64,000 nt of DNA, taken from NCBI GenBank assembly GCA_028820635.1, contig JAPPIG010000038.1, forward strand, positions 1 through 64,000, given 5' to 3'. The position numbers and the translations under genes were made by a program. The DNA comes from Candidatus Poribacteria bacterium. Lineage in GTDB: Bacteria; Poribacteria; WGA-4E; WGA-3G. Of this stretch, positions 1 through 64,000 are shown one piece after another. The notes beneath the pieces were generated by a model. That model was not told where the DNA came from and made no database searches. It saw only the letters and a list, made by a program, of their open reading frames with translations. Positions within the stretch are counted from its first letter, which is position 1. Each line of letters starts with the position of its first letter.

Positions 1-525
1 CATTCACATTCAAGATACTTTTGTCTAAGAACTTCTACTGAAAAGTGAGGAAAAATCTCATGTTTTTTCTTTTTATTTCTTCACAATAACATATCTAAAT
101 ATATATATACAAGAAAAATCACGTTAATATGGTATTACACTTTTCCCAATTTTTAGGGCACTTTTCGATGAGCGTGCACTTCCGAAGTTGAAGCTTATCG
201 GTTATAGTAAATTATGTAAATAAGTTCACATATATTCTGTAGGAGCGATCTCCGAATCGCGACGAAACCACTAATAATCGGGAATCGGAGTTCCCTCCCG
301 CTGAATGCCAAAAGCGCATTCAGCGTTGATTCACAACTCAGATGTAAAGTTAATTGTAGAATCCACTATAATCCTGAGAATCTTGGTTCAGATAATAATC
401 GGGCTTATAAAGCCATCCAACAAGATACATGTTCTAAATTTGACGGCTATGGGCTTCGCAAACTCTATCCGATCTATAGGTGATTTATACAAAAAACCGA
501 TGATAATTTGTCAATTTGATTGGTA
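1..525. other. Gene-less stretch at the window start
   Basis: No convincing coding region. The first 235 bases are AT-rich with no recognisable domain in any frame. Bases 236-345 hold one copy of a dispersed palindromic repeat. The remaining 180 bases, up to the stop codon of the minus-strand permease, show only a small hairpin near 375-395. A plus-strand frame that opens inside the repeat has no family resemblance. Confidence 0.6.
236..345. repeat. Dispersed palindromic repeat, family A, copy 1
   Basis: Two arms form an imperfect inverted repeat: GTAGGAGCGATCTCCGAATC near 240 and GGGAATCGGAGTTCCCTCC near 280. A second, perfect 9 bp hairpin follows (GCTGAATGC at 300-308, GCATTCAGC at 316-324, loop CAAAAGC). 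Related copies lie near 6.7, 22.0, 25.1 and 52.7 kb. The same loop occurs in the 52.7 kb copy with a different but still complementary stem. Confidence 0.8.
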
Positions 526-1977
526 TTATTTCAGATCACATCTGAGAAAAGACAGGTGTGCTGCAGTAAAGAACAAGACATTAAAAAGGATTAACAGTGC
601 GGTAGGAAAAAGGACGCTTTGATACGAAATATGCTCTTCAAACCGTGGCACAGCGTCTGGATCTACTGGTTTCTGAGACAAACCCTCTCTCACAAAATAA
701 ATATGAAGGCTATCCGGGTCGCCGCTATCCTCTGATTTTATGAAATTTAAAAACGTTTGTCTATAACGGCGAACCTGTTGGACAAAATTCATATAGCTGG
801 TAATCCCTGAGTTTGCGAACCCTTCCATCGCATATTGAAAACATGCTGTTGGTGAGATTTGGGTGAGTTCGCGGGCGAGTCGGACTTGTCTAAATTGCTG
901 GTCTACATGCTTATCCGCTATATGGGTTTTCGTTTCCCCAATGGATGTAAGATAGGCAGCCCAACGACGTGTAGCCAAGGGATTATCGGGAGAGGGTGCC
1001 TGTTTTAACTTGCTTGATTCCGATGCTTCCAAAGGACGAAATTCATTTTCAATGTTTGCCAATTGGGTTTGTCTACGCGATGAAATTACCTCTATTGATG
1101 GAATCGGATCAAGAGTGCCAACAAAAATACCGAGTAGACTTGGAAAAATAAACGCCAAACATACCCAACTTAATAGAAGCCAGACTAAACTGGTAATAGC
1201 ATTTGATACCCGGCTGGAGAAAAACAGCCCTAAAAAAATAAAGATAGAGATATGCAACGCAAAAAGCCCGACCATTCCCAAAATTCGTAGCCAATCACCC
1301 GAACCAATGGGGATTTTCCCTGAAAGATAAATGATTAGCAGGTTCATCAGGATACCGATTGTGAGTGGGACCATAAGCGTAAAAAACGCACCCAAGTATT
1401 TTGCCAACAAAATCTGTCCCCGAGAGACACGGTTAGACATCATTAGACTCAGTGTGCCTTGAACGCGTTCCCCGGCAATGGCATCAAAGGTGAATAAAAT
1501 AACAAAAAAACTCATGAAAATACCGATAAAGACCCAGTCAATTTTGATGAGTGTGGTTGCGTCACTGCTATGATTTGTAGGTAGATATTCTAATGACCAC
1601 ATCTCTCGCCATCTATATGCTTCCCCCTCGTTTCCGCCTCTGCCGTAGTTTGTGCGGTCTGCTATTGTGATAGAACGCGGTATTGACTCATCAGCCCCAT
1701 CGGCACAAAATTTTAACTGGCTTGGGGGCTTCGGTATTTCTCCGGGACCTATCATTGCCAATTTCCCCAAACCTTCTGAGGCGAATCTCTCAATATGCGC
1801 CAATCTCTGTGTCACTTTACGATTATAATCGTAGATTTCTTCCGTATATCCGGTATTACCGAATCCGTATATGAGCGCGTTCGCCACCATCAGGACAGGC
1901 AGAAGAATTATCATCAAGACGAACCGTAACGTCATGAGATTGTGATATATCTCTTTCTTTACAATGTGCCAAATCAT
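526..1977 (-). CDS. ABC-2 type transporter permease
   Basis: This 483-residue protein is probably the membrane-spanning subunit of an ABC-2 exporter, or of a Gld/Nos-type system. It has an N-terminal membrane segment (about residues 17-38), a long extracytoplasmic loop, then a cluster of membrane segments from about 150 to 290 and a last one near the C-terminus. The segment FTFDAIAGERVQGTLSLMM just after the second membrane helix is the typical ABC-2 signature, also present in the two other permeases here. The start is ATG. It lies 158 bp downstream of a paralogous permease and probably shares its transcript with the sigma-factor fusion gene. No ATPase subunit is encoded in this window, so the substrate and the partner ATPase are unknown. 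Confidence 0.8.
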   Translation of the reverse strand: MIWHIVKKEIYHNLMTLRFVLMIILLPVLMVANALIYGFGNTGYTEEIYDYNRKVTQRLAHIERFASEGLGKLAMIGPGEIPKPPSQLKFCADGADESIPRSITIADRTNYGRGGNEGEAYRWREMWSLEYLPTNHSSDATTLIKIDWVFIGIFMSFFVILFTFDAIAGERVQGTLSLMMSNRVSRGQILLAKYLGAFFTLMVPLTIGILMNLLIIYLSGKIPIGSGDWLRILGMVGLFALHISIFIFLGLFFSSRVSNAITSLVWLLLSWVCLAFIFPSLLGIFVGTLDPIPSIEVISSRRQTQLANIENEFRPLEASESSKLKQAPSPDNPLATRRWAAYLTSIGETKTHIADKHVDQQFRQVRLARELTQISPTACFQYAMEGFANSGITSYMNFVQQVRRYRQTFLNFIKSEDSGDPDSLHIYFVREGLSQKPVDPDAVPRFEEHISYQSVLFPTALLILFNVLFFTAAHLSFLRCDLK

Positions 1978-1982
1978 TTTAA

Positions 1983-2120
1983 TAGTTTTCAGTTATCAGT
2001 TGTCGGTTTTCAGTTAAGATATGTATTGTAACAATCTCTCCACCTTGGAATATTCCAGGGGTGGTGAATTGTTACCAAAAACCTCGTGTGACTGATAACT
2101 GAAAACTGACAATTATTAAC
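1983..2120. repeat. Inverted repeat between two permease genes
   Basis: Arms built from TTTTCAGTTATCAGT-like words flank about 80 bp: one set at 1986-2016 reading forward and one at 2091-2117 reading in reverse. A shorter hairpin sits in the middle, CCACCTTGGAATATTCCAGG near 2040. It could form a hairpin in the intergenic part of the permease transcript. No coding capacity. Confidence 0.55.
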
Positions 2121-2135
2121 CGATAATCCTCCTTT

Positions 2136-3635
2136 TCAACTCATATCATACCGAAGGAACGATAGGTATGCACCAATAAACAGAATGACATTCCACGCTA
2201 ACAGAATAAAAACGTCGCCCAATGAACGAAAAAGACTCTCAGAAACGGAGTTATATCGGTGGTGAAAAACGGGTAGGTCTATGAATTCTGCCGCCCCCTT
2301 ATCGCTTGAAAACCATGCCCGCTCAGAAAACGCGTTTTTATCAGCAAGATAATCAACAAGCTGACGTTTATAACGCCTCGTCTGATCCATAAAATCGTTG
2401 TAACTTTCCCGGTCTGTACCGGTTATCGTCCCTACGGCAAAGCGGTATGCATCCGCGAAAGAAATTCGGGAAATATCTCTGGCAAGTTGCGCGTTTCTTT
2501 CGCTAATTTCCTCCCTTCGTTTGAGAAGTTCTTCAGCTTTATTAGCATAATCAATACGGAGGGGTTCTTGATAACCTAATACCTCCTGAAATTTGGAGAC
2601 ATTTGCATTGCGAATCGGTTTAATGGTGTAGAACTCTTTAAACCCAAGCTCCCATGGCGAACTCATGTAAATCTGTATTGAGAGTGCCCCCTCCTGAGAA
2701 ATCGCGCTTACTGGGTATTTATATCCCCACGTTTTGAGAATATAGGTATCCCGTTCCGCCTTGAAGTTTTCCCATATCTTTTCAACTTGTTGCCGTGCTT
2801 CTTTTTCGGATTGAAGTTTATGCGGAGGGAATTTCGCGACTGCAAAGGTTGCTATATTTGAGTGAAGAATCGTCAGAATTCCCCAAATAAACATTGAGAG
2901 GATCAATGTAGTCGCTGCAGCCTTTGTCCATACAGATAAGAGCAATCCTAAAAGGTAACAGACTGACACATATAATAGCGAAACAATGAGTACCATGACG
3001 AGGCGTAGTAAATCACTGCCATTGAAAGTAGTCGTGGGAGAAGCGACCGCGATAACGAGTCCGACAACGAAACTCGTCACTACAATCGGAAACAACGACA
3101 ACATCCCGCCAAGATATTTCCCAAGTACAAGTTTGTCCTTCGGAACCGGATTGGATAACACCAGTTTCAGTGTGCCATCCTCTCGCTCCCCAGAAATCGT
3201 ATTGTAAGCGAACAGTATCGCTAATGCACTGAGCACAATTTTGAAGACAAAAATGACATCAACAGAAAGGAAAATTGAGAGGAAAGGATTGTCCGAACCC
3301 TGTTTCTGCGCTTCTTTCTCCCAAATAGGTGTTGCGAGGTCAATGCTTACCATATCCGCACCAGATTTTTCCATTCCCACGTTAAAGATGCTGAGCGGGT
3401 TCGGTTTTCTGTGTGCTTTAGGATTGATTTGGCTATAGAGGTCCCATGTTCGCGTCTCGTCTTGATGTTCTTGAACGGCAACGTGATACGCAGCCAATCG
3501 TTTTTCATAATCTGCAACCTGAACATAAATGGCAGCAGCAGTCGAAATCAGGCAGACGACAAAACCAATCATGAACCGGGAGGTTAGCACATTTGAGATA
3601 AATTCTCGCTGGATAATTAGCCAAAGTGTTGTCAT
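2136..3635 (-). CDS. ABC-2 type transporter permease
   Basis: A 499-residue permease paralogous to the genes on both sides of the cassette. It starts MTTLWLIIQREFISNVLTSR, with a membrane helix at about residues 21-40. A loop of about 90 residues follows, then helices around 120-280 and a final helix near 475-495. The ABC-2 motif FAYNTISGEREDGTLKLVL follows the second helix. The large loop between helices 6 and 7 (about 280-470) is charged. The gene lies 163 bp downstream of the sigma/Asp-box fusion gene and upstream of the second permease on the same strand, so the three genes form a cassette. The ATPase partner is not in the window. The ABC-2 fold is well supported; the substrate is unknown. 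Confidence 0.8.
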   Translation of the reverse strand: MTTLWLIIQREFISNVLTSRFMIGFVVCLISTAAAIYVQVADYEKRLAAYHVAVQEHQDETRTWDLYSQINPKAHRKPNPLSIFNVGMEKSGADMVSIDLATPIWEKEAQKQGSDNPFLSIFLSVDVIFVFKIVLSALAILFAYNTISGEREDGTLKLVLSNPVPKDKLVLGKYLGGMLSLFPIVVTSFVVGLVIAVASPTTTFNGSDLLRLVMVLIVSLLYVSVCYLLGLLLSVWTKAAATTLILSMFIWGILTILHSNIATFAVAKFPPHKLQSEKEARQQVEKIWENFKAERDTYILKTWGYKYPVSAISQEGALSIQIYMSSPWELGFKEFYTIKPIRNANVSKFQEVLGYQEPLRIDYANKAEELLKRREEISERNAQLARDISRISFADAYRFAVGTITGTDRESYNDFMDQTRRYKRQLVDYLADKNAFSERAWFSSDKGAAEFIDLPVFHHRYNSVSESLFRSLGDVFILLAWNVILFIGAYLSFLRYDMS

Positions 3636-3641
3636 AGACCT

Positions 3642-3799
3642 ATGCCATTTCTAATTGACAAATTGCCATAATAAACTGTAGGTCGGGTAGAGCGTCAGCG
3701 AAACCCGACATGGAAACCTTCATCTAATCAAGCGTGTCGGGTTTCGTAAACTCTACCCGACCTACGAAATAATGTTATACAATCATTTAGAAGTGGTAT
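3642..3799. mobile_element. Family B miniature inverted-repeat element, copy 1
   Basis: Degenerate terminal repeats (ATGCCATTTCTA at 3642-3653; TAGAAGTGGTAT at 3788-3799, 10 of 12 complementary) enclose two nested perfect stems. GTAGGTCGGGTAGAG at 3678-3692 pairs with 3751-3765, and CGAAACCCGACA at 3699-3710 pairs with 3735-3746. The same architecture recurs at 30791-30961. The right end overlaps the last base of the stop codon of the sigma-fusion gene, so the element may act as its transcription terminator. No transposase is present, so any mobility would depend on an enzyme elsewhere. Confidence 0.75.
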
Positions 3800-6531
3800 T
3801 ATACTGAACGTTTAAAACGAAGTACACCGCGGTGTTCCGTCCCAACGTAAAAGGTGTCTTTATCAACAACAAGAGACGTTACAACGCCTGAAATTTCCGG
3901 CGCAACTTGTTCCCAAGTGTTTGTATCACTTTGTAGGTGATAGATGCCTTCATCGTTAGCCCCATAAACGGAATCTCCCGCTGTAACTAACGACTTGATG
4001 ATAACAGACTCCTCCGCCTCACTGGTCAGTAGACTCCAGATAACACCATCTTTTGAATTGAAAACGCCTTTATCTGTCGCGACGTAAACCGTTGAACCCG
4101 CAAAGGCTATCTCCTTGAAGTGTTCAACAGACAGCGGAAGACTCGATGTAATGTCGTTCCAACTGTCGCCGTCATCAAGCGATTGCAAAAGATGCCCATC
4201 CCGTTTACCGACATAGACGGTTCCATCCGACACAGCGATTTTAAAGCCTCTCCATAACGTCTCACGTGAGAGTTCACCGGTCTCTTCTACGCCAGTGTCG
4301 CGCCATTCCGAATCCCCAGGTCCCCATCGGAACAGTTTATAGTTATATTCCATATAAAACGTATCATCGCTGACGGCAAAACTCCCCCACAATCCTTCCC
4401 ATATTAATTCATATACCAGTGGAGGGTCTGTTTGTATCTCTATCAACCTTTCAAAGAAACGGTCTGCTCCAAAGTCAGCGGTTTTTGATAACTCATCCAA
4501 TAGAGAACCAGACACACCAGAAAAACCAATTCGGAGTTCCGGACCTGACCGTCGTTTGTCTCTAAAGATAAAATGCTTCCCTTTTAGTATCCTGTGCATC
4601 AATCCAGTCGAACTGAAAGAGGGTGGAACCTCTTTAACAGGACTGAGCGCATTGCCATCATAAGACAATTGAAAAATAGCGGTTTCATAATGTTTTTGAA
4701 TTCCTTTTGCATAGAGAACGCCATTGGTTCTTTCTATCTGGACAATTTCCGGTTGTTGCTTTTGGTGTAGGCGTTCTTTGGGGTTCACTTCCAAGCTGAC
4801 AGCATCCCACGATGTCCCGCCATCGTTCGATTTGACAAACTGTTTACCCACGTTGGCGTAAAGTGCTGCAGACCCGTTTGGTGCCTGATCTGCCACGAAA
4901 CTGACTAAATTATCAACACGACTTCCCAGTCCAGTATGAAAGCGATGCCACGTTTTACCAGCATCGGTTGAACGATGAATCCCACTGCTGCCACCGGTAT
5001 AAAACGTGCTTCCATCCAAAACTACAGCACAGCGCACACTGAACTGCATAGGAGAAATACCTGAAGATTCCATAGATGTCCAAGTGTCACCACAATCAAC
5101 TGAGCGTGCTACCATGCCGTCATCATTCCCGATTGCCAAGAGCGTCTCTTCTGCAGCCAGCAGCGTAAGACTTGGCCCCATACTCATTAGGCCCCAGGTA
5201 TCCATAGGTGTTATGTCGTTCCATGAATCACCACCATCAATTGATCTAAAAATCCACCACGAACGTATCTCATCCTTCCACAGTCGCTTCCAAATATCTT
5301 CTGATGCTCCATAGAACCTTAAAATATTCACTGATGCCATGACATAGATTTGGTCCTCATATATTGCTAAAGAGCCAACACGCACGACATCATCCACTGG
5401 CAACTGTAAGTGTTTCCAAGTATCTGTCTCAAGACGGTAGAGTCCCAGATCGGTTCTCACAAATAGGGTGCCTTGACTCATTTGTAACGAATGAATTCCT
5501 GAGTGTTTGGGTAAGCGATTGTCTAAGCCATTACTTATATCCTTCCAAGAATTCCCAGCGTCATCGGACCGATAAATACCACCACACAGACAAAGATAAA
5601 AAGCATCTTCCGTGATCATTAATTCTCTAACATACCACTTTGGACAAGCACTGACCATGTGCCAAGTTTCACCACCGTTAGTGGAAGCAAACAACTCATT
5701 GGATGGAATAATATAGAGCATGCCGTCTCGTTCCGCTATAGGTATATTGCCACCAGTGTCTTGACGTAGGAAGGTGTCATTGACCAGCTGCCATGTGTCC
5801 TCTCCCGCGGGTAATTTGTAAATACTTTCATCTCCTATAACGGTATAGAGCGTATTTTCGGAAGTCATTGACAAAGTACCAACCTCTCCCAATATACCCG
5901 GTTCATTTACCTGCGTCCATTTCATAATGTCATCCATGAGGTCATCAGAGTTCTGAAAATTGCCTAATGTCTCGCGAACCATAGCCTCCTCCTTCTTCAA
6001 CCGCTTTCGCGCGCGATGGAGCTGGCTTTTAACCGTGTTCGGCGATACCTCCAGAAATTCACCAATCTCTTCACATGTCATTTCACTCAGGTAGTGAAGC
6101 ACCACGGTTGTCCGCTCACGCGAGGGTAATTTTTGAAGCAGATACTCAACGACTTCGCGTTGCTTTTCTGTCCCTAACTTTTCAGTCTGTTCCGCCAGAT
6201 ATTGGGCATAGAACAAGGCTTCTATTTCGGCTTCACTCATTGCTTCTAAGGATTGCATCGGGATCTTCTTCTCCGTAATCCATGTGAGGAAGCGACGGGT
6301 GGCAATCATATAAAGCCATCCCGAAAACCTGTTTGGGTCTCTCAGCGTACCAAGTTTTTCATAAGCCATGAGAAAAGTATCCTGCGTAATCTCTTCGGCG
6401 ATGTGGTAGTCCCTTACCCTCCGCCATACGAACGCGTGTATCCGCTTTTCGTATTTTTTCACGAGAGCAGTGAAGGCACTCTCATCGCCTGCTAAGATTT
6501 GCTTAACCCACTTAGCATCATCGTTTTTCAT
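3799..6531 (-). CDS. ECF-type sigma factor fused to an Asp-box propeller
   Basis: The first about 190 of 910 residues are an ECF sigma-70 factor. Region 2 includes AEEITQDTFLMAYEKL and RFSGWLYMIATRRFL. Region 4 includes LPSRERTTVVLHYL, then CEEIGEFLEVSPNTVKSQLH and RARKRLKKEE. About 700 residues of Asp-box repeats follow, with motifs such as STNGGETW, SDDAGNSW, SIDGGDSW, SVDCGDTW, STDAGKTW and SLDDGDSW, as in sortilin/sialidase/Ycf48-type propellers. I see no membrane helix between the two parts. The start at 6531 is chosen because it aligns with the paralogue (MKNDDAKW against MKNNDVAL) and has GGGAG seven bases upstream; the frame stays open 36 bases further. Permeases follow directly. The propeller may sense or scaffold something that gates the sigma factor, but this is inference. 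Confidence 0.85.
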   Translation of the reverse strand: MKNDDAKWVKQILAGDESAFTALVKKYEKRIHAFVWRRVRDYHIAEEITQDTFLMAYEKLGTLRDPNRFSGWLYMIATRRFLTWITEKKIPMQSLEAMSEAEIEALFYAQYLAEQTEKLGTEKQREVVEYLLQKLPSRERTTVVLHYLSEMTCEEIGEFLEVSPNTVKSQLHRARKRLKKEEAMVRETLGNFQNSDDLMDDIMKWTQVNEPGILGEVGTLSMTSENTLYTVIGDESIYKLPAGEDTWQLVNDTFLRQDTGGNIPIAERDGMLYIIPSNELFASTNGGETWHMVSACPKWYVRELMITEDAFYLCLCGGIYRSDDAGNSWKDISNGLDNRLPKHSGIHSLQMSQGTLFVRTDLGLYRLETDTWKHLQLPVDDVVRVGSLAIYEDQIYVMASVNILRFYGASEDIWKRLWKDEIRSWWIFRSIDGGDSWNDITPMDTWGLMSMGPSLTLLAAEETLLAIGNDDGMVARSVDCGDTWTSMESSGISPMQFSVRCAVVLDGSTFYTGGSSGIHRSTDAGKTWHRFHTGLGSRVDNLVSFVADQAPNGSAALYANVGKQFVKSNDGGTSWDAVSLEVNPKERLHQKQQPEIVQIERTNGVLYAKGIQKHYETAIFQLSYDGNALSPVKEVPPSFSSTGLMHRILKGKHFIFRDKRRSGPELRIGFSGVSGSLLDELSKTADFGADRFFERLIEIQTDPPLVYELIWEGLWGSFAVSDDTFYMEYNYKLFRWGPGDSEWRDTGVEETGELSRETLWRGFKIAVSDGTVYVGKRDGHLLQSLDDGDSWNDITSSLPLSVEHFKEIAFAGSTVYVATDKGVFNSKDGVIWSLLTSEAEESVIIKSLVTAGDSVYGANDEGIYHLQSDTNTWEQVAPEISGVVTSLVVDKDTFYVGTEHRGVLRFKRSV

Positions 6532-6581
6532 GTGTATCTCCCAATTAACAACATTGCCTTGTGACACGTGACATATATTAT

Positions 6582-6597
6582 AGGAAGGAAGGTTGCA
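6582..6597 (-). promoter_or_regulatory. Motif shared by both sigma-fusion genes, site 1
   Basis: On the minus strand this reads TGCAACCTTCCTTCCT, ending about 50 bases before the start codon. Nearly the same string, TGCAACCATTTCCTCCT, lies at a similar distance upstream of the paralogous gene. An AAC-containing word is typical of ECF sigma -35 elements, so an autoregulated promoter is possible. A TATAAT-like word follows immediately. Confidence 0.45.
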
Positions 6598-7209
6598 AAT
6601 TCGTAATTTTGTGTCTTAAATGTTTTGAAAGTTCCTTCAGTTCGATAATAGAAATCAAAGTAGTGGTCTGCCTACTCTAAAATTGCGGGTATAGGTCGCG
6701 ATTCGGAGATCGAAATCAACGGTATGAATGCCATTTAGGCGTTCACCGCCTACAGAAGATGGTCCGTCTTTGTAGGAGGGAACTCCGATTCCCGACTATT
6801 ACTGATACCTATAATTTTAGAATGGATACTCCAGTAGATGTAGGGAATCAACGCTGAATGCGCGTATTGCCTTGCAGTAAGAGTCGGTGGGATTGAGCAG
6901 TAAAAGACAGAAGTTCATCTCATCTATATGGAGGATGCAGCGTTTAGATGCCGCATTAGCGTAGATATAGCAAAACCCAACAATCCAAAGTTTTATCGGT
7001 GTGAGAATACGTTGGATTTCACTCGTATCTAAGTGAGTTCAGTAAAAGAAATAGGTATTTCAGAAGGAGACTCCCTTGCATAATGAGATAAGCAAACCCA
7101 TGCAAAAAGGAGGTTATCCATAGACATTATAGCACTTTTTTGTGATATTGGCGATTTTTTATCAGCATTTGAAAGGTGGTTAATGAAAACAAACTGATGA
7201 CGTTATTAG
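6598..7209. other. Gene-less stretch with one family A repeat
   Basis: Bases 6672-6840 hold a family A repeat copy. Its outer ends are CTCTAAAATTGCGGGTATAG and, in reverse, ACCTATAATTTTAGA. Inside are a GAATGCC/GGCGTTC hairpin at 6726-6744 and the CGCGATTCGGAGATCG and GGAACTCCGATTCCCGAC arms. The rest, to 7209, has no frame with family resemblance. Two GGAG-rich words near 7065 and 7107 are not followed by plausible genes. Confidence 0.6.
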
Positions 7210-7445
7210 ACATACGCTTGCTGAAAAAAGCGTATGTTGATTGAGAGTGTGATTGATCAACTCAAGAACATCTGTCAGGTAGCACACACTCGTCATTGCA
7301 GTGTCGTAACTTGCCAACCGTTGTTCGTAATCCTTAATAAGCACAACGGTTTAGCGACAACAAGTAACAACATAATGAAAACAAATGCAGCGAATCGGAA
7401 CGTCATTAGGTTGCCGAGGAGTTCTTGGCGGATAAGTGTAATCAT
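7210..7445 (-). pseudogene. Truncated, frameshifted ABC-2 permease remnant
   Basis: Read on the minus strand from an ATG at 7445, the frame gives MITLIRQELLGNLMTFRFAA followed by a hydrophobic stretch ending in LLLVVAKPLC. This matches the N-termini of the intact permeases. After a shift into another frame near 7340 the text continues IKDYEQRLASYDTAMTS, which matches ADYEKRLAAYHVAV of the 499-residue permease. The similarity then fades, so only about the first 60-80 codons remain. A perfect 10 bp inverted repeat (7210-7219 with 7228-7237) lies near the break point. The remnant sits just downstream of the intact permease of cassette copy 2, where copy 1 has its second permease. Confidence 0.75.
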
Positions 7446-7500
7446 AAAATTCCCAGTATGAATTAACTAATATGTAATACCATAACCCTGACATTTCCTT

Positions 7501-8919
7501 TTAAATATCCGACCTAAAGAATTTTAGAAACGCTACGGTTGTTAGCACCACAGCAAAAAGACCGAGCAGCAGTATATCCATTAAAGATTGACGAAATGTC
7601 TCACCTAAGGTTAAAGTTTTCAAATCTGGCGGTTGCGCAATTTTGATATTTTTCTTTGGATCCGCCGATCTCGAACTAACATGATCTACGACTTTACTAA
7701 ACCACTCTTTATCAAGGACATCATAGTAGCGTTCTCCAGCTTGAAAGTAGTCATTCCTTTTTGTTTTTCCGGTCTGAGTTAAGTTCGTAGAGAGATAAAT
7801 GAGAGAGGATGTTGGTGAGATTCGAGAAAGTGTCTCAGCTACCCCTTCTTGTCTTGCTTGCTCACGCTTATAACGTCGGTCTATCTCGTCCATTCTGTCA
7901 TTGAATTTCTGTCGAAACTCCTCATGAATCGGTCTCAACTGTTTATCAACCTCTCTATTCAATGCAAACTGTTCTTCAAAAGGAACTCGTCGAGAGCGAC
8001 CTTTCCATACCTCTACATATATCTTATTTCTCTCTTCTTTTATTCCTACATTGATATCCTCGCGAACGGCTGTCTTTTCCAGATAGACACTCTGCAAAGT
8101 TTGTGTCGGTGCGATGAATTTAGCACCGAGAAACCCAACGCGTGGTGTAATCAGCACAGCAAATACCCATACGGTAAACGCAACAATGAGTGCTGTTTTG
8201 GAATTGTCTAAATAGGTGGAAATCACTGTCCCTATAGCGAAAAAGACTGCGATATAGATTGACGAGACAAGTGTCAAACTAAGGACTCGTGGAAAAAATT
8301 CTGGTTCACCTAACGGGAAGCCTTGAGCAACTAACAGCAGCAAACCGAACAGAAATGACACTAAGAATGGAACAACAAATACGATGTATCCACCAATCAA
8401 TTTACTCCACAAGAAGGTATCACGTGGCAGTGAATTTGCCAATGTTATACGGAGAGTACCTGCCTCCCTTTCCCCGGCAACAGCATCAAAAGTAAACAGG
8501 AGCGCGAGCAAACTGAAAACAGTGCCAACAAGGAAAAGAAAATCAAGATGCCCTAACAGATAAGAAAGCGAAACAGAAACAAGGCCAGAAGGACCTTGGA
8601 CAATGCCATTGCGCGTCATACCGAGATAACTCGGAAGTGCGTTTCCTAATCCGTTAGCGAACACGCTCAATGGTGTTGGTTTCAGAAAAAGTTTTGCAAC
8701 TTCCAACTCCGGATCCAGTCCCATGTTCGTGTTAACTTCTTTTTCTTCGGCGTTGGCAAGTTTGACAGCTTCTTGATAGTCAACAAGATTTTGACGGTAA
8801 TGCTGATAATTCATAGAAAGAGTGAGCGGAACAAGTAAAAGACACATCAGGAGCAGCACAATAAATCTAACGCTGAGGATATGATGCATCATCTCTTTTT
8901 GAATCAATGTCAATAACAT
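7501..8919 (-). CDS. ABC-2 type transporter permease
   Basis: A 472-residue permease starting MLLTLIQKEMMHHILSVRF, with a helix at about residues 17-35. An extracytoplasmic loop, helices around 125-270, a long charged loop and a C-terminal helix follow. The ABC-2 motif FTFDAVAGEREAGTLRITL after the second helix matches the two permeases of the other cassette copy. It lies about 400 bp downstream of the second sigma/Asp-box fusion gene and just upstream of a permease remnant, mirroring the order sigma fusion, permease, permease seen at 0.5-6.5 kb. Export of an unknown substrate is likely, but no ATPase gene is in view. The start is an ATG. Confidence 0.8.
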   Translation of the reverse strand: MLLTLIQKEMMHHILSVRFIVLLLMCLLLVPLTLSMNYQHYRQNLVDYQEAVKLANAEEKEVNTNMGLDPELEVAKLFLKPTPLSVFANGLGNALPSYLGMTRNGIVQGPSGLVSVSLSYLLGHLDFLFLVGTVFSLLALLFTFDAVAGEREAGTLRITLANSLPRDTFLWSKLIGGYIVFVVPFLVSFLFGLLLLVAQGFPLGEPEFFPRVLSLTLVSSIYIAVFFAIGTVISTYLDNSKTALIVAFTVWVFAVLITPRVGFLGAKFIAPTQTLQSVYLEKTAVREDINVGIKEERNKIYVEVWKGRSRRVPFEEQFALNREVDKQLRPIHEEFRQKFNDRMDEIDRRYKREQARQEGVAETLSRISPTSSLIYLSTNLTQTGKTKRNDYFQAGERYYDVLDKEWFSKVVDHVSSRSADPKKNIKIAQPPDLKTLTLGETFRQSLMDILLLGLFAVVLTTVAFLKFFRSDI

Positions 8920-9071
8920 TTGAATTCCCCTTATTTTTTCTGAATTAGCGGGAGTTTGATAACAGTATGGTAGAAGATAATCTTAACGTAAGTTCCGTGT
9001 AAAGATATGAAGTGATTAATGCTTTGAATTTTACTTTCATAGTCACGGTAGGAGCGGTTAGGAAACCGCTC

Positions 9072-9313
9072 CATAGGTGTCAATTTAGTGATACATGTTC
9101 TCGTAGGGAATCAACACCTCATGCGCCAAATCAACGGTATGAATGCCATTTGGCATTCCCCGTATGGCATTCGGCGGGGTTGAACCGCAGGTGAAACCCA
9201 ACGTTTCCAGCATGTAAAATCGTTTGAAGTTGGGTTTCGTGCCTCAACCCAACCTACAAGAAGGATAGAAACCACCGAAACATGATTGGAAAATCCTTAA
9301 ATTGACACCTATG
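9072..9313. mobile_element. Miniature element with perfect 16 bp terminal inverted repeats
   Basis: CATAGGTGTCAATTTA at 9072-9087 is perfectly complementary to TAAATTGACACCTATG at 9298-9313. Inside lie a GAATGCC/GGCATTC hairpin (9141-9158) of the family A type and a GTTGGGTTTC.../...GAAACCCAAC stem (near 9196-9233) like that of family B. It therefore looks like a composite or nested non-coding element of 242 bp. A GGAGCGGTT/AACCGCTCC hairpin adjoins its left end. The right end lies 10 bp from the stop codon of the sigma-fusion gene. Confidence 0.65.
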
Positions 9314-9322
9314 AGGTAGATA

Positions 9323-12130
9323 CTATGACTCAGAACGTTCAAGACAAAGCACACCGCGATGTTCTGTGCCAACGTAAAAGGTGTCTTCATCAACAACCAG
9401 AGAAGTTATAGCATCCGGAATTTCAGGCACAATTTGTTCCCAAGTCCGTGTTTTCTTTACTAATTGATAGATTCCGTCATCATTTGCGCCATAAACAGCG
9501 TCCTCTGCTGTTGCTAACGACTTAATGATTACGGTTTCCCTCGTTTTATCAGTGATTACATCCCAAACAACACCATCTATTGAATTAAAAACCCCTTTGT
9601 CGGTAGCGACATGAACTGTTGAGTCGGCAAAGACAATTTGATTGAAGTGTTCAACCGACTGCGGCAGGTCTGATGTAATGTCGTTCCAATTATCACCACC
9701 ATCAAGCGATTGAAAGAGTTGCCCATCTCGCTTACCAACGTATACCGTTTCACCTGATGTAGCAAGTTTAAAACCATGCGACATATTTTCAGGTGTGAGT
9801 TCACAAGTTTCTTGGACACCTGTATCGGACCATCTTGCGTCACCAGGTTTCCATCGGAAGAGTTTATAGTTGTACTCCATGTAGTACGTTTCTCCACTCA
9901 CCGCGAAGTTGCCGAATAAACCTTTCAACGTCAATTTGTAAGCCAGTTGATGATCGCCTTCTACTTGACCTAACAGTTTTAAAAAACATTCTGCACCAAA
10001 TTTTGGATTCTCACGTATTATCTCAGTTGATAAAGGTTCAACATCAGCATCAGGATCTGTAGAGCGGGAAAAGGAAATTTGTACCTCTTGTCCCGGTAGC
10101 CGATTAGAATCGAAGGGAAATGTTGCTTTCCCAAACACGGTCCACATGAGCCTTCCTGAATCTCGCGAAGGAGGTGTCGTTCCCTCTTCAAAAATATAAC
10201 CCTCTACAGCAACCAAGCAATTTTTGTCCGTATCTAAACGATAATAAGCCGTTTCACAATTACGTCGAATTGCTTTTGCATACAGAACACCGTTGGCTTC
10301 GGAAATCTGAACAATTCGCGGTGTATATTCCTTCTGTTTTAATTTTGCATTGAATTTTGGCACTTCACTTATAATCTTTGGCAGTTCAATGCCAACAGCA
10401 GCCCACGAACTACCTCCATCAGTTGATTTGACTACACTCCCCGAAACTGTCGCATAGAGTGCATTCGACATTTTTGAATCTGGACTTGCCTTGAAACTGA
10501 TCAAGTTTTCCACACGGCACGCAAACCTTGTATTAAATCGGTGCCAGGTTTCACCGCCATCTGTTGAACGATGAATTCCAGCGACTCCGCCAGTATAAAA
10601 CATGTTTTCGTCTAAAGATGCAGCACAGTTGACGCTAAACTGCAAAGGTGTAATACCGGAATGTTCTATAGATTTCCAAGTATTTCCACAATCAATTGAG
10701 CGAGCCACAACACCCTCTTCTCCAGCTATTAGTAAGAGTGTTTTTCCATAAGCAAGCAGCTTAACCGGAGGCAACGTTCCTTTCATTAGATCCCGAGCAT
10801 CCGAAGGTGTTATATCTGTCCAAGAATCGCCACCATCGGTTGATCGGAATACCCACCACGAATCCTTACTGATATCACACAAATTATGGTAATTTTCTAT
10901 AGGCGTACCGTCACCTTCCATAATATTTACCTTTGCTGCAATATAGATATTGTCATCGGACACCGCTAAACAATTCACTATCACAGTGTTGTCCACCGGC
11001 AACTGTAGGCGTTCCCAAGTTTCTGTTTTAGAGCGGTATATTCCCAGATAAGTTCCAGCAAACAGCATGTCTTGACTCACTCGTAATGTGCAAATTTCGC
11101 CGTCCGCTGTCAAACGGTTGTCTAAACCATCGTTCATGTTTGTCCACGATTTTCCAGCGTCATCGGATCGGAAAATACCTTCATTAAGAGTTAAGTAAAA
11201 AGCATCTTCTGTGATCAACAATTCTCTTACATGTCCCTTTGGACAAGGACCGATGGAATCCCAAGTTTTACCCCCATCTGTTGAAGCAAACAACTTATCA
11301 TAAGGAATAATATAGAGCGTTCCGTTGTGTTCAGCAATAGGAATAGTGCCCTCGGTCTCTTGACGTAAAAATTCTTCGTTAACAAGCTGCCAATTGTTTT
11401 CACCCGTGGGTAATTTGTAAATGCTCTCATAACCCATTACAGCATAAAGCGTCCCATCCGATGTCTTAGCTAATGTACCTACTGAAGCAGCAACGCCCGG
11501 TTCATTCATCTGAATCCATTCCATAATATTCTCTGTAAGATTGTCTGGCAGTTCAAAACCACCCAATGTTTCGCGAACCATCAATTCTTCCTCCTTTAAT
11601 CGCTTTCTTGCCCGATGAAGTCTACTCTTAATCGTATTCACTGGCACTTCCAAAAACTCGCTAATCTCTTCACAACGCATATCACCGAGATAGTGAAGGG
11701 TTATCACAGTCTGTTCATTCTCAGGTAATTTGTTGAGAAGGTGTTTTACAACTTCATGCCGTTTTTCATCGGCACTCTCTTCGCGCTGTTTCTCAAGATA
11801 TTGGTCATAGAAAACTCTTTCTAACTCCGCTTCAGGCATTGCCTCAAGAGATTCAACTGGTAGCTGCATTTTTCGAAAACACGCTAAACAACAATTCTTA
11901 ACAATTGCGTATAACCATGCGGCGAAACGACTCGGGTCTCTAAGTGTCCAGAGTTGGTTATAAACCTTAAGAAACGCGTCTTGCGTGATCTCTTCAGCGA
12001 GATGGAAGTCACCTAACTTCCGCCATGCAAACGCGTGTACCTGCTTCTGATATTTATCTACCAAAACAGTGAAAGCGTTTTGGTCACCACTGAGGGTCTG
12101 TTGAATAAGTGCAACATCGTTGTTTTTCAT
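9323..12130 (-). CDS. ECF-type sigma factor fused to an Asp-box propeller (paralogue)
   Basis: A 935-residue paralogue of the gene at 3.8-6.5 kb with the same architecture. Sigma region 2 includes AEEITQDAFLKVYNQLWTL and RFAAWLYAIVKN. Region 4 includes LPENEQTVITLHYLGDM, EEISEFLEVPVNTIKSRLHR and ARKRLKEEEL. A linker ending VRETLGGFELPDNL leads into about 700 residues of Asp-box repeats (STDGGKTW, SDDAGKSW, STDGGDSW, SIDCGNTW, STDGGETW, STDGGSSW, SLDGGDNW). No signal peptide or membrane helix is visible, so the whole protein should be cytoplasmic, whereas most Asp-box propellers are exported or lumenal. ATG with AGGAGG seven bases upstream supports the start. A permease and a permease remnant follow. 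No separate anti-sigma gene is adjacent; the propeller could fill that role, by inference. Confidence 0.85.
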   Translation of the reverse strand: MKNNDVALIQQTLSGDQNAFTVLVDKYQKQVHAFAWRKLGDFHLAEEITQDAFLKVYNQLWTLRDPSRFAAWLYAIVKNCCLACFRKMQLPVESLEAMPEAELERVFYDQYLEKQREESADEKRHEVVKHLLNKLPENEQTVITLHYLGDMRCEEISEFLEVPVNTIKSRLHRARKRLKEEELMVRETLGGFELPDNLTENIMEWIQMNEPGVAASVGTLAKTSDGTLYAVMGYESIYKLPTGENNWQLVNEEFLRQETEGTIPIAEHNGTLYIIPYDKLFASTDGGKTWDSIGPCPKGHVRELLITEDAFYLTLNEGIFRSDDAGKSWTNMNDGLDNRLTADGEICTLRVSQDMLFAGTYLGIYRSKTETWERLQLPVDNTVIVNCLAVSDDNIYIAAKVNIMEGDGTPIENYHNLCDISKDSWWVFRSTDGGDSWTDITPSDARDLMKGTLPPVKLLAYGKTLLLIAGEEGVVARSIDCGNTWKSIEHSGITPLQFSVNCAASLDENMFYTGGVAGIHRSTDGGETWHRFNTRFACRVENLISFKASPDSKMSNALYATVSGSVVKSTDGGSSWAAVGIELPKIISEVPKFNAKLKQKEYTPRIVQISEANGVLYAKAIRRNCETAYYRLDTDKNCLVAVEGYIFEEGTTPPSRDSGRLMWTVFGKATFPFDSNRLPGQEVQISFSRSTDPDADVEPLSTEIIRENPKFGAECFLKLLGQVEGDHQLAYKLTLKGLFGNFAVSGETYYMEYNYKLFRWKPGDARWSDTGVQETCELTPENMSHGFKLATSGETVYVGKRDGQLFQSLDGGDNWNDITSDLPQSVEHFNQIVFADSTVHVATDKGVFNSIDGVVWDVITDKTRETVIIKSLATAEDAVYGANDDGIYQLVKKTRTWEQIVPEIPDAITSLVVDEDTFYVGTEHRGVLCLERSES

Positions 12131-12175
12131 AAGTGCCTCCTAATGGATTTCCCTTATGATATAATGATACATGCA

Positions 12176-12192
12176 AGGAGGAAATGGTTGCA
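12176..12192 (-). promoter_or_regulatory. Motif shared by both sigma-fusion genes, site 2
   Basis: On the minus strand this reads TGCAACCATTTCCTCCT, ending about 45 bases before the start codon; it corresponds to the site at 6582-6597. Here it also forms half of the palindrome TTGCAT-AAA-ATGCAA (12188-12202). It may be an ECF-type promoter element or operator used for autoregulation. Confidence 0.45.
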
Positions 12193-12294
12193 TAAAATGC
12201 AAATTTTTTCAAAAAAGTGGTTAGAATATAGAATTTTCTTTGATTAGAATAAGTAAACAGATAAAGCAGGAAGTGGAATTGTTCAGGAAAATAT

Positions 12295-12933
12295 CTATAC
12301 TAATTCGCACAAAGTGTCATAGATATTTTGTGCTTTTTCAAAATCTTCTGGTGTGTTGACATTGAAAAATGAGTATCCTTCAGGATCATACGTTTTCCAA
12401 ATTTCAGGAGCGAGAGTGAGGACATTTGCACGTTCCTGTAGCGCGTGAACGCGTAAGTCAGATTCATTCAGCATCTGTTCAATAATCGGCAAGCAGCATT
12501 TAGAATACACCGCGCACAATGTTTGGAGGGTAATCTGCGTGTCCTCATTATAAGAGGACGGTTCTTTGTGAGTGTAGGGCATCACAGCATCGTATTCGCC
12601 TAAAACAGAGACAAGATAGGTAAGCAGATTAGACATTAGGAAAGGATTGTCGCAGCCAACACAAATCACTGTTTGGTGTGAAGCATACGTCAAACCAGCG
12701 TGAATACCACCTAATGCTCCCGCATTTGGGATAATATCCTTGTACGTTGTAATACCGAGATGTTTATATTCATCAGGACTGTTTGTGATTAGCAGGAGTT
12801 CATCCGTGATGGATTGCATGCGGCGGATAACATGACCGATGAATGTTCCATTACCGAGTCGTAGCAGTGCCTTATTCTGCCCCATCCGCTTGCTTTTTCC
12901 ACCTGCCAAGATAACGCCTGTCACCATTTGCAT
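12295..12933 (-). CDS. mobA: Molybdenum cofactor guanylyltransferase MobA
   Basis: A 212-residue nucleotidyltransferase that transfers GMP from GTP to molybdopterin, making the guanine dinucleotide cofactor used by DMSO-reductase-family enzymes. The N-terminal signature GVILAGGKSKRMGQNKALL binds the nucleotide. GALGGIHAGL and the CVGCDNPFL segment (about residues 82-110) match the MobA/NTP-transferase fold. Length is normal for the family. M1 or M3 may be the start; neither has a strong ribosome site. The gene stands between the sigma cassette and the sulfatase on the same strand, with no other cofactor gene nearby. A related nucleotidyltransferase is less likely because the LAGGxSxRMGxxKA motif is typical of MobA. 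Confidence 0.85.
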   Translation of the reverse strand: MQMVTGVILAGGKSKRMGQNKALLRLGNGTFIGHVIRRMQSITDELLLITNSPDEYKHLGITTYKDIIPNAGALGGIHAGLTYASHQTVICVGCDNPFLMSNLLTYLVSVLGEYDAVMPYTHKEPSSYNEDTQITLQTLCAVYSKCCLPIIEQMLNESDLRVHALQERANVLTLAPEIWKTYDPEGYSFFNVNTPEDFEKAQNIYDTLCELV

Positions 12934-12943
12934 GTTCTTACAT

Positions 12944-12978
12944 TGTAGGAGGGGTTTTCAACCCCGATTATTATTGTA
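12944..12978. repeat. Short GTAGGAGGGG hairpin repeat
   Basis: Begins with GTAGGA like the family A repeats. It folds as GGGGTT-TTC-AACCCC (12951-12965) and ends near ATTATTATTGTA. It may be a minimal variant of the family A arm and could act as a terminator for the sulfatase or as part of the mobA leader. Confidence 0.45.
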
Positions 12979-13002
12979 AGAGTAAGTCTCAAAAGCTCAA
13001 TC

Positions 13003-14388
13003 TCAATTTTGATTGACAAGTATTGGTCCATAGCGACTATTCATCTGAGAACGTAATTCTTCAACAAGTTCCTTTTCGGACTCAGCGATATTGTGTAATT
13101 CGTCCGGATCCTCATCAAGATTATACAATTCTATGAATCCATTACTACTTTCTATTAGCTTATGTGTATGTGTCCGAATACAAGTGAAGTTTCCCAGTCG
13201 ACTGACCGTTTCTGAACGATGGGTTTCAGTTTCTCCCCGCACTACAGGCCCTATTGATTGTCCGTCAATATTTTCCAAAACCGGTACTCCCACTAAATCG
13301 CAAATAGTAGGATTAATATCAATGAGTTCTACCAACTCGTATGAGACACGATCACCTTCTATTCCCGGTCCTGCAACAATAAGGGGGACGCGCAGCGATG
13401 CCTCATAAGCCAAACTTTTTGTATAAAGCCCATGATCACCGAGCATTTCCCCGTGGTCGCTTGAATAGATAATATAGGTATTTTCAAGCATACCGCGCGC
13501 TTCTAAAGCACCCAACATGTTGCCAATCTGATCGTCAATAAGTTCAGTTGCTGCACAATACTGTTGCCTCGTAATCTTAACTTCTTCGGGACTGAGATTA
13601 ACAGTGCGTTTTTTTACCCATTCTGGTTTGCGTTCCATATTATCTGCAATTGGGGCAGGCATATCTGCATTGCGATACTTGTCGCCATATTCAGTTGGTG
13701 GATCAAATGGGTCGTGCGGTCCTACGAAACTGACGAACAAGTGCCATGGAAAGTCATCAGGGATGTTTTCTATAAATTCAGTTGAACGCCTGCCGATATA
13801 TGAATCCTCAAAATCCTCAGTCGGAAGCACGGAATCGTACGAACCGTTTTTTATCCAACCACCAGAAGAACGCCGGTTCCGGTAATCTTGATGAAATTTT
13901 TCTAACAATCCCTTTTCTTGTAAATAATGTGTATAGGGTCCAATGGGTGTTGGAGAACTGCCAGCATGCATTTTTCCTTCGCATTCTTCGGGATGCGTGA
14001 ATCCCCAATTGTAAGTGCGGGGACGGTCGCCGTAGCGACCATTATATCCATCCGGTTTGGCAAGGTCAAGTTTGCCCACACATCCAACGCGATATCCATG
14101 GTCTCGGAGTTGCTGATAATATGTTGGGATAGAGGTTGGGTAAAAACTACCGTTTCCCAGTGAGCCTAAACGCGAGGGTTGTACTCCAGACGCTAAGCCT
14201 ATTCGGGATGGTGCACAGACCGGGGCATTCACAGTGCAGTATGGAAAATTTACGCCCATTTCTGCTAATCTGCGTAGGTTTGGGGTGTTGAGTGCATCAG
14301 GGGCATTCTCATGCGTTTCCAGATAGTCGTATCTATGCTGATCTGACATGATAAAAAGAATGTTCGGTTTATCGGTTTTTCGGTTCAT
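13003..14388 (-). CDS. Sulfatase (formylglycine-type, arylsulfatase family)
   Basis: A 461-residue type I sulfatase that should hydrolyse a sulfate ester. The metal-binding N-terminus reads NILFIMSDQHRYD. The activation motif CAPSR is at residues 58-62, where Cys58 would be converted to formylglycine. FVGPHDPFDPPTEYG and YSSDHGEMLGDHGLYTKSL are further conserved blocks. No signal peptide is seen, so it may be cytoplasmic or leave by an unknown route. The start is ATG with AGGAG upstream, nine bases after the TPR gene, so the two are probably cotranscribed. The substrate cannot be told from sequence; sulfated glycans of algae or sponges would suit the lineage, by inference. No formylglycine-generating enzyme is encoded in this window. 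Confidence 0.9.
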   Translation of the reverse strand: MNRKTDKPNILFIMSDQHRYDYLETHENAPDALNTPNLRRLAEMGVNFPYCTVNAPVCAPSRIGLASGVQPSRLGSLGNGSFYPTSIPTYYQQLRDHGYRVGCVGKLDLAKPDGYNGRYGDRPRTYNWGFTHPEECEGKMHAGSSPTPIGPYTHYLQEKGLLEKFHQDYRNRRSSGGWIKNGSYDSVLPTEDFEDSYIGRRSTEFIENIPDDFPWHLFVSFVGPHDPFDPPTEYGDKYRNADMPAPIADNMERKPEWVKKRTVNLSPEEVKITRQQYCAATELIDDQIGNMLGALEARGMLENTYIIYSSDHGEMLGDHGLYTKSLAYEASLRVPLIVAGPGIEGDRVSYELVELIDINPTICDLVGVPVLENIDGQSIGPVVRGETETHRSETVSRLGNFTCIRTHTHKLIESSNGFIELYNLDEDPDELHNIAESEKELVEELRSQMNSRYGPILVNQN

Positions 14389-14397
14389 ATCTCCTCT

Positions 14398-15048
14398 TTA
14401 GTTTTCACGATTTTGTGGTGTTAATTTGTCGAGTTCTTGAAGTTGCTCTTCAATAAAGGTTTTGAGTTCTTCTTGTCCTTGCTGTTCTGCTAATTCCATG
14501 GCGATCTTGAACTCAGATTTTGCTTCATTAGTCTGACCTAAATGGAGTTTTGTTACACCCCTATTAGCGTGAGCTTCTGCAAAATTAGGTTTTAAGGCAA
14601 TTGCCTTGTCATAAGCAAATAATGATTTTCCTTTTCTATTTCCTTGCCAAAGAAGATAACCAATTGAGAAGAAGCCATGAGCAGCAAGTTCATCCTCACT
14701 TACAATTTTGGTTGTTCCTTTTTCAGCTAACCTTGTATTCTGTTCCGTCAGTTTTGAAACATAAGTGTCCTCATAGTTGCTAATGATACGAATAATAAAT
14801 TCCATCAGTGGAGCCAAGAAGTGATTTTCATTCTCACCAACAGAATAGATTAATTCTTCAAGCACATCATCCAGCCACTGGTACTCCTCTTCTGTCAAAT
14901 TGATGATACCAAAATGTTCGTGCTGTTCCCAGAAATTGATTAATCCGTTTAACACCTCTACTAACCATTGATAGGCACTTTCAGGATAGGTTGTAGACAT
15001 CACTGGAAGCGATTGGTGTATGTGTACTGATTCAGAGCTCTTATACAT
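14398..15048 (-). CDS. TPR-repeat protein
   Basis: About 216 residues. The N-terminal half has no recognised family but contains two similar acidic helical segments (YQWLVEVLNGLINFWEQH and YQWLDDVLEELIYSVGEN). The C-terminal half carries about two tetratricopeptide repeats (GYLLWQGNRKGKSLFAYDKA and AHANRGVTKLHLGQTNEAK). TPRs usually bind protein partners. I chose the ATG at 15048, with AATAGGTC upstream; an in-frame TTG five codons earlier and an ATG 16 codons later are alternatives. No signal peptide. It precedes the sulfatase by nine bases and lies downstream of a perfect consensus promoter at 15285-15313. Its cellular role is unknown. Confidence 0.7.
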   Translation of the reverse strand: MYKSSESVHIHQSLPVMSTTYPESAYQWLVEVLNGLINFWEQHEHFGIINLTEEEYQWLDDVLEELIYSVGENENHFLAPLMEFIIRIISNYEDTYVSKLTEQNTRLAEKGTTKIVSEDELAAHGFFSIGYLLWQGNRKGKSLFAYDKAIALKPNFAEAHANRGVTKLHLGQTNEAKSEFKIAMELAEQQGQEELKTFIEEQLQELDKLTPQNREN

Positions 15049-15139
15049 TTGAGACCTATTCAACGTTACATCAAAGAATGCTGGATATAATTTAATGGTT
15101 CTACTGATATTGACGACAATCGGAAATAGGTTTTATAGA

Positions 15140-15226
15140 TCAATCTCTACGTCTTTCAAGTCCTGATTTCGCACTTGAATGTCTGTTGGCAAATTCTTCC
15201 AATTTTCTTCGTCCAGTGATACGCAT
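15140..15226 (-). pseudogene. Possible HigB-like toxin N-terminal remnant
   Basis: A 28-codon frame, beginning MRITGRRKLEEFANRHSSAK and followed by SGLERRRD, resembles the start of HigB-type mRNA interferases (a short Ile strand, then KLxEFxxxHxxAxxxLxxW). It ends at a stop where the family would continue for about 70 residues. The remaining 90 bases up to the TPR gene do not restore the family pattern in another frame. It sits about 50 bases downstream of the start point expected from the promoter at 15285-15313. This could also be a chance similarity or a short leader peptide. Confidence 0.35.
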
Positions 15227-15284
15227 TAGTTATCTGGAGTGGAACCTCTCTATATGTATTTGCTGCAGACCTCTATTTGAGGTT

Positions 15285-15313
15285 ATTATACCATACAAAG
15301 GCTACGTTGTCAA
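15285..15313 (-). promoter_or_regulatory. Perfect consensus sigma-70 promoter (minus strand)
   Basis: On the minus strand TTGACA (15308-15313) and TATAAT (15285-15290) are separated by exactly 17 bases. Transcription would start near 15278, giving the TPR gene a leader of about 230 nt that contains the short HigB-like frame. Such a strong promoter is notable for a small TPR gene. Confidence 0.75.
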
Positions 15314-15345
15314 AAAATAGCCATAGTGAAAAATAGAGGAAAATC

Positions 15346-15374
15346 TTGATTTTTTTGCCCTTATATGATATTTT
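15346..15374 (+). promoter_or_regulatory. Likely promoter of the NhaC-like gene
   Basis: TTGATT (15346-15351) and TATTTT (15369-15374) with a 17 bp spacer, about 45 bases before the TTG start codon. The match is moderate. The site lies divergently next to the consensus promoter on the other strand. Confidence 0.4.
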
Positions 15375-15420
15375 ATCTTAACGAAATCTAAACGCGCATT
15401 AACATTTCTTGAGGTAGTCT

Positions 15421-17172
15421 TTGAGTTACAAACAAAAAGCCCTGATATGTGTCCCAATCTTTTTAGCGATATGCTTTTTGCTGATGTGGCAATTTCCCAA
15501 TGTCGCATCTGATGATGGAAAAGTTGTGTGGTGGTATGGCGTTATTCCACCGCTAATCGCTATTACTTTAGCAGTGATAACAACGCGTTTATTTTTAAGT
15601 CTTGGTGTAGCAGTAGGGGCAGGACTCCTCTTGGCATGGTGGGACCAAGGGTTATCGTTAAACACATTCTTCTCGGAAGTGGTTTGGTTTGCACGTGCTG
15701 TAACCGTTGGCAATGACGGAATTGATCTTTTTAACCTCTGGGTAATCCTTTTTGTTCTTTTCATGATGTCTATGATCTCCGTAGTCATAGCGTCAGGAGG
15801 AATTGCTAGTGCCATTTCACTTCTATCTCATCTCGCGCGGGGACCCCGTTCTACACAATTCATCACCGCTGTGATGGGAACAGTTATCTTCATCGGCGAC
15901 TATAGCAACGCAATGCTCGTCGGTCCTACAATGCGTCCAATCACTGATCGGTACAAAGTAAGCCGTGAAAAGTTAGCGTACATTGTGGATTCCACAAGCG
16001 CACCGATTGCCGGGCTTGCTTTTGTTAGCACATGGATTGGATATGAGGTGGGTCTTTTTAACGCGGTCGCTGAAAATATTGGCTTAGATAGTGATGGCTA
16101 TTCAATGTTCTTTGATGCGCTGCCATTCCGCTTCTATTGTATTCTAACCATCATTTTTGTACTCATCAATACCCTCAGTGGACGAGATTATGGCTTGATG
16201 CGAAGGGCGCAAACGCGTGCTCGGGACACGGGAGACGTTTCAGCGTCCGATGCAAAAGTTATGGGAAATATTGCAGCGGACATCGGGACAGAAAAAGGTA
16301 AAACTCAAATCTTTTCTGCAGTTATTCCACTTACACTCCTTTTTAGTTTGATTCTTGGTGGTTTATGGATAGATGGTCATAGAAACGAATTTCTTGAAGG
16401 GTTAGCGATAGATGAAAAGGAAAAAGGTTCTCTTTTCTCTCTGTCAATGTGGCAATTTGTGTTTTCAAAACCTCTTTATTCGTTGGCTGCATGGCGTGAC
16501 GCGCTCTCAAATGCAAACAACGTCAAAATACTTGCCTCTGCTGCTATAACAGCATTTTTCGCAGCAATTGTATGTGGACGTGTATTCTCTAAAATGTCCT
16601 ATCCAGAAATCGGTAAGGCTGTCAAGGAAGGGCTTTCAGGAACATTATTGCCAATCGGAATTATCTTGTGTGCATGGGGTATAAAGGCAAGTTGCGATAA
16701 ATTATTGACAGGTCCGTTCATCGCATCAATACTAAGCGATGTTGTGTCGCCACTCTGGTTTCCTGCACTTGTTTTTGTTGTTGCTTCGCTTACCTCTTTT
16801 GCGACTGGCACCAGTTGGGGAACAATGGCGATTCTCATACCCACAGCGATTCCCGTTGCATATCTGCTTGATAATAACACTTATGGAATTACCACAATCA
16901 TCTGTCTCGGTGCGGTGCTTGATGGTGCTATCTTCGGCGATCACTGTTCGCCAATTTCAGACACAACTATTCTTAGTGCGATTGTAAGTAGTTGTGATCC
17001 GATGCATCATGTGAGAACCCAAATGCCTTATGCGCTTACTGTTGCAGCAATTGCATTAATGTGTGGTTATCTTCCAGCTGCACTTGGATTACCGTCATGG
17101 ATCGGAATAGTAATTGGAACAAGCGTCATTGCCCTACTATTTTTCGGTTTATCTCGCCTACGACCTGATTGA
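15421..17172 (+). CDS. Na+/H+ antiporter, NhaC-like
   Basis: A 583-residue polytopic membrane protein with about 12 hydrophobic segments. The conserved block MLVGPTMRPITDRYKVSREK followed by AYIVDSTSAPIAGLAF (about residues 160-200), plus TSFATGTSWGTMAIL and GAIFGDHCSPISDTTILSA near the C-terminus, are characteristic of NhaC-type sodium/proton antiporters. It should exchange sodium or another cation or metabolite for protons at the cytoplasmic membrane. The start is TTG, chosen because GAGG precedes it by six bases and no suitable ATG precedes the first helix. It is transcribed alone. A sodium exchanger suits a marine host. Related NhaC-family proteins also move malate/lactate or amino acids, so the exact substrate is open. 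Confidence 0.85.
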   Translation: MSYKQKALICVPIFLAICFLLMWQFPNVASDDGKVVWWYGVIPPLIAITLAVITTRLFLSLGVAVGAGLLLAWWDQGLSLNTFFSEVVWFARAVTVGNDGIDLFNLWVILFVLFMMSMISVVIASGGIASAISLLSHLARGPRSTQFITAVMGTVIFIGDYSNAMLVGPTMRPITDRYKVSREKLAYIVDSTSAPIAGLAFVSTWIGYEVGLFNAVAENIGLDSDGYSMFFDALPFRFYCILTIIFVLINTLSGRDYGLMRRAQTRARDTGDVSASDAKVMGNIAADIGTEKGKTQIFSAVIPLTLLFSLILGGLWIDGHRNEFLEGLAIDEKEKGSLFSLSMWQFVFSKPLYSLAAWRDALSNANNVKILASAAITAFFAAIVCGRVFSKMSYPEIGKAVKEGLSGTLLPIGIILCAWGIKASCDKLLTGPFIASILSDVVSPLWFPALVFVVASLTSFATGTSWGTMAILIPTAIPVAYLLDNNTYGITTIICLGAVLDGAIFGDHCSPISDTTILSAIVSSCDPMHHVRTQMPYALTVAAIALMCGYLPAALGLPSWIGIVIGTSVIALLFFGLSRLRPD

Positions 17173-17224
17173 TTTTAGTACAACTGTTAGAAGATTTTAG
17201 AATACATCTTTATTACAAATTCTA

Positions 17225-18121
17225 CTAACTTCTATTCGGAAATCGTAAAAACCGCTTGGCATTCCCACCCATAATATCCGCTAATTCTGATTCTGATAGA
17301 TTAGGTAATAATTTCTCTATAATAGTTGTAAGTTCCCCATAGCCCGGCTCTTCCAAAATCCACGGAAAATCAGTTGCCCACATTAGTCGTTTGATCCCAA
17401 AATCGTTTAGCAAATTACCATGCCATCCTGCCAAATTCTGATATGGGTATGCCTCCCTGCTAAACGCGTACTGACCCGATAGATGTACGGTGACGTTTTC
17501 AAACCGAGCTAACCGATAAGTAGTGTGCATGTTGAGGTTGTAGCCTGATACTTGAATCTGAGGTCTTCCGAACTCATCCAAAGTGAATTTTCCTTTACCC
17601 GGTGTCATACCGAGATGATTGAGAACCACCCGAACCTGTGGGAAGGCTTGGACTAAATATGGCAGCAGATGTGCATCAATTGAACGTGGGTATAGCCACA
17701 AGACGTAATCTTTTTCTGCGGCACATTCCCAGATAGGATGTGTCTTAAACTCTCTTGCATCCGTCGTTGCAAAAATATCCCTTGGTCCACCAAGTTCAAA
17801 GAGTCGGAATCCAATTATTCCAGTTCCATCCGCTAATTCTGACATGTGTTCGGTGGGATTGGGATGATCAGGCGGGACTAATCCTATTCCAAGAAACCTG
17901 TCGGGATAACTTTTAAGACAATGTAACAAGTAACTATGGTGTTCTATACTCGTACCGCCGATTTGAACGAGAACCGCTTGGTCAATCTGGTGTTTGTCCA
18001 TTTCACCTAACAGTTTTTCGGCAGGTTCTTCTCGTTCAGCAGGCCAATTCGGTGAGACTTCTCGTGGGAATTCAGGTGAAACTTTTGTAAATACGTGGAC
18101 ATGTGCATCAATTCTTGGCAT
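17225..18121 (-). CDS. Amidohydrolase family protein (metal-dependent hydrolase)
   Basis: A 298-residue TIM-barrel protein of the amidohydrolase-2/ACMSD-like family. The first strand carries the metal-binding pair in IDAHVHVF (His7 and His9). VVLNHLGMTPG holds the mid-barrel histidine and MWATDFPWI the last-strand aspartate. It probably hydrolyses or decarboxylates a small ring compound or lactone. It ends a three-gene minus-strand run after the PhyH oxygenase (48 bp gap) and the D-threonine-aldolase-like gene, and probably acts with them on one metabolite. The start is ATG with an AGGAAA-like site upstream. Substrate not predictable. Confidence 0.8.
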   Translation of the reverse strand: MPRIDAHVHVFTKVSPEFPREVSPNWPAEREEPAEKLLGEMDKHQIDQAVLVQIGGTSIEHHSYLLHCLKSYPDRFLGIGLVPPDHPNPTEHMSELADGTGIIGFRLFELGGPRDIFATTDAREFKTHPIWECAAEKDYVLWLYPRSIDAHLLPYLVQAFPQVRVVLNHLGMTPGKGKFTLDEFGRPQIQVSGYNLNMHTTYRLARFENVTVHLSGQYAFSREAYPYQNLAGWHGNLLNDFGIKRLMWATDFPWILEEPGYGELTTIIEKLLPNLSESELADIMGGNAKRFLRFPNRS

Positions 18122-18169
18122 AAATCATTTCCTTTGTAGATGGATTTACAACGCACGCATATTGAGGAT

Positions 18170-18886
18170 TCAGTCAGCCAAACTAAACAATTTACGTCGT
18201 TCAGGTGTTGTGCAATGTTCGGAGATAGCGGCGAACTGCTCAGGTCCAATTTTCCCTGGAGTTCGCTTTTCATAAATCAGGATAATAGATTTTCGTGGCG
18301 TATCCGAAGCATTGTCCATTGAGGTATGCCAACCACACGAATTGAACATAATAGCAGTACCTGCTTTCCCCGGAAAAGTTTTATGTCCGGGCATACTCTC
18401 CTGCAGCAACGGACGTTTATATGGACCGGTATCTGGCTTATGGCTACCGGGAACAAAACCGAATTCTCCACTTCCTTTGGCGACATCGTTGACATAGATT
18501 TGCACTTTAATATGGAGAGGATTGCTTTGTCCCACATCGGGATGCCACCCTGTGTAGCTGACGGGCCACGGTGCGACTGTTCTGACTTGTGGTCCAAGCA
18601 GGATCAAATCGTCGTCTGTAAATTCCATCAACGCGCCGTAGTAGCTTGGGTAATCAATTATGTCAATGAAAATTGGGTCTTTTTCAAGAGGATTTGGAAT
18701 GTCGTAGAAGGTGGCAGCAGCTTCACCTGCTTCAACTCTATCCAACCATTCTTCCTTACATTCCGCTGCCCAAAAATCAAAAGCAGATTGTAGACGTTTT
18801 AAGTCATCACCTTGAATCGCGTTTTCAAAAACGAGATAACCTTCTTGTTCCCACTGTTTTTTCTGTTCTGGTGTTGGTCGAATCAT
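18170..18886 (-). CDS. PhyH-family Fe(II)/2-oxoglutarate dioxygenase
   Basis: A 238-residue oxygenase of the phytanoyl-CoA dioxygenase family. The facial triad is visible as His115-x-Asp117 in TGWHPDVGQ and His187 in CGWHTSMDN; Arg198 is the likely 2-oxoglutarate ligand. GSGEFGFVPGSHKPD is the usual loop before the second half of the jelly roll. It would hydroxylate an unknown small molecule in the cytoplasm. Its ATG overlaps the TAA of the upstream gene (TAATG, one shared base), so translation is coupled to the D-threonine-aldolase-like protein. The amidohydrolase follows. Two more PhyH-type genes lie at 39.8 kb and at the window end; this one is shorter than the 286-residue copy. Confidence 0.85.
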   Translation of the reverse strand: MIRPTPEQKKQWEQEGYLVFENAIQGDDLKRLQSAFDFWAAECKEEWLDRVEAGEAAATFYDIPNPLEKDPIFIDIIDYPSYYGALMEFTDDDLILLGPQVRTVAPWPVSYTGWHPDVGQSNPLHIKVQIYVNDVAKGSGEFGFVPGSHKPDTGPYKRPLLQESMPGHKTFPGKAGTAIMFNSCGWHTSMDNASDTPRKSIILIYEKRTPGKIGPEQFAAISEHCTTPERRKLFSLAD

Positions 18887-19929
18887 TACTTTACTTTCCC
18901 CCTGCCTGCAATTTGCCAGACTGTTTCAACTGTCCGTCCGCGTACGCCTATAAGTTCATCGTGAAGATTGCTTGTCATTCCTTGGTGCAGTGGAATAACA
19001 GAGAGTTTTTCACCGACCCGAAATTGATGTGAACATTCACTTACATCTATATGCCCATGTTCAACAGACATGCCGTAAATTTTTGCTTCTGGAAATTCTA
19101 TGATATGTCCATAGGGTGTTGGTGGATAACTGGTAAACGTCTTTTGTCCGCCATCAACGATTATCCTGTCTGAGGTTGGCGTGCTGACAACTGTTACAAG
19201 AACACGAAGCACACATCGCTCAGGAGATAACATCTCTGAATTACCGATGCGTGTCATTCCTTCGTAAACATAAGAACCGCTACGCGTTTCCGTGCAGCCA
19301 AGTTCTTTTGACGCTACTTCTGACCCTGTTCCACCCCCACTGATTATTTTTACAGAGATGCCGTCTTTCTTCAATAAATCGACTGTTTCTTCAATAAACG
19401 GCTTTGCGTTTACGTTACTTGGATAGGTCATCACGCCCTGAAAATCTATGCCCGGCATTTTAACAACCTTTTGTGCAAGTTGTTGCGCCTGTTGCGGTGA
19501 TCCTACGCCACATCGTCCGCCGCCTGTGTCCAATTCCAATACAACAGGGATGACACACCCATCTGCATTCGCTTGCTGAGAAATACCTGCCGCTGTCTCT
19601 TCAGAATCGAGAGCGCCTATAATCCGCGCCTGTTTTGATAACGATGTTAATCGCTTCAACTTAGGTTTCCCTACGATGTTATATGGAATAAGGATATCGT
19701 CAATTCCTGCTTCCACCATTGCCTCTGCTTCACCCAATTTCTGACACGTAATTCCTTGAGAGCCAGCGTCAAGTTGTAAATTGGCGATTTCTGGCACCTT
19801 GTGTGTTTTGGTGTGAACGCGCAGCGGAATGTCAATGTTTCGGCAGTGGATTGCCATCCCCTTGATATTTTGCTCAAGCACATCTAAGTCGGCAATAAGG
19901 GCGGGCGTATCTAAATCGTTGATGTGCAT
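18886..19929 (-). CDS. D-threonine aldolase / D-serine dehydratase-like PLP enzyme
   Basis: A 347-residue fold-type III PLP protein: an alanine-racemase-like N-terminal barrel and a C-terminal beta domain. LDTPALIADLDVLEQNI opens the barrel. RVHTKTHK holds the PLP lysine (probably Lys41). SGGGTGS and GSYVYEGM bind the phosphate. The C-terminal metal site usually reads His-x-Cys or His-x-Asp; here the segment is PLHQGMTSNLHDE, with glycine in the ligand position, so metal binding may differ. It would cleave or dehydrate a D-hydroxyamino acid. It is first in a coupled operon with a PhyH oxygenase and an amidohydrolase, driven by the promoter at 19959-19987. ATG with GGAGG upstream. Confidence 0.8.
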   Translation of the reverse strand: MHINDLDTPALIADLDVLEQNIKGMAIHCRNIDIPLRVHTKTHKVPEIANLQLDAGSQGITCQKLGEAEAMVEAGIDDILIPYNIVGKPKLKRLTSLSKQARIIGALDSEETAAGISQQANADGCVIPVVLELDTGGGRCGVGSPQQAQQLAQKVVKMPGIDFQGVMTYPSNVNAKPFIEETVDLLKKDGISVKIISGGGTGSEVASKELGCTETRSGSYVYEGMTRIGNSEMLSPERCVLRVLVTVVSTPTSDRIIVDGGQKTFTSYPPTPYGHIIEFPEAKIYGMSVEHGHIDVSECSHQFRVGEKLSVIPLHQGMTSNLHDELIGVRGRTVETVWQIAGRGKVK

Positions 19930-19958
19930 AGATATTCCTCCAACAAGGTTCTGTTTTT

Positions 19959-19987
19959 AGTTTATCTATAGAAAGATTTAATGTCAA
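19959..19987 (-). promoter_or_regulatory. Promoter of the aldolase-PhyH-amidohydrolase operon
   Basis: On the minus strand TTGACA (19982-19987) and TAAACT (19959-19964) with a 17 bp spacer, about 30 bases before the start codon. It is arranged divergently from the promoter of the structured RNA, about 50 bp away. Confidence 0.65.
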
Positions 19988-20034
19988 GTATTTTGGCTAT
20001 AATGAAAAATAGAATTATTTTTTCAAATTTCTAT

Positions 20035-20063
20035 TTGACTTTCTTTGCAATTTGTTATATAAT
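20035..20063 (+). promoter_or_regulatory. Near-consensus promoter of the structured RNA
   Basis: TTGACT (20035-20040) and TATAAT (20058-20063) separated by 17 bases. The expected transcript start is about 20071, which is exactly the base of the first long hairpin. Confidence 0.8.
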
Positions 20064-20070
20064 ATCCTTA

Positions 20071-20245
20071 ACGTCTAAAACATAAACTTCAGAATGGGTA
20101 CCCTTTCTCAACATTTTGCTGAGGAGTTTATGGTTTAGACGCCAGGGTGCCCCGCTTCTTATTAAGCCGGTGGAAGGTCTACCGAACAAGAATTGGGAAC
20201 CCGATAAACTTTACGATATGCTATCAAAGCATGTCAATTTTATTT
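20071..20245 (+). ncRNA. Structured leader RNA of unknown family
   Basis: Hairpin 1 spans 20072-20141: CGTCTAAA pairs with TTTAGACG, and after one mismatch CATAAACT pairs with AGTTTATG. Hairpin 2 spans 20145-20202: GGGT-G-CCC...TTCTT pairs with AAGAA...GGG-A-ACCC, with an inner hairpin CGGTGGA-AGG-TCTACCG at 20168-20184. Hairpin 3 (20215-20235, GATATGCT with AGCATGTC) is followed by AATTTTATTT, like an intrinsic terminator, and the ribosome site of the next gene comes at once (GGAGG, 20246-20250). ATAAACTT occurs twice (20082-20089 and 20204-20211), and either copy can pair with AGTTTAT at 20125-20131, so two exclusive folds are possible. It matches no riboswitch, 6S, SRP or tmRNA pattern I know. 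Confidence 0.6.
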
Positions 20246-20256
20246 GGAGGAAAATA

Positions 20257-20754
20257 ATGATCGGTAAACTTTTACCACGCAACGCTTTTCTTTTCGCACT
20301 GATGGTGCTTTTTGGGACAATCTGTTTGCTCTCAATGAACTTGTCCGCTGATCATCACACCGACCATGACAATAAGTTCATCAACAATACTGCATCACAG
20401 ACTTCGCTGGGTATTTATTATAATGAACCCTTCGTCTACCCCGGTGCGTATGGGAACATTTTGAATTTCAGTGATATATCTGTTCGATACTATTTTGCAC
20501 CCTCACTCACTGTGAAGAGGAAGGGGAGAACTACGTTTAGGAGTAAATCTGATCCCAAAAAAGGATGGGTACCACCGGGTGATAGTATATCCTTTTTCCC
20601 TTCTATAGATATTGATATGACAGGCGGGAGAAGAGGGAAATACACTGCAGAAGGAAGCGTTAGTTTAGAGTTGAAATTCGATTTTGATGGTGATGGCAAT
20701 TTCGATGAGAAGGACACTGTCGACTCGTCTGCCTCCATTGAATTTACATACTAA
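20257..20754 (+). CDS. Small secreted protein of unknown family
   Basis: 165 residues with a signal peptide (hydrophobic core about residues 10-30, FLFALMVLFGTICLLSM, then a likely cleavage before ADHH). The mature part is rich in aromatic residues and beta-prone (GIYYNEPFVYPGAYGNI, VRYYFAPSLTVKRKGR). It has a possible calcium-binding loop, DFDGDGNFDEKD, near residue 145 and ends SIEFTY. I do not recognise the family. The start at 20257 is chosen for GGAGG six bases upstream; the frame stays open upstream through the structured RNA, but those codons overlap the hairpins. It may be controlled by that RNA. The next gene, a TolB-like propeller, follows after 91 bp, probably on the same transcript. 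Confidence 0.65.
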   Translation: MIGKLLPRNAFLFALMVLFGTICLLSMNLSADHHTDHDNKFINNTASQTSLGIYYNEPFVYPGAYGNILNFSDISVRYYFAPSLTVKRKGRTTFRSKSDPKKGWVPPGDSISFFPSIDIDMTGGRRGKYTAEGSVSLELKFDFDGDGNFDEKDTVDSSASIEFTY

Positions 20755-20845
20755 TAGTCCTTTTTCCATCAATAACGGTGCAAGCGATGTGGTGTGTCCG
20801 CGTCGCTTGCCCAAAATAATCATCTGTAATAGGAGGTATCCACCG

Positions 20846-21865
20846 ATGAAACGTCTAAGACCATTTATGCTCTCACATATCCAGGTCATTATCATTTTCT
20901 TCATCTGTTGTCTGCTCTTGTTAGATACGTCTGTTGTTGATGCGAAAATTGTCTTCTGTATAGAAGGTGACATTTACGTGATGAACGATGATGGCAGTGG
21001 CAGACGGAGGCTCACAAAAAACACAGTGTCAAGAGACAAGCACCCCCGCTGGTCGCCTGATGGCAAAAGAATCGCCTTTACTCGACGAGTGGACAAAGGA
21101 CAATCCACGTTTGAGCTGTTTATCATGAACGCAGACGGAACGAACGTCCAACGTCTCACTGACAACAGTGTCTTGGATGTCGATTCGTCTTGGGCACCAG
21201 ATGGGAAAAGAATCGCTTTTAGCAGTGTGCGAAGTGGAAGATGGGAGGTGCATGTCATAGACCTTGCGACGCTGCACGTCACGCAGCTAACAGACATTGA
21301 AGATGGTGGAAAAGGTGCAGTTTCCCCCGACTGGTCGCCTGATGGCACACAGATTGTTTACGAAAAGTTTACAGACAGTGGTATCAGAAGTATTTATGTG
21401 ATGTCAGCGAATGGCGAGGATCAGCGTCCCCTTCTTCCTGATCCGAAAGAGGATGACGAGGCTACTGATAAGTACTTACCCAGGTGGTCTGCGGATGGGA
21501 AACGTATTTTGTTTGACGACTGCGTGTGGGAAAACAACTTCGATCTATGCCGCCTCACCGTTGCGACACTTCGCGGCAAGGCACAACAAATAAAGGGCAT
21601 TTATGACAAACTCGGCAACGATCTGCGTGTGCTTGTCGGTGCCATGTGTTGGATGGACAATGACAAGGCATTGCTTTTCGACCTAAAGATGCTTGATACA
21701 CCCAAACCGAATTATGATCTCTATCGCTACGATTTCAACACGCGAAACCTCAAACGTTTGACACGTGGAGAAGAAGATGAGGACTATCCAGACTGGATAG
21801 AAGGGACATTGTCCGTTTCACCACAGGGTAAAAAAAAAGTAACGTGGGGAACGCTAAAGCAGTAA
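20846..21865 (+). CDS. TolB-like beta-propeller secreted protein
   Basis: 339 residues with an N-terminal hydrophobic signal segment (about residues 12-30, VIIIFFICCLLLLDTSVVDA) followed by WD40-like PD40/TolB repeats. Each repeat has the pattern PRWSPDGKRIAFTRR, SSWAPDGKRIAFSS, PDWSPDGTQIVYEK or PRWSADGKRILFDD, alternating with IYVMNDDGSGRRRLT-like strands. Such propellers bind proteins or peptides in the periplasm. The start is ATG at 20846 with AGGAGG 10 bases upstream; upstream in-frame ATGs overlap the preceding gene and lack a site. A terminator follows the stop. It is not the Tol-Pal TolB itself: no tol or pal genes are nearby. Confidence 0.75.
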   Translation: MKRLRPFMLSHIQVIIIFFICCLLLLDTSVVDAKIVFCIEGDIYVMNDDGSGRRRLTKNTVSRDKHPRWSPDGKRIAFTRRVDKGQSTFELFIMNADGTNVQRLTDNSVLDVDSSWAPDGKRIAFSSVRSGRWEVHVIDLATLHVTQLTDIEDGGKGAVSPDWSPDGTQIVYEKFTDSGIRSIYVMSANGEDQRPLLPDPKEDDEATDKYLPRWSADGKRILFDDCVWENNFDLCRLTVATLRGKAQQIKGIYDKLGNDLRVLVGAMCWMDNDKALLFDLKMLDTPKPNYDLYRYDFNTRNLKRLTRGEEDEDYPDWIEGTLSVSPQGKKKVTWGTLKQ

Positions 21866-21890
21866 AGCCGTAATCTGTAGACAATCTTTA

Positions 21891-21930
21891 TAGGCAGATA
21901 TCCTTTATCGGGTATTGCCTATTTTTTTTA
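21891..21930 (+). terminator. Intrinsic terminator after the TolB-like gene
   Basis: TAGGCAGATATCC (21891 onward) pairs with GGGTATTGCCTA (ending 21921), allowing one bulge, and a run of eight T follows directly. It ends the RNA / secreted protein / TolB-like transcription unit. Confidence 0.8.
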
Positions 21931-21935
21931 GAGTT

Positions 21936-21979
21936 ATACCATTTCTATATTATAATATTACATTATTTCGTAGGTTTTA
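21936..21979. repeat. Truncated family B element
   Basis: ATACCATTTCTATATTATAA followed by ...ATTTCGTAGGT matches one terminus of the family B element at 30791-30961 read in reverse, through the CCTAC stem arm; the other half is missing. Like the full copies it lies just past the 3' end of a gene. Confidence 0.6.
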
Positions 21980-22020
21980 TCAGAGCCATTCAATTCCCCA
22001 GTTTTCGCATTTAATTATAT

Positions 22021-22087
22021 TGTAGGAGGGAACTCCGATTCCCGACTATCATTATGTTTTGTCGCGATTCGGAGATCGCTCCTACAA
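22021..22087. repeat. Dispersed palindromic repeat, family A, minimal copy
   Basis: GTAGGAGGGAACTCCGATTC and, in reverse, TCGCGATTCGGAGATCGCTC with CTAC form the two arms around a short spacer. This copy lacks the inner GAATGCC-type hairpin found in the others, so it shows the minimal unit. Confidence 0.8.
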
Positions 22088-22231
22088 CAAGAAACAAATG
22101 TAACATGTGCGATTACTGGAGAATTGAATAGCTCTGTAGATTTTAAATCTGAAATTGAAAATTATGGTATAATTGAATTGATATTGAGATTTTAGATTTC
22201 GCTAAACCTATAGGGAATTATGGAGGCATTT

Positions 22232-22816
22232 ATGTCATCTGCTGCAGCGCGGACTTATCTTACGCCTGAAGAATATATCTCTTTTGAACGTAAGGCGACC
22301 ACTAAACACGAATATCTAAAAGGACAAATAATTGCAATGTCCGGTGCAAGCCGTTCACATAGTTTTATAACCGGCGATATTTTTGGAGAACTCCGTGACC
22401 AATTGAAAGGACAGAAGTGTGAAGTCCACTCCAGTGACATGCGCGTGAGAATTCATTCAACAAACTCATATTTTTATTCAGATGTCGTTGTTGCCTGTGA
22501 AGAACCTCGGTTTGAGAATAACGTTTTTGATACACTTCTTAACCCAAGAGTAGTGATAGAAGTTCTTTCTCCTTCAACGGAAGTCTGTGACAGAGGTGAG
22601 AAATTTGAGTTTTATAAGCAACTTGATTCGTTGCAAGAATACCTTCTTGTTTCACAGGATCAGGTTAGCGTTGAACACTATATTCGTCAGAAAACTGAAT
22701 GGCTGGAGAGTAAATATAAGAAACTTGATGATGTTGTGCAGCTGCGTTCAATTGAATGTGAGTTGCGTTTGCAGGATATATACTCGCGCACCGAATTGGT
22801 ATTGAACGCGTCTTAA
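22232..22816 (+). CDS. Uma2 family (DUF820) putative restriction-like endonuclease
   Basis: 194 residues with the Uma2/DUF820 fold of the PD-(D/E)XK nuclease superfamily. TPEEYISFERKATTKHEYLK opens the domain. SDVVVACEEPRFEN holds the catalytic Asp. NPRVVIEVLSPSTEVCDRG provides the E-x-hydrophobic-S/K core, followed by KFEFYKQLDSLQEYLLV. Family members are abundant in cyanobacteria and similar genomes; their biological role is unclear. The start at 22232 has GGAGG six bases upstream; an ATG four codons earlier is possible. The gene stands alone between repeats and convergent to prmC. Confidence 0.85.
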   Translation: MSSAAARTYLTPEEYISFERKATTKHEYLKGQIIAMSGASRSHSFITGDIFGELRDQLKGQKCEVHSSDMRVRIHSTNSYFYSDVVVACEEPRFENNVFDTLLNPRVVIEVLSPSTEVCDRGEKFEFYKQLDSLQEYLLVSQDQVSVEHYIRQKTEWLESKYKKLDDVVQLRSIECELRLQDIYSRTELVLNAS

Positions 22817-22868
22817 TAACCAAAAAGGGTATAGCCACATCAATACACATCCCAAATATGTGCTTATT

Positions 22869-23738
22869 TCATTCCATCTTCGCAAGAACAACACGTTCTA
22901 TCCCAGCGTAATCCTTAATGAACCGATAATTCTGATACGCAGGTTGTTCATCAAGTAGGGTTTTGACCGATTCGGCTTGTTTATCACCAATTTCAAAAAT
23001 GAGTTTGCCTTCAGGGTGAAGGTAGTTTGGTGCTTCGGCTATCAAACGGCGAATGACAGATAAACCATCTTCACCAGCGAAAAGTGCAATGTGTGGCTCA
23101 TAATCCCGAATATCTGGACTTAAGGTGTCACGCTCGTTGGTCATAACATAAGGGGGGTTAGAGACTATCCAATTAAATCGTGGAGACTGAAGCGTTTTAA
23201 TCGGTTCAAAAAGATCGCCATGTAGAAGATCAATGCGATCAGTACATTCATGCGTATCCCTATTTTTTTCTGCAACTGCTAAAGCATCCTTAGATATATC
23301 GGTTGCGATGATTTCCCACTCAGGCTTGTCAACCGCAAGGGCAATTGCTATAACACCACTTCCGGTACCAATTTCCAATAAACGTTGCTGTGTATCCTTT
23401 TTCGTTTTAAGAATTGTTTCTACTATGAATTCCGTCTCTGGACGCGGGATGAGTACTTTTTCATCAACATAGAAATCCAGTGACATGAACTCTTTGTGGT
23501 TAGTGAGATAGCTGATTGGGGTGCGTGCAATTCGTTTCTTGATTAACTCTCGGAACACCGTAAGATCGCCTTGAAAAACTGGCATATCAAAATGAAGGTA
23601 GAGTTGTAAACGACTTTTTTCGATCAGGTGCCCAAGTAAGACTTCAGCGTCTAACCGTGGATTTGGAATCTTATGTTTTTCAAAATAACCTGTTGTCCAC
23701 TCAAGGAGTTCAAGCACGTGCCAGATTTTGGTAGCCAT
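22869..23738 (-). CDS. prmC: Release factor glutamine methyltransferase PrmC
   Basis: A 289-residue SAM-dependent methyltransferase that methylates the glutamine of the GGQ motif of peptide chain release factors. The N-terminal helical domain (about residues 1-90) is followed by the SAM-binding strand LLEIGTGSGVIAIALA and the catalytic NPPY (residues 194-197). Length is typical. It lies downstream of its substrate gene prfA, as in many bacteria, with a 129 bp gap. The start is ATG. It closes the rho-rpmE-prfA-prmC cluster. Confidence 0.95.
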   Translation of the reverse strand: MATKIWHVLELLEWTTGYFEKHKIPNPRLDAEVLLGHLIEKSRLQLYLHFDMPVFQGDLTVFRELIKKRIARTPISYLTNHKEFMSLDFYVDEKVLIPRPETEFIVETILKTKKDTQQRLLEIGTGSGVIAIALAVDKPEWEIIATDISKDALAVAEKNRDTHECTDRIDLLHGDLFEPIKTLQSPRFNWIVSNPPYVMTNERDTLSPDIRDYEPHIALFAGEDGLSVIRRLIAEAPNYLHPEGKLIFEIGDKQAESVKTLLDEQPAYQNYRFIKDYAGIERVVLAKME

Positions 23739-23867
23739 AAATTCTTATCTGATTTCAGAGAACTCCGTAACGTGAAATAGGAAGGTAGGAAGTAAGAGAA
23801 TTTAGTTTTGTGGGTTTTCTATTTATGCACGATATAATATTGATATTTTAAATTATATTAAATTGGT

Positions 23868-24941
23868 TTATAAATCTTCGTTTTTTAACATTTCAGATTG
23901 ATCGGCGGTCGTTAGATTTTCTATAAATGGGTCTAATTGGCCATCTAAAACACCCTCTAACTGGTGAATGCTAAATTGGATTCGATGATCAGTAACCCGT
24001 GATTGAGGGAAATTATAGGTGCGAATTTTCTCGCTCCTATCCCCACTACCTACCATAGATCGACGGGTTTCAGCCCGTTCCTTGTTTAGTTCCGCCTGCT
24101 TTCTTTCTTGTAACCGAGCTCGGAGGATTTTCATCGCTTTAGACCGATTTTTGTGCTGTGATTTTTCGTCTTGCTGGGTTACAACAAGGCCTGTTGGAAT
24201 GTGTGTAATGCGGATAGCAGAATCTGTTGTATTAACGCTCTGCCCACCAGGTCCCGAAGATCGGTAGGTATCAATCCGTAATTCAGTCGCTTCATCTATT
24301 TTCAAATCCACTTCTTCTGCCTCAGGAAGTACAGCGACCGTAACGGCGGATGTGTGAATTCGCCCACTTGTTTCGGTTGTAGGAATTCGTTGGACGCGAT
24401 GGATTCCCCCTTCATATTTGAGGAGGCTATAGGCGGATTTCCCTTCAATGGAAAAAATTACCTCTTTGAACCCTTTTAACCCAGTTGCATTTGCACTGAG
24501 CATTTCGACTTTCCAATTCTTTCTTTCTGCGTATCGTGTGTACATGCGGAATATCTCTGCTGCAAAGAGGCTTGCTTCCTCTCCACCTGTCCCTGCGCGA
24601 ATTTCAATGATCACATTTTTTTCATCATTAGGGTCTTTTGGGATAAGAAGCATCTTAAGTGTTTCTGTCAACTCGTCTTTTTGGTTCTCAAGATCATCTA
24701 ACTCCTCTTGTGCTAACGCCAACATGTCAGCGTCACTCTCTTCTGTCAGTAGCGTCTGCGTATCCTCAATTGCAGTTTCCAACTGTTGATAATCTTTATA
24801 TCCAGACACAATAGGCGAAAGCTCAGCATGTGTCTTTGAAAGTTCCTGCAGGCGTTGTGGATTAGATATTTGTGCAGGATCGCTTAATGATTTTTCGACA
24901 TCAATAAATCTCTTTTGAATGTCTTTAAGTTTGTCAAACAT
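23868..24941 (-). CDS. prfA: Peptide chain release factor 1
   Basis: 357 residues; it terminates translation at UAA and UAG. The stop-codon recognition loop reads IPTTETSGRIHTS (PxT type, as in RF1 and not the SPF of RF2). The peptidyl-transferase GGQ motif is in RSSGPGGQSVNTTDSAIR, followed by QQDEKSQHKNRSKAMKIL. The start MFDKLKD at 24941 has AAGGGA upstream and matches usual RF1 N-termini; an in-frame ATG nine codons earlier is less likely. RF2 is not in the window. The gene lies between rpmE and prmC on one strand; a family A repeat separates it from rpmE. Confidence 0.95.
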   Translation of the reverse strand: MFDKLKDIQKRFIDVEKSLSDPAQISNPQRLQELSKTHAELSPIVSGYKDYQQLETAIEDTQTLLTEESDADMLALAQEELDDLENQKDELTETLKMLLIPKDPNDEKNVIIEIRAGTGGEEASLFAAEIFRMYTRYAERKNWKVEMLSANATGLKGFKEVIFSIEGKSAYSLLKYEGGIHRVQRIPTTETSGRIHTSAVTVAVLPEAEEVDLKIDEATELRIDTYRSSGPGGQSVNTTDSAIRITHIPTGLVVTQQDEKSQHKNRSKAMKILRARLQERKQAELNKERAETRRSMVGSGDRSEKIRTYNFPQSRVTDHRIQFSIHQLEGVLDGQLDPFIENLTTADQSEMLKNEDL

Positions 24942-25054
24942 TTCGATTCCCTTATAGGGCAATTTCATAACCGCACAAGAAAGCTGGTTAGAATGACTCG
25001 GAAATATAGATTAACCAATATAGTGTTTAGTCAAGTGCTAATTGATAGGTCTTA

Positions 25055-25243
25055 AAAGTAGTCGGGAATCCAAATCAAGAAATCAACGGTATGAATACCT
25101 TTTTGGTATTCACCCAAATCAACGCCACATGCCTGTAGGCATCTGTCGGGTATGAATACCTTTTGGTATTCCCCGGAGTCCCTCCTACCATAAGCAGTCA
25201 ATCAGTAGGAGCGATCTCCGAATCTCGACCTACAATAATATAT
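25055..25243. repeat. Dispersed palindromic repeat, family A, composite copy
   Basis: The arms AGTCGGGAATCC near 25059 and GTAGGAGCGATCTCCGAATC near 25205 enclose two GAATACC/GGTATTC hairpins (25093-25111 and 25154-25171) and an ATGCC-TGTA-GGCAT hairpin between them. The hairpin module thus seems to have duplicated inside the element. It lies between prfA and rpmE, so it will be part of their transcript. Nothing else was seen in the 321 bp gap at 24942-25262. Confidence 0.75.
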
Positions 25244-25262
25244 TGACGAAGCAGTAGCGATG

Positions 25263-25475
25263 TTATGATTTTTCAGTGATCCCATAACGACGACGGAAAC
25301 TCTCTACGCGTCCGGCAGTGTCAATAAAACGGGTTTGTTGACCTGTATAGAACGGATGGCACTTTGCACAAACATCTACACGCATATCTGATTGGATTGT
25401 AACTGTTTGATATGTAGCACCACACACGCAGTTGATAGTGCATTCGGTTGTTTCTGGATGGATTTCAGGTTTCAT
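25263..25475 (-). CDS. rpmE: Ribosomal protein bL31
   Basis: 70 residues of the large-subunit protein L31. It is the zinc-binding form: Cys16-x-Cys18 in NCVCGATYQ and Cys36-x-x-Cys39 in [15 protein letters not shown]. The end [10 protein letters not shown] is typical. ATG with GGAG upstream. Position between rho and prfA is a widely conserved arrangement. A zinc-free paralogue, often used under zinc starvation, is not in this window. Confidence 0.95.
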
Positions 25476-25641
25476 AAATTACTCCTTATTCATCACTGTA
25501 TTTGGGTGTTGGTATCAATATCAATAATATGAGATCGCTCATTTTGAGTTCCGCAACCAACACAATTAGTTTCAAGAATAGAATCTTTGTCTCCATCAGG
25601 CTAAGATATCTGATAATTTAGAGTGAGACAGGAAATCCTTC

Positions 25642-26979
25642 TCATTTTGCTGTTCTGGAAGATTGTGAGGACTGTGTGCTTTTTTGTCCAGCATCTTCAA
25701 CCATCTTTTCAAGAAATTCTTCATTTGATTTAGTCTTACTAAGATGCTTAATCAAAAATTGCATCGAATCAGCGATGCTCATTTGGCTGGTCAATTTTCG
25801 TAAAATCCAAACTTTGTTAAGCACATCCGGTTTTAACAATAGTTCTTCACGACGGGTCTTTGATGTTTCAATGTTGATAGTTGGGAAAATCCGCAGTTCT
25901 AACAGCGTACGATCCATGTGAATTTCCATATTCGCTGTGCCTTTGAATTCTTCATAAATATAAGTGTCAGAACGGCTTTCAGTGTCAACAAGAACAGAAG
26001 CGATGATTGTTAAACTACCGCCTTCTTCAAATTTACGTGCAGCACCACAGAATTTGCGGGGTTCTACAATCGCCATTGCATCTAACCCACCCGAAAGAGT
26101 TCTCCCGCTATGGGGTGCCGTCATATTGTGTGCCCTTGCAAGACGCGTCATACTATCAAGTAAGATCACAACATCTTTTCCACATTCGACCATGCGTTTT
26201 GCTTTTTCGATCGCCATTTCTGCTACTTGGATATGTCGTTCTGGATGTTCATCAAAAGTAGAACTAATGACTTCACCTTTAACTGTCCGGATGACATCAG
26301 TGACTTCCTCTGGTCGTTCATCAATTAACAAAAATATGAGTGAAACTTCCGGATGATTCGCTTCAATACCACAGGCGATGTTTTTGAGAAGTGTTGTTTT
26401 TCCACTAAAAGGAGGGGCAACTATTAAGCCTCGCTGACCTTTGCCGATAGGTGCCATGAGGTCAATGATGCGCGTTCCAAATTCAGAAGTATTGTGTTCC
26501 AATTTTAACTGTTCATAAGGAAAAACTGGCATGGGAGTATCGAAGGAGGTTCGCGTTTTGACCGATTCAGGTGGTTCACCGTTGACTTTCTCTATCTGTA
26601 ACAAAGCAAAGTAGCGCTCTGTTTTGTTCTCCGATTTCTTAGGGGGACGGATCAAACCTTCAACAACGTGTCCGGTCTGCAATCCGAATAAGCGAATCTG
26701 TGAATGAGAAACATAAATGTCTTCATCACTCTGCAAATAATTGGAACGTGGAGATCGAAGAAAACCGATGTTCTGATCTCGGTCATTTATGATTTGCAAC
26801 ACGCCTTTTCCGTAAAGGGGAATATTTTTTTCTGCGGCCTCACCAAGGATTCGAGTAATGAGTTCATCTTTACGCAATCCATTACTGTCTTCTATGCCGT
26901 AGGATTGTGCCATGGTATTTAAGGCCGAAATCTCCATTTCTTGGAGCTTGCCAATGTCCAAGCTCTCCATAGTTTTCAT
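25642..26979 (-). CDS. rho: Transcription termination factor Rho
   Basis: 445 residues, a hexameric RNA helicase/translocase. The N-terminal Rho domain (about residues 5-45) is followed by a cold-shock-like RNA-binding domain (GVLQIINDRDQNIGFLRSP, residues 60-135) and the RecA-type ATPase core. Walker A reads APPFSGKTT (residues 188-196), where most Rho proteins have PPKAGKT; the Lys before the Ala is Phe here. LLIDERPEEVTD, Walker B VVILLDSMTRLARA and the Q-loop-like SGGLDAMAI are all conserved. The start is at 26979 or at the ATG three codons later; GAGGAG lies just upstream and spaces better for the second. It heads the rho-rpmE-prfA-prmC cluster and has a leader of about 420 nt. Confidence 0.95.
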   Translation of the reverse strand: MKTMESLDIGKLQEMEISALNTMAQSYGIEDSNGLRKDELITRILGEAAEKNIPLYGKGVLQIINDRDQNIGFLRSPRSNYLQSDEDIYVSHSQIRLFGLQTGHVVEGLIRPPKKSENKTERYFALLQIEKVNGEPPESVKTRTSFDTPMPVFPYEQLKLEHNTSEFGTRIIDLMAPIGKGQRGLIVAPPFSGKTTLLKNIACGIEANHPEVSLIFLLIDERPEEVTDVIRTVKGEVISSTFDEHPERHIQVAEMAIEKAKRMVECGKDVVILLDSMTRLARAHNMTAPHSGRTLSGGLDAMAIVEPRKFCGAARKFEEGGSLTIIASVLVDTESRSDTYIYEEFKGTANMEIHMDRTLLELRIFPTINIETSKTRREELLLKPDVLNKVWILRKLTSQMSIADSMQFLIKHLSKTKSNEEFLEKMVEDAGQKSTQSSQSSRTAK

Positions 26980-27397
26980 ACTCCTCAGTAATACCTATCT
27001 CGCTTTAACCATATTAGAGACGCGGACACTGCTAAGTCGGCGTGGAATGGCTAAAACGGAATCAGGTGAATACTTGTGAATCTGACAGAATCTGCGAGAT
27101 ACCGCAGAACTATCTTAGTGGCTAAATAAATATATACCGGATTATGATGCCGGAGTGAATATAGTATTTAAATAGTAAATGTATTATTAGAACGTTTTAT
27201 ACGTCGCAACACGAATTTTATCATGTCCCGCGGGTAACAAAGCCAGCAATCGCACCCAATATACATTCTGGAGGGTACTTGTCTGACAAAATGTAGATTT
27301 AGTTTATTTTTGGGGTCCGTATGAAAGCGTTGGCAGGAATTTGACATCCTTTTGTGTTGGGACCGAATGCTTGATCCATTGATTTTGAATCATCTCA
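26980..27397 (-). promoter_or_regulatory. Long leader of rho
   Basis: About 420 nt between the predicted transcript start and the rho start codon, with no gene. In the transcript GGTCC and GGACC (27314-27318 and 27360-27364) can enclose a smaller AGGAT/ATTCC stem. Many bacteria autoregulate rho through premature Rho-dependent termination in its leader, so the same may hold here; no attenuator with a U-run was seen. Confidence 0.4.
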
Positions 27398-27403
27398 ATC
27401 TAT

Positions 27404-27432
27404 ATTATACATAATTAACTTTTAAACGTCAA
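27404..27432 (-). promoter_or_regulatory. Promoter of the rho cluster
   Basis: On the minus strand TTGACG (27427-27432) and TATAAT (27404-27409) with a 17 bp spacer. Expected transcript start near 27397. Confidence 0.7.
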
Positions 27433-27500
27433 GTTTTTCTGAAAAAAGTTGTATAAAGGGAAATTATCTGGACAGAACTATGATGTAATATGTTACACCC

Positions 27501-27535
27501 CTATGTTAAGTACGTTTTAAGCGTACTTAACATAG
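27501..27535. repeat. Perfect 14 bp inverted repeat
   Basis: CTATGTTAAGTACG (27501-27514) and its exact complement (27522-27535) flank a 7 base loop. It lies between the stop of the TPR lipoprotein gene and the rho promoter. Neither side has a T-run, so it may be a Rho-independent-like 3' stabiliser or a protein-binding operator. Confidence 0.5.
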
Positions 27536-27590
27536 GAAAAGGTGTTTTCGTTGCAGGTTTTCGTTTTCATAGTAATAAACGAAACTTTTT

Positions 27591-29525
27591 TTACTCGTCA
27601 TTCGCCTTTAAAGGTTTTAGCCTGCGGATCACTTTAGCATTGTACCTGTCTTTTTCCAAGTAGTTTTCCCAGAGCGCGATCGCCTCATCATTGTATCCTT
27701 TAGAAACGTAGTAATCCCCAAGTGCTATAACAGGTATATCTAAGCGTGGGTCTTTTTCTATAGATTCTTTGAAAGCATCAACCGCTACTTTTTCATCACC
27801 TTTGAGTAAGGCAATTTCACCTTTTGCGTATAGAAGCAAAGGGTGCTCAGGATATTCTCCTGCCAAAGTATCAATCAAGGTTTGTGCATCCGTTTCTCTG
27901 CCCTGCTTGAAGATTGAAAGCGCAGCAAGAATAGTTCCGTAATTGTATTGGTGTGTCAGAATCTTTTTTTCTGCCGGACTTTCTGATTTTTCGAGAAGAC
28001 GTTTTGCTGTTCTCGCAGCAGCTTTATACTTAATCTGTGCTTTATTAAATTCTCCGTGTTTGTAGCATACGTCTCCCAAGGTTTTCATCGTAATAAATGA
28101 ATCCCGCTTCTGCTCAACAAGGTCTTGGAAAATCGCAGCGGTTTTTCTATCATTCAAACGATAGTGGAGTACTTCTGCAAGACTTTGCAAAGCATCAGTA
28201 TCTTCAGGGTTTTTGGCAACTGCCTGTTCAAAAGCATCTCGCTCTTTTTTGTGATCCCCAAGTTTCTGATATGTTTTGCCGATAAACCAATATATCTCTG
28301 CATCTTTATTGCGATTTAAACCTACAATTGAGTTGAATGTTTCAAGTGCTTTCTCGTACTCTTCATTAGTATACTGATTTCGTCCAGTACTGATTATCGC
28401 CTCAATCACTTTGCTATCTTTGCTTGCAGCTTTTTTGAGAACCTCTGCGGCTTTTTGGTGCATTCCAAGTTTTCGGTAACAAATTGAGAGGCGTAGGTAA
28501 CTATAAGGATCAATTTTTGCCCTCTCTGCTTCTGCGCGTGCGATTGCATCAAAGTACAATGCGCCCGCATCACGGTAGTTTTCATCACCGTAAAGGAAAC
28601 CTGCGATCATCAGTTCTGCATCGTGGTAGCTGCCTTGTTCATCCCCGGCGATAGCCGTTTGTCCGCCAAAGCCTCTCATAACCTCATCTGCTGTAATACC
28701 AAAACCGGAGTCTTGTAAAACAACGTTAGATTTTACAATCGGACTTTTTTCTACGCCACGAGGTCGATCGCGTTCACGCCGTGCTTGTTGCCTCGCCAGT
28801 GCCCGACCAATCTGTGTGTCTTCAGGGTTTTCGGGTTTAGGAATGGGAGCTTTGAGTTCGGTTAATTCTTCTTTTGCTTTTTCAATGTGCGATTGTGCCC
28901 CATCAATACGACCATATTTTTTGACAGTATATTGAAGGGTGCGTTTTGCCTCATCATCATCTTTAATCAATTCGCGTTGTATTCGCGCTTTATTAAGAAG
29001 GGCTTGTGCCGCTCGGTCACTTTGCGGGTTACGATTTGCGAAACTATCAAAAGCTTCCACAGCTTGTTCAAACTTTTGCCCTTCTTCAAAACTTTTTGCT
29101 AACATCAGGTGAGCATCGTGACTCAATTCCAGATGTGGGAATTGATTAACAATCAGATCAAATTGTGTTTGTGCTGCGTCAAAATCCTTTTGACGATAGT
29201 AGTGCATTCCGAGACGATAATGCGCCTCTGCAGATTCATCACTTTCAGGAGCTTCAGCGATGATTGCTTCGTAAGCCATAACACCTTGTGCCGGTTGATT
29301 CATATTCTCAATGTAGAGTTTACCAATGGCAAGTTGTGCTTTACGGGCATCAGTAGTGCCAGGTTTGGAATCAACGACACTTTGGTAAACTTCTATTGCC
29401 CCACGGTAATCTTTCGCTTCAACTAATTTATCTGCGGCACCCATTGTGCCACCAGATAAACAACCGATTTGCACTACTGTTCCAAGGATAAAAGTAGTAA
29501 GCAGGCAGTAGTTGATAAATTTCAT
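27591..29525 (-). CDS. TPR-repeat lipoprotein
   Basis: 644 residues. A signal peptide ends in a lipobox-like QIGC with Cys22 as the probable lipidation site. The rest is almost wholly tetratricopeptide-like helices, for example YRGAIEVYQSVVDSKPGTTD, AHYRLGMHYYRQKDFDAAQ, YEKALETFNSIVGLNRNKDA and YNDEAIALWENYLEKDRYNA. A low-complexity charged break (RQQARRERDRPRGVEKS, about residues 245-262) divides two TPR blocks. It is probably an outer-membrane or periplasmic scaffold, like BamD- or YbgF-type assembly factors, but it is longer and no partner gene is adjacent. ATG with AAGGAG upstream. The 96 bp gap to the Gfo/Idh gene leaves cotranscription open. Confidence 0.8.
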   Translation of the reverse strand: MKFINYCLLTTFILGTVVQIGCLSGGTMGAADKLVEAKDYRGAIEVYQSVVDSKPGTTDARKAQLAIGKLYIENMNQPAQGVMAYEAIIAEAPESDESAEAHYRLGMHYYRQKDFDAAQTQFDLIVNQFPHLELSHDAHLMLAKSFEEGQKFEQAVEAFDSFANRNPQSDRAAQALLNKARIQRELIKDDDEAKRTLQYTVKKYGRIDGAQSHIEKAKEELTELKAPIPKPENPEDTQIGRALARQQARRERDRPRGVEKSPIVKSNVVLQDSGFGITADEVMRGFGGQTAIAGDEQGSYHDAELMIAGFLYGDENYRDAGALYFDAIARAEAERAKIDPYSYLRLSICYRKLGMHQKAAEVLKKAASKDSKVIEAIISTGRNQYTNEEYEKALETFNSIVGLNRNKDAEIYWFIGKTYQKLGDHKKERDAFEQAVAKNPEDTDALQSLAEVLHYRLNDRKTAAIFQDLVEQKRDSFITMKTLGDVCYKHGEFNKAQIKYKAAARTAKRLLEKSESPAEKKILTHQYNYGTILAALSIFKQGRETDAQTLIDTLAGEYPEHPLLLYAKGEIALLKGDEKVAVDAFKESIEKDPRLDIPVIALGDYYVSKGYNDEAIALWENYLEKDRYNAKVIRRLKPLKANDE

Positions 29526-29621
29526 GTTTTTCTCCTTACTAATACGAATGAATAGGACATTTAGTATCTAAGTCACAAAACTGGATGAATATGCTTTGGA
29601 ATAAAATGAACTATTTCTGGA

Positions 29622-30752
29622 CTAATACATCTGTTTCGACGCGCATTGGTCAATTAGGTCTAAAACATCCTGACGACTATGTCCCTCTTTTTCAATAAGG
29701 TTGTCGCAATCAACTCTGTTCTTTTCAGCGGGGCCTTTGCCAGCTTCAAGAATAGAGTTTGTTAACCAACTAGTTCGTACGCCGTTAATACCGGATGTGT
29801 AATTTGCCTCGTATTCACCTTTTACAAGACCGACAAGTTGGTCAACTTTACTGCGAGGATATCCTTCGGGACGTGGGTATGAAAGCGGTTCAGGTTCGCC
29901 TCCTTTAGGAATGAAACGAATCCCACCTTTGATTTCAATAGTGCCTTCATCACCTTCAAGGATGACCCATTCTTCAAAACCTACACGTGTGTTTCCGAGA
30001 ATAGTGATTGTTCCTTCGGCACCGTTGTCAAGTTTTACGTCAGAGTAAGAATTAATCTCAACGAACTTCGGCACAAGATTTCCTTCATCGTCTTCAAATT
30101 TCATGTCGGTTGTGCCGTAAACTTCAGCGGGTAAGCCGTTAGTCATCCAAAGGAAAATATCTTGTAAATGGCTACCTGAGTCGTTCGGTTGCCCACCACC
30201 AGAAAATCGAGGATCGCCACGCCATCCGCCTGCACCCCAACGTTGTGCCATGTATACCTCAAACTTTGTTAGGTTGCCGATGAGTCCTTCTGCAATCGCG
30301 CGTCTGCCTGTGATATAGGTATCTTCGTAATGGCGTTGGTAACCTCCGACGAGGTGTAACCCGCTGCCAATAGCAATTTTAGTTATGGCAATCGCATCGC
30401 CAACAATATTTGCCATCGGTTTTTCAACGATAACATGACACCCCGCGCGAAGCGCGTATTTCACATGAATATCATGCAAGGAATGCGGTGAGAAAACCCC
30501 TACAATGTCCAAGTCTTCGTGGTTGAGCATCTCAAGATACTCATGTTCACCGAGATAACGTTTGAGGCTATTGGGTTTATAATCAACCCGTTCTTTAAGT
30601 GCATTTTCTAAAGCGTCCAAACTTCCTTCATGAGCATCTGCAGCAGCGACAACTTGGCAATCGGGACGTGTTGCAAATCCCATTGTGTTGCCTCGTCCAG
30701 CACCGCCAGGTCCAATCACACCAACTCTTAATATATCGTTCTTACTTGCCAT
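29622..30752 (-). CDS. Gfo/Idh/MocA family oxidoreductase
   Basis: 376 residues. An N-terminal Rossmann domain opens with LRVGVIGPGGAGRGN, and the diagnostic EKPMA (in GCHVIVEKPMANI, about residues 108-120) carries the catalytic lysine. The C-terminal domain includes GTITILGNTRVGFEEW and the substrate-side GGQPNDSGSHLQDIFLWM. Such enzymes oxidise or reduce sugars or inositols with NAD(P). No sugar transporter or isomerase is adjacent, so the substrate is unknown. ATG start. A second, only distantly similar Gfo/Idh gene lies at 57.0 kb. Confidence 0.9.
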   Translation of the reverse strand: MASKNDILRVGVIGPGGAGRGNTMGFATRPDCQVVAAADAHEGSLDALENALKERVDYKPNSLKRYLGEHEYLEMLNHEDLDIVGVFSPHSLHDIHVKYALRAGCHVIVEKPMANIVGDAIAITKIAIGSGLHLVGGYQRHYEDTYITGRRAIAEGLIGNLTKFEVYMAQRWGAGGWRGDPRFSGGGQPNDSGSHLQDIFLWMTNGLPAEVYGTTDMKFEDDEGNLVPKFVEINSYSDVKLDNGAEGTITILGNTRVGFEEWVILEGDEGTIEIKGGIRFIPKGGEPEPLSYPRPEGYPRSKVDQLVGLVKGEYEANYTSGINGVRTSWLTNSILEAGKGPAEKNRVDCDNLIEKEGHSRQDVLDLIDQCASKQMY

Positions 30753-30790
30753 TATTTAATGTCTCCGGGATATGTCAAAAAATTATAGTT

Positions 30791-30961
30791 ATACCATTTC
30801 TAATTGAAAAAGCATTATATTCGACTTCTATGAATATTTTGTAGGTCAGGTAGAAGCGATAGCGAAACCCGACACGTAGTTCATATCACCTCGTGTAGGT
30901 CGGGTTTCGTAAACTCTACCCGACCTACGGATTATGTCCTATCATCATATAGAAATGGTAT
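30791..30961. mobile_element. Family B miniature inverted-repeat element, copy 2
   Basis: Perfect 12 bp ends (ATACCATTTCTA at 30791-30802; TAGAAATGGTAT at 30950-30961). Inside, GTAGGTCAGGTAGA near 30841 pairs with TCTACCCGACCTAC ending at 30928, and GCGAAACCCGACAC pairs with GTCGGGTTTCGT. This is the same nested design as at 3642-3799. It lies four bases past the stop of the minus-strand YgiT-like gene. No coding capacity. Confidence 0.8.
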
Positions 30962-30965
30962 TATG

Positions 30966-31196
30966 TTAATTTGTATACTCATATACAGGTAACGTGACGG
31001 TTCGGACGGGTTGCTGCTGATTCCACACAATTTGTTGTAAACGGTCAACAGTTTTCGGTGAGAAAAATTGTTCTCCAGTTTCAACGTTGACACGGGCAGG
31101 TACATTTTCAATTATAAACAACTTTCCATCCATTTCAAGCGTGTACGTAACCTTCTGATCAATTAGGATTTCATCACAAGTTGCTTTATTATACAT
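30966..31196 (-). CDS. YgiT/MqsA-like small protein lacking zinc cysteines
   Basis: 76 residues. The core VTYTLEMDGKLFIIENVPA, then GEQFFSPKTVDRLQQI, matches the N-terminal domain of YgiT/MqsA-type proteins, where two CxxC pairs normally bind zinc. Here the second pair position reads VNVET and only one cysteine (TCDE) remains near the start, so zinc binding appears lost. The start at 31196 follows the sdhB stop by seven bases, suggesting translational coupling; the frame is open further upstream but would overlap sdhB. No toxin gene is next to it. It may be a domesticated antitoxin-like protein or a small regulator of the sdh operon. Confidence 0.6.
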   Translation of the reverse strand: MYNKATCDEILIDQKVTYTLEMDGKLFIIENVPARVNVETGEQFFSPKTVDRLQQIVWNQQQPVRTVTLPVYEYTN

Positions 31197-31203
31197 TTTC
31201 TGC

Positions 31204-31950
31204 TTATGCTTTTCCACTAAAAACTCGGAAGAGTTTTTTGATTGGGTCGTAAAACTGATCAACAACCCGTTCTTTCAGCGGAATAATCGCATTATCCGTA
31301 ATTGTGATATGTTCAGGACAAACTTTCGTACAGCACTTGGTGATGTTACAGTACCCTATACCGTCAGAATCTTTCAATTCTTCCAACCGATTTTCAGTAT
31401 CAATAGGATGCATCTCTAAAGACGCTGCATAGACGAAAAACCGAGGTCCAATGAATTCGTCGTGAAGATCATGCTCACGCAAGACGTGGCAGACATCTTG
31501 ACAGAGAAAACATTCAATACATTTTCGGAACTCTTGGACATGATCAATATCCTCTTGTTCCATGCGCCATGTGCCATCTTCTGCATCAGGGGGTCGTGGT
31601 GTGAAAGGTTTCATCTTTTTTTTCACTTTAAAGTTCCACGACACATCTGTTACGAGGTCTTTTATGATCGGAAATGCACGCATCGGTTCAACGGTGACAG
31701 GTTGGTCAAGTGGTAGATCGTTGAGGCGCGTCATGCACATTAATTTCGGGTTCCCGTTTACTTCTGCAGAACAGGACCCGCATTTGCCAGCCTTGCAGTT
31801 CCATCGCACAGCAAGATCGTTTGCCTGATCTGCTTGAATACGATGAACAGCATCTAAGACGACCATCCCTTCGGAGACTTCTGTCTCATAATCAACGAAT
31901 TGTGCTTCGTTTACATCACCGCGCCAGATTCTAAAAGTTGCTTTAGCCAT
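31204..31950 (-). CDS. sdhB: Succinate dehydrogenase/fumarate reductase iron-sulfur subunit
   Basis: 248 residues, passing electrons from the flavoprotein to the membrane anchor. The N-terminal 2Fe-2S ferredoxin domain has Cys52, Cys57, Cys60 and Cys72 (NCKAGKCGSCSAEV, LMCMTRL). The C-terminal domain binds 4Fe-4S and 3Fe-4S clusters through CIECFLCQDVC and CNITKCCTKVCPEH. The ATG at 31950 has GGAAGGA seven bases upstream; a TTG two codons earlier is possible. It follows the flavoprotein gene by 25 bp. Whether the complex runs as succinate dehydrogenase or fumarate reductase cannot be told from this subunit alone. Confidence 0.92.
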   Translation of the reverse strand: MAKATFRIWRGDVNEAQFVDYETEVSEGMVVLDAVHRIQADQANDLAVRWNCKAGKCGSCSAEVNGNPKLMCMTRLNDLPLDQPVTVEPMRAFPIIKDLVTDVSWNFKVKKKMKPFTPRPPDAEDGTWRMEQEDIDHVQEFRKCIECFLCQDVCHVLREHDLHDEFIGPRFFVYAASLEMHPIDTENRLEELKDSDGIGYCNITKCCTKVCPEHITITDNAIIPLKERVVDQFYDPIKKLFRVFSGKA

Positions 31951-31975
31951 TTTCAAGTCCTTCCAGTGTATCGTG

Positions 31976-33793
31976 TTATCCCATTTCCTCTATAATTTTC
32001 TGATACTCTTCAGTCAATTCAGGGACAGGTTCACGCCGAATAGCCATTGTGCCATCATCCGTTTTTTGGAGAATAGTGTTATATTTTCCTGCTTCTGGTT
32101 CTTCCTTTTCTGGAAAATCATCACGTGAATGCGCGCCGATGCTTGCTCTGCGTTCAAGTGCTGCAAGTGCAATTGCCTCTGAAACTGTGAGTAGACAGTC
32201 AAGGTCAAGTGCAGTATGCCACCCCGCATTATATTCTCGGTTGCCAATAGCATGGACATTGTTCGCTTTTTCACGCAGATTCTGAATTTCTTCCAATGCT
32301 TGCGTTAGACTTTCTTGGCTACGCGCAATTCCTACTAATTCCTGCATCTTCTCCTGCAGTTGTGCTTGAATTTCGTAAGGGTTATCACCATCTTCCGGAT
32401 TATCAAAAGGTTTAAGAACATGCTGCGCAATTTCATCAATTGCGCTTTCTTCAAGTGGAACGTTCCCGTTTTCGGTAGCAAATTGTGCAGCGTATTCACC
32501 TGCTCGTTTTCCGAAAACAAGTAGGTCAGATAAAGAGTTACCACCGAGTCGATTTGCACCGTGTAAGCCCGCTGCACATTCGCCCGCTGCGAAGAGTCCT
32601 GGCACACACGTCATTTGGGAATCGGCATCCACACGAATACCGCCCATAATATAGTGTGTTGTTGGACCAACCTCCATCGGTTCTTCGGTGATATCAATGT
32701 CTGCAAGTTCTTTGAATTGGTGATACATGCTTGGTAGTTTTCTACGGATATGTTCAGTCGCATTGGGAATTTTCTCTTTAATCCAAGCGATGTCTAAGAA
32801 CACACCACCGTGTGGACTGCCTCTGCCTTCCTGAACTTCTCGGACGATGCAGCGGGCGATATGGTCGCGAGTCAACAATTCTGGGGGTCTACGCGCTTCA
32901 CGGTCACCTTGTGTATAACGCCACCCTTCTTCGGGGTTGTCTGCGGTTTGATTTACATAGAGTTCGGGGATATCGTCAAACATGAAGCGATTGCCTTCAC
33001 TATTTTTGAGGATACCACCTTCACCTCTAACACCTTCGGTAACTAAGATACCTCTCACACTGGGGGGCCAAACCATACCTGTCGGATGAAATTGGACAAA
33101 TTCCATATCAATCAGTTCAGCACCAGCGTGGTATGCAAGAGAATGTCCATCACCAGTATATTCCCAACTATTACTTGTAATTTTGTATGCTTTTCCGACT
33201 CCACCCGTTGCCAAGACAACTGCTTTCGCTGAAAAGATTTTGAATCGTCCTTTTTCGCGTTCATAGCCAAAAGCACCTGAGACCCTATCACCTGTTTTAA
33301 GGAGTGTTGTGATGGTATTCTCCATGTGCACTTCAATGCCTTGGTGAATACCGTGATCTTGCAGTGCACGTATCATTTCTAACCCGGTTCGGTCACCGAC
33401 GTGGGCGAGTCGTGGATATTGGTGTCCTCCAAAGTTTCGTTGCAGGATACTTCCATCCTGTGTGCGATCAAAGAGTGCACCCCATGCTTCAAGTTCACGG
33501 ACTCGGTCAGGTGATTCCTTGGCGTGTAGTTCTGCCATCCGTGCGTTAGAGAGGTATTGTCCACCCTTCATAGTGTCAGCAAAATGGACTCTCCAACTGT
33601 CTCTTTCATCTACATTTGCCAATGCGGCGGCAACACCACCTTCCGCCATCACGGTATGTGCTTTTCCAAGCAAAGATTTACAAACCAATCCAACTTTTAG
33701 ATCGCTTGTTGATGCTTCAATCGCAGCGCGTAACCCCGCGCCTCCAGCTCCGATTATTAGAACGTCGTAGTTAAAAGTTTCGTAAGATGCCAA
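31976..33793 (-). CDS. sdhA: Succinate dehydrogenase/fumarate reductase flavoprotein subunit
   Basis: 605 residues. Dinucleotide-binding VLIIGAGGAGLRAAIEAS is at the N-terminus. HTVMAEGGVAAAL contains the histidine that binds FAD covalently (His46). FHPTGMVWPP, TEGVRGEGGIL and the C-terminal HGANRLGGNSLSDLLVFG are hallmark blocks. It oxidises succinate to fumarate in the cytoplasm at the inner membrane. The start is TTG with GAGG about ten bases upstream; no in-frame ATG lies close enough to keep the FAD strand. It is the middle gene of anchor-flavoprotein-iron-sulfur order. Confidence 0.93.
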   Translation of the reverse strand: MASYETFNYDVLIIGAGGAGLRAAIEASTSDLKVGLVCKSLLGKAHTVMAEGGVAAALANVDERDSWRVHFADTMKGGQYLSNARMAELHAKESPDRVRELEAWGALFDRTQDGSILQRNFGGHQYPRLAHVGDRTGLEMIRALQDHGIHQGIEVHMENTITTLLKTGDRVSGAFGYEREKGRFKIFSAKAVVLATGGVGKAYKITSNSWEYTGDGHSLAYHAGAELIDMEFVQFHPTGMVWPPSVRGILVTEGVRGEGGILKNSEGNRFMFDDIPELYVNQTADNPEEGWRYTQGDREARRPPELLTRDHIARCIVREVQEGRGSPHGGVFLDIAWIKEKIPNATEHIRRKLPSMYHQFKELADIDITEEPMEVGPTTHYIMGGIRVDADSQMTCVPGLFAAGECAAGLHGANRLGGNSLSDLLVFGKRAGEYAAQFATENGNVPLEESAIDEIAQHVLKPFDNPEDGDNPYEIQAQLQEKMQELVGIARSQESLTQALEEIQNLREKANNVHAIGNREYNAGWHTALDLDCLLTVSEAIALAALERRASIGAHSRDDFPEKEEPEAGKYNTILQKTDDGTMAIRREPVPELTEEYQKIIEEMG

Positions 33794-33836
33794 GCTAAAA
33801 TTTCCTCTCTATAAACATTTCATTCTTACAACGTAT

Positions 33837-34649
33837 TTAAAATGTAATCCAGTCTTGACCTATTGCCGGTGCTATAAAACGGACATATACATCGGAAAAA
33901 CCGACCCAACAGAGACTCATCCATGCCCAGAGCATGTGCCGATGATTTAAACAACTGACACAGTTATATGCCCCCCGGCGGATGGGTGCTTTGGAGAGCA
34001 AATCAATACCACCGCCGACTAAGTGTCGTAAAGAGTGGCATCCAAGCGTGTAACCCCCTAAAAGGACGACATTACCTGCCAAAATGATAGTGCCTATGCC
34101 AATACCGAAAGTCGTTCCACCATTCCCATCGTCGAACCAGAGGGCTTTCCATACATCGTAAGCGAGGATACCGAGAAAGATGAGCGCGATATAAAGGAAA
34201 TATCTATGGATATTCTGTATAATCAAGGGAAACGAGTGTTCGCCCCTATAATTATTGCGAGGCTCTGACACTGTGCAAGAGGGTGGGTCTGCCCAAAACG
34301 CTTTGTAATACGCGCCGCGATAGTAGTAGCAGGTAAAGCGAAATCCGAGTGGCATCCACATAATCAGGACTGCCGGAGTAATAAAACCTGGCACCCAAGA
34401 CGGCATCTTACCAAACCAACTGTGCTCAACGCTATGCGCGACACCTTCAGTCCCGAAAAGCACCGGTGAGTAGAGAGGGGACAGGTAGGGCCCGTGAATG
34501 AAATGATTCCCTTCAAAAACGCGAAAGAGTCCGTAAAGGACGAAGAGGCCCAACCCGACAAACACAACTAAAGGTTGTACCCACCATGTGTCTTTTCTTT
34601 GGGTTCGGAATGGTTTGTTATCAATTAATGTTAACTCTGGATGTGCCAT
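33837..34649 (-). CDS. sdhC: Succinate dehydrogenase cytochrome b-like membrane anchor
   Basis: 270 residues with about five to six membrane helices (near residues 25-45, 88-106, 145-165, 180-205 and 240-262). Several histidines in or near helices (IQNIHRYFLYIA, GCHSLRHLVGGG, LNHRHMLWAW) are haem-ligand candidates. It is a single fused-type anchor and differs from the short SdhC/SdhD pair of proteobacteria. Assignment rests mainly on its place directly before sdhA and sdhB and on its topology. It should anchor the complex and pass electrons to the quinone pool. ATG start; a promoter lies at 34676-34704. Confidence 0.75.
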   Translation of the reverse strand: MAHPELTLIDNKPFRTQRKDTWWVQPLVVFVGLGLFVLYGLFRVFEGNHFIHGPYLSPLYSPVLFGTEGVAHSVEHSWFGKMPSWVPGFITPAVLIMWMPLGFRFTCYYYRGAYYKAFWADPPSCTVSEPRNNYRGEHSFPLIIQNIHRYFLYIALIFLGILAYDVWKALWFDDGNGGTTFGIGIGTIILAGNVVLLGGYTLGCHSLRHLVGGGIDLLSKAPIRRGAYNCVSCLNHRHMLWAWMSLCWVGFSDVYVRFIAPAIGQDWITF

Positions 34650-34675
34650 TTACAATTATTTCCTTTATGTTGTAT

Positions 34676-34704
34676 AGGATACAATAATTTAAGAATAAAT
34701 GCAA
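34676..34704 (-). promoter_or_regulatory. Likely promoter of the sdh operon
   Basis: On the minus strand TTGCAT (34699-34704) and TATCCT (34676-34681) with a 17 bp spacer, 27 bases before the sdhC start codon. Moderate match to consensus. Confidence 0.45.
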
Positions 34705-34755
34705 GTTGTTTATACACCATCAAACAAATCAATTTAACAATATTTACATGCTTGT

Positions 34756-36948
34756 CTATTTTAGGCGTATTGCCTCACGCACGAGAGCGATTAGTTCGTC
34801 TTGCTGCGGTGTACGTTGATGCGGGAAAGGGAAAGTGCCTTCAAGCGTTTTCTTTACAGCGTCCAAACTGCCCTGTTGTGCCCAGTAGCTGCCGCGCAGG
34901 ATTTCTGCGAATTCCGCAACAGACGCAGCAAGTTGATATGAAGTAGAGGCTTCTTCAAATGTCCTTTTAAGTTCATTCGCAAAGATTTCTCGACTGACTT
35001 CCGTAACATTAGTAGTGTCTGGATCTTCATGTCGGATAAAGACAGTCGCGAGTTTGCCAACAACGCCTTCACTCTGGAGTTTTATCTCATAGAGTGCGGT
35101 GACACTGTGCCCTGAACCAATTTCTCCTGCGTCAACATCGTCATCCCGGAAATCCTCATGGTCAAGTCGACGGTTCTCATAGCCGAGGAGACGAAAACGA
35201 CTTACTGTCTCAGGATTAAATTCAACCTGAACTTTGGCGTCTTTGGCGATGACTTGCAGCGTGCCAGTCAAATTCTCTACAAAGATACGTCTTGCCTCAT
35301 CAAGTGTATCCACATAAGCGTAACTTCCGTTGCCCTGGTTTGCCAATTGTTCCATGAGAGTGTCGTTGTAATTGCCCATACCGAATCCGACTGTGGTTAA
35401 ATAAATGCCATGCTCAACATACTTTTCGATTTCAGTAAGAATCCCTTCTGCCCCCGTTATTCCGACGTTTGCAACACCATCCGAACATAGAATTACACGG
35501 TTAATGTGATCCGGACCGAAATTTTGAAGAGCGAGTTGATATCCAAGCCTCAGCCCTGCCTCCGCATTCGTTACGCCTTCAGGTCTAAGCGAATTGATTG
35601 CCGCTAAGATATGCTCACGATTCACATTTCGCGTATGCGGTAGTAAGACCCGAGCAGTGGTCCCATAAATAACAATGCCTATCTCGTCACCATCACGGAG
35701 TTGGTCAACAAGAAGCCTCAAAGCCTTTTTCACCAATTCCAGTCGGGTTTCTAAAGACATTGAACCAGAAACATCAATCACAAACGTTAATTTAGCGTCT
35801 TTTCGGTCTGTGTCCGGTATAATATGCCCTTGAATGCCGATTCGCAGCAATTGCAGCCGTTTTCCCTCCCCAAATTTGGAAGGTGCAGCTTCAAGATGGA
35901 TTGCGAACGTTTCATCAGTTGGCGGTGTATAATCGTAATCAAACGCGTTCACAAATTCCTCTACACGCACTGCTTCTGGAGGCGGCAAAAATCCGTCTCG
36001 GAGATAACGACGCGTAACAGCATAGGACGCGGTATCCACATCCATACCAAACGTCGAAAAAGGATCATCCTCTGTATCAATAAACGGATTCGTCCCATGT
36101 GCTTGAAAGAAAACATCGTGATAAGGAGCACTGTTGGGAGGATTTAAGTTAATGGTACCTGGAGCTGCTATTTTGGGTGTGGTAGGAGGAGGCGTTATAC
36201 CCGTTGCAGGTAAAGATTCAGCTGCTACTTCAGCGTCAGCAACAACATCAAATTCATCGGCTGGAGGCACGACAGATTTAGCACTCGGAATTATCTCGCC
36301 GAAGTATTGTGCGACGTGCACAAGGTCTAAAATATTGACGGTTCCGTCTCCATTGACATCAGCACGTGGATTGTCTATCGGGGATATGCCGAAGTTTTTT
36401 GCCACCTGTGTCAGATCAAGGATATTTACTGTTCCGTCTTGATTGACATCCGCTGCGAGTAAAGGTGCTGGCGCAACTATGCCATCTACAGTCATTACTG
36501 GCAGCGACATCGCGGCACTATCAAAAAGTGTGACATTTATTAAATTAATAGCAGAAGACTTTACTGCCACAACCTCGAACTTCACCGTCGCAAGCGTGCC
36601 GTTTTCCATTGTGGCAACACCTGTCGCGGAAGTCGCAGCGACAGTAACACTATTCACGGAGGTTATTGCTGAGGAGGCATACGCTCCCGTCGGAAGATAA
36701 TCCGCATTTGTGCTATCAATATAATTGAGCGCAGTTGAATCAAACCCAACAGTCAGTTTATAACCGGCAACGTTTTTGCCGCCTAATATCTGAATGTTGA
36801 GTTGTAGCTGTTCTCCGACTGCTGGCGATGGGATTCGCTCAGGGGTTACAGAGACAATCGCTTCGCCATAACTGATGGTTGTAAACCCCAGTCCAATGAG
36901 AGCAACGAAACTGAAAAAAAGAAGGTTTTTCTTGAATAGATTATTCAT
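34756..36948 (-). CDS. Secreted cohesin-dockerin-VWA protein (YfbK-like)
   Basis: 730 residues in an unusual order. The signal peptide is 1-29. A cohesin-like domain spans about 31-158. A type I dockerin with two calcium loops (DVNQDGTVNILDL and DVNGDGTVNILDL, residues 168-218) is followed by a Pro/Ala linker. Then come a YfbK-type N-terminal region (DPFSTFGMDVDTASYAVTRR, about 296), a von Willebrand A domain with the MIDAS motif DVSGS (392-396), and a C-terminal domain as in YfbK-like proteins (about 570-725). Cohesin and dockerin usually bind each other between proteins, so both in one chain suggests self-assembly or surface chaining. The secreted LRR protein at 54.9 kb also carries a dockerin and could dock here. 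ATG start. Function unknown. Confidence 0.85.
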   Translation of the reverse strand: MNNLFKKNLLFFSFVALIGLGFTTISYGEAIVSVTPERIPSPAVGEQLQLNIQILGGKNVAGYKLTVGFDSTALNYIDSTNADYLPTGAYASSAITSVNSVTVAATSATGVATMENGTLATVKFEVVAVKSSAINLINVTLFDSAAMSLPVMTVDGIVAPAPLLAADVNQDGTVNILDLTQVAKNFGISPIDNPRADVNGDGTVNILDLVHVAQYFGEIIPSAKSVVPPADEFDVVADAEVAAESLPATGITPPPTTPKIAAPGTINLNPPNSAPYHDVFFQAHGTNPFIDTEDDPFSTFGMDVDTASYAVTRRYLRDGFLPPPEAVRVEEFVNAFDYDYTPPTDETFAIHLEAAPSKFGEGKRLQLLRIGIQGHIIPDTDRKDAKLTFVIDVSGSMSLETRLELVKKALRLLVDQLRDGDEIGIVIYGTTARVLLPHTRNVNREHILAAINSLRPEGVTNAEAGLRLGYQLALQNFGPDHINRVILCSDGVANVGITGAEGILTEIEKYVEHGIYLTTVGFGMGNYNDTLMEQLANQGNGSYAYVDTLDEARRIFVENLTGTLQVIAKDAKVQVEFNPETVSRFRLLGYENRRLDHEDFRDDDVDAGEIGSGHSVTALYEIKLQSEGVVGKLATVFIRHEDPDTTNVTEVSREIFANELKRTFEEASTSYQLAASVAEFAEILRGSYWAQQGSLDAVKKTLEGTFPFPHQRTPQQDELIALVREAIRLK

Positions 36949-37022
36949 ATTTTTCCTGTGAGTGATTTATAAATCGGATTTGTAATATTAACACCTTCAC
37001 GTGAAGGCAAGATACAGATTTT

Positions 37023-37763
37023 CTACAACGCTAACGTATGCGTCAACGGTTCCCAACCGAGCAATCGTTTTGCTTTTGAGAGATTAATCTCATTCTGTTC
37101 ATAGTCCCCAGCAATGAAAACGGCATCAAATCCTTCATGCTCAACAGAAATTGCAGCGAGGTATGCCCGCGCCAAATCTTCCTCATCTGTCCACCAGATA
37201 TGCACTGATGAGTCTTTTGGTTGGTTGCGGCGTTCTAACCACTGTTCTCGTGTAGATGGACCTGTAATTCGTAGGGCAATCAGAGACATATCATGTTCTC
37301 GCGCGAAGTATTCACAAACCTGTTCACCAAAACTTTTAGTCAAACCGTAAACACCCGGATTATCTCGTGGGACGATATCCTCATAAGGATAACTATTTCG
37401 GGTGCGTTCATGCACGGTAAAAGTGCTGGTGTAAACACCGTGACGAATTCCCGCCTCCTTTGCAGCGTGCAGCAAGATATGTAGCCCCTTGGCGTTTACA
37501 TCGTAGTTTGCTATGATGTCTGGAAAATCTGCAACAGATGAACGATCACTTGTAGGACGCAACATCACCATGTAGACAAATGTATCCATCCCTTTCAACG
37601 CTTCCTGTACGATGTCCACATCGGTAACAGACCCTTGAATATATTCTACGGATTCGTCTTTTGGTGGGTTAAGGTCAAGCACACGAAAATTGTGACGCTC
37701 TTTCATGTAAGGAAGCGTCATGGTTCCAACGTGCCCGGAACCGCCTACAAGTAGAACGTTCAT
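37023..37763 (-). CDS. NAD(P)-dependent epimerase/dehydratase (extended SDR)
   Basis: 246 residues. The Rossmann signature VLLVGGSGHVGTMTLPYM binds the cofactor. A catalytic Tyr-Lys pair is visible as GVYGLTKSFGEQ (YxxxK), after a Thr/Ser-rich YTSTFTVHER. The acidic residue after strand 2 (VLDLNPP) suggests NAD. The protein is shorter than most nucleotide-sugar epimerases, with a small C-terminal substrate domain. It lies between the WD40 gene and the VWA gene on the same strand; neither neighbour reveals the substrate. ATG with GGAGAT upstream. Confidence 0.85.
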   Translation of the reverse strand: MNVLLVGGSGHVGTMTLPYMKERHNFRVLDLNPPKDESVEYIQGSVTDVDIVQEALKGMDTFVYMVMLRPTSDRSSVADFPDIIANYDVNAKGLHILLHAAKEAGIRHGVYTSTFTVHERTRNSYPYEDIVPRDNPGVYGLTKSFGEQVCEYFAREHDMSLIALRITGPSTREQWLERRNQPKDSSVHIWWTDEEDLARAYLAAISVEHEGFDAVFIAGDYEQNEINLSKAKRLLGWEPLTHTLAL

Positions 37764-37849
37764 CTTTATCTCCTGTTTTGTCAGTGTCGAGCAACTTACC
37801 TGAATCTAAATTATGCTGCCAACGTTAATATTAGCGGCAATAAGGCTGT

Positions 37850-39799
37850 TTATGGTAGTGAGGAGAAGTCCCAGAGCAGTATCGTGCCATCCGATCCTCC
37901 GCTTGCGATCGTCGTTCCATCCGGACTAAACGTCACACTTGAGATACCACCTGTATGTCCTGTAAAGGTTCTAATGTTTTCACCTGTATGGGTGTTCCAT
38001 AAGCGGATTTCCTCACCTATATGGGCATAATTAGACGCACCACTAACAACAGTGTTTCCATCTGGACTGAACGCCACACTATTGACTACTCCATTATGTC
38101 CTGTGAGGGTGTGACGGAGTTGACGAGTAACGTTGTCCCATAAGTGTATTACATCACCCACACTTGAACCTTCCTCACCAGTCCAACTCCCATTGGCACT
38201 GGCAATAGTATGACCATCCGGACTGAACGCTACACTATTGACCCAATCCGTAGTCCACTTGGAGGAAGGCGGTTCCCCGAGTGTATATAAATGTTCACCT
38301 GTGTGTCCATTCCACACCCTGATAGTTTCGTCTTGACTCCCACTTGCGAGTGTTTTTCCATCCGGACTGAACACGACACTCGTGATCGAGTTTTGAACAG
38401 AAGTCATGTGTCCTATGAGTGTTTTTAAGGATGCACCAGTAGCAGTATTCCACAAGCGTATGGTGTCGTCCGAACTCCCACTTGCGAGTGTTTTTCCATC
38501 CGGACTGAATGCTACACTATGGACTCTAAGCGAATGTCCAGTAAGTGTTTTGATTACTTTTCCAGTGACAGAGTCCCACAAGCGTATGGTGTTATCCCAA
38601 CTCCCACTGGCAATTGTCTTGCCATCTGGACTATAAACCACACTATCGACCCAATTCGAATGTCCTGTGAGAGTTTTGAGATGTTTGCCAGTGGGAGTAT
38701 CCCATACGCGTATGGTGTTATCCGCACTTGCACTGGCGAGTGCTTTACTATCCGGACTAAAACAAACGCTGTTGATACTTTGCGTATATCCAGTGAGTGT
38801 TTTAAGTGGTTCACCCGTGTGAGCATCCCACACACGGATACCATCCGAACTCCCAATTACGAATGTGTTTCCGTCTGGGCTGAAAACTACGCTGACTGCA
38901 GATACCACAAGTGTTTTTATGAGTTCACCCGTGTAAGCATCCCATAAACGGATGCCGTCTCCACCTGCACTTATGAGCGTATTTCTGTCCGGACTGAAAA
39001 TCACGCTGTTGATGTACTCCGTATGTCCTCTAAGTGTTTTTATGAGTTCACCCGTATGTGCGTCCCATAGACGGATGGTTTTGTCGCTACTCCCACTTGC
39101 CATAGTGTTTCCGTTCGGAGTGAAAACAACACTGTTCACACTTTTAAACTTCGTATGTCCAGTGAAAGTTTTGAGGAGCTCGCCAGTCTGAACATTCCAT
39201 AAAGAAATGCCGTTTTTGCCTCTATCATTCCCACTGACGAGCGTTTTCCCATCTGGACTAAAACATACGCTTAAAGTGTCATATATTTCTCCAAACTCTT
39301 TGAGGAATTCGCCGGTGTGGACATTCCATAAGTTTATTGCAGATTCAAGACCTTCCACACTACCCCCACTATTTGCGATTGTATTTCCATCTGGACTGAA
39401 CGTTACACTGTGTACCCTATGGAGATCTGTTGTTAGAGTTTGGCGGAGTGCCCTAGTGTCGGTATCCCATACATAGACTTTACCATCCTGACTACCACTA
39501 ACGATAGTGCTACCATCTGGACTGAACGCTACACTATTTGTATGACCGGCAGGTCCGGTAAGCAATGCTATTTCCTGATACGTCGTCATATCGTAGAACC
39601 AGATACCGATACTTGCCGCCACTGCTAAATACTTACCATTCGGTGAATACGCAATCTCCTTGATAATACCTTTCCCAAGACGTGCTATTGCTCCCTCAGG
39701 CAAACTCATGCGTGTTGTGTCCGCTGCGAATGAATTGAGTGGAAAGGACATTAGGATAATAATAAACACAAAGAATAATAAGATGATAGATTTCTTCAT
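37850..39799 (-). CDS. Secreted WD40 protein with about 14 repeats
   Basis: 649 residues. A signal peptide (hydrophobic core about 4-24) is followed by the motif MSLPEGAIARLGKG at residues 32-45, which is shared with the three cytoplasmic WD40 proteins upstream. About 14 WD40 repeats follow, enough for two seven-bladed propellers. Each has the pattern SVAFSPDGKTLASGSSD then TIRLWD, alternating with VIKTLTGH-type strands. The high repeat regularity suggests recent internal duplication. Such propellers act as protein-binding platforms, here in the periplasm or outside. It starts with ATG 32 bp after the PhyH gene and probably shares its transcript. No enzymatic domain is present. Confidence 0.85.
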   Translation of the reverse strand: MKKSIILLFFVFIIILMSFPLNSFAADTTRMSLPEGAIARLGKGIIKEIAYSPNGKYLAVAASIGIWFYDMTTYQEIALLTGPAGHTNSVAFSPDGSTIVSGSQDGKVYVWDTDTRALRQTLTTDLHRVHSVTFSPDGNTIANSGGSVEGLESAINLWNVHTGEFLKEFGEIYDTLSVCFSPDGKTLVSGNDRGKNGISLWNVQTGELLKTFTGHTKFKSVNSVVFTPNGNTMASGSSDKTIRLWDAHTGELIKTLRGHTEYINSVIFSPDRNTLISAGGDGIRLWDAYTGELIKTLVVSAVSVVFSPDGNTFVIGSSDGIRVWDAHTGEPLKTLTGYTQSINSVCFSPDSKALASASADNTIRVWDTPTGKHLKTLTGHSNWVDSVVYSPDGKTIASGSWDNTIRLWDSVTGKVIKTLTGHSLRVHSVAFSPDGKTLASGSSDDTIRLWNTATGASLKTLIGHMTSVQNSITSVVFSPDGKTLASGSQDETIRVWNGHTGEHLYTLGEPPSSKWTTDWVNSVAFSPDGHTIASANGSWTGEEGSSVGDVIHLWDNVTRQLRHTLTGHNGVVNSVAFSPDGNTVVSGASNYAHIGEEIRLWNTHTGENIRTFTGHTGGISSVTFSPDGTTIASGGSDGTILLWDFSSLP

Positions 39800-39831
39800 G
39801 TGATAGGTCTCAAATTTACATCAATTCAGTG

Positions 39832-40692
39832 TTATTCTTTATATGCATAAGCGCGGTGCTGTATCCGCAAATCAAAATTATCCTGCGGATCCCACGTCGG
39901 CATATCTGATGGCACTTCGTAAGCGAATTGCTCGATATCTGATTGATATGGATTGGTGCGGCGTTCATGAAGTGCACGTTGATACATTTTGCACCGTTGC
40001 GTCAGGAATTCCGTTTGCCACCATTTATAACGCGTGTTCCATCTCGGTGTCCGCTGGTCGAAATAGATTACTCTGCGGAGTGTATCGCTTGTGTTTATTT
40101 TACTGCCGTGCAAGACTTTGGTATGGTGAAGTAAAATATCACCCGGTTCTACCTCTGCAGGCACAGCATCTGGACGATCAAAATTCGCATCACCTTTTTC
40201 AATCTGTTCCTGTGCCTCATCAATTCCCCAGAGATGACTTTCGGGTATCACCCAAACACACCCGTTGTCAACAGTGGAATGATCTATGTATATGTCAACA
40301 TTGAAAATTGGGTGGTTTTCCCGGATGGTATTGCCATCCCGGTGCCATCTGACAGAGGAACCGTTTTTCGGTAATTTAAAGACGAGTGACTCCCAGCACG
40401 GAATAAAATCGGGACCGATAATCCGATGTAATAAATCACCTATAAATGGATGTCCAAGCAACCTTAGTGAAAAATCGTTCTGGTGAGAATGGAGATAGGT
40501 GAGATAGTAAGGAATCCCTTCGGGACCACGCATGCACCATTCATCTGCCGGTCCACCTGCCAAAATCTCATCAATCAGTCGTTGGCTTTCGCCTTGTATA
40601 ACAACAAGTTCGTCTGGTTGGATAACTTGTTTAAGAATGAGGTATCCGTTATCGTTGAAGAATTGAATTTCGTTATCAGTTATTTTTTCCAT
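39832..40692 (-). CDS. PhyH-family Fe(II)/2-oxoglutarate dioxygenase
   Basis: 286 residues. The metal site is His117-x-Asp119 in VRWHRDGN, with a distal His195 in KVLHGSKIN and an Arg in LRRVIYFDQR for 2-oxoglutarate. CVWVIPESHLWG is the usual loop. The N-terminus MEKITDNEIQFFNDNGYLIL matches the family, so 40692 is the start, with AGGA nine bases upstream; the frame is open 318 bases further but that part overlaps the kinase-like gene. Substrate unknown. It lies 31 bases after the kinase-like gene and 32 before the WD40 gene, so the three may be one transcript. Confidence 0.88.
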   Translation of the reverse strand: MEKITDNEIQFFNDNGYLILKQVIQPDELVVIQGESQRLIDEILAGGPADEWCMRGPEGIPYYLTYLHSHQNDFSLRLLGHPFIGDLLHRIIGPDFIPCWESLVFKLPKNGSSVRWHRDGNTIRENHPIFNVDIYIDHSTVDNGCVWVIPESHLWGIDEAQEQIEKGDANFDRPDAVPAEVEPGDILLHHTKVLHGSKINTSDTLRRVIYFDQRTPRWNTRYKWWQTEFLTQRCKMYQRALHERRTNPYQSDIEQFAYEVPSDMPTWDPQDNFDLRIQHRAYAYKE

Positions 40693-40723
40693 AAATATTG
40701 TTCCTATTTCTGCCTGAGCCGTG

Positions 40724-41554
40724 TCAAGCACTCGGAATATTGTCCGAAGCAATCGCGGTGTGCCACGCTGAAACAAATTCTTGGACAGATTGGTATCGCA
40801 ACTGCTTGTCTGCATTTGTTGCTTTTTTCGCTGTGTGCCACATGGCAGCGTTCCCTTTCCAGTCATCTCGTGAATCGCTGCTATTTGCGAGGAGCACAAA
40901 TGCTGTGCGTCCCAACATAAAGACATTTGTTCTTTCGTCAATTTGCGCACCTTTCTGAAATTCCTCTGGTGCCATAAAGCGACTTGAACCGTACAACCGT
41001 CCGCGGTCATTTATGAAAGGTTTCGGATGGTAGTGATCGAAATCGTACAGATGTATCTGCCTTTTCTCAAAGTTGTAAATAATGCATCCGTCGTAAAAGT
41101 CTTCAGCGATGAAGCCTCTTTTTTCGATAAGAATGTGGACATCATAGATGACGTTGAGTGCCGCAATTATCTCATCTGCTGGCAACGCACAGAACCTGTC
41201 ACGTGGATGGACTTCATTAGCACTTAATTCCTTCTCAGGACGCAGCCCGTCGCCATCTACCCAATCGTAAACGAGAGCAAATCCACCAGAAGTCGTGAAG
41301 GCGTTGTGCAATTGGGGAAGTGCCGCATGCTGGACAGCAGCATGAAAGCGAACAGCTTGCTTGAGCCACGTGATAGGTTGCGGCGTGTCGGCATATTTGA
41401 CGAACCAGTGTTGGTTGTCCACTACCGCACGGAATGATTGACATCCTGAGTCGTGTTCTGGAAATCGATATGTCATTTCACCAAGTTGCTTCAGATATGT
41501 TTCAATATTTGTATCAATTTCCATAACGTCAAGAAGTGGATGTTGGGTAGACAT
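40724..41554 (-). CDS. Eukaryotic-like protein kinase family protein, atypical catalytic loop
   Basis: 276 residues. FVKYAD (Lys53) corresponds to the ATP-binding lysine. The catalytic loop reads AEDFYDGC (Asp152 in the HRD position; Cys157 where Asn is usual). DFD (171-173) replaces DFG, and SSRFMAPEEF (APE at 195-197) is followed by DERTNVFMLGRTAF, the conserved Asp-x-Trp-Ser-Gly-like helix region. Similar small bacterial kinases with an EDFYDG loop exist, so it may be active with altered metal binding or be a regulator. No membrane segment. ATG with GAGG nine bases upstream; an in-frame TTG nine codons earlier is less likely. It lies just downstream of three WD40 genes and before a PhyH gene. 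Substrate unknown. Confidence 0.75.
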   Translation of the reverse strand: MSTQHPLLDVMEIDTNIETYLKQLGEMTYRFPEHDSGCQSFRAVVDNQHWFVKYADTPQPITWLKQAVRFHAAVQHAALPQLHNAFTTSGGFALVYDWVDGDGLRPEKELSANEVHPRDRFCALPADEIIAALNVIYDVHILIEKRGFIAEDFYDGCIIYNFEKRQIHLYDFDHYHPKPFINDRGRLYGSSRFMAPEEFQKGAQIDERTNVFMLGRTAFVLLANSSDSRDDWKGNAAMWHTAKKATNADKQLRYQSVQEFVSAWHTAIASDNIPSA

Positions 41555-41715
41555 TTTCTCTGTCCTCATCGGGCGCGACAAAACTGCTTCTTAACCGTTT
41601 TGCGTAGGTTTTATAGGATAGAAATATTAGTATACACCAAAACAATAAAAAAGGCACGTTTTGTTTATGGTTTGTTGGAGCGCATTTTATAGCAATAGAA
41701 ACCTTCTTAAATATG

Positions 41716-43773
41716 CTACAGATAAGGCATCAAATCCCAGAGAAGGATGGAGCCATCAAAACTTGCACTTGCCAAAAGTTCGTTATTCGGTGAGAATGCA
41801 ACTGCTTGTATATCTGTTGGATGCCCCAAAAAAGTGACGATCAGCTTGCCTGTTTCAGCATTCCACAAATGGATAGGCACCTTCTCAAAACTCGGATGCC
41901 ACCATACACCACCAGCCAAGTACTTTCCACAATGGGAGAAAGCCAACGCCATCATATTATCATATTTCTGCGGCAATCGTATCCGCTTATGGATTTGGCT
42001 CTCATTTATATCCCATACAAGGATTTCTGGCTGTCTTAACAATCCACCGCAAGCTAAATATGAACCACATGGTGAAAATGCAAATCTAAATATTTCCCCT
42101 GCTGATTGTGCCGATTCCTCACCTTGTATTATTGCAGAGATTTCACTACGGTTAACATCCCACAACATGTAATCTGGTGCTTTTCCACCGCCACAAGCCA
42201 CGTACGAACTACACGGTGAAAACCCTCCAACATTTTGAACTTTATCGCCCGGAAATTCACAAATTTCTTCACCTTGTTCCACATTCCAAAGACGAGCAGA
42301 TGGCCAAGTGTTTTCTTCACTTATCAGAAACTTTCCGTCTGGACTAAATTCCAGCATCTCAATACGGGAAGGAGGGTTGTTGGGTGAGAATTCTATGAGT
42401 GGGTGTATGAGTTTACATTGTTCGTTTCCACTTAGTACATCCCACACTATGATTGTCCCTTCCGCATCGCCGCATGCAAGCAAATTTGCTGCGGGTGCGT
42501 ATGCTGGTCGAATCCACTCTTTCTCATGTGCAGTAAATTCGATAGCAGGAAAGTTCATATTTCCCATTTCTTGAAGTGTAAGCATGTTTCTGTTAATGCT
42601 AACGACATGGGATTTTCCGCCCGTAGAAGTATACAGATATTGTCTCTTTTCCGTTGATTGTGGGCGTTTACTTTCAATATCCCATAACAGAGTTTCGCGC
42701 CAGTCCCTTGACTCAGCTGCTAACGTTTTTCCATCTTCTGAAAACACTATAGAATTCGGATATGAGATGGGAGAGAAGGTAGGTATACGCTTGGAAACAT
42801 CTCCAGGTGACCATACTTTAATATCACCATTCTTACATAGGTACGCGAGTCTTGCTCCGCTTGAAAATTCTACTAAACCATTATAAAGTTCACCGGAATA
42901 GAGTTTTGTACCGCCTTCCAGATCCCACACTGTAAAGATATTACCGTCCTCAAAATAGCCTGCTGCAGCGTAAAGTATGCCTTCTTGGGAATAAGTAGGA
43001 TACATATCAGCCGAACCATAATCGGTATATACCCGTATCTGTCCCCAAGTGCTAACATCCCAAACGTGGACATTGCCATCCTCCAACCCACCAGAGGCAA
43101 GAAACTGACCACATGGCGAAAAGCAGAGATTAAGAATACAACCGTTATGGCCTGTTAAGCAGCTAATTTGTTCGCAACTTTCTACATCCCACACAATTAT
43201 GGATTCGGCATCATTATCCTGTTCAGCGCAACACGTAGCTGCTATAAGGCGCGTGTTCGGCGAATAGGCAATAGGCATAAAATTGCCTCTTTTCATTTCG
43301 CTTGTAAACTTTTTATCAAGCAGTTCACCAGTTTTTGCTTCCCACACATTGATTGTAGCAGTCTCATGATTGCCAACAACAAGCCAGCGATCATCTGGGG
43401 AAAAGGTGAAAGAATCGAACCAATCCACTTCTATCTGCGTTATACATACGCCGCGCTGCAGATCCCAAATCTTTAAAACACCATTTTGATTGCAAGCTGC
43501 TACCCATTCTCCGTTGTTTGTATAGACAACTTCAAAAATCATGCCGCGTGCAGTGTCTAATAGTGCGATAGGAGCGCACGTGGAGAGATCGTATAGCCAA
43601 AGTCCTATTCTTGTTCCAACAGCAAGATATCGACTATCTGGAGAGAACGCCAGGTTGTTAAAGCATTGGCCGCGTCCTAATCGTGCCACCGCACTTTCAG
43701 GCAGTGCACAAGTTGTCGCATCATCTCTGTCTGCACCGATTGACGCGGGGATTACTAATTTCTTATTTTCCAT
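41716..43773 (-). CDS. Cytoplasmic WD40 protein, tandem paralogue 3
   Basis: About 685 residues, starting MENKKLVIPASIGADRDDAT, without a signal peptide. The shared motif ALPESAVARLGRG occurs near residue 27. Up to about 14 degenerate WD40 repeats follow (for example NLAFSPDSRYLAVGTRIGLW, LCFSPCGQFLASGGLEDG, AVAFSPNNELLASASFDG then SILLWD). It is more diverged from the two upstream paralogues than they are from each other. The start is set by alignment with them; an ATG one codon earlier is equally possible. It is the last of three tandem genes with 16 bp gaps, so all are probably one operon. A binding-platform role is likely; the partner is unknown. Confidence 0.85.
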   Translation of the reverse strand: MENKKLVIPASIGADRDDATTCALPESAVARLGRGQCFNNLAFSPDSRYLAVGTRIGLWLYDLSTCAPIALLDTARGMIFEVVYTNNGEWVAACNQNGVLKIWDLQRGVCITQIEVDWFDSFTFSPDDRWLVVGNHETATINVWEAKTGELLDKKFTSEMKRGNFMPIAYSPNTRLIAATCCAEQDNDAESIIVWDVESCEQISCLTGHNGCILNLCFSPCGQFLASGGLEDGNVHVWDVSTWGQIRVYTDYGSADMYPTYSQEGILYAAAGYFEDGNIFTVWDLEGGTKLYSGELYNGLVEFSSGARLAYLCKNGDIKVWSPGDVSKRIPTFSPISYPNSIVFSEDGKTLAAESRDWRETLLWDIESKRPQSTEKRQYLYTSTGGKSHVVSINRNMLTLQEMGNMNFPAIEFTAHEKEWIRPAYAPAANLLACGDAEGTIIVWDVLSGNEQCKLIHPLIEFSPNNPPSRIEMLEFSPDGKFLISEENTWPSARLWNVEQGEEICEFPGDKVQNVGGFSPCSSYVACGGGKAPDYMLWDVNRSEISAIIQGEESAQSAGEIFRFAFSPCGSYLACGGLLRQPEILVWDINESQIHKRIRLPQKYDNMMALAFSHCGKYLAGGVWWHPSFEKVPIHLWNAETGKLIVTFLGHPTDIQAVAFSPNNELLASASFDGSILLWDLMPYL

Positions 43774-43789
43774 CATAATATCCTATATT

Positions 43790-45760
43790 CTACAGATAAG
43801 GTTTTAGATCCCAGAGATAGATTACACCATCATGCCCACCGCTTGCTAATAGGGTGTTGTCCTGCGAAAATGCAAAACACTGGACATCACTCGTGTGTCC
43901 CCAAAATGTGACGATGTCCTTACCTGTTGCAACCTCCCATAAATGGATAGGCACCTTTTGCAAACCTTTTTGCCACCACGAACCCGATAGAAAGTACTTC
44001 CCACAAGGTAAAAAACATAACGTAATTGGTCGATGGTTTCCTTCTGGTTGTGGAAGTGTCATAAGAGTTTTACCATCGGTCGCGTCCCACAATGTAATCT
44101 CACCCGACTTGCCGCCAGCAATAATGTCACCATTTGGTGAAAACGCTATTCCAGCGTCTTTATCATAGTTAGTTGGAGATGTTAATGACAGTTCAGCAAT
44201 TTGTTTTCCTGCATCAACGTCCCATAAACAGGCTTTACAATCCCGTGACCTTGATATACTTGCGAGTCGTTTCCCATCTGGACTAAATGCCAACCCAGTC
44301 GAGCTGTGCCTCAACCCATCAAAAAATTCTTTATCGTTGATGAGTGTAATAAGCTTTTTCCATCTTTCACCTTCCATTTTGTTATTTACGATAGGTGTCT
44401 GTTCCCAGATGTGTATATTATCGTCCTGATCCGCGCTTGCAATCCGGTGACCTGTGGGAGCGAAAGCTTTGGCACGACCTAAACCTTTTTCCGGTCTAAT
44501 AATTTCAGCAATGGGTTCACTCTTACCTACCTCCGACACGTTTAAATTTTTTCCATATACATTGATGGAGACGATTTTCCCGTCAGGAGAGCGATATACA
44601 TTATGATAAGTCCCAGGAAGTTTTTCGCTGTGTGGTCGGTATGAACGCCTACTCGGAAGATCCCAGAGAAGGACATTGTCTCGCCAAAATCCTGCGGCAA
44701 GTGTCTTTTCATCATCTGAAAAGACTAACGTGTCCATCGTCGGGATATGTCCATGAAGGGTTAAAACGGTATGTGTGTCAGAATTATTACTTTTCGTCCA
44801 GATTTTGATTTCACTGGGGCTTGCAACCGCCAATTGCGTCCCATCTTTTGAAAAACACGTTCTTCTTCTGCTATTTCCCCGATGTTCGAACTCGTCAATT
44901 TTTTCGTTCTGCTTTATATTCCAAACCTCTACTTTATGATCGGATACAACCGCCGCAATCAGTTTGTCCTCTGATGCGTAATGTGGAAATATTTGGGCAT
45001 CACTATTATAATCGGTATAAGTTGTTACCAGTCTTTCCTTTTTTATATCCCAAACCCAGATTGCACCATCTAAACTACTGGCAGCGAGATGTTTTCCATC
45101 CGGTGAAAAGCGGAGATTCTCCATCTCGTTGGGATATTCCGTCAAACAACTGATTCGTTCTCCCGTTTCAACATGCCATATAATGAGAGATTCAGGATCA
45201 GAATTCCTCTTACTCTTTTTTCCTACCAACAACCTTGCATCAGGAGAAAATTGATATGGATGAATGTCGTAGGAGTATTGGATTTCAGTTTCGCTGAGTT
45301 GTTTTCCAGTGTGCGGACACCAAACGTATATTTTCCCATGACTACTAAAACTGATTGCTGCAATGCGCTGTCCATCTTGAGAGAAAACAGGTTTAGAAAT
45401 GTCGCTTGTTCCGTGATCATCTATTCTGATGATACAAACACCACGTTCAATATCCCATATCTTTATATCTTCAGCAAAAGTGTGCGTGACAATCCGGCTA
45501 TTATCAGGTGAAAATGTGATGCTGTCAGTCATCCCGCGTTCGGTATCCCAAAGTGTGATAGGTGATAACGTGGGGAGTTCGTGCAACCAGAGTCCAATTT
45601 CTGATGCTACTACGAAGCACTGGCCGTCTGGTGAAAATGCCATATCACGGACGCCACCGCGTCCCAATCGAGCAATCGCGCCTTCGGGGAGTGCCCAAGT
45701 TGTCACATCATTTCCATCTGCATCGATTGGCGCGGAAATTACTAATTTTTTGTTTTTCAT
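43790..45760 (-). CDS. Cytoplasmic WD40 protein, tandem paralogue 2
   Basis: 656 residues, starting MKNKKLVISAPIDADGNDVT with AGAAGGAA five bases before the ATG; the open frame upstream overlaps the preceding gene. ALPEGAIARLGRG appears near residue 25. WD40 repeats such as DMAFSPDGQCFVVASEIGLW, NLRFSPDGKHLAASSLDG, GLAFSPDGKRLASISRSRD and CFAFSQDNTLLASGGHDG (ending YLWDLKPYL) fill the rest. It is close to the upstream paralogue; several stretches are nearly identical at DNA level (for example around 44.70-44.77 and 46.70-46.77 kb), so the duplication is recent or maintained by gene conversion. No signal peptide. Confidence 0.87.
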   Translation of the reverse strand: MKNKKLVISAPIDADGNDVTTWALPEGAIARLGRGGVRDMAFSPDGQCFVVASEIGLWLHELPTLSPITLWDTERGMTDSITFSPDNSRIVTHTFAEDIKIWDIERGVCIIRIDDHGTSDISKPVFSQDGQRIAAISFSSHGKIYVWCPHTGKQLSETEIQYSYDIHPYQFSPDARLLVGKKSKRNSDPESLIIWHVETGERISCLTEYPNEMENLRFSPDGKHLAASSLDGAIWVWDIKKERLVTTYTDYNSDAQIFPHYASEDKLIAAVVSDHKVEVWNIKQNEKIDEFEHRGNSRRRTCFSKDGTQLAVASPSEIKIWTKSNNSDTHTVLTLHGHIPTMDTLVFSDDEKTLAAGFWRDNVLLWDLPSRRSYRPHSEKLPGTYHNVYRSPDGKIVSINVYGKNLNVSEVGKSEPIAEIIRPEKGLGRAKAFAPTGHRIASADQDDNIHIWEQTPIVNNKMEGERWKKLITLINDKEFFDGLRHSSTGLAFSPDGKRLASISRSRDCKACLWDVDAGKQIAELSLTSPTNYDKDAGIAFSPNGDIIAGGKSGEITLWDATDGKTLMTLPQPEGNHRPITLCFLPCGKYFLSGSWWQKGLQKVPIHLWEVATGKDIVTFWGHTSDVQCFAFSQDNTLLASGGHDGVIYLWDLKPYL

Positions 45761-45776
45761 CAACATTCCTTCTGTT

Positions 45777-47771
45777 CTACAAATAAGGTGCGAGATCCCA
45801 GAGGTAAATTGCACCGTCATGACCACCGCTTACCAATAGGGTGTTGTCCTGCGAAAATGCGAAGCACTGAACATCGGTGGTGTGTCCCCAGAACGTGATG
45901 ATATTCTTACCTGTTGCAACCTCCCACAAACGTATAGGCACTTTCTGCAAATCTGGCTGCCACCAGGCACCAGAGGCTAAATACAGTCCGCACGGAGAAA
46001 AACATAACGTAATCGGTCTTTGACTTTCTTCGGGCTGAGGGAGCGTCATAAGTGTTTTACCATCGGTAGCGTCCCACAGAACAATCTCACCCCATTTACC
46101 ACCAGCGATGATGTCGCCACGCGGTGAAAACGCGATTCCGGTATCGTTGCCACGATATGTATATATATGTACCTTCCCATACCTCCCGTCACGGCTTGGT
46201 AGCGGTGTTAGCGGAAGTTCAAATATCTGTTCGCCTGAATCAACATCCCACAAGCATGCCTTCCAATCCCGTGACCGTGATATACCCGCAAGTCGTTTTC
46301 CATCTGGACTAAACGCTAATCCACTCGGACTATACCCCAGACTATCAGTAAATTCCGAATGGTTGATAACTGTGGGATGTTTTTTCCAACTTTCACTTCC
46401 CAAGCACTCCCAGATGTGTATGTTGTTGTTTTTGTCTGCGCTTGCAATTCTGTGCCCTGTGGAAGCATACGCTTGAGCGCGAGCTAAGCCCTCTTTCGGT
46501 CCGATGAGTTCAGCAATCGGTTCATTCTCGCCGACTTCCCACACGTTTAATTTTACTTCATATCTGTTGGTAGAAATAAATTTTCCGTTGGGCGTACGAT
46601 AAACATTACGCTTTGAAGTCCCAGGCAGTTTCTCACCATGTGGTCGATATGAGCGTCTGCTCGCTACATCCCATAAGAGGACGTTATCGCTCCAAAATCC
46701 GGCGGCAAGTGTCTTTTCGTCCTCTGAAAAGACTAACGTGTCCATCGTCGGGATATGTCCATGAAGGGTTGAAACGGTATGCGTGTCGGAATTACTACCT
46801 TTCGTCCAGATTTGGATTTCACTCGGACTTGCAACTGCTAATTGTTCCCCAGTCTCTGAAAAATAAGGATATAGATCCACGTTGCTTCCTCGATATTCAA
46901 ACGTATCTATTTTTTGCTCCTGCTCTACTTCCCAAATCTCAACTTTTCGCTGAGAGACTGCAGCCACAATCAATCCATCCTCTGGGACGTAATGTGGAAA
47001 TATCTGTGCATCTCCGTAATCAGTATAAGTTATCGCTTTTTGTCCGTTGTCCACATCCCATACATGTAACATGCCATCTGAACTGCCAGCGGCGAGATGT
47101 TTTCCATCCGGTGAGAAGCAGAGTTTCTCCATTTCCCCAGAATATTCCGTGAAGCAGCCGATTTGTTCTCCGGTTTCCGTATGCCACACTGAAATAGATT
47201 CAGGATCGGCATCCGACTCGCGTATTCTGCCTGCCAATAGACTTGTATCGGAAGAAAATTGGAAAGGATAGATACCTTCCGTAGTAGAACCGAGTTTAAT
47301 TTCATTTAGTTGCCTTCCAGTATGCGGACACCAGATATAAATGTTATGATCACCTCCATGGCTGATCGCGACGATGCGCTGTCCGTCTTCGGAAAAAATA
47401 AATTTCCGAATAAGATGCTTGTTCGGTACCTCTATCTGTCTGATACAAACGCCGCTTTGAACATCCCATATCTTTACATTCTCAGCAAAAGTGTACGTGA
47501 CAATCTGACTGCCATCGGGTGAAAAACTGACACCCTTGGTCATTCCGCGTTCGGTATCCCAGAGTGTGGTAGGTGATAACGTGGGTAGTTCATATAACCA
47601 AAGACCAATTGCTGATGCTACAGCGAAATACTGCCCGTCTGGTGAAAATGCCACATCACCAGCACTACCGCGCCCCAATCGAGCAACTGCGCCTTCGGGA
47701 AGTGCCCAAGTTGTCACATCCTCTCCGTTAGTGCTGGCTGGCGCTGGCACAACTAAATTTCGTTCTTTCAT
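45777..47771 (-). CDS. Cytoplasmic WD40 protein, tandem paralogue 1
   Basis: 664 residues, starting MKERNLVVPAPASTNGEDVT with AAGGAA nine bases upstream; an in-frame extension of 23 codons lacks a ribosome site. ALPEGAVARLGRG lies near residue 25, then about 14 WD40 repeats (DVAFSPDGQYFAVASAIGLW, LCFSPDGKHLAAGSSDG, GLAFSPDGKRLAGISRSRD, CFAFSQDNTLLVSGGHDG). It is the first of three tandem paralogues, separated by 16 bp, and follows the LamG gene by 78 bp, so the LamG promoter may drive all four. The internal parts differ mainly between repeats 8 and 12. No catalytic domain. Confidence 0.87.
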   Translation of the reverse strand: MKERNLVVPAPASTNGEDVTTWALPEGAVARLGRGSAGDVAFSPDGQYFAVASAIGLWLYELPTLSPTTLWDTERGMTKGVSFSPDGSQIVTYTFAENVKIWDVQSGVCIRQIEVPNKHLIRKFIFSEDGQRIVAISHGGDHNIYIWCPHTGRQLNEIKLGSTTEGIYPFQFSSDTSLLAGRIRESDADPESISVWHTETGEQIGCFTEYSGEMEKLCFSPDGKHLAAGSSDGMLHVWDVDNGQKAITYTDYGDAQIFPHYVPEDGLIVAAVSQRKVEIWEVEQEQKIDTFEYRGSNVDLYPYFSETGEQLAVASPSEIQIWTKGSNSDTHTVSTLHGHIPTMDTLVFSEDEKTLAAGFWSDNVLLWDVASRRSYRPHGEKLPGTSKRNVYRTPNGKFISTNRYEVKLNVWEVGENEPIAELIGPKEGLARAQAYASTGHRIASADKNNNIHIWECLGSESWKKHPTVINHSEFTDSLGYSPSGLAFSPDGKRLAGISRSRDWKACLWDVDSGEQIFELPLTPLPSRDGRYGKVHIYTYRGNDTGIAFSPRGDIIAGGKWGEIVLWDATDGKTLMTLPQPEESQRPITLCFSPCGLYLASGAWWQPDLQKVPIRLWEVATGKNIITFWGHTTDVQCFAFSQDNTLLVSGGHDGAIYLWDLAPYL

Positions 47772-47849
47772 TAATTTGTATTCCTTGACGACAAAACACC
47801 CAACATAAAAATAGCATGAGCAACTTGACAAGCTACCCACGCCAATTTA

Positions 47850-48605
47850 CTACTTCCGTGATTTTATCTTTCCCCAAGTAGTTGCCAATTTGTTGTGTGC
47901 CTCAACAGCAAGTGCTTGATCCATATTTTTCTTTATTTCTTCTGCTGTAAGTGCAACACTCCACATCTTCACTTCATCAATCGTCCCATTGAAGAAGTTG
48001 CTATTTCCAGTATTTGCGCCGATGGACATGCCGTGAACTCCAAAGTCCATTCGAACATCACCACCCGAATTAGCTTCGGCATTTTTCTTCCCATCAATAT
48101 ACACAATTGCTTTATCTTTATCTTGTGTTACAACAAGGTAGTACCATTGTGGTTCAAACGCGTCGAGAGTTGTAATCACTTGAAATTCCTTTGCTTTCGT
48201 GGCAACGTAGCATCCAAAAAGTATCCCATCTCGGTTGAAAGTCAAATGTGGACGACCCCCACCGTTACCTCGATACATCAAATCTATTCTACCTCCGCCA
48301 GCAATCTTATCAGTAGGTTTGAACCACATCTCAATTGTCATCTCTTTTGGTTCATCAACACCGAGTGCTGGAACAGTAACGGCGCCATTTTTGAATTGTA
48401 ATGCTTGTCCAACGACACCTTCAACCCACTCAGCATTTTTGATTGTGCCTTTAAACTTATTTGGGGAGGTATCCGCTGTTGTGTCGCCTTTGCCTTCATC
48501 AAATGGAAAATTAAAAATTAGATCTTCAGCAGGATTTGATGCGAAAGCAATTGTGCCGCATAGCACAAAAACTATCGTTGCGAAAAGACTAAATAACTTT
48601 TTCAT
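47850..48605 (-). CDS. Secreted LamG/concanavalin-A-like domain protein
   Basis: 251 residues. Signal peptide MKKLFSLFATIVFVLCGTIA, then a LamG-type jelly roll from about 30 to 220. The strands FPFDEGKGDTTADTSPNKFK, VEGVVGQALQFKNGAVTVP, MTIEMWFKP, WYYLVVTQDKDKAIVYIDGK and GTIDEVKMWSVALTAEEI are typical. It probably binds glycans or protein partners outside the cell. ATG with GGAGG upstream and a strong promoter at 48644-48672. The short charged tail (THW-free, ending KIKSRK) has no anchor. It precedes the WD40 triplet. Confidence 0.85.
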   Translation of the reverse strand: MKKLFSLFATIVFVLCGTIAFASNPAEDLIFNFPFDEGKGDTTADTSPNKFKGTIKNAEWVEGVVGQALQFKNGAVTVPALGVDEPKEMTIEMWFKPTDKIAGGGRIDLMYRGNGGGRPHLTFNRDGILFGCYVATKAKEFQVITTLDAFEPQWYYLVVTQDKDKAIVYIDGKKNAEANSGGDVRMDFGVHGMSIGANTGNSNFFNGTIDEVKMWSVALTAEEIKKNMDQALAVEAHNKLATTWGKIKSRK

Positions 48606-48643
48606 GGTTGAAATTCCTCCAAAATATCAAACATATTAACCTT

Positions 48644-48672
48644 ATTTTATGCCAAACAGATTTTTGTGTCAA
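48644..48672 (-). promoter_or_regulatory. Promoter of the LamG-WD40 unit
   Basis: On the minus strand TTGACA (48667-48672) and TAAAAT (48644-48649) with a 17 bp spacer, about 40 bases before the LamG start. Confidence 0.7.
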
Positions 48673-48696
48673 CTTACAGTGTTGTGTAAGTTACAC

Positions 48697-48725
48697 TTGC
48701 AAGTATCAAGAAAATTGTATATTAT
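48697..48725 (+). promoter_or_regulatory. Promoter of the HIT gene
   Basis: TTGCAA (48697-48702) and TATTAT (48720-48725) with a 17 bp spacer, about 45 bases before the start codon; divergent from the LamG promoter 25 bp away. Confidence 0.55.
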
Positions 48726-48771
48726 GATATGTATTACAATCATAACCCTATAGTTAAAAAGGAATTCATGA

Positions 48772-49281
48772 ATGCGTCATAACCTTTTTGTGCCGAACAA
48801 AATGCCTTATGCTAAAGGAAAAAATAGACCAGACGTAACGTGTATTCTGTGTGCTATTGTGGAAAAAGATGAAAAAGTTGAACGGCTTGAAGTGCACCGG
48901 ACAGAACTCTTTACGATTTCGCTTAATCTTTACCCGTATAGTCCCGGACATCTTTTAATCTTTCCAAATCGGCATATAATTGATGCGCGTGAGTTGCGTG
49001 CTGAGGAGGTATTGCATCTTCACAAACTGCAGTGTCTCAGTTTTGAGGTATTGACGCATGCCTATCAACCCAGAGGTTTTAACGTGGGTTATAATATGGG
49101 AGAAGCATCTGGCGCGAGTATTGCCCATTTACATCTTCACGTTGTTCCGCGCTATCCCCGCGAATTAGGATTTATGGATGTCATCGGCGGCGCGAGAATC
49201 ATCATTGAAGATCCAAACGCAACGCAAGAAAAACTTGAACAGTTATTTAAGGAGTGTTCAGATAATTCTCAGGAAAACTAA
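48772..49281 (+). CDS. HIT family nucleotide hydrolase/transferase
   Basis: 169 residues. The histidine triad reads HLHLHVVPRYP (about residues 119-129). CILCAIVEKDE near residue 25 matches the zinc-type CxxC found in many HIT proteins. LNLYPYSPGHLLIFPNRHI is the conserved nucleotide-binding core. Family members hydrolyse or transfer nucleotidyl groups from dinucleoside polyphosphates or AMP conjugates. The start is ATG. Transcribed alone and convergent with the next gene; the 390-residue gene ends 11 bp beyond its stop. Confidence 0.9.
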   Translation: MRHNLFVPNKMPYAKGKNRPDVTCILCAIVEKDEKVERLEVHRTELFTISLNLYPYSPGHLLIFPNRHIIDARELRAEEVLHLHKLQCLSFEVLTHAYQPRGFNVGYNMGEASGASIAHLHLHVVPRYPRELGFMDVIGGARIIIEDPNATQEKLEQLFKECSDNSQEN

Positions 49282-49292
49282 ACCGAGAGCGT

Positions 49293-50465
49293 TTAACTTT
49301 GTAATGTAGCACCTTCTGGACGTGGTGCTGTTGGTCGGATAAGTGTTTGGTCATAGGAACGATACGCAAGTTCTGCTAAATGCGGCGTTTCAAGTTGGAT
49401 ATGTCTTTGCGCACGCGAGTGCATGATGGTATCAAGAATGCCGGTTGTCAACAAAGTGCGTTCCACAGGATATTGTGGCACACCCGTCAAGAACATCTCC
49501 TCAATGTTGAGACTCAGATAACTAAAATGGGAGTACGGAGGCCCATTTTGCAGGTAAAATTCTGTGGCATAGATATTATCACCATGTTTCCCAGCATAAG
49601 CAAAATCACTGACGTACCCGTTCAACATCAGCACTGCGGAACGAAAACCGTCGCTATGATCTATCAGGAACAGGGTCGGGTTTGGGCATCCTTCACGAAT
49701 CGTTTTATCTGGGCGATTTTTGATCTGTGAACACGCTGCTTCCGCTAACTCCATTGACCATTGTCCTGTCTCCGCTGCCTCCCACACAGCCTCACCTTCA
49801 AGACATTGAATAGCAACCACACCAGATTCTCCGCCTTGTCTACGTTCCACCATACATTGCAACGTCTCAAGCGCATGAAAGCCGTAAGACTCCACACCGC
49901 CGTAGCCTATCCCAATAGCCGATTCCAACGGCGTATCAAGCGCGTGTTCTAAAAAAGGTTGTCGCCAACAAGTAGGTAATGAAGAACCTGCCATGAACGG
50001 CACATCAAGGGCTTTAGCACGCTCGTACATCCAATTCGCATTATCCCAATTGTAGGAAAGATGTTTATCGCAAAAAACAGGTACTGATCGTCCGCTTGAT
50101 GCGAACACACCGCAAATCTGCTCAAACATATAACGGCGCGGATACATGTGTTGTTCAAATTCATTATGCGGATAGTCCCCGTGTTCACCGATTAGAAGCA
50201 CACCGTCAACCGCTAACTCACTTCCACCGAGCGTCAACGCTTGCCGAATACTGGGATATATCGGAACTTCATGTTCTTCAGCCAAACCGACTCCGATATC
50301 CCGTGCATCTATCTGATCCAGATAGATGGATACCAAGTCAACACGCGGCATCCGATGTCCTTCATCTGTAGGAAAGCCCGTCATGTATTTTGTGGCGATC
50401 ACATCTGCATGAGAGTGCTGAAAATAGGTTGTAATGATAGCTGCGATTTTCTTTCTGTTTTCCAT
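49293..50465 (-). CDS. Conserved protein of unknown function, 390 residues
   Basis: I do not recognise a named family. The N-terminal part starts KIAAIITTYFQHSHADVIAT and has alternating strands and helices: VDLVSIYLDQI, DVGLAEEHEVPIYPSIRQAL, ELAVDGVLLIGEHGDYP. This is like a Rossmann-type nucleotide-binding fold but lacks a clear glycine motif. Conserved-looking polar segments are GEHGDYPHNEF, VFCDKHLSY, GYGGVESYGFHALE and CLEGEAVWEA. No signal peptide or membrane helix. A relation to the Gfo/Idh/MocA fold is possible. It is 16 bp upstream-adjacent to argB on the same strand (argB comes first), so both may be cotranscribed. ATG start. Confidence 0.65.
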   Translation of the reverse strand: MENRKKIAAIITTYFQHSHADVIATKYMTGFPTDEGHRMPRVDLVSIYLDQIDARDIGVGLAEEHEVPIYPSIRQALTLGGSELAVDGVLLIGEHGDYPHNEFEQHMYPRRYMFEQICGVFASSGRSVPVFCDKHLSYNWDNANWMYERAKALDVPFMAGSSLPTCWRQPFLEHALDTPLESAIGIGYGGVESYGFHALETLQCMVERRQGGESGVVAIQCLEGEAVWEAAETGQWSMELAEAACSQIKNRPDKTIREGCPNPTLFLIDHSDGFRSAVLMLNGYVSDFAYAGKHGDNIYATEFYLQNGPPYSHFSYLSLNIEEMFLTGVPQYPVERTLLTTGILDTIMHSRAQRHIQLETPHLAELAYRSYDQTLIRPTAPRPEGATLQS

Positions 50466-50481
50466 GGGGTTAATCTCCCGG

Positions 50482-51360
50482 TTACCTTATAATCTCTGTG
50501 CCGATACCACCCTCAGTTAGCACTTCTAACAACAGAGAATGAGGAATCCTACCATCAATAACGTGTGTTTTGGAAACACCACCGAGAAGCGCGGTGGCAC
50601 ACGCTTCAATTTTGGGTATCATTCCGCCTATAATTATACCTTCATCAATAAGAGCATTTATTTTGTTCATACGGATCGTTGAGATAAGAGTAGAGATGTC
50701 CTCAGCATCTTCGCAGATTCCGCGTGTATCGGTCAAAAGGATCAACTTTTCGGCTTGGAGTGCGGAAGCGATTTCACCTGCCATTGTATCTGCATTAATG
50801 TTATAGGTTTGTCCATCAACCCCAGTGCCATTAGGTGCAATTACAGGGATGTATCCTGCTTCATCAAGTGTGATAATAGGTTGTGTGTTGACACCGATGA
50901 TTTTGCCAACATATCCGATGTCTATTGTAGTTTCATTTCCATTCTCGTCCATTTTTGTAGGCGTATGTTTTTCTGCTACGATTAGATTTGCGTCCTTACC
51001 ACAAAGTCCAATCGCCTGTCCACCATGTTGATTGATACGTAATACAATGCCTTTATTAATAGTTCCCGCCAGCACCATTTCAGCGATTTCAACGGTTTCA
51101 GCATCAGTTACGCGTAATCCTTGCACAAATTCCGGTTCTTTTCCTACCTTGTCCATCCAAGCACTAATTTTAGGTCCCCCGCCGTGTACAACAATCGGAC
51201 GCATGCCAACATATTTCATCAAAACGATGTCTTCCATAACGGAATGGATGAGAGATTCGTCCTCCATTGCAGCTCCACCGTATTTTATTACAATTCTCCG
51301 ATTGTAAAAGCGTTGAATAAAAGGCAAAGCTTCAATTAAAACTTTTGCTGTTTGATTCAT
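50482..51360 (-). CDS. argB: Acetylglutamate kinase
   Basis: 292 residues of the amino-acid kinase family; it phosphorylates N-acetylglutamate in arginine synthesis. VIKYGGAAM near the N-terminus and MRPIVVHGGGPKISAWMDKV bind ATP and substrate. TDAETVEIAEMVLAG, YNINADTMAGEIASAL and GGMIPKIEACATALLGGV are diagnostic blocks, and the end (SLLLEVLTEGGIGTEI) is typical. Length is normal. No other arginine gene lies in the window. A consensus promoter at 51401-51429 precedes it. Start ATG; only a weak ribosome site. Confidence 0.95.
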   Translation of the reverse strand: MNQTAKVLIEALPFIQRFYNRRIVIKYGGAAMEDESLIHSVMEDIVLMKYVGMRPIVVHGGGPKISAWMDKVGKEPEFVQGLRVTDAETVEIAEMVLAGTINKGIVLRINQHGGQAIGLCGKDANLIVAEKHTPTKMDENGNETTIDIGYVGKIIGVNTQPIITLDEAGYIPVIAPNGTGVDGQTYNINADTMAGEIASALQAEKLILLTDTRGICEDAEDISTLISTIRMNKINALIDEGIIIGGMIPKIEACATALLGGVSKTHVIDGRIPHSLLLEVLTEGGIGTEIIR

Positions 51361-51400
51361 GTAATTTTAGTGTCCCTTGGCTAATGTGTGTTGTCCATAA

Positions 51401-51429
51401 ATTATACGAAATAATGCTTGACGTGGCAA
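51401..51429 (-). promoter_or_regulatory. Promoter of argB
   Basis: On the minus strand TTGCCA (51424-51429) and TATAAT (51401-51406) with a 17 bp spacer, about 45 bases before the argB start. On the plus strand TTGACG (51419-51424) and CACAAT with a 17 bp spacer could serve the dehydrogenase gene, so the two promoters overlap. Confidence 0.6.
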
Positions 51430-51486
51430 GTAAAATGTTGCACAATTTAAAATATGTCATTTTTACTTTTAGGACAGGAAACGTAA

Positions 51487-52593
51487 ATGTTAGAAAATGT
51501 AGAGAGAGTTGCACAGATTGCCCTATTCCACGGTGTAGACACCCCTTATGAGATTTGTGAAATGCCTATAACCGATTTGGCAAACACCGTTCTTGTGAGC
51601 GTCAACTTAGCAACTATCTGCGGTTCAGACCTACACACTGTATCTGGCAGACGTGGAGCTGATGTGCCTTGTGTACTTGGACATGAAGTCGTCGGTACTG
51701 TCGCAGCACCTACAAATCTTTGTTCTGCTGATGGAAGACCGCTACGCGAAGGCGATAGAATTGTTTGGAGTTTGACGACTTCGTGTGGGACATGTCATTT
51801 CTGTACAAACAAAAATCTGCCGCAGAAATGCGAAACGATGTTTAAATATGGTCACGTGCAGTGTGCAGATGAAAACACGTTATCTGGCGGTTTTGCATCA
51901 CATATTCAGCTGAAAGCAGGCACTGCAATCTACCATATTCCCGATTCGATAAAAGATGAGGAGGCAGCTCCTATTAATTGTGCTCTCGGAACAGTCATGA
52001 ACGGTTTGAAAACAATTGGAACATATCCGGGTGAGACTGCAATTGTTCACGGTGCAGGGATGTTAGGTATCTATGCTGCATGTTATTTGCGTGAGCAAGG
52101 TTACGACATCGTAGCTATTGTTGACAAGAACGCGAACCGTTTGCAGATTGCTGAACGGTTTGGTGCGACACATATATATAACGCAGATACCACAACTAAC
52201 GAAGAAATTTCGGCAAAGTTGAAAGAACTAACAAGAGGACATGGTGTTGACCTTGCTGTTGAAGTCAGTGGGGCACCTTCTGCATTGCCTGATATGATTG
52301 AGTGGTTAGCAATCGGTGGGAGATGTTTGACGCTCGGCTATGTCTATCCACTTGAAAACATTCCTTTCAATGTTCACCAACTTGTTACAAAGTGTATAAA
52401 TCTGCAGGGTGTTCACAATTATCATTCGACTGTGTTGAAATCTGCTCTCAGTTTTATAGAAGAAAACCGCACGCGCTACCCATTTGCAGAACTTATCGGT
52501 AAAATCTATCCTTTGTCTGAGATTAATGATGCTTTTGCTCAGGCGTTTCGTCAAGATATTGTCCGCATTGCCATAGACCCACATGCGAATTAA
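51487..52593 (+). CDS. Zinc-dependent alcohol dehydrogenase (MDR superfamily)
   Basis: 368 residues. The catalytic zinc site reads ICGSDLHTVSG and GHEVVGTV. Structural zinc cysteines lie in TSCGTCHFCTNKNLPQKC. The Rossmann motif is AIVHGAGMLGIYAA. Overall it resembles MDR enzymes annotated as phosphonate-catabolism-associated alcohol dehydrogenases, but no phosphonate genes are nearby, so that name is only a family hint. ATG with AGGA upstream. It oxidises an alcohol or polyol with NAD(P); the substrate is unknown. A family A repeat follows its stop. Confidence 0.85.
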   Translation: MLENVERVAQIALFHGVDTPYEICEMPITDLANTVLVSVNLATICGSDLHTVSGRRGADVPCVLGHEVVGTVAAPTNLCSADGRPLREGDRIVWSLTTSCGTCHFCTNKNLPQKCETMFKYGHVQCADENTLSGGFASHIQLKAGTAIYHIPDSIKDEEAAPINCALGTVMNGLKTIGTYPGETAIVHGAGMLGIYAACYLREQGYDIVAIVDKNANRLQIAERFGATHIYNADTTTNEEISAKLKELTRGHGVDLAVEVSGAPSALPDMIEWLAIGGRCLTLGYVYPLENIPFNVHQLVTKCINLQGVHNYHSTVLKSALSFIEENRTRYPFAELIGKIYPLSEINDAFAQAFRQDIVRIAIDPHAN

Positions 52594-52670
52594 TGGTTGA
52601 TTTTAGTGCTTTGTCAACATATTATTGTCCATCGCGCTTCGAAAATCGCCCTACCGACAGACTGCTTATG

Positions 52671-52800
52671 GTAGGAGCGATCTCCGAATCGCGACCAAAA
52701 CCACTCGTAGTCGGGAATCGGAGTTCTCTCCTGCAGCATCATGTAGAATACCAAAAGCGTATTCTACCAAGCGCATGCTGCGTTGATTCACAAACCCGTA
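52671..52800. repeat. Dispersed palindromic repeat, family A, copy with extended hairpin
   Basis: GTAGGAGCGATCTCCGAATC (52672 onward) and AGTCGGGAATCGGAGTTCTC form the arms. A 9 bp perfect stem GTAGAATAC/GTATTCTAC (52743-52751 and 52759-52767) has the loop CAAAAGC, as in the first copy at 300-324, and is extended by an outer GCAGCAT/ATGCTGC stem (52733-52739 and 52775-52781). It ends GTTGATTCACAA like the first copy. Confidence 0.8.
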
Positions 52801-52852
52801 ATGTCTAATTAATTCTAAAATCTACCATAGTTTGGATAAGCTTTCAAAGGTA

Positions 52853-53626
52853 TTACCCAATTAATTTCCGCACTTTCTCTCCAATATCAGGGCTGCGCAT
52901 CAGTGATTCACCAACCAAGATTGCGTTTACACCCGCTTCACGCAATGACTCCGCATCTGCGCGGGTATAAATACCGCTTTCACTCACAACAATTTTCTCT
53001 GCAGGAATAGATTCACGTAACCTAAATGTCGTTGCTAAATCGGTATGAAAAGTCCGTAAATCACGATTGTTTATACCGATTATCTCAGTACCAACGTCTA
53101 ATGCTATCTCCAACTCCGCTTCTGTGTGCACCTCCACCAGAGATGCCAACGAAAGTGAGGTGGCAATGTCCATAAATTCACGTAGTTGTTTTGGCGTTAA
53201 CACCGCTACAATAAGTAGAATTGCATCTGCACCTGTAGCACGCGCTTGATAAATGTGATAGGGGGCAATCGTAAAATCTTTTCGTAGCAGTGGTACGTCT
53301 ACAACATCGCGTATTGAAGAGAGATATACAAGACTTCCATCAAAAAACTGCACATCTGTCAGCACAGAAATGGCTGCAGCACCGTTCTCAGCGTAAGTTT
53401 CAGCGATTTGAACAGGGTCAAAATCTTCTCGGATAATGCCTTTGCTTGGGGATTTTTTCTTTACTTCGGCAATAAGATTAATATTACATGGCTGGGCAAT
53501 TGCACCTTGAAAATTCTTTGTAGGTGGTAGGTTCGCCAACTTCGATTCTAATACAGCAAGCGGCATCTGTTGCTGTTCGATTTCCAGTTCTTTCTGTTTA
53601 TGAGCGACAATGGTGTCTAATATCAT
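52853..53626 (-). CDS. trpC: Indole-3-glycerol phosphate synthase
   Basis: 257 residues, a TIM barrel that closes the indole ring of carboxyphenylamino-deoxyribulose phosphate. NLIAEVKKKSPSKGIIRED (catalytic Lys and Glu), PLLRKDFTIAPYHIYQAR, LVEVHTEAELE, GINNRDLRTF and VSESGIYTRAD are all diagnostic. Length is normal. It starts nine bases after the trpD stop on the same strand, so the order is trpD-trpC. No separate trpF, trpB or trpA lies in the window. Confidence 0.95.
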   Translation of the reverse strand: MILDTIVAHKQKELEIEQQQMPLAVLESKLANLPPTKNFQGAIAQPCNINLIAEVKKKSPSKGIIREDFDPVQIAETYAENGAAAISVLTDVQFFDGSLVYLSSIRDVVDVPLLRKDFTIAPYHIYQARATGADAILLIVAVLTPKQLREFMDIATSLSLASLVEVHTEAELEIALDVGTEIIGINNRDLRTFHTDLATTFRLRESIPAEKIVVSESGIYTRADAESLREAGVNAILVGESLMRSPDIGEKVRKLIG

Positions 53627-53635
53627 AAGGCACGA

Positions 53636-54646
53636 TTATTTATTTGAAACCAATTTCAAACCTTCCAGTTTCTCCAACGCACTTCCCGAATCAATAGAAT
53701 CAGCAGCAAGTTCCAGTCCGTTTTCAAGGTTATCCGCTTTGCCGCCCGCAACAATCCCAGCAGCAGCATTCAACAGCACAATATCTCGTTTTGGTCCCTT
53801 TTCACCTTTGAGGATATTTGCGGTTATTTCTGCATTTTCTTCCGGTGTGCCGCCAAGTAGAGACTCTGGTTCGGCTTTCGGAATCCCAAGCGTAATCGGA
53901 TCAAGTGTATAGGTTTTCACTTCGCCATCCATTAGTTCAGAGACGCGCGTTGTGGTTGTCGTCGTGATTTCGTCCAAGCCATCGTTTCCGTGCACGACAA
54001 ACGCATGTTGCGTTCCAAGATTGTTAAGCACATTCGCGTGTAACTTTGTCAATTCCGATGCATAGACACCAAGCACTTGTGCCCGCGCACCTGCTGGATT
54101 GGTTAACGGAGCAATTGTATTGAAAATAGTGCGAATCCCAATTTCTCGACGAGGTCCAATCGCATGTTTCATAGCACCATGTAGCATCGGCGCGAATAGA
54201 AAACCGATACCAACTTCATCAATACACTGCCCAATATGTTCTGGTGGAATCTCAATATTTATACCTAACGCCATCAATACATTTGCACTTCCGCTTTGCC
54301 GAGTTACGCCTCTGTTGCCGTGCTTAGCCACAGGAACGTCTGCCCCTGCGACAACAAATGCTGAGGTTGTTGAGATGTTGAAAGAATGCAATCCAGTTCC
54401 ACCCGTACTGCAGGTATCAACGACTAACGACTGCTTTGTTGGTACCTGTGTTGATTTATCACGCATCACGCGAACACCACCGATAATTTCATCTATCGTT
54501 TCTCCTTTAAGGCGCAATGCGGTCAGGAAACAAGCAATTTGTGCATCTGTCGTTTCCCCTTCCATAATCTCGTTCATGGTTTCAACCATCTCTGCTTCGG
54601 TTAAAGGATTCCCTTCAATCACCTTCTGAATAGCCTCACGAATCAC
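53636..54646 (-). CDS. trpD: Anthranilate phosphoribosyltransferase
   Basis: 336 residues. It joins anthranilate to PRPP. CSTGGTGLHSFNISTTSAF and AKHGNRGVTRQSGSANVLMA bind PRPP; FLFAPMLHGAMKHAIGPRRE and RTIFNTIAPLTNPA complete the site. It is not fused to a glutamine amidotransferase. The start is GTG with GGAGGA seven bases upstream; no ATG fits as well. A promoter with an internal palindrome lies at 54688-54716. Confidence 0.95.
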   Translation of the reverse strand: MIREAIQKVIEGNPLTEAEMVETMNEIMEGETTDAQIACFLTALRLKGETIDEIIGGVRVMRDKSTQVPTKQSLVVDTCSTGGTGLHSFNISTTSAFVVAGADVPVAKHGNRGVTRQSGSANVLMALGINIEIPPEHIGQCIDEVGIGFLFAPMLHGAMKHAIGPRREIGIRTIFNTIAPLTNPAGARAQVLGVYASELTKLHANVLNNLGTQHAFVVHGNDGLDEITTTTTTRVSELMDGEVKTYTLDPITLGIPKAEPESLLGGTPEENAEITANILKGEKGPKRDIVLLNAAAGIVAGGKADNLENGLELAADSIDSGSALEKLEGLKLVSNK

Positions 54647-54687
54647 GCTATGTTCCTCCCGACTATACTTTTTGATGTTACTCTACA

Positions 54688-54716
54688 ATTATAGCGGATA
54701 TCCGCATATTTTTCAA
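54688..54716 (-). promoter_or_regulatory. trpDC promoter with 12 bp palindrome in the spacer
   Basis: On the minus strand TTGAAA (54711-54716) and TATAAT (54688-54693) with a 17 bp spacer. The spacer holds the perfect palindrome GCGGATATCCGC (54694-54705), directly against the -10 element. A dimeric repressor bound there would block RNA polymerase, so this is a likely operator, possibly tryptophan-responsive. Confidence 0.6.
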
Positions 54717-54866
54717 GAATAGATATGGAGGATGTTCAGGAGACATTAACTGGCAAAGAATATAGAAATATGATATACTTCAGCATATCAAAACAATGCG
54801 TTGGAATCTCTGTGATTCGAGTATCAACGCAATCACAAAGTTAATAAATGTAAAAGGAATCTACCT

Positions 54867-56891
54867 ATGGCAATAAGAAAAATTTTTTGTAAATCGTTAT
54901 TGATTAAGTTAACCCTAATATTTGTAATAGGCATGTTTTTCTATAATACTTATGTCCATGCAGAAAATGAGGAAGACTGGATGCCCGATCCTGCGCTCCG
55001 AGAGGCTGTTCGAGAAAAACTTAGAATTCCGGCAGACCGTCCCTTGACACAGGCATACGTTCAAGAACACTTAACGAATCTTGAGGCGATAGATAAGGGG
55101 ATTGTCGATCTTACAGGCTTAGAGCATGCGACTGATTTGCAGTTCCTTGTTCTGCCACGGAACAAGATTCACGATCTCTCTCCTTTGTCTGGTATAACGG
55201 GACTTGTTTATTTGAATTTAAGTGGCAATCAGATTTCGGATTTATCACCGCTTGCGGGGTTGGTTAACCTTGACTTGCTGGGATTAAGCAACAATCAAAT
55301 TAGAGATGTTTCGCCTCTTGCAGGGTTAGTTAACCTAAAAAAACTTACACTTATCAACAATCCGATTGCAGATTTGTCGCCGCTTCTGGAGTTAGAAAAC
55401 CTTGAAGATTTCATAATATGGGATCGTAGGGACCGGGATATTTCTCGGACAATTCCGATCTCAAAATTGATTCAATTCGGATACGGTGAAACGTGTGACT
55501 TAGGGCGTATCCGTTCTATTTCTGAGCGGGTTGAGAATCGTGAATATCCTTCGCTTTTCGCGCCATTCGGGGGAGGGAGAATCCTCAACGTACCAGAGAT
55601 CCCATGGCGGGAAGCCGAGGCACATTATGACCTGATCTGGAGTAGCGGGATGTTTGACCTGAAGTGGCTTCCAACTCCTGAAGATGTCGTAAAAACCTAT
55701 CTGCATGTTGAATCCGCAAAGGAAGATCGGGATGACCTACTCTCTCGGAACCTAAACTTGCTTTTGCTTGTTCCGCTGAAGTGGGGTAGTGCGGAGTATT
55801 GGCAGTATCCAGAAGATTGGCCCTATTGGTTAAGAGATGAATCAGGAAACAAAATTGGGGCAGATGCTGAGGGAGAAGCTTTTTTCTTTGACTTCACATT
55901 ACCTGAAGTCCAAGACATAGTTGTTCAGCGAGCGGTGGCATTTGCCAAATGCGGACTCTTTGATGGAATTTTTATCGATACTTGGAGAGAAGATGACTTG
56001 CACAACAAGTGGAAATTGCAGTACTATGTGCATGATTATCTTGAAGCGTCTATTACAATGCTTCGGCGTATCCGTGAGGCGGTTGATGAAGTCAGCGCGG
56101 ACTTTCTTATTATCGTCAATTCGAATGATGCCAAGGTTCCGCGTTCTGCGCCTTATGTCAATGGAATCTACATGGAAACTATAGGTCCTTATTCCCGTAT
56201 AATACTGACAAAGATTGAAAGCACGTTGTTATGGTCGGAGCAGAACTTGCGTGAACCTCAGATTAATTGCCTGGAGGGTCAGTCTGATAAAAGGGAACCG
56301 CTTGACAGTCCAAGAAACCGACAATGGATGCGGCTTTTCACTACAATGAGCCTGACACATTCAGATGGCTATGTTAACTTCGTAAGGGGACTTATTCCAG
56401 GCCATACGCATCTCTATGAAATTCCGAATGAGGAGTATCAAGGTCACTCAGAACTACATGCCAGCAGTAATAATCGTCATTATCATAAAGGACGCTATTG
56501 GTATCCGTTCTATGATGCCGATCTCGGTCGTCCGGTCGGAGGCGATGAAACGAAAGGGCAGCTTTACCAAAACCAAGAAGGCGTATTTATACGTGAGTTC
56601 ACCAATGGCTGGGCGGTGTATAATCGCTCTGGGAAGGAGCAGCAGATTGAGTTCCCGGAAGTGGTGTCCGGCGTTGAGAACGGTATCACCAGTTTCAAGC
56701 ACACCGTCCCCGATTTAGATGGCGAGATATATCTGAAAACTGAAGTAAATGCAGATGTTAACGGTGATGGTGTCGTGAATATCCAAGACTTAGTGATAGT
56801 TGCCAATGCGTTTGGTAAAGCGGAACCCGATCTAAACGGTGATGGTGTCGTGAATATTCAGGATTTGGTGATTGTCGCAAATGCGTTTTGA
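54867..56891 (+). CDS. Secreted LRR / glycosidase-like / dockerin protein
   Basis: 674 residues. The signal peptide covers about 1-32. Internalin-like leucine-rich repeats span about 85-190 (ISDLSPLAGLVNLDLLGLSN and IRDVSPLAGLVNLKKLTLIN). A central region of about 400 residues resembles TIM-barrel glycoside-hydrolase-like proteins: DVVKTYLHVESAKEDRDDLL, LFDGIFIDTWREDD (a DGIFID-type strand) and WYPFYDADLG. A type I dockerin with two calcium loops (DVNGDGVVNIQDLVIVANAF and LNGDGVVNIQDLVIVANAF) ends exactly at the stop codon. The dockerin suggests docking to a cohesin such as that of the VWA protein at 34.8-36.9 kb. ATG with an AAGGAAT-like site. Catalytic activity is not proven by sequence. 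Confidence 0.8.
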   Translation: MAIRKIFCKSLLIKLTLIFVIGMFFYNTYVHAENEEDWMPDPALREAVREKLRIPADRPLTQAYVQEHLTNLEAIDKGIVDLTGLEHATDLQFLVLPRNKIHDLSPLSGITGLVYLNLSGNQISDLSPLAGLVNLDLLGLSNNQIRDVSPLAGLVNLKKLTLINNPIADLSPLLELENLEDFIIWDRRDRDISRTIPISKLIQFGYGETCDLGRIRSISERVENREYPSLFAPFGGGRILNVPEIPWREAEAHYDLIWSSGMFDLKWLPTPEDVVKTYLHVESAKEDRDDLLSRNLNLLLLVPLKWGSAEYWQYPEDWPYWLRDESGNKIGADAEGEAFFFDFTLPEVQDIVVQRAVAFAKCGLFDGIFIDTWREDDLHNKWKLQYYVHDYLEASITMLRRIREAVDEVSADFLIIVNSNDAKVPRSAPYVNGIYMETIGPYSRIILTKIESTLLWSEQNLREPQINCLEGQSDKREPLDSPRNRQWMRLFTTMSLTHSDGYVNFVRGLIPGHTHLYEIPNEEYQGHSELHASSNNRHYHKGRYWYPFYDADLGRPVGGDETKGQLYQNQEGVFIREFTNGWAVYNRSGKEQQIEFPEVVSGVENGITSFKHTVPDLDGEIYLKTEVNADVNGDGVVNIQDLVIVANAFGKAEPDLNGDGVVNIQDLVIVANAF

Positions 56892-56998
56892 TAAGCAGAG
56901 GCATTCAGTTAATCGTGCTTACAAAGTCTTTTCAAGAAAGGGACACTCAATTAAAAACAATTGTGTGTTACTTTACAATTGGTTAAAAGGGATTCACT

Positions 56999-58051
56999 TT
57001 GAATTCTACGTCAAGCAATCTACCTCTCACAACGCCTTTAGATATTCGCCAAGGTCTTACTGATGCTGCAGATGTGGCATTTCCATTACGTTGGGGTATT
57101 CTCGGTGCAGGTAGAATCTCTGCACAGTGGGTGATGTGCTTGCGAGCATGCACTGGCGCAACAGTCACCGCTGTGGCGGCACGTGAAATTGACAGGGCAA
57201 AGGAATTTGCCACACGATTCGGGATTATGTCTGCTTATGGCAACTATACAGAAATGGTTGCAACTGATGATGTGGACATCGTGTACATTGGCACAATTAC
57301 GAGACTGCATAAAGAACATACCCTCCTTACGATTGAAGCAGGCAAGCATGTGCTTTGCGAGAAACCGCTTGCAGAGAATATTGCTGATGCACAAGCGATG
57401 TATATGGCAGCAGAAGAAAAAGATGTTATGCTCCAGGACGGTGTTTGGACGCGGTTCTTTCCAGCAGTAGAGCATGCACGTGCTGCAATTGAGGTAGGCA
57501 CTATTGGCGAGGTTGTGCTTGTGCAGTCTGACTTCTTCGACCCGATTTATGCTATCCAAGCAGTACCTCTTGCTTTTGGCACTGCAGCGGTGCCGACAGC
57601 AGTTACCGCATTAGGTCGTAAAGCCAGCGGTGCAATCATTGAATATGGTGAGGAAAAATGCGCGGTGCTGACGTTTCCACCGAAAAACTGTGAACTCCCA
57701 GAGGTGACCGAACTCATCGGAACAGAAGGACGCATTACACTTGAACGACCCGCACACTGCCCAACCCGCATCTCAATCCGAATTCCACCACCTAATGGTA
57801 TCCCCTCGCAATATAGAGGCAACAACACACCAGCACCAGCGCAGCACTTTGAGTATCCTATACCGATTTCCGCACGTATGGCAACCGCTTCCCCGAATCA
57901 GCACGGTTTCATCTATCAAGCAGAAGCCATCCACCGTTGCATCGCCGCTAGTCTACATCAGTGTCCACAATACAACAAGGAAGAGTCATTGCATTCAATG
58001 AACATATTGACAGAGATCAACAAGGCGAAGCAGGAAGCGATGCAAAGATAG
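56999..58051 (+). CDS. Gfo/Idh/MocA family dehydrogenase (dihydrodiol-dehydrogenase-like)
   Basis: 350 residues. Rossmann motif WGILGAGRISAQWV at about residue 32, then YIGTITRLHKEHTLLTIEAG and the catalytic EKPLAENIADA. QDGVWTRFFPAVEHARAAI and GEVVLVQSDFFDPI are typical of the dimeric dihydrodiol dehydrogenase / NAD-xylose branch. The start is TTG with AAAAGGGA upstream, because no ATG precedes the Rossmann strand. It is not close to the enzyme at 29.6 kb. Neighbours give no pathway. Confidence 0.85.
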   Translation: MNSTSSNLPLTTPLDIRQGLTDAADVAFPLRWGILGAGRISAQWVMCLRACTGATVTAVAAREIDRAKEFATRFGIMSAYGNYTEMVATDDVDIVYIGTITRLHKEHTLLTIEAGKHVLCEKPLAENIADAQAMYMAAEEKDVMLQDGVWTRFFPAVEHARAAIEVGTIGEVVLVQSDFFDPIYAIQAVPLAFGTAAVPTAVTALGRKASGAIIEYGEEKCAVLTFPPKNCELPEVTELIGTEGRITLERPAHCPTRISIRIPPPNGIPSQYRGNNTPAPAQHFEYPIPISARMATASPNQHGFIYQAEAIHRCIAASLHQCPQYNKEESLHSMNILTEINKAKQEAMQR

Positions 58052-58076
58052 CCGGAATTGGTATTAACTATTTTTT

Positions 58077-58937
58077 TTAATCATCAGATTCGATTTTGTA
58101 TTTCGTTAATTCAAAGGTTTTAATCGTGGGTGAAGAGTTCAACTGTGGTATAGTATTCAAAAACATCCCCTCATCTTCTTGATGAAATTTTACAATTCCC
58201 ACGTTCGGTGCTAACCATAATGTTGTAACAGATTCGCCAGGCGGGTCCGTTTCAGAGGGAGGTGTCAGTAGAAGGACTGATTCTGTACGATATTCAATTT
58301 TCAAACATTCCTCAAAAGTGCCAGCAGGTGTCTCAACGGTTTCCGTGCCTAAAACATTTCCGCTTTCAGAGATAGTGAAATGACCTGTGCCGAGATCTCC
58401 ACCTCCAGGTTCCGATAACGTTAATGTTGCATTTATCTCCATTGCATCCCACTCTTCGTTAAAGGTAACAGGTATCGGCAGCAGGTGGAAATGGTCTTGT
58501 GCTTCCACTTTCACATCGTAGTTGAGATCAAAAGAGGATGTATCCGCTCCGGGAGGCACTGTTTTTTTCATCTTTTCAATCGTAGTTTCTATTTCTTTGG
58601 TAAGACGTGCCTTGATTGTTTCCTTCACCTCATCACCGACAGAAAATGTGATCTTTTCTTCACCAATTTGATAAAGGAAAGGCTGAATGTGATAAGCGTA
58701 ACCTGCCCAATCCTCCACAGTCGGTTCATAACTGAAGGCATGATATGTCTTCTCTGCAACCTCTTCGTCTTCAACAGCACGACGTGTTAATTCGTTTCCG
58801 TCTTGGTCTTTGTAGACCCAATAACTACCGAGTGTATTTGGAAAATATTGGACAATTTCCGATTCATCGCCTAATAGCCCTGCCGTAAAACCGAAAATAA
58901 GTAAAAGTGTAATCACATTACGAAATCTTTTTAACAT
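58077..58937 (-). CDS. Secreted protein of unknown family
   Basis: 286 residues. A signal peptide (FRNVITLLLIFGFTAGLLG) is followed by a beta-rich protein: IVQYFPNTLGSYWVYKDQDG near the N-terminus, VETPAGTFEECLKIEYRTES and TTLWLAPNVGIVKFHQEDEG near the C-terminus. This pattern (PLxxGxxWxY, then TPAGxFxxCxKI, then WxAPxVGxVK) is common in secreted or lipoprotein-like bacterial proteins of unknown role. The start at 58937 has GGAGG eight bases upstream; an in-frame start 18 codons earlier has none. It is convergent with the Gfo/Idh gene. Confidence 0.7.
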   Translation of the reverse strand: MLKRFRNVITLLLIFGFTAGLLGDESEIVQYFPNTLGSYWVYKDQDGNELTRRAVEDEEVAEKTYHAFSYEPTVEDWAGYAYHIQPFLYQIGEEKITFSVGDEVKETIKARLTKEIETTIEKMKKTVPPGADTSSFDLNYDVKVEAQDHFHLLPIPVTFNEEWDAMEINATLTLSEPGGGDLGTGHFTISESGNVLGTETVETPAGTFEECLKIEYRTESVLLLTPPSETDPPGESVTTLWLAPNVGIVKFHQEDEGMFLNTIPQLNSSPTIKTFELTKYKIESDD

Positions 58938-59071
58938 GGGAAGTTCCTCCAATTTCTTCTTATTGATTGAACTGTGCATAAAAATATTCACAGTGTTCTT
59001 TTCATGCTGGTTTGATAAGATAGAGTCTTCTCAACTAAAAAAGATAGTAAATTCGATAGGAACAAGAATCC

Positions 59072-59100
59072 TTGACATTACTACGGTTTTGGAGTATACT
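59072..59100 (+). promoter_or_regulatory. Promoter of the PemK/MazF-type module
   Basis: TTGACA (59072-59077) and TATACT (59095-59100) with a 17 bp spacer, about 90 bases before the antitoxin start. Confidence 0.65.
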
Positions 59101-59190
59101 CAATTTATCCATTTGACAAGCAAGTAATTTTTTAGTCGTTATCTTTTGACAACTTACATAGACCGTGCAAACACAAGAAATGAGGTAGCC

Positions 59191-59421
59191 ATGTTAAAAA
59201 CTGTTGAAGCCATAATTGATGAACAGGGCAATGTGAAATTACTTGAACCCATTCAATTGTCCAAACCGGAACGGGCGTTTGTGATAATTTTTAGCGAGGA
59301 ACCTGATGTATCTGAAACAGCTCTGTTAAGCGAGGATGCTCTTGCCGAACATTGGCTTCGCCCAGAAGAGGATGCTGCATGGGAACACTTACAACACTTA
59401 CACCCGGGGAAATCGTCTTAG
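59191..59421 (+). CDS. Antitoxin-like protein of a PemK/MazF-type module
   Basis: 76 residues. MLKTVEAIIDEQGNVKLLEP followed by IQLSKPERAFVIIF is a short beta-type dimerisation/DNA-binding segment like that of antitoxins found before toxin genes. The rest (EEPDVSETALLSEDALAEHW) is acidic and probably masks the toxin. The start at 59191 has GAGG about five bases upstream. Its last 43 bases overlap the toxin gene in another frame, as is common in toxin-antitoxin pairs. It would neutralise the toxin and repress the shared promoter. Confidence 0.7.
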   Translation: MLKTVEAIIDEQGNVKLLEPIQLSKPERAFVIIFSEEPDVSETALLSEDALAEHWLRPEEDAAWEHLQHLHPGKSS

Positions 59422-59732
59422 TGTCCTTCCCGTTTTCAGACTTAACGCAAACGAAATTGAGACCTGCAGTGGTCCTCGCAAATGCTGGCCGCGGAGATTG
59501 GATTCTCTGCCAAATTACAAGCAATCCGCGCACGGGAATTGATGCTATTGTGTTAACCAACAATAGTTTTGCCACCGGTTCGTTGCATTTGACAAGTTAT
59601 GCCCTTCCTACCAAGTTGTTCACAGCTCACCACAATCTCATCGTAGTACAAATTGGTGCCTTAAAACCGAACGTGTTTAGACAAATTATTGAGGCTGTTA
59701 TCAACATATTTGAGGCAAGTTTGACACCATAA
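59379..59732 (+). CDS. PemK/MazF family toxin (mRNA interferase)
   Basis: 117 residues starting MGTLTTLTPGEIVLVSFPFS. Then DLTQTKLRPAVVLANAG is the diagnostic SH3-like barrel core of the PemK/MazF family, with Arg-Pro-Ala-Val-Val-Leu. Family members cleave RNA at short motifs. The start has AGAGGA six bases upstream and lies inside the antitoxin gene; the longer open frame has no ribosome site. Toxin and antitoxin appear intact. Confidence 0.85.
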   Translation: MGTLTTLTPGEIVLVSFPFSDLTQTKLRPAVVLANAGRGDWILCQITSNPRTGIDAIVLTNNSFATGSLHLTSYALPTKLFTAHHNLIVVQIGALKPNVFRQIIEAVINIFEASLTP

Positions 59733-59814
59733 ACCTGAAACCACTCAAATCCCTAATTCTTCGTTAGGTTTGCGGCAGTAGAGCGCATTCACTTAACGCA
59801 CACCACGGTATAAT

Positions 59815-61143
59815 ATGAACAAACCAAATATAATTTATATCCATTCTCACGATACGGGGAGATACGTGCAGCCTTATGGGCATGCAATTCCGACCCCGAA
59901 TATCCAAAAATTAGCCGAAGAGGGAGTCTTATTCCGAAACGCCTTTTGTGCAAACCCAACCTGTTCACCATCGCGTGCAGCCTTGCTTACCGGACAGTGG
60001 GCACATAGCTGCGGTATGGGCGGATTGGCAAACCGCGGATGGAGTTTACCTGTACCAGAACACCTCATCCCGCACACGCTGAATGAAGCAGGTTACGTTA
60101 CCGCGTTAGCAGGTTTCCAGCATGTTGTGCGTAACGTGGAGGACACAGGTTATCAGCGAATCTTAGCACAAGAAAACGGTAACGCTGGTGCCGAAGAACG
60201 GGCATGCGCTTTTCTGGACGAAAAACCCGATGCACCATTCTTCTTAGATGTCGGATTTGGAGAAACACATCGTCGAGCAAAAGGGTTTGATCCGCCGCCA
60301 GAGGGTGAAATGAAAACCGATCCCCGCTATGTCCAACCCCCCGCACCGTTCCCCGATAACCCAGTAACCCGACAGGATATGGCAGAATATATTGATGCCG
60401 CACGCAGACTCGACTGGAAAATGGGAAAAGTCTTTGACTCGCTTGAGAAGAACGGACTTGCTGAAAATACACTCGTGATATGCACAACAGACCACGGACT
60501 CGCTTTTCCTCGTATGAAATGCCACGTTACTGATCACGGAATCGGAGTGATGTTGATTGTCCGAGGACCAGGTGGGTTTGAAGGTGGAAAAGTCATTGAT
60601 GGATTAGTCAGCCAAATTGATCTGTTTCCAACTATCTGCGAATTGGCAGAGATTGAACCGCCTGAATGGTTACAAGGACATTCTGTCCTTCCTCTTGTTC
60701 GCGGTGAGACTGATGATATCCGTGATGCAGTTTTTGCCGAAGTCAATTATCACTGCTGTTATGAACCACAGCGCGCCATCCGAACAAAGCGATGGAAATA
60801 TATCCGGCGGTATGATAACGCGAAACAGTGGGCGTTGCCGAACTGTGATGACAGTATCAGTAAATCTTATATGCTGGAGAATGATTGGGTAAATCAACCT
60901 GTCGCATCGGAGCGGTTATACGATATAGTCTTTGATTCGTCGGAGGCACATAACCTCGCAGGAAATCCAGATTATGCGGATGTTTTGACAGAGATGCGTG
61001 AACGTTTGGATCAGTGGAGAACGGATACAGACGATCCTGTGAACGAAAACCAGATTATGACACCACCAGAAACGGCTGTGTTGAACGATCCTTCCGATGT
61101 ATCACCAGGAGATAAACGTTATCCTGCAGCAGAAATACTCTGA
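59815..61143 (+). CDS. Sulfatase (formylglycine-type)
   Basis: 442 residues. The N-terminal metal site is NIIYIHSHDTGRYVQPYGH. The activation motif CSPSR is at residues 50-54 (Cys50 to formylglycine). FLDVGFGETHRR and VICTTDHGLAFPRMKCHVTD provide further ligands. It resembles the heparan-N-sulfatase-like branch more than the sulfatase at 13.0 kb, from the order of blocks. No signal peptide. ATG start with no clear ribosome site. Its 3' end overlaps the antitoxin gene on the other strand by 25 bases. Substrate unknown. Confidence 0.9.
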   Translation: MNKPNIIYIHSHDTGRYVQPYGHAIPTPNIQKLAEEGVLFRNAFCANPTCSPSRAALLTGQWAHSCGMGGLANRGWSLPVPEHLIPHTLNEAGYVTALAGFQHVVRNVEDTGYQRILAQENGNAGAEERACAFLDEKPDAPFFLDVGFGETHRRAKGFDPPPEGEMKTDPRYVQPPAPFPDNPVTRQDMAEYIDAARRLDWKMGKVFDSLEKNGLAENTLVICTTDHGLAFPRMKCHVTDHGIGVMLIVRGPGGFEGGKVIDGLVSQIDLFPTICELAEIEPPEWLQGHSVLPLVRGETDDIRDAVFAEVNYHCCYEPQRAIRTKRWKYIRRYDNAKQWALPNCDDSISKSYMLENDWVNQPVASERLYDIVFDSSEAHNLAGNPDYADVLTEMRERLDQWRTDTDDPVNENQIMTPPETAVLNDPSDVSPGDKRYPAAEIL

Positions 61144-61484
61144 TCTTCAGATGCAGGCTCAATATCAGGTTTTTTAGTTTCTAATGGCACAATTGAAAGT
61201 CGACATCCAAGTGCATTGAGGATAATTCCGAGCGTGTCAACATGCGGTGCCTTGTCACTTGAAAGAATTTTTTGCAAGGCATCTGGAGACATGTGGGTTC
61301 GCTTTGCCAACTCTGAAACACCGCCTTGTGCTTCTATAACAACTTCAAGGGCACTTAGCACGGTAGCAAAGTTTTTATAGATTTGGAACTCCTCCATCAC
61401 ACCATCAAGAAAATGGACTGTTTCTTCACGGTTCATGGAAAGTCGCTCAGCCAGATATTTACGCCAAGCAGATTCTTTTTTCAT
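61119..61484 (-). CDS. HTH antitoxin of a RelE/HigB-like module
   Basis: 121 residues. A helix-turn-helix of the addiction-module antidote family is at about 55-95: GGVSELAKRTHMSPDALQKI, then HVDTLGIILNALGCRLSIV. An N-terminal acidic helical part (DGVMEEFQIYKNF) and a charged tail surround it. The start at 61484 has AAGGAGA seven bases upstream and its ATG overlaps the toxin's TGA (ATGA). The toxin gene before it is frameshifted, so the antitoxin may now be an orphan. Its 3' end overlaps the convergent sulfatase. Confidence 0.85.
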   Translation of the reverse strand: MKKESAWRKYLAERLSMNREETVHFLDGVMEEFQIYKNFATVLSALEVVIEAQGGVSELAKRTHMSPDALQKILSSDKAPHVDTLGIILNALGCRLSIVPLETKKPDIEPASEDQSISAAG

Positions 61485-61818
61485 CGTTGCGTCTCCTTGA
61501 AATTTTTCCAATATGTTTTTGCCCGTTCAATATCGCGTTGCTGAGATGGTTTATCACCACCACATAGTAAAAGAATGATTGTGTTATCCACTTCACCAAA
61601 ATAAATACGATAGCCTTTACCGACATGTATACGTAACTCATATACTCCACCACCCACTGATTTGTAATCACCTAAATTGCCTGATTCAAGTGAAATTAGA
61701 CGTGCTTCTATCCTTCCTTGTGCCTTGCATCTCGTAATGATTCAAACCAATCGGTGAAAGGCACTCTCCCATTCTGTGTTCTATAGAATTCTATTTTTCT
61801 CGGTCGTGTTTCAAGCAT
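61481..61818 (-). pseudogene. Frameshifted RelE/HigB-type toxin (phage Gp49-like)
   Basis: From an ATG at 61818 the frame reads MLETRPRKIEFYRTQNGRVP, then FTDWFESLRDARHKEG, and meets TAG. One base later the sequence resumes in another frame as IEARLISLESGNLGDYKSVG, GGVYELRIHVGKGYRIYFG and NTIILLLCGGDKPSQQRDIE, the typical RelE/Gp49 fold, through to a TGA overlapping the antitoxin ATG. The region is 338 bases long, one short of a whole number of codons, so a single-base deletion (or a sequence error) near 61700 breaks an otherwise complete toxin gene. Confidence 0.8.
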
Positions 61819-61854
61819 TGAGTTATGTTGCGATGAGCTCTATGTTAGTATCTA

Positions 61855-62032
61855 TTACTCGGCATCTGTATCTGAATAAGCAATATCGGTTTCTAACGGC
61901 ACAATTGAAAGTCGACATCCAAGGGCATTGAGGATAGTTCCGAGCATGTCAGCATGCGGTGCCTTATCACTTGAAAGTGTCTTCAGCAAGACATCAGGAT
62001 TCGCTTAGCCAGCTCAGGAACCCGCCCTGCGC
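61855..62032 (-). pseudogene. Degenerate second copy of the HTH antitoxin gene
   Basis: On the minus strand the last part reads LLKTLSSDKAPHADMLGTIL then NALGCRLSIVPLETDIA, nearly the same as the C-terminal half of the intact antitoxin (KILSSDKAPHVDTLGIIL, NALGCRLSIVPLETKK). Upstream the match continues at DNA level (AQGG, ELAKR) but with several small deletions that break the frame. There is no start. It is the remains of a tandem duplication of the module. Confidence 0.8.
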
Positions 62033-62044
62033 TAAATCTAAACA

Positions 62045-63382
62045 TCATTGATTTTCTTTTTTTTTGTCGTTCAAATCTATGAGGTGGAACGGCGTGCCTT
62101 CTGCTTTCGCTTTTCGGACTTTTTCAAGTTCGCTCAGAACAGTTTTATTTTTCCAGAGCACAGATTTTGCCTCGTAAAATTTGAGGAATTCCTCTTCATC
62201 CCCTGGAAATTTAAAACTCTCAGACAACCATTTTACCTTGCCCGCAATGTAGGTTTCAACCTCAGGAATATTGCCAAACTGTCCGATGAGATGACTTTTA
62301 TAGGCCCTAATAAAGCGATCCTTATCATCCGCCTTATTCCAAAGTTCTTTCAACATGTTGTCTGCGGCGCTACGATATTCTCGATTCTTGGCTTCTGTGG
62401 CTACAGACTGTAGGTAACGTTGTGCGTGGAACAGTTCGCCGCGAAAATAGTACCCTAACCCTATGTAGAAGTCGTATACCTCAAAATAGCGGCTGACATC
62501 TCCACTTAGAATTGTCTGTCTATTTGACCGTCGAATCAGAGCTGGGTCTTTTGTTTCTAAAGCCAGTTGATACTTATATTTTGCACGTAGATGATGATTA
62601 TACGCTGAGAGCAGTTTAAAGAAAATTTCATTTTCTTGAGTGTAGAACTTTTCGTTATTGAGAACATACGCCGTTCCATCCCAATCGTAGAGATTCATCC
62701 ATACCGGGTGTGCTGATCGGAAAAAGCCGTCGAGATAAACTCTGTTAGGTATCTTGAGTTCGTAGCTGCCATCGTTATCTATGTCAACGTACTCCGCGCC
62801 ACCACGATGGGTATACGAGTAGCTGCGAAAGATTTCCTTGAACTCACCGTTCTGAAAGGAAATGACAACAATAACATTTCCGGGTTCAATCCAGATGTCT
62901 AAAATGCCATCGCCTGTCAAATCAATGAGTTTAAAGCCGAGACCGTGGGGCTTATCTGTCAACTGGACATTGAAAATAAATGGAGGCGGATGACTTTTAA
63001 TGGATTTCGCATGATCAACATCTAAAACTTTAAAAAGTTTCTTTTTCTTCGGCATCCCTGCCTTGGTTGTCGTAATTAGGAGAAACGCTTGGGTCCAGTT
63101 GCCATCGAATACGCTTCCTCTACCGCCATCAGCAAGTATTGAAACCACGGTCTCTATTTCAGGTGTATCGTCGATATTTGCAGATGCTTTCAACTGGGTA
63201 TCGTAAAAAGACCTTTCCGGCACAGGGGGCAGAAACTGGTGGTACATCTCGCCTTCAGGATCACTTGGGTTTTCGAATCGATGATACTTAATAGCAGGGG
63301 TTGCAGCATCATCTGCGTTCACGTAACTGAGCGTAAGCAGAATAGATAGTGCGAAAAATGGAATTTGAATATGTTGCTTCAT
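62045..63382 (-). CDS. Secreted protein with FG-GAP-like segments, unknown function
   Basis: 445 residues. A signal peptide (IQIPFFALSILLTLSYVNA) is followed by a beta-rich middle with two acidic calcium-loop-like strands, FKLIDLTGDGILDIW and EYVDIDNDGSYELKI (about 160-215), as in FG-GAP/VCBS propeller repeats. The C-terminal half is helical (YRSAADNMLKELWNKADDKD) and possibly TPR-like. No catalytic motif seen. Start ATG. It lies just upstream of the antitoxin remnant on the same strand. Exported or periplasmic. Confidence 0.7.
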   Translation of the reverse strand: MKQHIQIPFFALSILLTLSYVNADDAATPAIKYHRFENPSDPEGEMYHQFLPPVPERSFYDTQLKASANIDDTPEIETVVSILADGGRGSVFDGNWTQAFLLITTTKAGMPKKKKLFKVLDVDHAKSIKSHPPPFIFNVQLTDKPHGLGFKLIDLTGDGILDIWIEPGNVIVVISFQNGEFKEIFRSYSYTHRGGAEYVDIDNDGSYELKIPNRVYLDGFFRSAHPVWMNLYDWDGTAYVLNNEKFYTQENEIFFKLLSAYNHHLRAKYKYQLALETKDPALIRRSNRQTILSGDVSRYFEVYDFYIGLGYYFRGELFHAQRYLQSVATEAKNREYRSAADNMLKELWNKADDKDRFIRAYKSHLIGQFGNIPEVETYIAGKVKWLSESFKFPGDEEEFLKFYEAKSVLWKNKTVLSELEKVRKAKAEGTPFHLIDLNDKKKENQ

Positions 63383-63808
63383 TGTTTTGCTTCCGATTGC
63401 ACCTGTCTGATGTCAGATCGTTTTAATCCATAAATCTAATTTCCTATTGTCAACAATACCAACCTTGATAAAAAAATCCGACAAGAAGGTGATAAGAATC
63501 TGTATTTTGAAAATCAAATCTAATAGATAGAGAGCCTTTTGGTGGAAAAGGCTCTTGATGGCAAAAGATTATCGCTTTGCTTGTATTAGAATAAATATAA
63601 GTATAACAAATTTCACTCCTGCGATTCAATGTAAATAGATTGACAATGCTCACTGGCTTAAGCGCGTTTTTTAAAAGAAAATAATCACCCTTAAAATTCA
63701 CTTGTCTATTTATGCTTTACATGATACGATAATAATACATTGACGTATTGATATCGGGTTTGAATTCTTAGGAAATCTAACCCGAGTAATTGGAAGGAGA
63801 ACGTGGAG
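63383..63808. other. Intergenic stretch with a possible promoter
   Basis: No gene with family resemblance; a minus-strand open frame at about 63450-63700 has no ribosome site or known pattern. On the plus strand TTGTCT (63702-63707) and TACGAT (63725-63730), 17 bp apart, could drive the PhyH gene that starts at 63809. A short GAGCCTTTTGG...AAAAGGCTC hairpin lies at about 63531-63555. Confidence 0.45.
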
Positions 63809-64000
63809 ATGCGGCACGAACTCATCACGGAACAAATTGATTTTTATCAGGAAAACGGATATCTTGTCATAGAAAACTTCTTGGATGCTGACGAATTAGA
63901 AGAATGGCGGAGATGCACCGATGAATCTGTCACCGAACGCCTCGGAAATTCAGTTGAATTCTTCACAAACCAACTGGATCCGTCTAATTTTTATGCGCGG
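63809..64000 (+). CDS. PhyH-family dioxygenase, N-terminal part (cut by window edge)
   Basis: 64 codons to the end of the window without a stop: MRHELITEQIDFYQENGYLV, then IENFLDADELEEWRR. This is the typical PhyH N-terminus (hydrophobic strand after a YxxxGYLVI turn, then a helix beginning with LDADEL). ATG with AAGGAGA eight bases upstream. The metal-binding residues lie beyond the edge. It is the third PhyH-type gene in this window. Confidence 0.8.
   Translation, partial: MRHELITEQIDFYQENGYLVIENFLDADELEEWRRCTDESVTERLGNSVEFFTNQLDPSNFYAR

Follow-up and report, generated by a model that had tools for sequence, protein, structure and literature searches.

Two adjacent sensor-sigma factor and ABC-2 permease cassettes in Candidatus Poribacteria and their possible link to a shared ATPase

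Poribacteria are uncultured sponge symbionts. The DNA analysed here (the window, 64,000 nucleotides) comes from a sponge-associated Candidatus Poribacteria genome and starts at base 1 of its contig. Near this start, sigma factor genes fused to sensor domains are followed by ABC-2 permease genes, which raises the question of whether the two belong together functionally and which ATPase energises the permeases. All evidence presented here is comparative and drawn mostly from draft metagenome-assembled genomes.

Anatomy of the two blocks

Open reading frames and Pfam matches revealed two minus-strand blocks, each with a gene in which an ECF sigma factor is joined to an Asp-box double propeller and, after it, one or more ABC-2 permease genes (Table 1). 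The gene order, the strand and the coordinates of the three permeases given in a preliminary description of this DNA were reproduced, as was its observation that the blocks encode no ATPase. Orthologues of fusion1 and PermA lie much closer together in two relatives (G021 and G023) than in the window.

Table 1 Features of the two blocks and their surroundings in the window.
Feature	Position	Strand	Basis
PermB: ABC-2 permease, 483 aa, partner of PermA	526-1977	-	Pfam
PermA: ABC-2 permease, 499 aa, distant NosY relative	2136-3635	-	Pfam
Imperfect palindrome, REP/MITE-like, CGGGTT...AACCCG type, in the fusion1-PermA gap	3678-3765		by eye
fusion1: ECF sigma factor and Asp-box propellers, 910 aa, no TM helix	3799-6531	-	
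Predicted ECF-type promoter of fusion1: TGCAACCTTCCTTCCTATAATATATGTCAC	6568-6597	-	
Insertion-sequence transposase-like remnant (LIESVIDQLKNICQ...), overlapping or abutting the A' stub	~7220-7330	+	by eye
Frameshifted N-terminal stub of an A-type permease (A')	~7270-7445 (approximate limits)	-	match to intact A genes
PermC: ABC-2 permease (ABC2_membrane_2), 472 aa	7501-8919	-	Pfam
fusion2: ECF sigma factor (residues 1-190) and tandem Asp-box beta-propellers, 935 aa, no TM helix	9323-12130	-	
Predicted ECF-type promoter of fusion2: ATGCAACCATTTCCTCCTTGCATGTATCA	12165-12193	-	
MobA-like NTP transferase and sulfatase, conserved neighbours upstream of fusion2	12295-14388	-	

Both fusions contain sigma regions 2 and 4 and an Asp-box/sortilin-type propeller in Pfam searches. 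They match Sigma70_r2 and r4/r4_2 without any other sigma-70 domain and score above the cut-off of TIGR02937, as expected for ECF sigma factors. The two proteins share 57% identity from end to end, similarly in the sigma and propeller parts, and are under clear purifying selection (dN/dS = 0.17-0.24). Fusion1 was annotated from the ATG at 6531; an alternative GTG start at 6567 would give a protein of 922 aa and abuts the promoter. No transmembrane (TM) helix was predicted in either fusion (maximum hydropathy of fusion2, 1.22), and Pfam scans gave no match to a zinc-finger anti-sigma domain. In a Foldseek search, the predicted tandem propellers (model pLDDT 63, moderate confidence) matched the double propellers of GH74 xyloglucanases and of BT4673.

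PermA, PermB and PermC all match ABC2_membrane_2 (E 1e-24 to 1e-31) and have about six TM helices, which identifies them as ABC-2 (type V) permeases. Their dN/dS values of 0.10-0.14, together with those of the fusions, show purifying selection and argue against a chance origin of the blocks. The permeases were initially regarded as paralogous pairs across blocks. This holds only loosely, since the three represent distinct subfamilies with 23-28% identity. PermA-type and PermB-type genes are adjacent in most loci, and the closest paralogues of PermC (77%) sit in an ATPase cluster on another contig, C9. The AlphaFold model of PermA (pLDDT 47) was too poor for use. The decayed permease noted earlier in the second block is real, but it is merely a frameshifted stub. 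It shares a 39-bp match with intact A genes on C9, and relatives carry an intact A'-B' pair at its position, of which the stub is the leftover. No other copy of the neighbouring transposase-like remnant was found in the window genome.

Conservation of the cassette and of its sensor types

Permeases accompany the fusions at 15 of the 18 informative orthologous loci, several of them with short or overlapping gene spacing. Many further sigma-permease operons were found, so that the conserved adjacency proposed as a test in the preliminary description was indeed observed. Part of what it had named as contrary evidence was seen as well: orthologous fusions (60-82% identity) occur with no permease, among them those of six genomes devoid of the entire permease family. 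Fusion2 persists in many relatives without permeases, and the MobA-like NTP transferase and sulfatase genes stay beside it whether permeases are present or not. The same fusion can also be followed by a MacB permease, by another protein or by nothing: the slot bounded by fusion2 and the WD40/CobW flank is occupied by ABC-2 permeases in some genomes and by MacB with a small protein in others, and is empty in yet others. MacB follows the fusion2 orthologues of five relatives and was retained as another possible occupant; as a general partner it was rejected, with only 12 MacB matches in the window genome. Genomes G019 and G020 encode many permeases and few sigma genes of this family, which, together with the permease-less fusion2 loci, indicates that either part can exist alone. 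The cassette is conserved but not obligatory.

A sigma fusion directly upstream of a permease on the same strand recurs in about nine sigma subclades, whose C-termini are unrelated to one another and include M61-peptidase-like, TPR and thioredoxin-like domains. The constant part is thus the sigma head, and the earlier focus on the Asp-box propeller as the linked part was not upheld. An obligatory link between Asp-box propellers and permeases was rejected, as most Asp-box paralogues are TM-anchored with no permease nearby.

The window genome encodes about 45 paralogues of this family, most of which have a TM helix (31 of the 44 scored full-length members) between the sigma domain and a cysteine-poor sensor, which is presumably periplasmic. 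Some paralogues carry WD40 repeats, whereas the window's fusions match Asp-box/sortilin models. Like these fusions, most permease-linked members lack the TM helix. Propellers of TM-less fusions contain 1.08% cysteine, compared with 0.24% in TM-bearing ones (p 4e-10), while the sigma domains of both contain about 1%; this contrast is consistent with cytoplasmic propellers in the former and periplasmic propellers in the latter. TM loss was associated with permease linkage in the window genome when uncorrected (p 7e-6; stricter definition, p 4e-5), and in the phylogenetically controlled comparison of 13 pairs the split was 5:0 (p 0.06), which is suggestive of a tie but not proof.

A candidate ATPase in trans and a shared promoter family

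The preliminary description had proposed looking for the missing ATPase gene beyond the left edge. However, the window begins at the contig end, and the orthologous locus in genome G001 continues without an ATPase, so that no cognate ATPase is encoded with the permeases in either. A candidate was found on C9 in a conserved cluster with NEW3-domain and TolC-like outer-membrane proteins. In the window genome this cluster is headed by a sigma factor of the same family (S375) and has the order S375-C-A-B-ATPase-NEW3-TolC; in many genomes the core cluster has its A, B and ATPase genes side by side. The ATPase matches ABCA and NosF, and the permease matches NosY and ABC2_membrane_2/DUF3526. Presence of the C9-type ATPase and of the permease family agrees in 83 of 85 genomes (57 with both, 26 with neither; raw counts, with phylogeny not corrected for). 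Two genomes, 81% and 83% complete, have permeases without the ATPase, and none has the reverse. There is usually one C9-type ATPase per genome for many permease pairs, alongside about 70 other ABC ATPase candidates. This co-occurrence of one ATPase with many ATPase-less permease sets suggests that the C9 ATPase may energise many permeases.

A predicted ECF-type promoter (ATGCAACC...), bipartite with AAC and CGTC-like elements, precedes both fusions, most of their paralogues and, in the window's genus, the ATPase gene; it is also visible as a conserved block upstream of fusion2 orthologues. The motif was found before 81 of 137 family sigma genes, 5 of 109 PermA genes, 0 of 152 PermB/C genes and 15 of 820 other genes, and five of these 15 were the C9-type ATPase. 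It precedes the ATPase gene in the window's genus and G018, and was not found within 230 bp of it in G021, G019 and the outgroups. Genome-wide, the strict pattern gave 17 sites, including that of the C9 ATPase, versus 6 in a reversed control; within the window it occurs once, before fusion2 (expected 0.25), with a looser form before fusion1. No second promoter of this type was found before the window's permeases. The -10 elements differ (GTATCA for fusion2, TGTCAC for fusion1, CGCGTC for the ATPase), so the reader of the ATPase promoter need not be either of the window's fusions. Convergence between the -10 element and the sigma2 specificity loop was rejected, as GTATCA is common to the fusion2 and S375 clades, whose loop residues differ. 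Of the two roles first suggested for the sigma factor, control of the export system is supported by these promoters; the propeller may in addition sense something linked to export.

A proposed plug-in export system and its alternatives

We consider it somewhat probable that these genes form an autoregulated, plug-in export system with a shared ATPase, of which the window would hold two adjacent satellite cassettes. The sigma domain encoded by the first gene would read the promoter of its own cassette, which would drive the fusion and then the permease gene(s). The soluble, probably cytoplasmic, tandem propeller may hold the sigma domain inactive until a ligand or partner binds. The permeases would be powered in trans by the C9 ATPase, encoded beside the NEW3-domain and TolC-like proteins, as their co-occurrence suggests, and transport is predicted to be outward. 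Since the ATPase gene has a promoter of the same family in the window's genus, members of the sigma family would induce the shared motor along with their own permeases. A bolder version, which we regard as rather unlikely, is that tens of permease pairs depend on one ATPase-NEW3-TolC motor, with every pair controlled by a sensor-sigma factor of its own from a lineage-specific family, and that permease-linked sigma factors lost their anchor because the permease acts as a membrane partner signalling to the soluble sensor.

The variable slot behind fusion2, the IS-like remnant and palindromic repeats at the joints, the shuffling of sigma heads and sensor tails in G018 (locus L073) and the heavy amplification of both families would also fit a mobile hotspot, in which sigma and permease genes multiply and often land side by side without functional coupling. 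This seems unlikely given that order and strand are fixed (sigma first), gaps are short, permease dN/dS is near 0.1 with conservation across two genera, and the arrangement recurs with so many subclades while the same promoter type precedes the ATPase in trans. Recurrence beside such different sigma factors would also not be expected if the fusion regulated unrelated genes and the permeases merely rode its autoregulated operon by read-through. Retention of the fusion2 promoter and protein in permease-less genomes and the lack of a second promoter of this type before the window's permeases favour such passengers; however, the family promoter precedes their likely ATPase, and we judge this explanation slightly less likely than the hotspot.

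Equally improbable to us is that one or several of the ordinary ABC ATPases serve the permeases and the single-copy C9 ATPase was just co-inherited with one cluster. Candidates are numerous in each genome, and assembly of the C9 ATPase with the permeases is deduced from gene distribution; however, where the dispersed permease loci are missing, so is this ATPase, and A-B-ATPase adjacency in the core cluster links them.

The plug-in export system would combine elements known separately. In ECF57 (WD40-like repeats in a C-terminal extension), ECF52 SCO4117 (a TM helix and a periplasmic carbohydrate-binding domain) and IutY (PMC8999054), an ECF sigma domain is likewise fused C-terminally to a regulatory domain, in some via a TM helix, as a built-in substitute for a separate anti-sigma factor. 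The Poribacteria proteins differ in their sensors (Asp-box double propellers and M61-, TPR- and thioredoxin-type domains), in their number (tens of paralogues in a genome, whose promoters have related -35 elements) and in sharing operons with ABC-2 permeases. Unlike ECF57, the window's fusions match Asp-box/sortilin rather than WD40 models, and they lack the TM helix of membrane-tethered ECF52/53-type sigma factors. The permeases and ATPase resemble NosFY, GldAFG and ABCA systems through the NosY, NosF and ABCA matches, but the permease genes are arranged in A-B pairs (plus C) that have no ATPase gene beside them; a genome usually has one ATPase for its many pairs, and the partners are NEW3 and TolC-like proteins. 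MsmX and MsiK are multitask ATPases of type I importers (PMC7658222), and a single ATPase would similarly serve many ATPase-less permease sets here; in Poribacteria, however, the permeases are of the exporter-type ABC-2 class, and the promoters of the ATPase gene and of the cassettes belong to one family. The likeness to GH74 xyloglucanases is one of predicted fold, and the output of the fusions is a sigma factor rather than the histidine kinase of BT4673, a Bacteroides hybrid two-component sensor.

No paper on Poribacteria ECF sigma factors was found in the open-access literature searched. If correct, our reading adds two features absent from the sources consulted: an ABC-2 exporter motor shared by, and co-regulated with, many permease cassettes through one promoter family, and a lineage-specific expansion of membrane-tethered sigma factors (38 copies in the window genome and as many as 63 in a genome). 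In many of the latter the outside part would be a beta-propeller, and Poribacteria would thereby have a layer of signalling comparable in operation to the Bacteroides hybrid two-component sensors. The split between TM-bearing and TM-less fusions, with its matching cysteine content, makes the placement of the sensors directly testable.

Conservation of the sigma-permease cassette

The window spans bases 1-64000 of contig C51 in a 5.97-Mb draft assembly, whose closest named relatives are Candidatus Poribacteria MAGs. ORF and domain checks of the window recovered every gene named in the preliminary description, with the domains reported there. The minus-strand gene order was sulfatase, MobA-like, fusion2, PermC, stub, fusion1, PermA, and PermB, where the two fusions (ECF sigma factor plus Asp-box propeller) share 57% identity along their whole length and the ABC-2 permeases represent three subfamilies (A, B, and C). 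The "decayed permease" is a degraded gene, an A-type permease reduced to its frameshifted N-terminus; by eye, adjoining plus-strand sequence resembles an IS transposase remnant. Relatives retain a complete A-type/B-type pair (A'-B') at this position. Purifying selection acts on the permeases as well as on the fusions. Palindromic repeats lengthen the intergenic gaps in the window; the fusion2-PermC gap in the relative G023 is 26 bp.

The fusion-permease adjacency, previously proposed as functional coupling, is common in relatives. Permeases followed the fusion orthologue at 15 of 18 loci on named Poribacteria contigs with readable downstream sequence, a count that leaves out contigs ending at or shortly past the fusion and includes several loci from the same genomes as our other mapped loci. 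The conserved layout was fusion2-[C]-[A'-B']-fusion1-A-B or a subset thereof. The remaining loci carried a small unnamed protein, alone or with a MacB permease (MacB_PCD, FtsX), and a single locus (L100) had both kinds of occupant. The sulfatase and MobA-like genes were kept upstream whichever occupant stood downstream of fusion2. However, fusion orthologues (60-82% identity) also occur in genomes without any permease-family member. The linkage is thus real and, being shared by two genera, old, but it is not obligatory.

The small proteins between fusion2 orthologues and MacB permeases form a family (Table) without a match in a Pfam search; a weak relative adjoins sigma fusions carrying a transmembrane (TM) helix. 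Furthermore, secreted-looking Laminin_G_3 (concanavalin-like) proteins recur within or just past the cassettes and could be exported substrates.

Table. Coordinates of features in the window, in relatives, and on other contigs of the window genome
Feature	Location	Position	Remark
fusion1, proper start	window	6531	910 aa
A-type permease stub	window	~7270-7445
Small unnamed protein	L071	1970-2776	family about 265 aa
Small unnamed protein	L068	3248-4045
Small unnamed protein	L045	14219-14989
Laminin_G_3 protein	L009	8766-9674
Laminin_G_3 protein	L070	15901-16695
Laminin_G_3 protein	L073	4945-5772
WD40 sigma fusion	C49	188 kb	TM-less
Five-sigma-fusion run	C49	320-340 kb
Five-sigma-fusion run	C125	63-83 kb

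A candidate ATPase in trans and its promoter

As described previously, the block encodes no ATPase. On contig C9 of the same genome, a 244-aa ATPase is followed by NEW3-domain and TolC-like proteins and preceded by S375-C-A-B, members of the same sigma and permease families. This ATPase matches ABCA/NosF, the permease matches NosY, and the C9-type ATPase is 85-98% identical in most relatives. Within the phylum, 57 of 85 genomes had both the ATPase and the permease family, and 26 had neither; the two genomes with permease alone were just 81% and 83% complete. Since the permease loci are dispersed, losing a single cluster would not account for this co-absence. Each genome had up to 89 permease candidates at first look vs one or two ATPases. 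At L154 and L160 (on G021 C60 and G023 C309), four to five A-B pairs stand in tandem, with 6-7 bp between most neighbouring pairs and no nearby sigma gene.

A common ECF-type element lies upstream of the family sigma genes. Its -35 is ATGCAACC or ATGCACC, while the -10 varies with sigma subclade (CGCGTCA, GTATCA, TGTCAC, ACGAC). The search pattern was found upstream of 81/137 sigma genes vs 15/820 other genes, five of the latter being C9-type ATPases. By eye, and with small variations, the element could be seen ahead of the ATPase gene in G018 and in those copies from the window's genus that were examined; it was not seen in the upstream sequences of G021, G019, or outgroups. A strict genome-wide pattern gave 17 sites, the ATPase site among them, vs 6 in a reversed control. 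Within the window, pattern searching placed sites before fusion2 and fusion1 and none before any permease, so that the permeases would most simply be read from the fusion promoters.

We consider it somewhat probable that autoregulated cassettes share this ATPase. Promoter recognition is putative and a weak joint of this model, as the window's fusions and the ATPase do not have matching -10 elements; the model is also weak on physical sharing of the ATPase and on the signal. ECF sigma factors with sensor extensions (PMC8999054) and shared ATPases for importers (PMC7658222) are already known. The novelty lies in combining sensor-sigma with a shared ATPase, in the scale on which this occurs, and in a promoter link to an exporter ATPase that would be shared.

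The sigma-fusion family and its sensors

About 45 sigma genes of the family are full-length or nearly so in the window genome. Most encode a sigma domain, a single helix of strong hydrophobicity around residue 221, a conserved linker, and an Asp-box, WD40, or other domain. The TM-linker segment as query found 38 copies in this genome, and relatives had as many as 63. Sister genera and neighbouring families had 1-3 copies, and most of the more distant families had none. When gene order was mapped at about 60 further permease loci, sigma-then-permease operons were headed by about nine subclades of the sigma tree, including the window's two, M61-peptidase-like, TPR, and TPR plus thioredoxin-like types; permeases A and B were paired at most mapped loci. 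In G018, the sigma heads of the two neighbouring fusions were swapped or replaced, and one fusion1-type propeller (L073) now stands behind a TM head.

The TM helix is mostly absent from permease-linked fusions. In the window genome it was absent in 7/7 with a downstream permease and present in 31/37 others (p 4e-5); in relatives it was absent in 26/32 permease-linked vs 15/55 other fusions (p 2e-6). In a phylogenetically paired test (5:0, p 0.06), the tie between TM loss and permease linkage is only suggestive. Cysteine content was 0.24% in TM-type and 1.08% in TM-less propellers, with sigma domains of both at about 1%, which supports the TM-based topology assignment.

The AlphaFold model of fusion2 (pLDDT 63) structurally matched tandem-propeller GH74 xyloglucanases and the BT4673 sensor of Bacteroides, matches readable as local similarity only because global TM-scores were low. 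With this resemblance as sole basis, we guess that the sensor may bind a glycan or glycan-like ligand. In the stretch inspected of the M61-like sensor on C9, no HEXXH motif was found, as would be expected of a sensor and not an enzyme.

Fusions of sigma, TPR, and AhpC/thioredoxin-like domains directly upstream of A-B pairs (L153, L141) suggest a redox-sensing cassette variant. WD40 propellers replace Asp-box in some members (L054, L064, and L058, on own-genome contigs C129, C49, and C122); the C49 member in the Table has no nearby permease and is the first of three consecutive TM-less family members. Finally, the same five-sigma-fusion run gave identical-score matches on C49 and C125, and thus a duplicated segment is present in the assembly.

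Follow-up and report, generated by a model that had tools for sequence, protein, structure and literature searches.

The window analysed here is a 64,000-nucleotide stretch of Candidatus Poribacteria DNA (GenBank assembly GCA_028820635.1, contig JAPPIG010000038.1, positions 1 to 64,000 of the forward strand). The ORF starting at 20257 encodes a 165-aa product with a signal peptide recognisable by eye, which agrees with the secreted protein proposed in the original prediction for this locus. Homologues of this protein are 62-44% identical in four congeneric genomes; in other genera of the family identity falls to 26-31%. Some of these homologues occur without the leader described below, so the leader and the gene of the window are separable. 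The exported-protein gene is followed by a TolB/PD40 beta-propeller gene (20846-21862), which is kept at the orthologous locus L063.

The region in front of the gene had been predicted to contain a TTGACT-17-TATAAT promoter at the foot of a long hairpin. Both are present: the putative promoter matches the consensus at 11 of 12 bases in promoter scoring, and C20072, the foot of hairpin 1, lies 9 nt past the end of the -10 hexamer. The predicted folding energy of the leader (20071-20260) is -58.2 kcal/mol (z = -4.0, not equalled by any of 200 shuffles), and its minimum-energy fold holds three hairpins simultaneously (20072-20141, 20145-20202 and 20215-20235). Hairpin 1, referred to as P1, reaches z = -4.95 by itself. 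It is a 16-bp helix between 20072-20088 and 20125-20141, with a single mismatch, A20080-G20133. The features of the locus are collected in Table 1.

Table 1. Predicted elements of the leader and the gene behind it, in window coordinates.
Feature	Position	Strand	Basis and remarks
Promoter	20035-20063	+	-35 TTGACT 20035-20040, 17-nt spacer, -10 TATAAT 20058-20063
P1 5' strand (A)	20072-20088	+	partner 20125-20141; compensatory changes across the family
Apical loop segment L, GGGUACCC	20096-20103	+	complementary to hinge
Apical hairpin P3 (CUCA/UGAG)	20107-20123	+	most copies, by eye
P1 3' strand (B)	20125-20141	+	P1 partner; alternative downstream partner in types B and C
Hinge H, GGGUGCCC	20145-20152	+	highly conserved; partner L, or 20195-20202 in the minimum-energy fold
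U-rich stretch 3' of hinge, UUAAG at its end	20156-20166	+	position kept in most copies
Inner hairpin P5 of domain 2 (CGGUGGA-AGG-UCUACCG)	20168-20184	+	minimum-energy fold
Segment D, GGGAACCC-GAUAAAC	20195-20209	+	minimum-energy pairing with hinge; types A and many B
Third hairpin P6	20215-20235	+	minimum-energy fold
Shine-Dalgarno GGAGG	20246-20250	+	sequence; kept at the orthologous locus G017:C72
Gene for 165-aa exported protein	20257-20754	+	ATG 20257; signal peptide by eye; no Pfam family

The second hairpin had been described as carrying an inner one, and this arrangement is seen in the minimum-energy fold, where the hinge (about 20145-20153) pairs with a segment at about 20194-20202 and encloses the inner hairpin. 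P5 varies little, and the diverged copy L044 has a hairpin of different sequence in its place. P3 takes a UCUAA..UUAG form in other types of the element and is also predicted from the type C alignment. The third hairpin is likewise found and shows compensatory change at two pairs, while the U-rich tract said to follow it is absent in most homologues. Hairpin 3 is therefore not a conserved terminator, and an intrinsic terminator at this place was rejected. The possibility that coding sequence continues through domain 2, raised by an open frame (..KPVEGLPNKNWEPDKLYDML) of the window copy and its orthologue, was rejected as well, since stops interrupt the frame in L034, L055, L056 and L044.

In its own genome, blastn found DNA related to the leader at two further places. 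One of them (L003) has the same layout and a P1 of different sequence with complementarity retained. Dispersed copies were also found in several congeneric genomes (60 relatives searched), and the G017 orthologue of the locus retains the leader along with both following genes, with a P1 that differs in sequence. In an alignment of 11 sequences both sides are changed at 12 of the 17 P1 pairs, with a P1 covariation score of 0.539 against 0.217 for shuffles and at most 0.14 for slid controls; among 62 distinct sequences, compensatory changes occur at 16 of the 17 pairs. The alignment of 64 copies has 92.7% of the P1 cells paired (slid controls about 35-40%) and 266 compensatory cells compared with a shuffled mean of 72; it was fitted to P1, which is a bias in favour of this helix, although the margin is very large nonetheless. 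The original prediction was to fall if homologous loci lacked the structure, and covariance models from related genomes were suggested as a check. The structure is present at these loci, and the models built recover a family with compensatory changes in the P1 pairs.

With model R1, 64 copies were recovered from 23 of the 194 relatives searched, about 110 of which lie outside the phylum; none of the latter was among the matches listed. Three types of the element can be distinguished: A, to which the window copy belongs, B and C. Model R2, built solely from divergent type C copies without any copy of the window type, matched the 64-kb window at exactly 20069-20157 (E = 1.1e-6; next match 0.4). 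It recovered other type A and type B copies too, so the types detect one another. A third model, based on all 64 copies, found at least 72 copies distributed over 25 of 85 Candidatus Poribacteria genomes, with seven in the genome of the window and a maximum of 13 dispersed copies in one genome. Where records with the type C core are named, they come from Candidatus Poribacteria. A single gammaproteobacterial pattern match was discarded as a chance occurrence in coding sequence of 65% GC, and two core patterns had no exact match in viral contigs.

A sigma-70-like promoter (hexamer pair matching at least 9 of 12 bases) precedes P1 in 54 of the 64 family copies and in 4.4% of control windows. In most copies, as in the window copy, the -10 hexamer ends 8 nt before the end of the motif's four opening bases, which are TTAA in the window.

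First genes were counted only where an ORF with a Shine-Dalgarno sequence could be assigned. These genes lie on the same strand as the leader and usually start 60-140 nt after the hinge. Of the 48 first ORFs assigned, 45 begin with a hydrophobic N-terminus, compared with 11 of 44 long ORFs of the window (Fisher p = 3e-12, with paralogues that are not independent). The encoded families include TolB-like beta-propellers, LamG, NPCBM, TonB plug/carboxypeptidase-regulatory-like, cadherin-like and unknown families. Membrane-anchored proteins also occur, as do small membrane peptides rich in Cys, behind which proteins bearing HGDHFH-like motifs are encoded. As different gene families follow the copies, an autoregulatory leader of one protein family was rejected. 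No common enzyme or transport pathway was found among the leader genes, such as riboswitch-controlled genes usually, if not always, share as a hint to the ligand; export is their shared trait, which suggests one shared signal for the genes behind the leaders. Paralogous genes are accompanied by their leaders.

Comparison of the copies establishes the helix P1, the family, the putative promoter at a nearly fixed place and the location before genes for predicted exported proteins. The family has a conserved structured domain in the 5' leader, as expected of riboswitches, to judge by the compensatory change in P1, the promoter and the gene placement. The sequence at 20068-20250 of the window is, by this comparison, a member of an undescribed structured RNA family in Candidatus Poribacteria. 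The kind of element predicted originally, a structured leader with its own promoter upstream of an exported-protein gene, is borne out by the fold, the family comparison and the promoter scan.

A recurrent operon stands behind the type B leaders L070, L073, L075, L077, L079, L080 and L082. Its first gene codes for a membrane peptide of 70-103 aa, in most cases with a Cys-rich tail (PPPCEQ..ECxP..PICPxPxxPCPLDA). The second codes for a membrane-anchored protein, with an HGDHFHEVP-like motif in several; the one tested belongs to no Pfam family. TolB-like genes stand directly behind the copies L002, L061 and L046.

Two pairings of the hinge recur in the family. The first joins it to the apical loop: L and H of the same copy are more complementary than permuted partners (p < 2e-4, also among distinct sequences; type B p < 2e-4, type A p = 0.045, type C too uniform for permutation). 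The pairs are GGGUACCC with GGGUGCCC in the window, GGGUAUCCC with GGGAUACCC in type C and AGGUAUCC with GGAUACCU in three copies. The second engages the 3' strand of P1 together with the hinge, which in most type B and C copies is complementary to a strand (C) beginning 8-40 nt downstream. This complementarity has z < -3 in 35 of the 64 copies, and a copy's own partners beat permuted ones in type B (p < 2e-4) and type A (p = 0.036). The type C permutation is not significant because these copies vary too little. All these permutations leave the relatedness among copies in place.

The window copy has no long hairpin between the P1 3' strand and a downstream strand (z = 0.04). By predicted pairing it retains a reduced alternative, as its hinge GGGUGCCC can pair either with L, GGGUACCC, or with GGGAACCC at 20195-20202; each of the three segments is complementary, or almost complementary, to the other two. 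The evidence supports alternative pairing well for the family and more weakly for the window copy. Across 47 leaders, the two states are near balance, with a median difference of -1.3 kcal/mol. With about 4 nt separating P1 from H, L:H could coexist with a full P1 only if the two packed side by side; otherwise P1 would have to open in part.

The original prediction had placed the switch elsewhere, in an octamer that occurs twice and could pair with AGTTTAT of hairpin 1. The counts are correct: ATAAACTT is present at 20082 and 20204 of the window leader, and AGTTTAT once (20125-20131). In other type A copies the P1 3' arm varies while GATAAAC is kept, so the pairing of ATAAACTT with AGTTTAT is not conserved and this alternative fold was rejected. 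The idea of exclusive folds survives for the family in another form, with the hinge (GGGUGCCC in the window) pairing with the loop segment (GGGUACCC) or with a downstream strand.

We consider it probable that the leader as a whole is a bistable, riboswitch-like 5' leader of exported-protein mRNAs belonging to a Poribacteria family. The two-state pairing at its core, P1 with L:H against downstream pairing, is supported but not proven. In state 1, P1 would be formed and L would pair with the hinge just past it in a pseudoknot. In state 2, the P1 3' strand and the hinge would pair with strand C in types B and C, and the hinge alone would pair with D in type A, including the window copy; in either case L would be released. 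Which of the two states prevails would depend on a common signal, be it a metabolite, an ion, a protein or an RNA.

The leader probably acts on translation. Nine leaders have their gene start 59-74 nt past the hinge, a group defined after the data were seen. In all of them the pairing of L with the Shine-Dalgarno region ranks within the top 0.7-5% of 141 control sites; examples are GGGUACCUC with GAGGUGCUA and GGUAUCCC with GGGAUAC. Longer leaders often carry a hinge-like segment D (GGNNACCC-AUAAAC), located 39-51 nt 3' of the hinge in nearly all copies that have it; complementarity between L and D is also specific to the copy (permutation p = 0.002, relatedness not removed). The Shine-Dalgarno sequence of short leaders and D of long leaders are about equidistant from the hinge, which suggests that the hinge and the Shine-Dalgarno sequence (or D) compete for L. 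Released L may capture the Shine-Dalgarno region in short leaders and D, at the equivalent place, in long ones. Such capture would lower translation, so the state with P1 and L:H would be the ON state. Since the control for L with the Shine-Dalgarno region over all loci is only marginal (permutation p = 0.046, Wilcoxon p = 0.22), we infer this translational step rather than observe it. In the window copy L pairs poorly with its own Shine-Dalgarno sequence, and plain two-state folding of all leaders changed Shine-Dalgarno accessibility little (mean 0.06), with no general effect.

Among the alternatives, a structured leader that does not switch survives best, and we regard it as unlikely. The 5'-terminal P1 and the later hairpins would then block decay or bind a protein, stabilising or localising the mRNAs of exported proteins. 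P1 at the predicted 5' end behind a promoter nearly fixed in position, the three hairpins coexisting in the fold of the window leader and the exported-protein genes downstream all suit this role; but a stability hairpin needs neither a conserved hinge nor L:H complementarity, nor the downstream strand complementary to the P1 3' strand plus hinge that more than half of the copies possess.

The original prediction named a riboswitch or attenuator, or a stable small RNA. Its riboswitch part stands in the form of a riboswitch-like cis leader. Attenuation of transcription, whether hairpin 3 or the U-rich stretch past the hinge served as the intrinsic terminator, is very improbable: a terminator-like site was scored at 20215-20235 and the stretch is present in most copies, yet homologues mostly retain hairpin 3 with no U tract behind it, and in types B and C the stretch forms part of the alternative hairpin's loop and does not stand behind a stem. 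Slightly less credible still is a free-standing small RNA that precedes a gene by chance. Its own promoter and strong structure would fit, but the same-strand genes at a usual distance of 60-140 nt, the complementarity of L to the Shine-Dalgarno region of its own gene in short leaders and the lack of a conserved terminator speak for a cis leader. A mobile or MITE-like repeat spread through the genome without a regulatory role can practically be dismissed, as up to 13 dispersed copies per genome and other repeats seemingly inserted into some leaders are outweighed by P1 arms that diverge with pairing maintained, by the maintained promoter spacing and by paralogous genes that travel with their leaders.

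A new riboswitch-like cis element before exported-protein genes is thus our best reading. In Rfam 15, no family was found at gathering thresholds for the window or 12 related loci, and permissive searches gave noise, with no recurring bacterial family at the element; this agrees with the failure of the original prediction to match the leader to a known RNA, and its other refuting condition, a known family that would account for the leader in full, did not arise. A full-text literature search for Poribacteria and riboswitch gave a match that concerned another organism, and in the open-access literature we found no paper on regulatory RNAs of Poribacteria.

PreQ1, SAM-II and c-di-GMP-II riboswitches are translational riboswitches with a pseudoknotted aptamer. 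The Poribacteria element resembles them in its 5' location, its short conserved core and its predicted loop-to-downstream pseudoknot, which is proposed to compete with access to the Shine-Dalgarno sequence. Unlike them, it has no covariance-model match in Rfam 15, starts with a long helix at the 5' end and precedes genes united by export rather than by one pathway. As in the strand exchange of classical riboswitches and attenuators, the P1 3' strand and the hinge are common to two mutually exclusive predicted helices; in contrast to these systems, a conserved intrinsic terminator is lacking, and in type A the second helix has shrunk to the pairing of the hinge with D. Orphan structured leader motifs (such as those in PMC2864571, PMC8632094 and PMC11109978) were similarly recognised through compensatory change and gene association; the present element differs from them in occurring, as far as searched, only in Candidatus Poribacteria.

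Poribacteria stand out among the uncultivated symbionts of sponges. A leader that is present in many copies and linked to exported proteins offers a way to study how such a symbiont might adjust its surface. If the leader binds a small molecule, it would be an orphan riboswitch class with a regulon set by protein export instead of metabolism. We tentatively speculate that the leader represents a new class of riboswitch used by sponge symbionts. Its apical loop would be common to a hinge pseudoknot (ON) and an anti-Shine-Dalgarno helix (OFF), and a single signal would act through as many as 13 leaders in a genome to set the exported proteome. The RNA is clearly delimited and exists in dozens of natural variants, which suits it to ligand and probing screens in a surrogate host.

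A lone copy, L036 (G047:C24:10296-10381), comes from a genome that belongs to a different family within the order and may reflect horizontal transfer. In the genome of the window, a truncated copy (L002 1501-1576; G000:C118:208845-208920, minus strand) misses the second half of the element, and its promoter, P1 5' strand and GGGGACCC loop lead directly into a TolB-like gene. In L013, on the minus strand upstream of position 1553, an apparent transposase gene start seems to interrupt a type A leader, the 3' domain and gene of which are still present. In L037, L039, L058 and L145, a GC-rich repeat (GGGGCACGCAACCCC..GGGGCGCGCTGATAGTG..) that resembles a dispersed palindromic element separates the leader from the gene or precedes a gene.
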